Source of the DNA: JAUWCW01 sp030609125 [NCBI: Candidatus Rokuibacteriota bacterium]
Lineage (GTDB): Bacteria > JAUVQV01
Assembly (NCBI GenBank): GCA_030609125.1
Contig: JAUWCW010000013.1
Span: 1-17,409, forward strand
Direction of reading: 5' to 3'
Length of the DNA stretch: 17,409 nucleotides
Shown: piece after piece, positions 1-17,409 of the stretch
Position numbering within the stretch: the stretch's first letter is position 1
How the letters are laid out: the number at the start of each line of letters is the position of its first letter
The notes under the pieces: generated by a model
The model's input: the letters and a program-made list of their open reading frames with translations, nothing else
Told to the model about the DNA's origin: nothing
Database searches by the model: none
Position numbers and translations under genes: made by a program

Positions 1-436
1 AAGCGGAGCGGGGATAGTCCTTGCGGATGATGACATGGGTCAGTTCGTGGGCGAGGAGGGAATGGTGGTCGGAGGCGGTCTGGCCGGGTTTCATGCGGAC
101 CACTATGGCCTGCCTGTCGGAGAGCGCCACACCTGCCAGCCAGGGATCGAGCGTCTCGGGTGAGATGGGAACAGTCGAGGGCGGGGGCCTCCGGGTGATG
201 ATGTAAAGGGAGACCTCGACTTCGTGCAGGAGTCCCAGCCGGGAGCGGATGTTTCGGTGGATTTCCGCGGAGATATCCGCCACCCGGCAGGCAGTGGCGC
301 GGTCGCGGGGCGCGGAGAAGACCGTCACCGGGCCCCGGCGGCACGAGGCGGTCCGGACCTCTTCCCCGCGTCCCGGGACGGGAGTGCACAGAAAAGCCAG
401 GGCCGCGACGGCAATGAGAATAAGGCGGTCTTTCAT
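1..436 (-). CDS. Secreted peptidase MA-like zinc metallopeptidase, N-terminal part only (runs off the left edge)
   Basis: The minus strand reads open from ATG at 436-434 to the window edge, giving 145 residues and no stop. The N-terminus (MKDRLILIAVAALAFLCTPV) is a typical signal peptide with probable cleavage near residue 24, so the protein is likely periplasmic or outer-membrane associated. Residues 130-134 are HELTH (bases 35-49), the HExxH zinc-binding signature of gluzincins. The spacing of a basic N-terminal domain followed by SLLAHELTHVIIRKDYP resembles the peptidase MA-like families. The third zinc ligand, expected downstream, lies outside the window. Substrate is unknown. It is divergent from the tRNA-Thr/bioY unit, with 129 bases between its start and the tRNA. 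The peptidase call rests on one motif plus the signal peptide; it is firm that this is a real gene, less firm that it is proteolytic. Confidence 0.75.
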   Translation of the reverse strand, partial: MKDRLILIAVAALAFLCTPVPGRGEEVRTASCRRGPVTVFSAPRDRATACRVADISAEIHRNIRSRLGLLHEVEVSLYIITRRPPPSTVPISPETLDPWLAGVALSDRQAIVVRMKPGQTASDHHSLLAHELTHVIIRKDYPRSA

Positions 437-498
437 GCTCCGGTCATACCAGACGGCCGCTTTCCCTGCAACAGGCCGTGGGCCGCATTGGCGGGAGG

Positions 499-527
499 TT
501 GACAGGAGGATGTCCGGGTGCTACAAG
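499..527 (+). promoter_or_regulatory. Sigma-70 type promoter for tRNA-Thr
   Basis: TTGACA (499-504) and TACAAG (522-527) are separated by exactly 17 bases, about 39 bases before the first base of the tRNA. The bases just after the -10 box (TGCCCGG, 531-537) are GC-rich, as in discriminators of stringently controlled stable-RNA promoters. The start point is inferred, not seen. Confidence 0.6.
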
Positions 528-565
528 AAATGCCCGGTGTCCAGCCGGCATCCTGATTGAGAGGT

Positions 566-640
566 GCCGACGTAGCTCAGAGGTAGAGCAGTCGATTCGT
601 AATCGACAGGTCGTCGGTTCAAATCCGACCGTCGGCTCCA
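566..640 (+). tRNA. tRNA-Thr (anticodon CGT, reads ACG)
   Basis: A complete cloverleaf can be drawn by hand. The acceptor stem is GCCGACG (566-572) with CGTCGGC (630-636), the D stem GCTC/GAGC, the anticodon stem GTCGA (591-595) with TCGAC (603-607), and the T stem GTCGG/CCGAC around the TTCAAAT loop. The seven-base anticodon loop TTCGTAA puts CGT at 598-600. The CCA end is encoded (638-640). The discriminator base is T637. It is followed after only 24 bases by bioY with no visible terminator between, so the two may be cotranscribed. Confidence 0.97.
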
Positions 641-664
641 TGTGATGTCCCGCCGGAGAGAACA

Positions 665-1225
665 ATGCCGCCACTTCGAATCCCCCCGCGCCAGGCCGCG
701 ACGGTTGCCCTCTTTGCGGGCCTGACCGCCGTGGGGGCCTACGTCCGCATTCCGCTGCCCGCCGTGCCGCTGACGCTGCAGACAGCCGCGGTTCTTCTGA
801 GCGGCATTCTCCTCGGTCCACGGATGGGGGCCCTGAGTCAGGCTGTCTACGTCGTCACGGGACTCATCGGCCTGCCTGTTTTCGCGCAGGGGGGAGGGCC
901 GGGCTATGTCCTCAATCCCACGTTTGGATATCTCTGCGGTTTCGCGGGCGGATCCGCCGCCGGCGGACTCGTCGCCGGAAGGTGGCGCCACGCGGGAAGC
1001 CTGCGCCTGCTGACGGCGATGCTCTGCGGCCTGGCTGTGATCTACCTCTTCGGCGGTCTGTACCTCTACTGGAATCTCACCGTCCTGCAGGCGAAGGAGG
1101 TCGGATTCATGCAAGTTGCGAAAATCGGCTGGCTTCTTCCCCTGCCTGCGGATCTGCTGAAAATCTTTCTCCTCCTTCCGCTCATCAGAATACTGAGAGA
1201 GAGGATTCCCGAGCATTACCTATAG
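665..1225 (+). CDS. bioY: BioY, biotin transporter substrate-binding (S) component
   Basis: This 186-residue integral membrane protein captures biotin as the S-component of an ECF transporter; it works with shared EcfA/EcfT partners or alone, and no energising genes are visible nearby. The family signature is clear: AGLTAVGAYVRIPLPAVPLT then LQ near residues 18-39, followed by a glycine-rich LLGPRMGALSQAVYVVTGLI and a GGPGYVLNPTFGYL segment (77-90). The C-terminus PADLLKIFLLLPLI matches the conserved last helix. Length is typical. The ATG at 665 is preceded by GGAGAG as a ribosome binding site. The gene follows tRNA-Thr by 24 bases and ends exactly where a terminal inverted repeat of a MITE-like element begins: the last base of the TAG stop is also the first base of that repeat. 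No BirA-type operator was recognised. Confidence 0.93.
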   Translation: MPPLRIPPRQAATVALFAGLTAVGAYVRIPLPAVPLTLQTAAVLLSGILLGPRMGALSQAVYVVTGLIGLPVFAQGGGPGYVLNPTFGYLCGFAGGSAAGGLVAGRWRHAGSLRLLTAMLCGLAVIYLFGGLYLYWNLTVLQAKEVGFMQVAKIGWLLPLPADLLKIFLLLPLIRILRERIPEHYL

Positions 1226-1246
1226 GGTTCACGCAAGAATAAGTTC
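1225..1246 (+). repeat. Left terminal inverted repeat of the MITE-like element
   Basis: The repeat begins GGGTTCACGCAAGAATAAG at 1225 and pairs with 1382-1403 in inverted orientation (20 of 22). Confidence 0.7.
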
Positions 1247-1381
1247 ACGGAATTTGCGCTCAGATTCGGGTCGTATTTGGTTGATCTGAATGAGCGAAAC
1301 CGCAGGAATAGCAGGGCTCTTTCGAGGATTTTGTGATTGAGGATCGGCCGAAGACGGCCTGGAGATGAGATGCAAAAATGG

Positions 1382-1403
1382 GAAGTTATTCTTGCGTGAG
1401 CCC
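1382..1403 (-). repeat. Right terminal inverted repeat of the MITE-like element
   Basis: Read on the minus strand it starts GGGCTCACGCAAGAATAAC, matching the left repeat except at two positions. Its outer end also forms GAGCCC-CTA-GGGCTC (1398-1412) with flanking sequence. It lies only 17 bases before the start codon of the RseC-family gene. Confidence 0.7.
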
Positions 1404-1420
1404 CTAGGGCTCAAGGGCTG

Positions 1421-1855
1421 ATGAACATCGAAGAACGGGGAGTTGTTGTAGAGGAGAGGGGCGGTACTGCGCTCGTGCGGGCTTCCGAGAGTTCCCACTG
1501 CTCGGGCTGCGCCGCCGCGGGTTCCTGCCGGGGCGGGGCGGGGAAGGAGCGCGTCGTGGAAGCGCTGAACGGGATCGGGGCCAGGGAGGGGGACGAGGTG
1601 CTGATGGCCGTCCCTTCCGGCGCCCTGTTGAAGGCCTCCTTCCAGGTGTACATGGTGCCCGTCCTGGGTATCCTGGCGGGGGCGGGCGCCGCCCAGGCGG
1701 TGGCAGGTGCGCTGGCGGGGCCTGAGGCGGCCGCAATGGCCGCGGGCGCGGGAGGCCTGACCGGGGCTGTCCTTGCCGTGGCCGGGACGAGGCTCTTCCG
1801 GCGCCGCCATCCCGAAAGCGCCGGCCTTCGGCCTCGCATTACAAGAATTGTCTGA
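1421..1855 (+). CDS. RseC/SoxR-reducing-system family membrane protein
   Basis: This 144-residue protein has the RseC family layout: a short N-terminal beta-rich domain with a cysteine cluster HCSGCAAAGSC (C27, C30, C36; the family often has four cysteines), then two transmembrane segments at roughly 73-95 and 98-125, and a short basic tail. Family members act with Rnf-type electron transport in reducing SoxR, or in envelope-stress signalling through sigma-E. Neither rnf nor rpoE is visible here, so the role in this organism is open. The start ATG has only a weak ribosome binding site (AAGGGC). The upstream region is occupied by the MITE-like element, so its expression may depend on that element or on readthrough from bioY. 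Confidence 0.8.
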   Translation: MNIEERGVVVEERGGTALVRASESSHCSGCAAAGSCRGGAGKERVVEALNGIGAREGDEVLMAVPSGALLKASFQVYMVPVLGILAGAGAAQAVAGALAGPEAAAMAAGAGGLTGAVLAVAGTRLFRRRHPESAGLRPRITRIV

Positions 1856-1878
1856 GAGTAAATAAGCCTTTCCGCGTC

Positions 1879-1907
1879 TTGACTTGATAGTTTGGGCGGG
1901 ATACCAT
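1879..1907 (+). promoter_or_regulatory. Sigma-70 type promoter for the lapA operon
   Basis: TTGACT (1879-1884) and TACCAT (1902-1907) are 17 bases apart. The inferred start near 1914 places the hairpin leader at about +26 and lapA at about +80. Confidence 0.5.
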
Positions 1908-1938
1908 GACGTGTCTGCAGAGGACGTGAGAAAGCCTT

Positions 1939-1976
1939 AGGGTTTGAGAGGAAACAGGTTTTTTCTCACAGACCCT
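1939..1976 (+). promoter_or_regulatory. Hairpin leader element, copy A (upstream of lapA)
   Basis: GGGTTTGAGAG (1940-1950) pairs with CTCACAGACCC (1965-1975) with one G-U pair and one A-A mismatch. The stem extends inward through GAAA with TTTT (1951-1954 with 1961-1964), leaving loop CAGGTT. The 3' arm TTTCTCACAGACCC (1962-1975) is identical to 8279-8292 before the response regulator, where the 5' arm is also nearly the same. It ends 18 bases before the lapA start and lacks a U tract after it, so it is not an intrinsic terminator. Its role is unknown. Confidence 0.55.
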
Positions 1977-1993
1977 TTGACAAGGAGGAAGCG

Positions 1994-2317
1994 ATGGGTG
2001 TTATTCGGTGGCTGTTGATCCTCGCGGTACTTTTTGTTCTCATCATTTTCGGGGTTGAAAACATGGAGGTGGTGAAGCTTCGGTTCTCCATGACGAGTCT
2101 TTTCTCGTACGAAGCGCAGATGCCGCTGTTCTTTGTGGTCGTGATTTCCGTCTTCGGAGGCGCCGCGATGGCGGGGTTCATCGGCCTGGCCGACCACCTG
2201 AGGCTGCACTCCAGGTTGCGCAAGCAGAAGAAGAGCGTCGAGAAGTTGGAAAACGAAGTGAAGAGTCTTAGGAATCTCCCCCTGGAGGAAGAGGAAGAAG
2301 AAGCCCACCGGTTGTGA
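1994..2317 (+). CDS. lapA: LapA-domain protein (lipopolysaccharide assembly protein A, DUF1049)
   Basis: The 107-residue protein has two transmembrane helices, about residues 3-20 and 42-66, separated by a short loop with the family motif GVENMEVVKLRFSM near 16-30. A cytoplasmic coiled coil follows (RLRKQKKSVEKLENEVKSL, about 74-92), then an acidic tail of consecutive glutamates. LapA partners LapB in the inner membrane to control LPS synthesis through FtsH-dependent turnover of LpxC in Enterobacteria; that role is transferred by homology. The ATG has a strong AAGGAGG site at 1982-1988. lapB starts 27 bases downstream, so they form an operon in the usual order. Confidence 0.88.
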   Translation: MGVIRWLLILAVLFVLIIFGVENMEVVKLRFSMTSLFSYEAQMPLFFVVVISVFGGAAMAGFIGLADHLRLHSRLRKQKKSVEKLENEVKSLRNLPLEEEEEEAHRL

Positions 2318-2344
2318 TGTGGGCCGCTCTCTGCGGATTCCGGC

Positions 2345-3517
2345 ATGAATACTGACTTGTTCACCAACCGCTACTCCGTCACAGCGGTGATAGCTCTGCT
2401 CAGTTTCATCCTCGGGTACCTCACGTCCCGCATGGGCAAGGCCCGGGGGGCGCAGACCCCCGAACGGGGAGAGCAGTACTACATCAAGGGTCTGAACTAC
2501 CTCCTCTCCAACGAGACCGACAAGGCCATTGAGGAGTTCATCAGGGTCACCCATCTGGACCCGGATACGATAGAGGCCTACCTGGGGCTGGGTCACCTCT
2601 ACCGTACCAAAGGGGATTTCGACAGGGCAATCAGGCTTCACCGGAGCATCCTGGCCCGTCCCGACCTGAACGACAAGGAGAGGCAGCGCATTCTTCTCGC
2701 CCTCGGCGCCGACTACAAGAGCGCCGGACTGTGGGAGAGAGCGGTCAGTGTTTTCAAGCAGGTGCTGGGGATCAATCCCAACAAGATCGAGGTCTATCAG
2801 GAACTGGCTGCAATATACGAGGAAGAAAGGAACTGGCAGGAGGCCTTCAAGGCGCAGCAGCAGTACGACAAGAGGACCGGATCGAAACAGAAGAACATTC
2901 TCGCTCACCTGCAGACGGAAACGGGCAAGGAGGCGATCGCCCGGGGAGAGCGGGACAAGGCGCACAAGGCCTTCAAGAGCGCCCTTTCTATCGACCCCTC
3001 CTGTCTCGACGCCGCTCTGCACCTGGGGGATTTCTACCTCGAAGAGGGGAAGGCCGGCAAGGCCGTCGAGATATGGGAAGGAATCGTGACACAGGACGCG
3101 CCGTTTGCGTACCTCGCCTACCGGAGACTGGAAAAGGCATACTTCGAACAGAACCGCTACGACGACATCGCCAAGATGCTGGAGAATGTCGTGGCGAAGA
3201 ATCCCGGGAACGTTATGGCCAGGGTGACGCTGGGGGAGTATTACGCCAAACGAGATATGGTGCCCGAGGCCCTGAGGCATCTGCGAGAGGCGCTCAGCAC
3301 CCAGCCGCGCTCGCTCGAAGCGAGGCGGCAGATCAGCCAGATCCTCGTCAGAAATCACATGCAGGAGGAGATGGAGAAAGAGTACTCCGAGGCCGTTGAG
3401 GTTCTGTACGCTCCCTCCGAACCGTATACCTGCACCCGCTGCGGGCTGAAGGCGAAGGACCTCTCCTGGCGATGTCCGCAGTGCAGAGGCTGGGATACAT
3501 TCACGGCGCAGGACTGA
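2345..3517 (+). CDS. lapB: LapB, TPR and rubredoxin-fold lipopolysaccharide assembly protein
   Basis: This protein of 390 residues matches the size of E. coli LapB (389). An N-terminal membrane anchor (about 9-28) is followed by TPR repeats from residue ~40 (for example AIEEFIRVTHLDPDTIEAYL) to ~345. The C-terminus has a rubredoxin-like zinc/iron knuckle with cysteines C363, C366, C377 and C380 (YTCTRCG ... WRCPQC). In E. coli LapB docks the FtsH protease onto LpxC and coordinates LPS assembly at the cytoplasmic face of the inner membrane. Every key element is present. The start ATG has a poor ribosome binding site, so translation may be coupled to lapA. The stop is four bases before the next gene. 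Confidence 0.93.
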   Translation: MNTDLFTNRYSVTAVIALLSFILGYLTSRMGKARGAQTPERGEQYYIKGLNYLLSNETDKAIEEFIRVTHLDPDTIEAYLGLGHLYRTKGDFDRAIRLHRSILARPDLNDKERQRILLALGADYKSAGLWERAVSVFKQVLGINPNKIEVYQELAAIYEEERNWQEAFKAQQQYDKRTGSKQKNILAHLQTETGKEAIARGERDKAHKAFKSALSIDPSCLDAALHLGDFYLEEGKAGKAVEIWEGIVTQDAPFAYLAYRRLEKAYFEQNRYDDIAKMLENVVAKNPGNVMARVTLGEYYAKRDMVPEALRHLREALSTQPRSLEARRQISQILVRNHMQEEMEKEYSEAVEVLYAPSEPYTCTRCGLKAKDLSWRCPQCRGWDTFTAQD

Positions 3518-3521
3518 TTTC

Positions 3522-6500
3522 GTGCCGCACCTGTCCGCCGGCAGGCTCCTCGCCCTGGCGGTCGCTCTCCTGATCGCATCGTCCCCGCACCGTATGGTCC
3601 GCGCCGACGATTCGAGTTTCAGTATGCCTCCGCCCCCGTGGGCTGAGGCGGGTATGGAATTGCTCGACGGCGTCGGGCGGAGAGTCGCGCAGGCCCCCGA
3701 CAGCCGCCGGGTCACGCCTGCCTTTCCCCGCCTCGAGTGGGACCAGTGGGAGGGAATAGAGGCCAGGCTCCTGAGGCAGCCCCTCTCGCGGGAGTCCTGG
3801 ATCGGGCACCCCCTCTCCACCACCCGCAGACCACAGCGGGGCGGGGACCGTTTCCAGTACGCACTGGGTCTTTACCGTTACGGGAAGAAGGAGTACCAGC
3901 AGGCGGCGGAGGCTTTCCTTGAGATGCTGACGCGGTTCGGGTCGTCACCTCTCAGGGACAGGGCCCTGTACTGGCTTGCCGAGAGCCATGCGGGGAGCGG
4001 CCAGTGGGACGAGGCGGACAAGACGTACCGCATCCTTCTCCGGGAAGAGCCGGGGGAGAAACTCCGGGCCACTGTCCTGACCTCCCTGGGCGGGATAGCG
4101 AGGAGAAGGGGAAGCCTGGAGGACGCCCTCGGGTACTACAGACAGTTTCTGGACGACCATCCAAACGCCCCCTCCGCCGCGCTGGTGTCCTTCAATATAG
4201 GCGAAGTTTTCGTCCAGCTTGGGAGATTCGATGCGGCGGCGGAGCAGTTCCGGCGTGTGGCAAGAGAATACCGGGGCTTCTCGAATCCCGGCCTCGCCCT
4301 CTTTCAGTGGGGCGAGGCTCTGAGGATGGGAGGTTCCCGGGAAGAAGCGAGAAAACGATACGGTGAGTATCTGAGGAAATTCCCCGGCGGCCCGTATTCG
4401 GTTGCGGCCCTCTATGGCATCGGCTGGTGCCGCCTGGAAGAAGGAGACTACCGCAGGGCGGGGGAGACGTTTGGAGAACTGCCGGGGGAATACCCGGAGA
4501 GCTTTCTTGCCGACGAGTGCCTTCTGCTTGCGGGATGGTCCTACCTGAGAATGGGGGGGCACGAGGAGTCAAGGGAGGCGCTCCTCACCCTTGTCGAGGA
4601 GTACGGTGCAAGTCCATGGCTGGAGAGGGCCCTTTTCCTTCTGGGGCAGAGCTACTACGAAAGTGAAAACTACGATGCCGCCCTTGTCCACTTCGAGCGG
4701 GCCGCAACGGCGGGAGAGGGGGGCCGGCTGAGGCAGCGCTCGGCCCTCATGACAGCCCTTTCGCTCACCATGACGGGTGCCTTCGATGAGGCGCTGGCCG
4801 TCTTCGAGACAGTCCTGGAAGAGGCAGTCCCGGAAGAGGAGAAGCAGATCCTCCCCTGGGCAGGGTGGGCTGCGTTTCGGGCGGAGGACTTTTCACGTGC
4901 CGCTGAGGCGTTCAAATCTTTCTCTGCCATGGCTCCCACGAAGAAGGGCGCAGCAGAGGCGTACTTCTGGCTGGGAGTATCCCGAACCCGGCAGGGGAGG
5001 CATGCCGATGCGTCCCTCGCCTTTGGCAAGGCGCTGGAAACGCTTCCCGGCGGGCCGAGAGAGAAGGGCGCTCTCTTTCACCTTGGTGATAATTACTACC
5101 GGCAGGAGAACTGGAGGGAGGCGGAAAACAAGTTCCGTCAGATTGTGGAGTCCCCGCAGGAGACGGTCTACCAGGAAAACGCACTGATTCGCCTCGCCGA
5201 CTCTCTTGTCCGTCAGGGCAAGGCGAGCGAGGCCACGGAACTCTACCTCCATTTTCTTCAGAAACCCTCGTGGTCTTCCCAAGGGGGCAAGACGCGCTTC
5301 AATCTCGGGATGACCTATCTGCAGATGGGCGATGCTGACAGCGCCGCACGGGAATTCAATACAGTTCTGGCAATAAGGCCCAGGAGCGACTACGCCGACG
5401 ATGCCCGCTTCCAGCTGGCCCGGGGAATGTACCGTTCCGAGAGGTTCGAGGACGCTGCGGGGATGTTTGCGGATGTGATACGAAAGAGTCCAGAGAGCGA
5501 AATTGCGCCTGTCTCTCAGCTGAGGAGAGCCGACTCGCTCTATCGCCTGAGAAAGCTCCCGGAGGCCCTCGATGCCTACCGCGAGGTCCTGCGCCTGTAT
5601 CCCCGGAGCGACTATGTCTTGGATGCGGAGTACGGCATCAGCCTGGTTACCCTGGCACGGGGGGACTTTGCGAGATTCGCGCGGCTTTCCAGGAAGTTTG
5701 CCTCCCGGTATCCGGAGAACACCCTGGCCCCCAGAGTCCTGGCCCAATTAGGCCGGCAGCTGCTGCTGAAAAAGAGGTATGAAGAGGCGGGGGAGATCTT
5801 CGCGTGGCTTCTGAGAGACTACCCCGGGGGAGAATCCACTCCGCAGGTCGTCATCCAGGCGGCCCTCGCTGATCGAAGCAGGGGGGACCGGATGGAGGCG
5901 GCCGCCAGACTGCGGCAGGAGCTGATCCAGGGCGACGGGCTGCTCGAGGCGGAACGGCGATTTGAACTCGCGAACCTGTACCTGGAGGAGGGGAATTGTG
6001 AAGGAGCGCTGCGGGAATACCGGGATATCCTCAGGAACCGTCCGGAACACCCGTTGGCGCCGTATGCCGTCTTCGACTCGGCGGGATGTCACCTCAGGGG
6101 CGAGAACCCGGCGGCAGCCATGGAGGCGTACCGGCTTCTGGCTGAGAGGTTTGGCGAGTCGCCCTTGCTGCCCGGGACCCAGTACCAGCGCGGAGTGCTG
6201 GCCCTGGAGCAGGGTCGCTACAACGAGGCGGAAGAGGCCTTTCGCAGTATTCAGCCGGGAGCAGGAAGGGAGCTGGAGGGGGGGGCGGCTTTCCAGCTGG
6301 GCAAAACACTCCAGAGGACCGACCGCGCCCCCGGGGCTTACGATGAGTACCTGAGGTCCATGACCATTGCTCCCCAGGGGAAGTTCTCGTTGCGCGCAGC
6401 GTTTCGGGCCGCGGGGATAGCCCGCGGGATGGGCCTGAAAGAGGAGGCGGAAAGGCTCTACCGCCTTGTCATGGCCGGCGAAGACGAGGTCATTGCCGAA

Positions 6501-6563
6501 CTCGCCCGAGAGGAACTCGGGGAGGCAAGGCAAGGTGCTGCGCACGGCGGGAAGGGACGGTAA
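3522..6563 (+). CDS. Large exported TPR-repeat protein (1013 aa), partner of the ExbB/ExbD motor
   Basis: Translation starts at GTG 3522, four bases after lapB stops. The first ~28 residues are a signal peptide (LLALAVALLIASS..., predicted cleavage VRA|DD), so it is periplasmic or attached to the outer membrane. From about residue 110 to the end it consists almost entirely of TPR/Sel1-like helical repeats, with many units of the type ALYWLAESHAGSGQWDEADK and ARFQLARGMYRSERFEDAAG. Such arrays resemble BamD/CpoB-like periplasmic scaffolds. No catalytic domain is recognisable. It sits between lapB and exbB/exbD in one apparent operon, and its most likely role is a protein-interaction scaffold tied to a proton-driven envelope machine. 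That role is inference; the exact orthologue is not recognised. Confidence 0.85.
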   Translation: MPHLSAGRLLALAVALLIASSPHRMVRADDSSFSMPPPPWAEAGMELLDGVGRRVAQAPDSRRVTPAFPRLEWDQWEGIEARLLRQPLSRESWIGHPLSTTRRPQRGGDRFQYALGLYRYGKKEYQQAAEAFLEMLTRFGSSPLRDRALYWLAESHAGSGQWDEADKTYRILLREEPGEKLRATVLTSLGGIARRRGSLEDALGYYRQFLDDHPNAPSAALVSFNIGEVFVQLGRFDAAAEQFRRVAREYRGFSNPGLALFQWGEALRMGGSREEARKRYGEYLRKFPGGPYSVAALYGIGWCRLEEGDYRRAGETFGELPGEYPESFLADECLLLAGWSYLRMGGHEESREALLTLVEEYGASPWLERALFLLGQSYYESENYDAALVHFERAATAGEGGRLRQRSALMTALSLTMTGAFDEALAVFETVLEEAVPEEEKQILPWAGWAAFRAEDFSRAAEAFKSFSAMAPTKKGAAEAYFWLGVSRTRQGRHADASLAFGKALETLPGGPREKGALFHLGDNYYRQENWREAENKFRQIVESPQETVYQENALIRLADSLVRQGKASEATELYLHFLQKPSWSSQGGKTRFNLGMTYLQMGDADSAAREFNTVLAIRPRSDYADDARFQLARGMYRSERFEDAAGMFADVIRKSPESEIAPVSQLRRADSLYRLRKLPEALDAYREVLRLYPRSDYVLDAEYGISLVTLARGDFARFARLSRKFASRYPENTLAPRVLAQLGRQLLLKKRYEEAGEIFAWLLRDYPGGESTPQVVIQAALADRSRGDRMEAAARLRQELIQGDGLLEAERRFELANLYLEEGNCEGALREYRDILRNRPEHPLAPYAVFDSAGCHLRGENPAAAMEAYRLLAERFGESPLLPGTQYQRGVLALEQGRYNEAEEAFRSIQPGAGRELEGGAAFQLGKTLQRTDRAPGAYDEYLRSMTIAPQGKFSLRAAFRAAGIARGMGLKEEAERLYRLVMAGEDEVIAELAREELGEARQGAAHGGKGR

Positions 6564-6625
6564 AGGATGAAAAGGTGCTATCATACGCCCGGGAAAGGCC
6601 GCCCGGCAGGGAGAGAGGAGACGCG

Positions 6626-7247
6626 GTGCTCGAGACAATCAGAAGCGGAGGAGTAATCATGCTGCCCCTCGGGGGTGTGCTCCGTTCTTGCCCTTGCGAT
6701 CATTCTCGAGAGGCTGTGGAACATGCGCAGGGTCAAGGTCATCGCCCCGGATGTTATCGTACAGATAAACCACTGGATCGGGCAGGGTGTGGTGGAGGAG
6801 GCGATGACCCTCTGCCGAAGGGTGAACACACCCATGACGAATGTCGTCATGGCCGGTCTGCAGAGCGCCGGCAGCCCTCGCGCAGAAATCCGACTCACTG
6901 TTGAAGACGCCGGGAGACAGGAAGTTCCGGTGCTGGAGAAGAATCTCAGCTGGCTTGGAATCTGCGCCACCATCTCACCCCTCATCGGCCTGCTGGGGAC
7001 CGTCACGGGAATGATCAAGGTTTTTCGCGTGATCGCCCTTGAGGGACCCGGAAATCCGTTTGCCCTCGCTTCGGGCATCTCGGAGGCGCTTATAACCACC
7101 GCGGCCGGCCTTATCGTTGCGATACCGTCGCTCCTCTTCTATTACTACTTCACGAGCAGGGTGGAAACCCTGGTAAGCGAAATGGAGCATCACTCGCTTC
7201 AACTGGTGGAGGTGCTCGTCGGGCGGCATGCTGAGTGGAAGAAGTGA
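6626..7247 (+). CDS. exbB: ExbB/TolQ/MotA-family proton channel subunit, interrupted by an apparent +1 frameshift
   Basis: The best start is GTG 6626 after the ribosome binding site GAGAGGAG (6611-6620 region). It reads VLETIRSGGVIMLPLG and then leaves frame at a run of five G at 6671-6675. Removing one G joins it to the frame from 6675, giving ...LPLGVCSVLALAIILERLW, which is the normal first transmembrane helix of ExbB. The rest is a canonical channel subunit: LSWLGICATISPLIGLLGTV and SEALITTAAGLIVAIPSLLF are helices 2 and 3. With the correction it is ~206 residues, usual for the family. The 3' part alone can start at GTG 6675 but would lack half of helix 1. A sequencing error in the homopolymer, a real mutation or +1 slippage would all fit. 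exbD follows after one base. Confidence 0.75.
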
Positions 7248-7248
7248 G

Positions 7249-7671
7249 ATGAAGTTTCGCGTCCGCAAGAGGAACAGGGAACCGCAGGTGGTTATGGTCT
7301 CGCTGATAGACGTTGTTCTTCAACTGGTTATCTTTCTCGTTCTCACTTCAACCTTCAAAATCGGAGAAGTTAGCATCGACATCGCTCTGCCTGCCGTGGA
7401 GTCGGCGGCGGCGGCGGTGGAAGACGGGATAACCGTCGAACTGGACGGCAGCGGCAGGATTACCGTCGCGGGCAGGGAAATGAGCAGAGCGGCGCTGAAG
7501 GATCTTTTCAGGATGGAGTCACAGAGGGAGAACGCCCGGAGTGTCGTCATTCGGGCAGACAGCACCGCCAGCCACGGAGAAGTCGTGGCGCTGATTGACC
7601 TGGCCAGAGTCCACGATCTGCGCAGGCTGTCGATAGCCGCCGTTCCCCGGGGCCGCGACAGCTCCAACTAG
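7249..7671 (+). CDS. exbD: ExbD/TolR-family proton channel subunit
   Basis: The 140-residue protein begins at ATG 7249, one base after the exbB stop. An in-frame upstream ATG at 7228 lies inside exbB and is less likely. A basic N-terminus (MKFRVRKRNREP) precedes a single transmembrane helix VSLIDVVLQLVIFLVLTSTF (17-36) that contains the essential proton-carrying aspartate, D21. The periplasmic domain that follows has the TolR/ExbD pattern (ALPAVES..., TVELDGSGRITVAGREM, VVIRADSTASHGEVVALIDL). ExbD forms the rotor with ExbB and couples proton flow to work at the envelope. No TonB or TolA is present in the window, so the output partner is probably encoded elsewhere or is the adjacent TPR protein. 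Confidence 0.92.
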   Translation: MKFRVRKRNREPQVVMVSLIDVVLQLVIFLVLTSTFKIGEVSIDIALPAVESAAAAVEDGITVELDGSGRITVAGREMSRAALKDLFRMESQRENARSVVIRADSTASHGEVVALIDLARVHDLRRLSIAAVPRGRDSSN

Positions 7672-7675
7672 TGCG

Positions 7676-8176
7676 CTAACCCTCTTCTTCACCGCGGGCC
7701 GGAAGGAACGGCTCCATGCTGCGGAGCATTTCGCGACGATGGCTCCCTTCCCAGTAGACCCTCTCGCAACCGGGACAGCAGGAGAAGCTCTTCTGCTGTT
7801 TTCTGACATACTCGGGGACCTTGCCCTCGGCGCTTCCGGGGGGAAGCTCCGCAAGCGGCGTGTTGCAGAGTGAGCATCGGGAGAATGGCCTGGGGCGGCA
7901 GGAGCACCCCAGGAACGAGAAAACCTGGCTCAACTGCTCGTGGAGAGACATCGAGCGGAGGATGACGGCGCCTCTTCCCGCCGAGCGCCCGAGTGACACG
8001 TCCCTGGTGAGAAGGGTCCGCTTTTCCTGCAGCGAGGCGATGAGAAGCGAGTCGTCTGAGGCGTCGCTGCTGTAGGTGACGTCGTAGCCGAAGAGGCGCA
8101 GCCGGCGCGCCAGACTGCCGAGCATGACGTCACAGACAAACCGCGGCGGGCCGGCTCTTTTTTCCTGCGCGTTCAT
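7676..8176 (-). CDS. Mut7-C RNase domain protein (DUF82, PIN-like fold with zinc ribbon)
   Basis: The 166-residue protein starts with the Mut7-C signature FVCDVMLGSLARRLRLFGYD (13-32) and has acidic residues in the positions expected of PIN-like nucleases (D16; D59 in LLTRDVSL). The C-terminal half carries two cysteine pairs, C101/C104 (CSLC) and C134/C137 (CPGC), forming the family's zinc ribbon. The C-terminal EYVRKQQKSFSCCPGCERVYWEGSH segment is highly typical. Homologues are predicted RNases; the natural substrate is not established. It runs convergent to exbD, with only four bases between the stop codons, and diverges from the response regulator gene. Confidence 0.88.
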   Translation of the reverse strand: MNAQEKRAGPPRFVCDVMLGSLARRLRLFGYDVTYSSDASDDSLLIASLQEKRTLLTRDVSLGRSAGRGAVILRSMSLHEQLSQVFSFLGCSCRPRPFSRCSLCNTPLAELPPGSAEGKVPEYVRKQQKSFSCCPGCERVYWEGSHRREMLRSMEPFLPARGEEEG

Positions 8177-8202
8177 TGTGCGGTGGATTTCCAGCGGTTC
8201 TG

Positions 8203-8231
8203 TTGACGGTCCATATCCTTTTGGATAGAGT
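8203..8231 (+). promoter_or_regulatory. Sigma-70 type promoter for the response regulator gene
   Basis: TTGACG (8203-8208) and TAGAGT (8226-8231) are separated by 17 bases. The inferred start near 8238 puts the hairpin leader at about +18. Confidence 0.5.
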
Positions 8232-8254
8232 TTAGCAGACAGTGCAGGTGTTAA

Positions 8255-8292
8255 GGGTTTGTGAAGGGAACAAGCTGATTTCTCACAGACCC
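8255..8292 (+). promoter_or_regulatory. Hairpin leader element, copy B (upstream of the response regulator)
   Basis: GGGTTTGTGA (8255-8264) pairs with TCACAGACCC (8283-8292) over ten consecutive pairs, one of them G-U; further weak pairing of GGGA with TTTC closes inside a bulged A8265. The 3' arm from 8279 is identical for 14 bases to copy A before lapA. Compared with copy A the stem is improved: T8262 pairs with A8285 where copy A has an A-A mismatch. The start codon lies 23 bases downstream, with a GGAGGAAAGGGA ribosome binding region between. There is no U tract. Function unknown. Confidence 0.55.
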
Positions 8293-8315
8293 AGAGGAAG
8301 CAGGAGGAAAGGGAA

Positions 8316-9020
8316 GTGGCGAGAACGATACTGCTTGTCGACGACGACGAGGTGGTGCTGGAGGTGCTGAAGGAAGCGCTTCAGGCGGAGGGGTTCGCCA
8401 CCGTGGAGGCGCAGAACGGTGAAGAGGGTGTGGCCGGGGCGCTGGCCCACAAGCCCGACCTGGTGATCTCCGATATCGTCATGCCCGAAATGGACGGGTG
8501 GGAGCTCTGTCAGACGCTCCGGACTCTTCCGTCGACAAAAGCCATACCTTTTGTCTTTCTGACCTCTCTTGACCAGACACCTGAGAGGGTCCTCGCCGGC
8601 CGTCTCGGTGCCGACGCGTACCTCACCAAGCCCTTCGACCTGTCTCAGCTGGTGGAAAAAGTGCGGGAGCTCGTGGGAAGACTGCAGGGTCGTGAGGATG
8701 TTGTCCAGGGAGGGGAATCGTCGGTCCCCGCTGAAAAGATGGAGAACATCCTGGTCGATACCATCGAGTTTCTCAAGGCCTCGGTGCGAACAGGAGTAGT
8801 ATCCGTTCGCTCCGGCCCCTCCAAGGGCTTGGTTTATCTCGAAAAAGGTCAATTGAAGCACGCCGTCCTCGAGGGCCGCAAGGGCGAGAAGGCGCTTTTC
8901 GCCATGCTCCGTCGTCCCCGGAGCCAGGTGAGCTTCAGTGAGGGTGAGTTCCCGAAGCTGCCGTCCAATTTCAAGCTCACCTGGGATGAGTTCATGACCT
9001 CCCTGACCGACAAGGGCTGA
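8316..9020 (+). CDS. Orphan response regulator: receiver domain plus DUF4388 (PATAN-like) domain
   Basis: This 234-residue protein starts at GTG 8316 behind a strong GGAGGA site. Residues 1-120 are a complete receiver domain: acidic cluster D9-D11, phosphoacceptor D53 (VISDIVMPEMDG), T83 and K105 (YLTKPF). After a short linker, residues ~143-230 resemble DUF4388/PATAN (ILVDTIEFLKASVRTGVVSV ... GLVYLEKGQLKHAVLEGRKGEKALFAML), a domain found in gliding, pilus and developmental regulators such as PatA. It has no DNA-binding output domain, so it probably acts through protein contacts. No histidine kinase is adjacent. The leader carries a hairpin shared with lapA. The deacetylase gene follows by 25 bases and may be cotranscribed. 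Confidence 0.88.
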   Translation: MARTILLVDDDEVVLEVLKEALQAEGFATVEAQNGEEGVAGALAHKPDLVISDIVMPEMDGWELCQTLRTLPSTKAIPFVFLTSLDQTPERVLAGRLGADAYLTKPFDLSQLVEKVRELVGRLQGREDVVQGGESSVPAEKMENILVDTIEFLKASVRTGVVSVRSGPSKGLVYLEKGQLKHAVLEGRKGEKALFAMLRRPRSQVSFSEGEFPKLPSNFKLTWDEFMTSLTDKG

Positions 9021-9045
9021 GGCGGGCCGCAGCGAACCGGTTCAC

Positions 9046-9963
9046 ATGAAAAAGACCGCCCTGATCTACGACGACGTTTTTCTCGGTCACCGCATGCCTG
9101 AGTCCCACCCGGAAACGAGCGACAGGCTGCGGGCCTGCATCGGTGAGATCAGGTCTTCCGGCCTGTGGGAGAAAATCGGGCATGCCCGGCCTGAACGGGC
9201 TGCGGAAGAAGACGTTGCGGCTGTTCACACCCGTGAGTACATGAAGACGGTGAGTTCCCTGGGGTCGGGGTATCTCGACCCCGATACGTACGTCTCCGAA
9301 CAGACACACGAGGCGGCCCTCTACGCCGCGGGCGCAGTGAAGACGGCGGTGACGATGGTGGACGAGGGAAGAGCGGAGCGCGTCTTCTGCGCCGTCAGAC
9401 CCCCGGGCCACCACGCGGAGCGGGACCGGGGGATGGGCTTCTGCATTTTCAACAATGTGGCCATAGGCGCCAGGTATGCCAGAAAAATCGGTTACCATCG
9501 AGTCATGATCGCTGATTTCGACGTTCACCACGGCAACGGGACTCAGGAGATCTTCTACGAGGACGATTCTGTTTTCTACTTCAGCACCCATCAGTTCCCG
9601 CATTACCCCGGCACGGGAAGGGCCTCGGAGAAAGGGGCGGGAGCGGGAGAGGGCTTCACCATGAACATACCGCTTCCCGCGGGCGCTGGTGACACCGAAC
9701 TGGTGGGCGCCTACGAGGAGTCGTTCCGGGACGCTGCGGCCCGCTTCGAACCCGACATCGTACTGGTCTCAGCCGGCTATGATCTTCACCGGGACGACCC
9801 GCTGGCCGGCCTGGAGGTCACCGACAGCGGAGTCGAAAAAGTGGTCTCCTCGATCGTGGAGGCGGCCGGCGGCTCTCCTCTCGTTTTTGCCCTGGAGGGC
9901 GGCTACAATCTCGAGGTCCTCGCCAGATCGGTGAGGAGGACCATCGAGGTGCTGATGGGTTAG
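9046..9963 (+). CDS. Histone deacetylase family protein (AcuC/HdaH-like zinc deacetylase)
   Basis: All hallmarks of class I/II-type zinc deacetylases are present in 305 residues: RPPGHHAERDRGMGFCIFNN (118-137) with the catalytic histidine pair H122/H123, DFDVHHGNGTQEIF (157-170) supplying zinc ligands D159 and H161, D251 in SAGYDLHRDDPLAGL as the third ligand, and LEGGYN near 285 providing the active-site tyrosine. Bacterial members remove acyl groups from lysines (for example acetyl-CoA synthetase) or from polyamines; the substrate cannot be told here. The start ATG has a weak ribosome binding site, 25 bases after the response regulator. The stop is followed at once by a hairpin (9969-9992). 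Confidence 0.92.
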   Translation: MKKTALIYDDVFLGHRMPESHPETSDRLRACIGEIRSSGLWEKIGHARPERAAEEDVAAVHTREYMKTVSSLGSGYLDPDTYVSEQTHEAALYAAGAVKTAVTMVDEGRAERVFCAVRPPGHHAERDRGMGFCIFNNVAIGARYARKIGYHRVMIADFDVHHGNGTQEIFYEDDSVFYFSTHQFPHYPGTGRASEKGAGAGEGFTMNIPLPAGAGDTELVGAYEESFRDAAARFEPDIVLVSAGYDLHRDDPLAGLEVTDSGVEKVVSSIVEAAGGSPLVFALEGGYNLEVLARSVRRTIEVLMG

Positions 9964-9968
9964 ACGTG

Positions 9969-9992
9969 TTCCAGGGTTGCCATGCCCTGGAA
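9969..9992 (+). terminator. Hairpin after the deacetylase gene, possible terminator
   Basis: TTCCAGGG (9969-9976) and CCCTGGAA (9985-9992) form an eight-pair perfect stem with an eight-base loop. It begins six bases after the stop codon. The U-rich run (TATATTTTG) only comes ~8 bases later, so it is not a classic intrinsic terminator. The hairpin overlaps the -35 box of the next promoter. Confidence 0.4.
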
Positions 9993-10005
9993 ACGCGTGT
10001 ATATT
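9977..10005 (+). promoter_or_regulatory. Promoter candidate for the DUF151 nuclease gene
   Basis: TTGCCA (9977-9982) and TATATT (10000-10005) are 17 bases apart. The start would fall near 10012, only ~15 bases before ATG 10027, so the leader would be very short. The -35 box lies in the loop of the hairpin 9969-9992. Confidence 0.45.
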
Positions 10006-10026
10006 TTGTCCGTAGGAGCAGTTGAC

Positions 10027-10524
10027 ATGACCGATGACGCTATGCTGGAAGTGGCCGTCAAGGGGCTGACCTTTGACCCGATCACCAACGTTCCCATCGT
10101 CCTTCTGAAGGATGTAAACGGGAAGCGTCTGCTGCCTATCTGGATTGGTGTCTTTGAGGCCAACGCCATTGCCCTGGAGATGGAGAATGTCAGCACGCCG
10201 CGGCCCATGACCCACGATCTCCTCAACAACTTCTTCAGTGTGGTGGAGAGCCGAATGAGCAGGGTGGTGGTGGACAACCTCCTGGATAACACCTTCTACG
10301 CGACCATCTATTTCGACTGCAGGGGAGAGGAACTCAAGCTTGACTCCCGCCCGAGTGATGCCATTGCGCTTGCCTTGAGGGCCAGGACTCCGATCTTCGT
10401 GACCCGGGAGGTCATGTCCCAGGCCCAGAGCTTTGAAATGGAGAAGGATATCGGGGACAAGGAAGACTGGAAGAAATGGCTGGAGCGCATCACCCCGGAG
10501 GACTTCAGCCGCTACAAGTCATAA
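10027..10524 (+). CDS. Bifunctional nuclease (DUF151/BFN) family protein
   Basis: The preferred start is ATG 10027, with AGGAG eight bases upstream; an ATG at 9982 lies inside the promoter and hairpin and is rejected. The 165-residue protein shows the DUF151 pattern: VKGLTFDPITNVPIVLLKD, LPIWIGVFEANAIALEMENV, STPRPMTHDLLNNFF and the signature DSRPSDAIALALRARTPIFV. Plant homologues have combined DNase/RNase activity and thermophile members have known structures; the bacterial role is unclear. The C-terminal tail (EDWKKWLERITPEDFSRYKS) is typical of proteobacterial versions. It is next to the unrecognised 94-residue gene, 49 bases downstream. Confidence 0.88.
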   Translation: MTDDAMLEVAVKGLTFDPITNVPIVLLKDVNGKRLLPIWIGVFEANAIALEMENVSTPRPMTHDLLNNFFSVVESRMSRVVVDNLLDNTFYATIYFDCRGEELKLDSRPSDAIALALRARTPIFVTREVMSQAQSFEMEKDIGDKEDWKKWLERITPEDFSRYKS

Positions 10525-10573
10525 CGCAGGCTCACAGGCACGTCGATTGTGTCGGAAGATCACGGAAAAGCGA

Positions 10574-10858
10574 ATGAGCGAAGAACTCAAAAGTCTGATA
10601 GACAAACTCAGCCGGGCACTTGGCGATACGATCCAGGAATCGGAGAAACTCAGCGGCATCCTCAAGGAGATTGAGGAGGGTGGCCATGACGCGAGCATAA
10701 CCATGGCCGTCATCCTGGGCCTGAAGAACCGCGGCACAGAGATTAGACAGATCATTTACGGACCGGAGAAGAACCAGGTCAAGAAATCGGCGGCTCGAAG
10801 GGTTTCCGCGTTTGACAAGCGGTTCCTCCGTGCGCTGAGAATAGAACTGCCCGATTGA
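10574..10858 (+). CDS. Hypothetical protein, 94 aa, mostly helical
   Basis: I do not recognise this family. The 94 residues have no signal peptide or membrane segment and no cysteine. Residues 1-36 form a likely amphipathic helix or coiled coil (SLIDKLSRALGDTIQESEKL), 38-62 a second helical segment (ASITMAVILGLKNRGTEIRQ), and 66-91 a basic helix rich in K and R (about 9 basic residues). That basic end could bind nucleic acid, but this is inference. Start ATG 10574 is chosen because upstream sequence in frame overlaps the nuclease gene in another frame; the ribosome binding site is weak (CGGAAAAG). It lies between the DUF151 gene and the IHF-beta-like gene and ends before the latter's promoter. 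Confidence 0.7.
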   Translation: MSEELKSLIDKLSRALGDTIQESEKLSGILKEIEEGGHDASITMAVILGLKNRGTEIRQIIYGPEKNQVKKSAARRVSAFDKRFLRALRIELPD

Positions 10859-10862
10859 GAAA

Positions 10863-10878
10863 CTCCGCACCCGCGGAG
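10863..10878 (+). terminator. Small GC hairpin after the 94-aa gene, weak terminator candidate
   Basis: CTCCGC (10863-10868), loop ACCC, GCGGAG (10873-10878), four bases after the stop codon. No U tract follows, so this is only a possible 3' end structure. Confidence 0.25.
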
Positions 10879-10925
10879 AGACGGGAGGCAGAGTGCGGGC
10901 CTGCCTGCGGGGTTGAAATTTCTTG

Positions 10926-10953
10926 TTGACTCCTTGGTCACTAACTATACAAT
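10926..10953 (+). promoter_or_regulatory. Sigma-70 type promoter for the IHF-beta-like gene
   Basis: TTGACT (10926-10931) and TACAAT (10948-10953), 16 bases apart, in a notably AT-rich patch within GC-rich surroundings. The inferred start near 10960 gives a ~30-base leader with AGGAGG at the ribosome binding site. Confidence 0.65.
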
Positions 10954-10990
10954 ATCATGTATAAAAATCGTCACGAATCAGGAGGGGTCG

Positions 10991-11287
10991 ATGACAAAAT
11001 CAGAATTGATAGAGCAGGTTGCCGAGAAGATTGAGGGTCTGACGAAGAAACAGACAGAAATCATCGTCAACGAGGTTCTCGAGAGCATCAAGAACGCCTT
11101 GGCGAGTTCCGGCAGTCCCCGGGTCGAGATCAGAGGCTTTGGAAGCTTCAAAGTGAAGCAGAGGCGGTCCCGTGACGGACGCAATCCCAAGACGGGCATG
11201 CAGGTGAGCATCGAAGCGAAGAAAGTACCGGTCTTCAAGGCCGGCAAGGAACTCAGGGAAAGGGTTGACGTAGGGAGCGCGGAGTAG
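10991..11287 (+). CDS. ihfB: HU/IHF family DNA-bending protein, IHF-beta-like
   Basis: The 98-residue protein begins MTKSELIEQVAEKI, which matches the IHF-beta N-terminus, and has the DNA-inserting arm motif GRNPKTG (63-69) with the intercalating proline P66. The GFGSFKVK segment (49-56) and the C-terminal FKAGKELRERV are the family core. These proteins bend DNA sharply as dimers and help recombination, transcription and nucleoid packing. IHF-beta is favoured over HU because of the start and the long C-terminal tail, but Desulfobacterota often carry several paralogues and the partner is not in the window. It has its own promoter and a strong AGGAGG site. Confidence 0.88.
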   Translation: MTKSELIEQVAEKIEGLTKKQTEIIVNEVLESIKNALASSGSPRVEIRGFGSFKVKQRRSRDGRNPKTGMQVSIEAKKVPVFKAGKELRERVDVGSAE

Positions 11288-11307
11288 GCGGCTTCCGCAG
11301 GTTCCGG

Positions 11308-11329
11308 TCCCGCGATTCCTCCCGCGGGA
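11308..11329 (+). terminator. Hairpin after the IHF-beta-like gene, possible terminator
   Basis: TCCCGCG (11308-11314) pairs with CGCGGGA (11323-11329) over seven GC-rich pairs around an eight-base loop, ~20 bases after the stop. The following bases are only weakly T-rich. Confidence 0.4.
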
Positions 11330-11413
11330 AGATCGTATTATCCGTTTTCCCAGATGTGGCAGCGGCCTTGGTGCCGGTCCGGTCAATCATACCCCAACGG
11401 GCCCCGGCAATCC

Positions 11414-11442
11414 TTGACAAAGTAACTTCCTGATATTATTAT
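11414..11442 (+). promoter_or_regulatory. Promoter of the riboflavin operon
   Basis: TTGACA (11414-11419) and TATTAT (11437-11442) are 17 bases apart, the closest match to consensus in the window. Transcription would start near 11449, about 30 bases before the FMN aptamer. This and the next two entries fill the 365-base gap between the IHF-beta-like gene and ribD. Confidence 0.75.
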
Positions 11443-11478
11443 GATCTCTACATAAAATACAAAAACGTAAGCAAGACA

Positions 11479-11594
11479 ATTCTTCGGGGCAGGGTGTAAT
11501 TCCCGGCCGGCGGTAACAGCCCGCGAATCCCCGCAAGGGGACCGATGTGGTGGAACACCACAGCCGACAGTAAGAGCCTGGATGGGAGAAGAAT
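11479..11594 (+). promoter_or_regulatory. FMN riboswitch (RFN element)
   Basis: The conserved RFN blocks appear in order: GGGGCAGGGTG (11487-11497), AATTCCCGGCCGGCGGTAA, CAGCCCGCGA, then a variable GATGTGGTGG/CCACAGCCGAC arm, AGAGCCTGGATGGGAGAAGA. The closing stem P1 is ATTCTTC (11479-11485) with GAAGAAT (11588-11594). The aptamer binds FMN in the nascent transcript. An intrinsic terminator follows 16 bases later, so FMN should promote termination ahead of ribD. Confidence 0.96.
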
Positions 11595-11609
11595 ACAGAG
11601 AGGTGCGCC

Positions 11610-11639
11610 TCCCGAGGAGAAATCTTCGGGATTTTTTTT
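11610..11639 (+). terminator. Riboswitch-controlled intrinsic terminator
   Basis: TCCCGAGGA (11610-11618), GAAA tetraloop, TCTTCGGGA (11623-11631), then eight T (11632-11639). The stem has nine pairs with one G-U. It is the expression platform of the FMN riboswitch and ends 15 bases before ribD. Confidence 0.9.
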
Positions 11640-11653
11640 ATGAAAGGGAAGTG

Positions 11654-12769
11654 ATGAAAGAGCCGGGCGAGGAGAAATACATGCTGCGTGCGCTCGAGCT
11701 GGCTGGGCGCGCACGCGGCCTGACCAGACCCAATCCCATGGTCGGCTGTGTGATTGTCCGGAGGGGGGCGGTCGCAGGCGAGGGTTTTCATCAGCGTGCG
11801 GGAGCGCCTCACGCGGAGGTGATGGCCATCCGCGAGGCCGGAAAGGAGACGCTCGGCGCCGACCTTTACGTCAACCTGGAGCCCTGCTGTCACCACGGAA
11901 GGACGCCCCCGTGCACCGAGGCTATCATAACGGCCGGTATCGGAAGGGTTTACGCCGCCATGGAAGACCCGAATCCGCGGGTTTCGGGAAGGGGCGGGGG
12001 GATCCTCTCACGTGCGGGTATTCCTGTGACGTACGGTTTGTCAGCGGAGAGTGCCGGGAGGCTGAACGAGACGTATCTGAAGCATGTGCGGACGGGGCTT
12101 CCCTTTGTCTTCATCAAGAGCGCCGTGAGCCTCGACGGCAAGACCGCCACGAGAACGGGGGACTCGCGGTGGATCACGGGTGAGGAAGAGAGGGCCGTGG
12201 TGCACGATATGAGGAACGGCGCCGACGCCATTCTGGTGGGGATCGGCACGGTCCTCGCCGATGACCCCAGGCTTACGACCCGCGTCCCGGGAGGCAAAGG
12301 AAGAAATCCGGACCGCGTCGTCATGGATCCGCTTCTGCGGATTCCCCACCGGGCGAAAGTGCTCACCCATGGCGGGGAGGGGAAGACAATCATCGTCACT
12401 ACCGGCCTGGCGTCCGGGGAGAGGGCGGAAAAGCTGAGAAAACTCGGCGCGGAAGTGTTGGTCATGAAAAAGCAGGGCCAGTTCATCGACATGAAGGAAC
12501 TAATGACGATCTTCGGAAAAAGGGGTGTGGCGAGTGTCATGATCGAAGGAGGGTCGGAGGTTGCGGCTTCCGCGCTCTCCGCCGGTGTGGTTGACAAGGT
12601 GGTGTACTTCATAGCCCCCACCATCATTGGCGGCAAAGAGGCGCCGGGCGCCGTCGGGGGAGAGGGGGTCAGTTCCCTGCGGGACGCGATCAGCCTGTGG
12701 GATCTCTCCTACACTCGGGTGGGGAAGAGCATCATGGTCGAGGGCTACCTGAGGAACGGAAAGAACTGA
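11654..12769 (+). CDS. ribD: RibD, bifunctional diaminohydroxyphosphoribosylaminopyrimidine deaminase / 5-amino-6-(5-phosphoribosylamino)uracil reductase
   Basis: RibD carries out the second and third steps of riboflavin synthesis from GTP. The N-terminal deaminase domain (about 6-145) has zinc ligands H53 (in PHAEV, with catalytic E55), C78 and C87 (PCCHHGRTPPC). The C-terminal reductase domain (about 150-365) has FIKSAVSLDGKTATRTGDSR, VGIGTVLADDPRLTTR and IEGGSEVAASAL. The 371-residue length is normal. ATG 11654 is chosen: in-frame upstream codons lie inside the riboswitch and its terminator. The TGA overlaps the ribE ATG by one base, suggesting coupled translation. Confidence 0.95.
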   Translation: MKEPGEEKYMLRALELAGRARGLTRPNPMVGCVIVRRGAVAGEGFHQRAGAPHAEVMAIREAGKETLGADLYVNLEPCCHHGRTPPCTEAIITAGIGRVYAAMEDPNPRVSGRGGGILSRAGIPVTYGLSAESAGRLNETYLKHVRTGLPFVFIKSAVSLDGKTATRTGDSRWITGEEERAVVHDMRNGADAILVGIGTVLADDPRLTTRVPGGKGRNPDRVVMDPLLRIPHRAKVLTHGGEGKTIIVTTGLASGERAEKLRKLGAEVLVMKKQGQFIDMKELMTIFGKRGVASVMIEGGSEVAASALSAGVVDKVVYFIAPTIIGGKEAPGAVGGEGVSSLRDAISLWDLSYTRVGKSIMVEGYLRNGKN

Positions 12770-13401
12770 TGTTCACCGGGTTGATACAGGGGATCGGGGT
12801 GGTGAGAAGCAACAGCCGCCGTGGGGGTTACGGGAAGATCGAGGTTTCATATTCCGAAGGCGGCGGGAAGCTCAGGACCGGCGACTCCATGGCCGTCAAC
12901 GGAGTTTGCCTGACGGCGACGAAGGTCGCCCCGGGTTTCTTCTCGGCCGATCTTTCCGAAGCCACGCGGAAACACTCCACCCTGGGATGGTTGAAGCCCG
13001 GAGAACGCGTGAATCTGGAAAGACCCGTTTCGGCATCGGACCCGCTGGGCGGGCACATAGTGCTGGGCCACGTGGATTGCATCGGGACCATACGGCGTGC
13101 GACGCAGACCTCCGGGGGGTTGGAGATTGTTATCAACGCCCCGGCGGCGGCGGAGCTTCTCGTCGACAAGGGCTCAGTGGCGATAGACGGCGTGAGTCTC
13201 ACCGTCGGCAGCGCGGGGAGGGAGTCCTTCGACGTCTTCATCATACCCGAGACGCAGGAGCGTACGACCCTCAGCAGGAAGAAGGCGGGGGAAAAGGTCA
13301 ACATTGAAGTGGATTACCTGGCGAAACTCGTGCGTAAGTTTCTTGCCGGGAAGGGAGAGAAGAACCGCGGACGATTTCCGTTTGCCGGCGCCGAAGAGTG
13401 A
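12769..13401 (+). CDS. ribE: Riboflavin synthase (alpha subunit)
   Basis: The 210-residue enzyme dismutates two 6,7-dimethyl-8-ribityllumazine molecules to riboflavin. It has the two-fold repeat of lumazine-binding barrels: [10 protein letters not shown] and [14 protein letters not shown] in the first, [14 protein letters not shown] and [13 protein letters not shown] in the second. The C-terminal trimerisation helix ([15 protein letters not shown]) is present. The start overlaps the ribD stop, as TGATG. The last ~17 residues ([13 protein letters not shown]) extend a little beyond most homologues. ribBA follows after 46 bases. Confidence 0.94.
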
Positions 13402-13447
13402 TGGTGCGGAGCTGGAAGAGAGCGCGCAACACAAGGAGCACGGAACT

Positions 13448-14677
13448 ATGGAAGTGTCAAGAACCGAGGATCTGATAGAAGATATCAGGCAGGGGAAGAT
13501 GGTCATCCTTGTCGATGACGAGGATCGTGAGAACGAGGGCGATCTCACCATGGCCGCGGAGAAGGTGACGCCCGAGGCCGTCAACTTCATGGCGACCCAC
13601 GGGAGGGGCCTGATCTGCCTTTCCATGGAGCCGGAGAAAGTTGACCAGTTGGGTCTGCCTCCCATGGTGAGGGACAATACCTCGAGCTTCGGGACGGCCT
13701 TCACCGTCTCAATCGAGGCCCGCAAAGGCGTGACCACCGGGATTTCCGCCGCCGACAGGGCCACCACCATACGGGCCGCCATCGACCCGCATGGCCGACC
13801 GGAAGATCTGGCGCGCCCGGGACACGTCTTTCCGCTTCGGGCAGCCAGGGGGGGGGTGCTGAAGAGGGCGGGACAGACGGAGGGGTCGGTCGACCTGGCT
13901 AGAATGGCCGGCCTTATTCGCTCGGGGGTCATATGCGAGATCATGAATGAGGACGGCACCATGGCGAGGATGCCGGACCTGACGAAGTTCGCCGAAAAGC
14001 ACGATCTCAAGATCGGGACCATCGCGGACATGATCAAGTACAGAATGAGAAACGACTCGCTTATCCGCCGGGCCGCTGAAACCACCATTCCCACCGGGCC
14101 CTACGGAGACTTCAAGGCCGTCATCTACGAGAACGACATAGATGAGCAGCAGCACGTGGCCCTTGTAAAGGGCTCCTACGGAGAAAACGACCACGTTCTT
14201 GTGAGAGTACACTCCGAGTGCCTGACCGGCGACGTCTTCGGCTCCCAGCGCTGCGACTGCGGGGAACAGCTTCAGCGGGCACTGGAGATGATATCCGATG
14301 AGGGGAGAGGTGTGCTGCTCTACATGCGGCAGGAAGGGCGGGGCATCGGCCTTCTCAACAAGCTGAAGGCCTACGAGCTTCAAGACAAGGGAATGGACAC
14401 CGTGCAGGCCAACGTCTCGCTCGGCTTCAAGCCCGACCTGAGAGACTACGGCATCGGCGCGCAGATCCTGGCGGACCTGGGGCTGCACCACCTTCGCCTC
14501 ATGACGAACAACCCCAAGAAAATCGTCGGTCTCGGCGGCTACGGGCTGGACGTGGTGGAGAGAGTCCCCATTGAAGTGAAGCCGCGTGCGGGGAACGAGC
14601 AGTATCTCAAGACCAAGAGGGACAAGATGGGACATCTGATCGGGAACCTGCACGAATACGGAAACCTCGTGGACTGA
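13448..14677 (+). CDS. ribBA: RibBA, 3,4-dihydroxy-2-butanone-4-phosphate synthase / GTP cyclohydrolase II
   Basis: A 409-residue fusion supplies both precursors of the pathway. The N-terminal RibB domain (1-200) has the acidic metal site [11 protein letters not shown] (23-33), GRGLICLSM, and [13 protein letters not shown]. The C-terminal RibA domain (about 205-400) has zinc ligands C258, C269 and C271 in [20 protein letters not shown], then [20 protein letters not shown] and [12 protein letters not shown]. Key residues of both domains are intact, so both activities are expected. ATG 13448 is preceded by AAGGAG. The longer upstream reading frame overlaps ribE and is rejected. Confidence 0.95.
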
Positions 14678-14724
14678 AGATGGGTCCGGGGGGGGAGAGC
14701 ATACGGAAGAGAAAGGAGCTTGAA

Positions 14725-15198
14725 ATGGGAAAAGTTTTCGAAGGGCAGCTTTCAGGACGGGGGATGCGTGTCGGGATCGTGGTGTCGCGTTTCAACGACT
14801 TCATCACCTCCAACCTTCTCGACGGGGCCCGTGACGGCCTGCTGAGAAACGGAGTTCTCGAAAAGGACATCGATGTCGCCTGGGTCCCGGGTTCGTTCGA
14901 GATACCCTTTGCGGCCCTCAAGATGCAGAGGGCCAAGCGCTACAAGGCCATAGTCTGCCTCGGTGCGGTCATCAGGGGCGCGACGCCTCACTTCGACTAC
15001 CTTGCCGCGGAAGTGACAAAGGGTCTCGCCCAGGTCGGGCTGGAAGGTCCCTCTCCGGTTATCAACGGTGTTATCCTGTCCGACACGGTGGAGCAGGCGG
15101 TTGAAAGAGCCGGGGCGAAGGTGGGCAACAAGGGCTTCACGGCGGCTGTGAACGCTGTCGAGATGGCCGATCTGAACGCCAGGTTCTCCGGAAAGTAA
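14725..15198 (+). CDS. ribH: 6,7-dimethyl-8-ribityllumazine synthase
   Basis: The 157-residue enzyme condenses the RibD/phosphatase product with the butanone phosphate from RibBA to give lumazine for RibE. Visible motifs are [15 protein letters not shown] (21-35), [10 protein letters not shown] (54-63), [16 protein letters not shown] with the catalytic H89, and [17 protein letters not shown] 14725 follows AAAGGAG; an upstream in-frame ATG at 14680 would add 15 residues not seen in the family. One position is unusual: N114 ([11 protein letters not shown]) occupies a place that is usually phenylalanine and packs on the ligand. nusB starts 18 bases downstream. Confidence 0.94.
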
Positions 15199-15216
15199 CG
15201 GCCGGCCGGACGGGAA

Positions 15217-15654
15217 ATGGGCAAAAGAAGAAAGGCGCGGGTGCTGGCGCTGCAGATCATGTACCAGCACGACGCCGGTCCGCTTCCCGTGGAAGAGCTC
15301 TTCGGCGTCGTCTGGGAGTCCCAGGATAAGCAGGATCCGGAGGTGCGGCACTTCACTGAGGAACTCGTGAGGGGCGCCATGGAGCGTCTGGAGGAACTGG
15401 ACGAGCGCATCAAGGAGTACTCCTCCCATTGGCCTCCGGGCCGAATGGCCATGATTGACAGGAACATTCTCAGGCTGGCCACCTTCGAGATCCTTCACCG
15501 CGACGACATTCCGCCGAAGGTCACCATCAACGAATACGTCGATATCGCCAAGAAATACAGTACCGAGGAGTCGGGCGCTTTCGTGAACGGTATACTCGAC
15601 CGCACGTTTCGCGAAGCGGGCGCCGGGACTGAGGGTAGCGGCGGGAGCGGCTGA
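15217..15654 (+). CDS. nusB: Transcription antitermination protein NusB
   Basis: The 145-residue all-helical protein matches NusB: KRRKARVLALQIMYQHD at the start, then FTEELVRGAMERLEELDERI, and the diagnostic IDRNILRLATFEILHRDDIPPKVTINEYVDIAKKYS(T)EES segment near 80-124 with FVNGILD. NusB with NusE (S10) binds boxA in rRNA operons to prevent early termination. Placement after ribH is common in proteobacteria. The C-terminal tail is a short Gly/Ser-rich extension (GAGTEGSGGSG). Its TGA overlaps the start of the cyclase gene by one base. Confidence 0.95.
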   Translation: MGKRRKARVLALQIMYQHDAGPLPVEELFGVVWESQDKQDPEVRHFTEELVRGAMERLEELDERIKEYSSHWPPGRMAMIDRNILRLATFEILHRDDIPPKVTINEYVDIAKKYSTEESGAFVNGILDRTFREAGAGTEGSGGSG

Positions 15655-17409
15655 TGCCACTGGAAAGCCTTCTCCTGGGGAGGCTCCGGAGAGGGGAGTA
15701 CTATCTCTTCGGCGAGAGAAGTGAACTCCACAGGCTCCTCGGCTCCCCTCTGCCGGCATTCCCTCCAGGCGAAGCGGGTGAGGACGGGCTGGAGAGGCTC
15801 CACATCAGGTTCGACCCCGAACTGAGAGAAACCTTTCATCGGCATCTGGGGCGCATGGTCCATGCCGTGGCCGGCGGTCGCGGAGGGCCGGCCGATTCCG
15901 TCAATGACGAAACCGGCGAGTACGGGCAGGTACTCGCCGAGACCCTGAGGCACATTCTTCTTGCCGACCGGAGGCTGGGGCTGAGCAACCTCTTCTGGGT
16001 GGCGCACAGCCTGCAGGTTGCGGAAGTCATGAAGGCCTACTTCATGGAGACCGGCGAAAAGCCGGCCTTGAAGTACCAGATCCACCCGCTTCTTTCCGGC
16101 CTGTACAAACGTCTGGAGAAAAAGGCGCTGGAGAGCCTCAGCCGTCCCGAAGCGAGGGTGGTCGAGTTCCGGAGAGGAGCGGGAAGGAACAATGGCCTCG
16201 CCAAGGCCGTCATGGAGGACCAGCTTCCCCTCACGGAGGTGGACCTTCGAACTTTCGATGCCCAGGGCGTGCTTATTTCTGAAAACAGACGCTTCCGGAT
16301 AGGGTCCGGCGCCTACGAAGAACTGGGAAGGATCTTTGAGGGCCGCCTCGAAACGGGCATCAGGAGGGAGCAGAAACAGTGGCTCGAACTGCTGGAGTCA
16401 GTGGCTCCTTCCGTTTCGCCCGGGACGATGCTGAACGAGGGGCGCCTGGTGCGCTACGCCGTGCAGAGGCCGGTGGTGGAGAGTCTCCTTCACGATATTG
16501 ACGAGGTCGTCGTTCCGGTCACCAGGAACAGAATTCTCAAGAAGGAAAGAGATCGACTCGGGGGGTGGGGGGAACTCTTTTGCGCGTACCTGGACCTCGC
16601 GGACTGTCTGCTCCGTACGCAGGCGCTCTGTGCCGTTCGACGGTGTCTCGTGCCGGCGGAAAAGGGCTTCGACGACCGCGAGACGCGCGAGAAGTTCGCC
16701 GAAGGCAGCCTCTACCAGATCTCCCGGCGCGCCGACGTGGTGAGCAACGTCAGGAAGGTGTCGATTCTCTTCGCCGATCTGAGAGATTTTCTGAAGACGT
16801 CCGAGAGGGCCATTTCCGAGAGCGACCTGACGGTCGAGCTCTATCGCATCTTCGATCCCGCCGCTATAGTTGTCAGCACCTTCGGCGGAAAGATCGAAAA
16901 GTATCTGGGCGACGGTTTCATGGCAACCTTCGGTGTCAGCCGGCGTTCCAGGACGGACAACCTTTCCGCGCTGAGGGCGGCGGTGGCCATGCAGCACATG
17001 CTTCTGAAACTGCGGAAGCAGAAGAAGACGGACTTCCGCATGGGCATTAGTCTGCACACGGGAAGGGTTGCGGTGGCGCGTTTTCTTCTCGACGGGGAAA
17101 GGGACGAGACCACTCCCATCGGCCGGCAGGTCAACATTGCCGGGCGCCTCTCTTCTTCAAAAGGCACTGTCGTGACGGCGGGTGGAGCCCCTCCGGGGGA
17201 GGGAAGAGCCGGAGCCGGCGGAAAGAAGGCCGAGGAGGAGGGCGCCGGCGTGGTGATGCTGGACGCCGGCGGCAACCTTCTCAATGACGGAATTGCCGTG
17301 AGCGGGAGCTTCCTGCAAGAGCTGAAAAAAAGCGCCGATCTCGAGTCCTTCCATGAGGGCGGGCGTCGGGGATATCTCTTCCGTGATCGGCAGACATCCC
17401 TTGCCATGC
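15654..17409 (+). CDS. Adenylate/guanylate cyclase (class III) domain protein with an unrecognised N-terminal region; runs off the right edge
   Basis: From ATG 15654, overlapping the nusB stop by one base, the frame stays open for 585 codons to the window edge. A class III nucleotidyl cyclase domain starts near residue 368. It shows SILFADLRDF with metal ligand D375, GGKIEKYLGDGFMATFG with the second metal ligand D420 and lysine K416 where adenine-specifying lysines sit, and TTPIGRQVNIAGRLSS with the transition-state Asn and Arg. K plus the T before PIG suits an adenylate cyclase. Residues 1-365 have no membrane segment or sensory domain I recognise; they are helical with a beta stretch near 195-230. 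A low-complexity Gly/Glu/Ala insert (about 509-526) follows the domain's core motifs. The product is probably cytoplasmic cAMP synthase with an unknown input. Confidence 0.82.
   Translation, partial: MPLESLLLGRLRRGEYYLFGERSELHRLLGSPLPAFPPGEAGEDGLERLHIRFDPELRETFHRHLGRMVHAVAGGRGGPADSVNDETGEYGQVLAETLRHILLADRRLGLSNLFWVAHSLQVAEVMKAYFMETGEKPALKYQIHPLLSGLYKRLEKKALESLSRPEARVVEFRRGAGRNNGLAKAVMEDQLPLTEVDLRTFDAQGVLISENRRFRIGSGAYEELGRIFEGRLETGIRREQKQWLELLESVAPSVSPGTMLNEGRLVRYAVQRPVVESLLHDIDEVVVPVTRNRILKKERDRLGGWGELFCAYLDLADCLLRTQALCAVRRCLVPAEKGFDDRETREKFAEGSLYQISRRADVVSNVRKVSILFADLRDFLKTSERAISESDLTVELYRIFDPAAIVVSTFGGKIEKYLGDGFMATFGVSRRSRTDNLSALRAAVAMQHMLLKLRKQKKTDFRMGISLHTGRVAVARFLLDGERDETTPIGRQVNIAGRLSSSKGTVVTAGGAPPGEGRAGAGGKKAEEEGAGVVMLDAGGNLLNDGIAVSGSFLQELKKSADLESFHEGGRRGYLFRDRQTSLAM

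What the first reader, a model, noticed from the sequence alone, without database searches (positions are those of the whole stretch)
1939..8292. A shared hairpin leader before lapA and before an orphan response regulator
The leaders at 1939-1976 and 8255-8292 share an identical 14-base 3' arm, a near-identical 5' arm starting GGGTTTG, and an AACA in or next to the loop. Both sit 18-26 bases after a predicted transcription start and 18-23 bases before a start codon. Copy B restores a base pair that is mismatched in copy A, and neither has a U tract. The two genes are unrelated and 6 kb apart, so this looks like a reused 5' UTR regulatory element (RNA-binding protein site, small riboswitch or RNA stabiliser) linking LPS assembly control to a signalling protein. 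A CsrA site is a possibility because both have GGA near the loop, but in copy A that GGA is in the stem.
Basis: partly seen in the sequence, partly recalled or inferred. Interest (0 to 1): 0.65.

Follow-up and report, generated by a model that had tools for sequence, protein, structure and literature searches.

The report
Shared leader hairpin on outer-membrane operons
A short hairpin sits just before the ribosome-binding site of at least three separate operons of one uncultured bacterium, two of which build or control lipopolysaccharide, so it may be a common switch for outer-membrane construction, although nobody has tested what it does.

Summary
Hairpins 1940-1975 (A, before lapA-lapB) and 8255-8292 (B, before a receiver-DUF4388 regulator) are identical at 31 of 36 aligned columns. 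A model built from B alone finds A at E=3e-5 genome-wide, and the likeness stops at the hairpin's ends.

New: that search's next, non-significant match (E=4.3) is a third copy, C (G000:C208:18350-18372, minus strand). Its first 20 bases fit the A/B consensus at every position. It keeps the 8-bp closing stem with a shorter loop and starts 48 nt before skp of skp-lpxD-fabZ-lpxA-lpxI-lpxB, the lipid A operon. A weaker candidate, D, lies between tamB and an Omp85 gene. Two of three firm copies thus lead LPS operons.

Best reading: a 5'-leader RNA element acting next to the Shine-Dalgarno site, partner unknown. CsrA is unlikely (no csrA found). A DNA operator is not excluded.

Limits: no compensatory changes; a competing fold beats hairpin A in its predicted leader; no close relatives held; the one same-order genome lacks the element before its regulator and skp; transcription starts are predicted only.

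The parts
1879..1907 (+). predicted sigma-70 promoter of copy A leader (TTGACT-17-TACCAT)
   Evidence: consensus scan; prediction only
1926..1933 (+). GTGAGAAA, complementary to TTTCTCAC (1962-1969) of the copy A 3' arm; a competing pairing, absent from copy B
   Evidence: sequence; in the predicted leader most of these pairs have probability about 0.7, against about 0.27 for the hairpin A pairs
1940..1975 (+). hairpin A; conserved 5' part 1940-1958, 3' arm 1962-1975
1982..1988 (+). Shine-Dalgarno AAGGAGG of lapA, 6 nt after the hairpin
   Evidence: sequence
1994..2317 (+). lapA-like gene (PF06305)
2345..3517 (+). lapB-like gene (TPR + PF18073 Zn_ribbon_LapB), directly after lapA
8203..8231 (+). 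predicted sigma-70 promoter of copy B leader (TTGACG-17-TAGAGT)
   Evidence: prediction only
8255..8292 (+). hairpin B; conserved 5' part 8255-8274, 3' arm 8279-8292
8302..8307 (+). Shine-Dalgarno AGGAGG of the regulator gene, 9 nt after the hairpin
   Evidence: sequence
8316..9020 (+). receiver domain (PF00072) + DUF4388 (PF14332) regulator; histone-deacetylase-family gene 9046-9963 follows

Best explanation
A, B and C are copies of one cis-acting RNA element in 5' leaders: a hairpin closed by GGGUUUGU/ACAGRCCC (one A-A mismatch in copy A) whose 5' strand runs on into GAAGGRAACARG, ending 6, 9 and 13 nt upstream of the Shine-Dalgarno sites. I infer that a trans-acting factor (an RNA-binding protein other than CsrA, or a small RNA) recognises the conserved 5' strand or the hairpin and so sets translation or stability of the lapA-lapB mRNA, the skp-lpxD-fabZ-lpxA-lpxI-lpxB mRNA and the regulator mRNA together, which would adjust lipid A output and outer-membrane assembly. 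Shown: three related elements, their position and strand, the genes they precede. Inferred: that they are transcribed as drawn, that these gene rows are operons, that RNA rather than DNA is the active form, the factor and the direction of control.
For: A is found from B at genome-wide E=3e-5. C matches the A/B consensus at every position; in the 759-kb sample (about a third of the genome, both strands) the degenerate 20-mer has exactly 2 matches, B and C (A lacks one base), and none at 1-3 mismatches. In a gapped scan of the same sample A and B are 2 edits from C's 20-mer; one further hit has 3 edits, the other printed ones 4-5 (47 hits, 40 printed; a scrambled word gave 33, best 4 edits). Core similar (p<=0.0005), flanks not (p 0.16-0.92), for each of the three pairs, so not a segmental duplication. 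All three lie on the coding strand. First G to start codon 54, 61, 48 nt; bases between -10 box and element 32, 23, 53, i.e. steadier against the start codon. Pair 4 of the closing stem is U-A in A/B and U-G in C. C alone folds to the 8-bp hairpin (-10.0). Genes after A and C are LPS genes. D, if real, also has GGGUUUGUGA, folds (-12.0) and precedes an Omp85 gene after tamB.
Against: No compensatory double change. Only three firm copies found in a 92%-complete genome; the model searches scored only 5-6 first-look candidates, and R2 missed C. In the predicted leader of A the MFE fold keeps the hairpin, but in the ensemble its pairs have probability about 0.27 and the competing pairing with 1926-1933 mostly about 0.7. 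C lacks most of the 14-base 3' arm. A GTG inside C is in frame with skp, so C could be coding if that start is used, though the ATG at L148:18324 has a good Shine-Dalgarno site. The same-order genome G001 shows no such element before its regulator or its skp. All against all, 7 leader pairs among 536 leaders share a 20-mer with 2 or fewer substitutions, B-C being one of the 7. Of 500 random leader words, 17 have a copy elsewhere in the sample with 2 or fewer substitutions and 6 match exactly when three positions are two-fold (3 of those 6 are words of the dispersed repeat); an earlier set gave 5 of 150. C's significance therefore rests on its fit to a motif that A and B had fixed beforehand and on its place.
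Confidence: 0.5

Rival explanations
1. DNA operator: the 20-bp motif is the binding site of a transcription factor placed shortly downstream of the promoters, and the hairpin is incidental.
For: The motif begins 23-53 bp after the predicted -10 boxes in all three; the 5' 20 bases are shared by all three while the long pairing 3' arm is not; the hairpin is not the favoured fold in the predicted leader of A.
Against: The 20-bp motif is not a clear palindrome; the strand is the same in all three; spacing to the promoter varies more than to the start codon; G-U pairs are kept in A/B and folding is better on the sense strand.
Confidence: 0.25
2. Target site of a base-pairing small RNA encoded elsewhere, which would explain conserved 5' sequence with variable structure.
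For: Sequence rather than 3' structure is shared by A, B and C.
Against: The whole-genome scan found no near-complementary locus other than copies B and C themselves and one 3-mismatch site at C218, probably chance; a 7-9 nt seed would not be detectable this way.
Confidence: 0.1
3. Remnants of a dispersed repeat or of a local duplication, without function.
For: The genome does carry a dispersed intergenic repeat, one copy in this window; A and B lie at or near the ends of a block (RseC to Mut7-C) that is absent between bioY and the regulator in G001.
Against: Similarity ends at the hairpin; three of three copies sit upstream of genes, on the coding strand, at nearly the same distance; C is on another contig.
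Confidence: 0.1
4. CsrA/RsmA-type site with GGA in a hairpin loop plus GGA in the Shine-Dalgarno site.
For: Loop GAAGGAA in C and GGA in all copies.
Against: No CsrA (PF02599) match in the genome while 3 of 14 control genomes ring; GGA is in the stem in A and B; conservation extends far beyond GGA.
Confidence: 0.05

Closest known systems
CsrA/RsmA binding sites in 5' leaders (recalled)
   Same: hairpin just upstream of the Shine-Dalgarno site, GGA in the loop of C
   Different: no csrA found; long shared stem sequence; GGA paired in A and B
E. coli RpoE/Cpx/RpoH control of LPS genes
   Same: overlapping targets: fabZ, lpxA, lpxD and lapAB (passages in PMC8745692 and PMC6358824)
   Different: there control is at promoters; here the shared element lies inside the predicted transcript and no shared -10 motif follows the GGAAAC
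preQ1-I-type very small riboswitches (recalled)
   Same: tiny leader hairpin near the Shine-Dalgarno site
   Different: no shared tail after the hairpin; no Rfam match; no obvious common metabolite
REP/MITE-type intergenic repeats
   Same: short palindromic intergenic copies
   Different: three firm copies only, all in leaders in one orientation

Membership tests
CsrA/RsmA site | genome encodes CsrA | tested here: not met
   PF02599: 0 matches at E<=0.001 in G000; genome 92% complete
CsrA/RsmA site | ANGGA in the hairpin loop (motif recalled) | tested here: not met
   met in C (AAGGA); in A and B GGA lies in the stem and A reads GAGGA
Known Rfam family | match above gathering score | tested here: not met
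   whole window: only FMN riboswitch and tRNA; the three leaders alone at E<=5: 5, 2 and 1 matches, each far below its gathering score
Intrinsic terminator/attenuator | GC stem followed by a T run | tested here: not met
   A and B not among the 10 terminator-like sites listed; followed by TTTGAC and AGAGG
ECF/sigmaE-type promoter (GGAAC -35, recalled) | common -10 about 16 nt downstream | tested here: not met
   no downstream similarity, p=0.16-0.54; by position the start would fall near the start codon
Structured RNA element | compensatory base changes | tested here: inconclusive
   none on both sides in A/B; one-sided U-A to U-G in C
Structured RNA element | present in the transcript | not testable with these tools
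   needs 5'-end mapping
Dispersed repeat (REP/MITE) | many copies regardless of gene context | tested here: not met
   three firm copies, all upstream of genes

The most novel reading that the evidence does not exclude
A dedicated post-transcriptional regulon for outer-membrane construction: one leader hairpin, read by one factor, co-ordinates lipid A synthesis and OMP chaperoning (skp-lpxD-fabZ-lpxA-lpxI-lpxB), LPS quality control (lapA-lapB), possibly barrel insertion (tamB/Omp85), and a receiver-DUF4388 regulator, in a genome where no CsrA was found, where E. coli uses sigma factors and two-component systems. In copy A the two competing folds could themselves be the switch.
Probability: 0.35. 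Interest if true: 0.75.

Novelty: new member of a known kind. Interest (0 to 1): 0.5.

Why it matters
How cells balance LPS with the rest of the envelope is known mostly from E. coli and its kin (general knowledge), where control is by LpxC proteolysis and promoter-level stress responses. A shared leader element on the lipid A operon and on lapAB would be a different wiring of the same need, and it makes a sharp, testable prediction about which mRNAs move together. It also links a regulator of unknown role (receiver-DUF4388) to the envelope.

Tried and rejected
CsrA: rejected on absence of the gene. Further near-identical copies of the 3' arm: 7 hits with up to 1 mismatch, namely A, B and 5 others; the 5 were read (4, the fifth) and none has the 5' arm. 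Copies in other lineages: model R2 over 386 genomes gives only one extra match at E<=0.01 (G266, E 0.0013 per genome, about 0.5 expected over 386), but R2 scores C at only 13.1 bits, so this search cannot see short forms. G001: regulator ortholog follows bioY by a few dozen bases with no leader; lapA not found, lapB only weak TPR matches; skp leader without the element. Skp leaders of eight unrelated genomes were printed and show nothing similar by eye. Plasmid collection with the lapA leader: no match. ECF promoter, terminator, Rfam family: see membership test. C218:1936-1953 (3 mismatches) and L188:11375 (GGGTTTGTGAA after a terminator-like hairpin, no convincing gene) judged chance. Small hairpins in A and B homologous to that of C are far weaker than the long form. 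Papers: searches listed no paper that, by title and start of abstract, describes a leader element of this kind; I saw those listings plus passages of PMC8745692 and PMC6358824, nothing more.

Full report
What is there. The window is contig C128 of a 2.32-Mb, 376-contig, 92%-complete genome. Genes in order: tRNA, bioY, RseC-like, lapA, lapB (TPR with the LapB rubredoxin-type domain), a large TPR protein, ExbB-like, ExbD-like, a Mut7-C ORF on the other strand, receiver-DUF4388 regulator, histone-deacetylase-family gene, and further on an FMN riboswitch. Hairpin A (1940-1975) lies between a promoter-like site and lapA; hairpin B (8255-8292) between a promoter-like site and the regulator gene.

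Is the likeness real? A and B share 31 of 36 aligned columns, including a 14-base 3' arm. A covariance model of B alone finds A with E=3.0e-5 over the genome; the next match has E=4.26. Local alignment of the two hairpins scores 22 against a shuffled mean of 5.4, while 60 bases on either side score no better than shuffles (p=0.92 and 0.54). So the likeness is confined to the element. Hairpin strength alone is not remarkable: A, B and C stand at ranks 36, 39 and 18 against 330 leaders.

A third copy. That E=4.26 match turned out to carry the complete 5' half: GGGTTTGTGAAGGAAACAGG followed by CCC (G000:C208:18350-18372, minus strand). At each position where A and B agree, C agrees; where they differ, C has the letter of one of them. 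Its hairpin is shorter: GGGUUUGU pairs with ACAGGCCC around GAAGGAA (-10.0 kcal/mol), against ACAGACCC in A and B. It has a promoter-like TCGACA-17-TATAAT upstream and ends 25 nt before the ATG of a Skp/OmpH gene, followed by lpxD, fabZ, lpxA, lpxI and lpxB; an Omp85 (bamA-like) gene precedes it. A gapped scan of a third of the genome gives C 0, A 2, B 2 edits, then one hit with 3 edits and the other printed ones with 4-5. Whole-genome pattern scans with substitutions give C, B and one doubtful site; they cannot see A, which lacks one base, nor other gapped copies.

A possible fourth. The 10-mer GGGTTTGTGA occurs 4 times in the 759-kb sample (B, C, and two others); permuted words average 0.68, and 1 of 60 reaches 4. 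One of the two others, D (hairpin L244:3915-3939), overlaps the stop codon of a TamB gene and ends directly before the ATG of an Omp85/POTRA gene; it folds into a 10-pair hairpin with loop GUGA (-12.0). It lacks the GAAGGRAACARG part. The other (L188) has no convincing gene. I treat D as a candidate only.

Controls against my reading. All against all, 7 pairs among 536 leaders share a 20-mer with at most 2 substitutions, B-C being one of the seven. Of 500 random leader words, 17 have a copy elsewhere in the sample at 2 or fewer substitutions, and 6 match exactly when three positions are made two-fold; 3 of those 6 are words of a dispersed repeat of which one search shows 7 copies. An earlier set gave 5 of 150. 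So C's standing rests on matching a motif that A and B had already fixed, and on its place before an LPS operon. The gene caller used for these leader sets is crude, missed the leaders of A and C, and these were added by hand.

RNA or DNA? For RNA: same strand in all three, steadier distance to the start codon (48-61 nt) than to the -10 box (23-53), better folding on the sense strand, G-U pairs kept, U-A to U-G in C. Against: no double compensatory change, and in the predicted leader of A the pairing of 1926-1933 with 1962-1969 (mostly about 0.7) beats the hairpin (about 0.27). In B and C the stems are mostly paired as drawn in their predicted leaders. In E. coli the corresponding genes are tied to stress responses at promoters: RpoH at one of three lapAB promoters, RpoE and Cpx for fabZ, lpxA and lpxD (passages). 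Here the shared sequence is unlikely to be such a promoter, since no shared -10 follows and the start would fall near the start codon.

Evolution. Of the 60 genomes one other (G001) shares the order; the rest share only the domain. Its regulator ortholog (63% identical) follows bioY by a few dozen bases, without a leader; lapA was not found and lapB gave only weak repeat matches; its skp follows another gene and has no such element. The element is therefore young or lost there, and phylogenetic support is lacking. The G001 result does not test A.

Verdict. Observation confirmed and extended from two to three copies with a fourth candidate; interpretation as a shared leader element partly supported; function and partner unknown.

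Noticed in passing
window 1225-1403: Dispersed intergenic repeat between bioY and the RseC-like gene, with inverted ends (GGGTTCACGCAAGAATAA / TTATTCTTGCGTGAGCCC), MITE-like; its inner part has 7 copies in the 759-kb sample including this one.
   Followed up: partly
L244:3915-3939: Candidate fourth element between tamB and an Omp85/POTRA gene: GGGTTTGTGA in a 10-pair hairpin directly before the ATG.
   Followed up: partly
window 1421-8176: The block RseC-lapA-lapB-TPR-ExbB-ExbD-Mut7-C lies between bioY and the regulator here but not in the same-order genome G001, where bioY is directly followed by the regulator.
   Followed up: partly
L148:18366: An in-frame GTG inside element C could serve as an alternative start of skp.
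   Followed up: no
window 1926-1933: GTGAGAAA upstream of hairpin A pairs with its 3' arm in the favoured ensemble fold of leader A, giving two competing folds; copy B has no such segment.
   Followed up: partly
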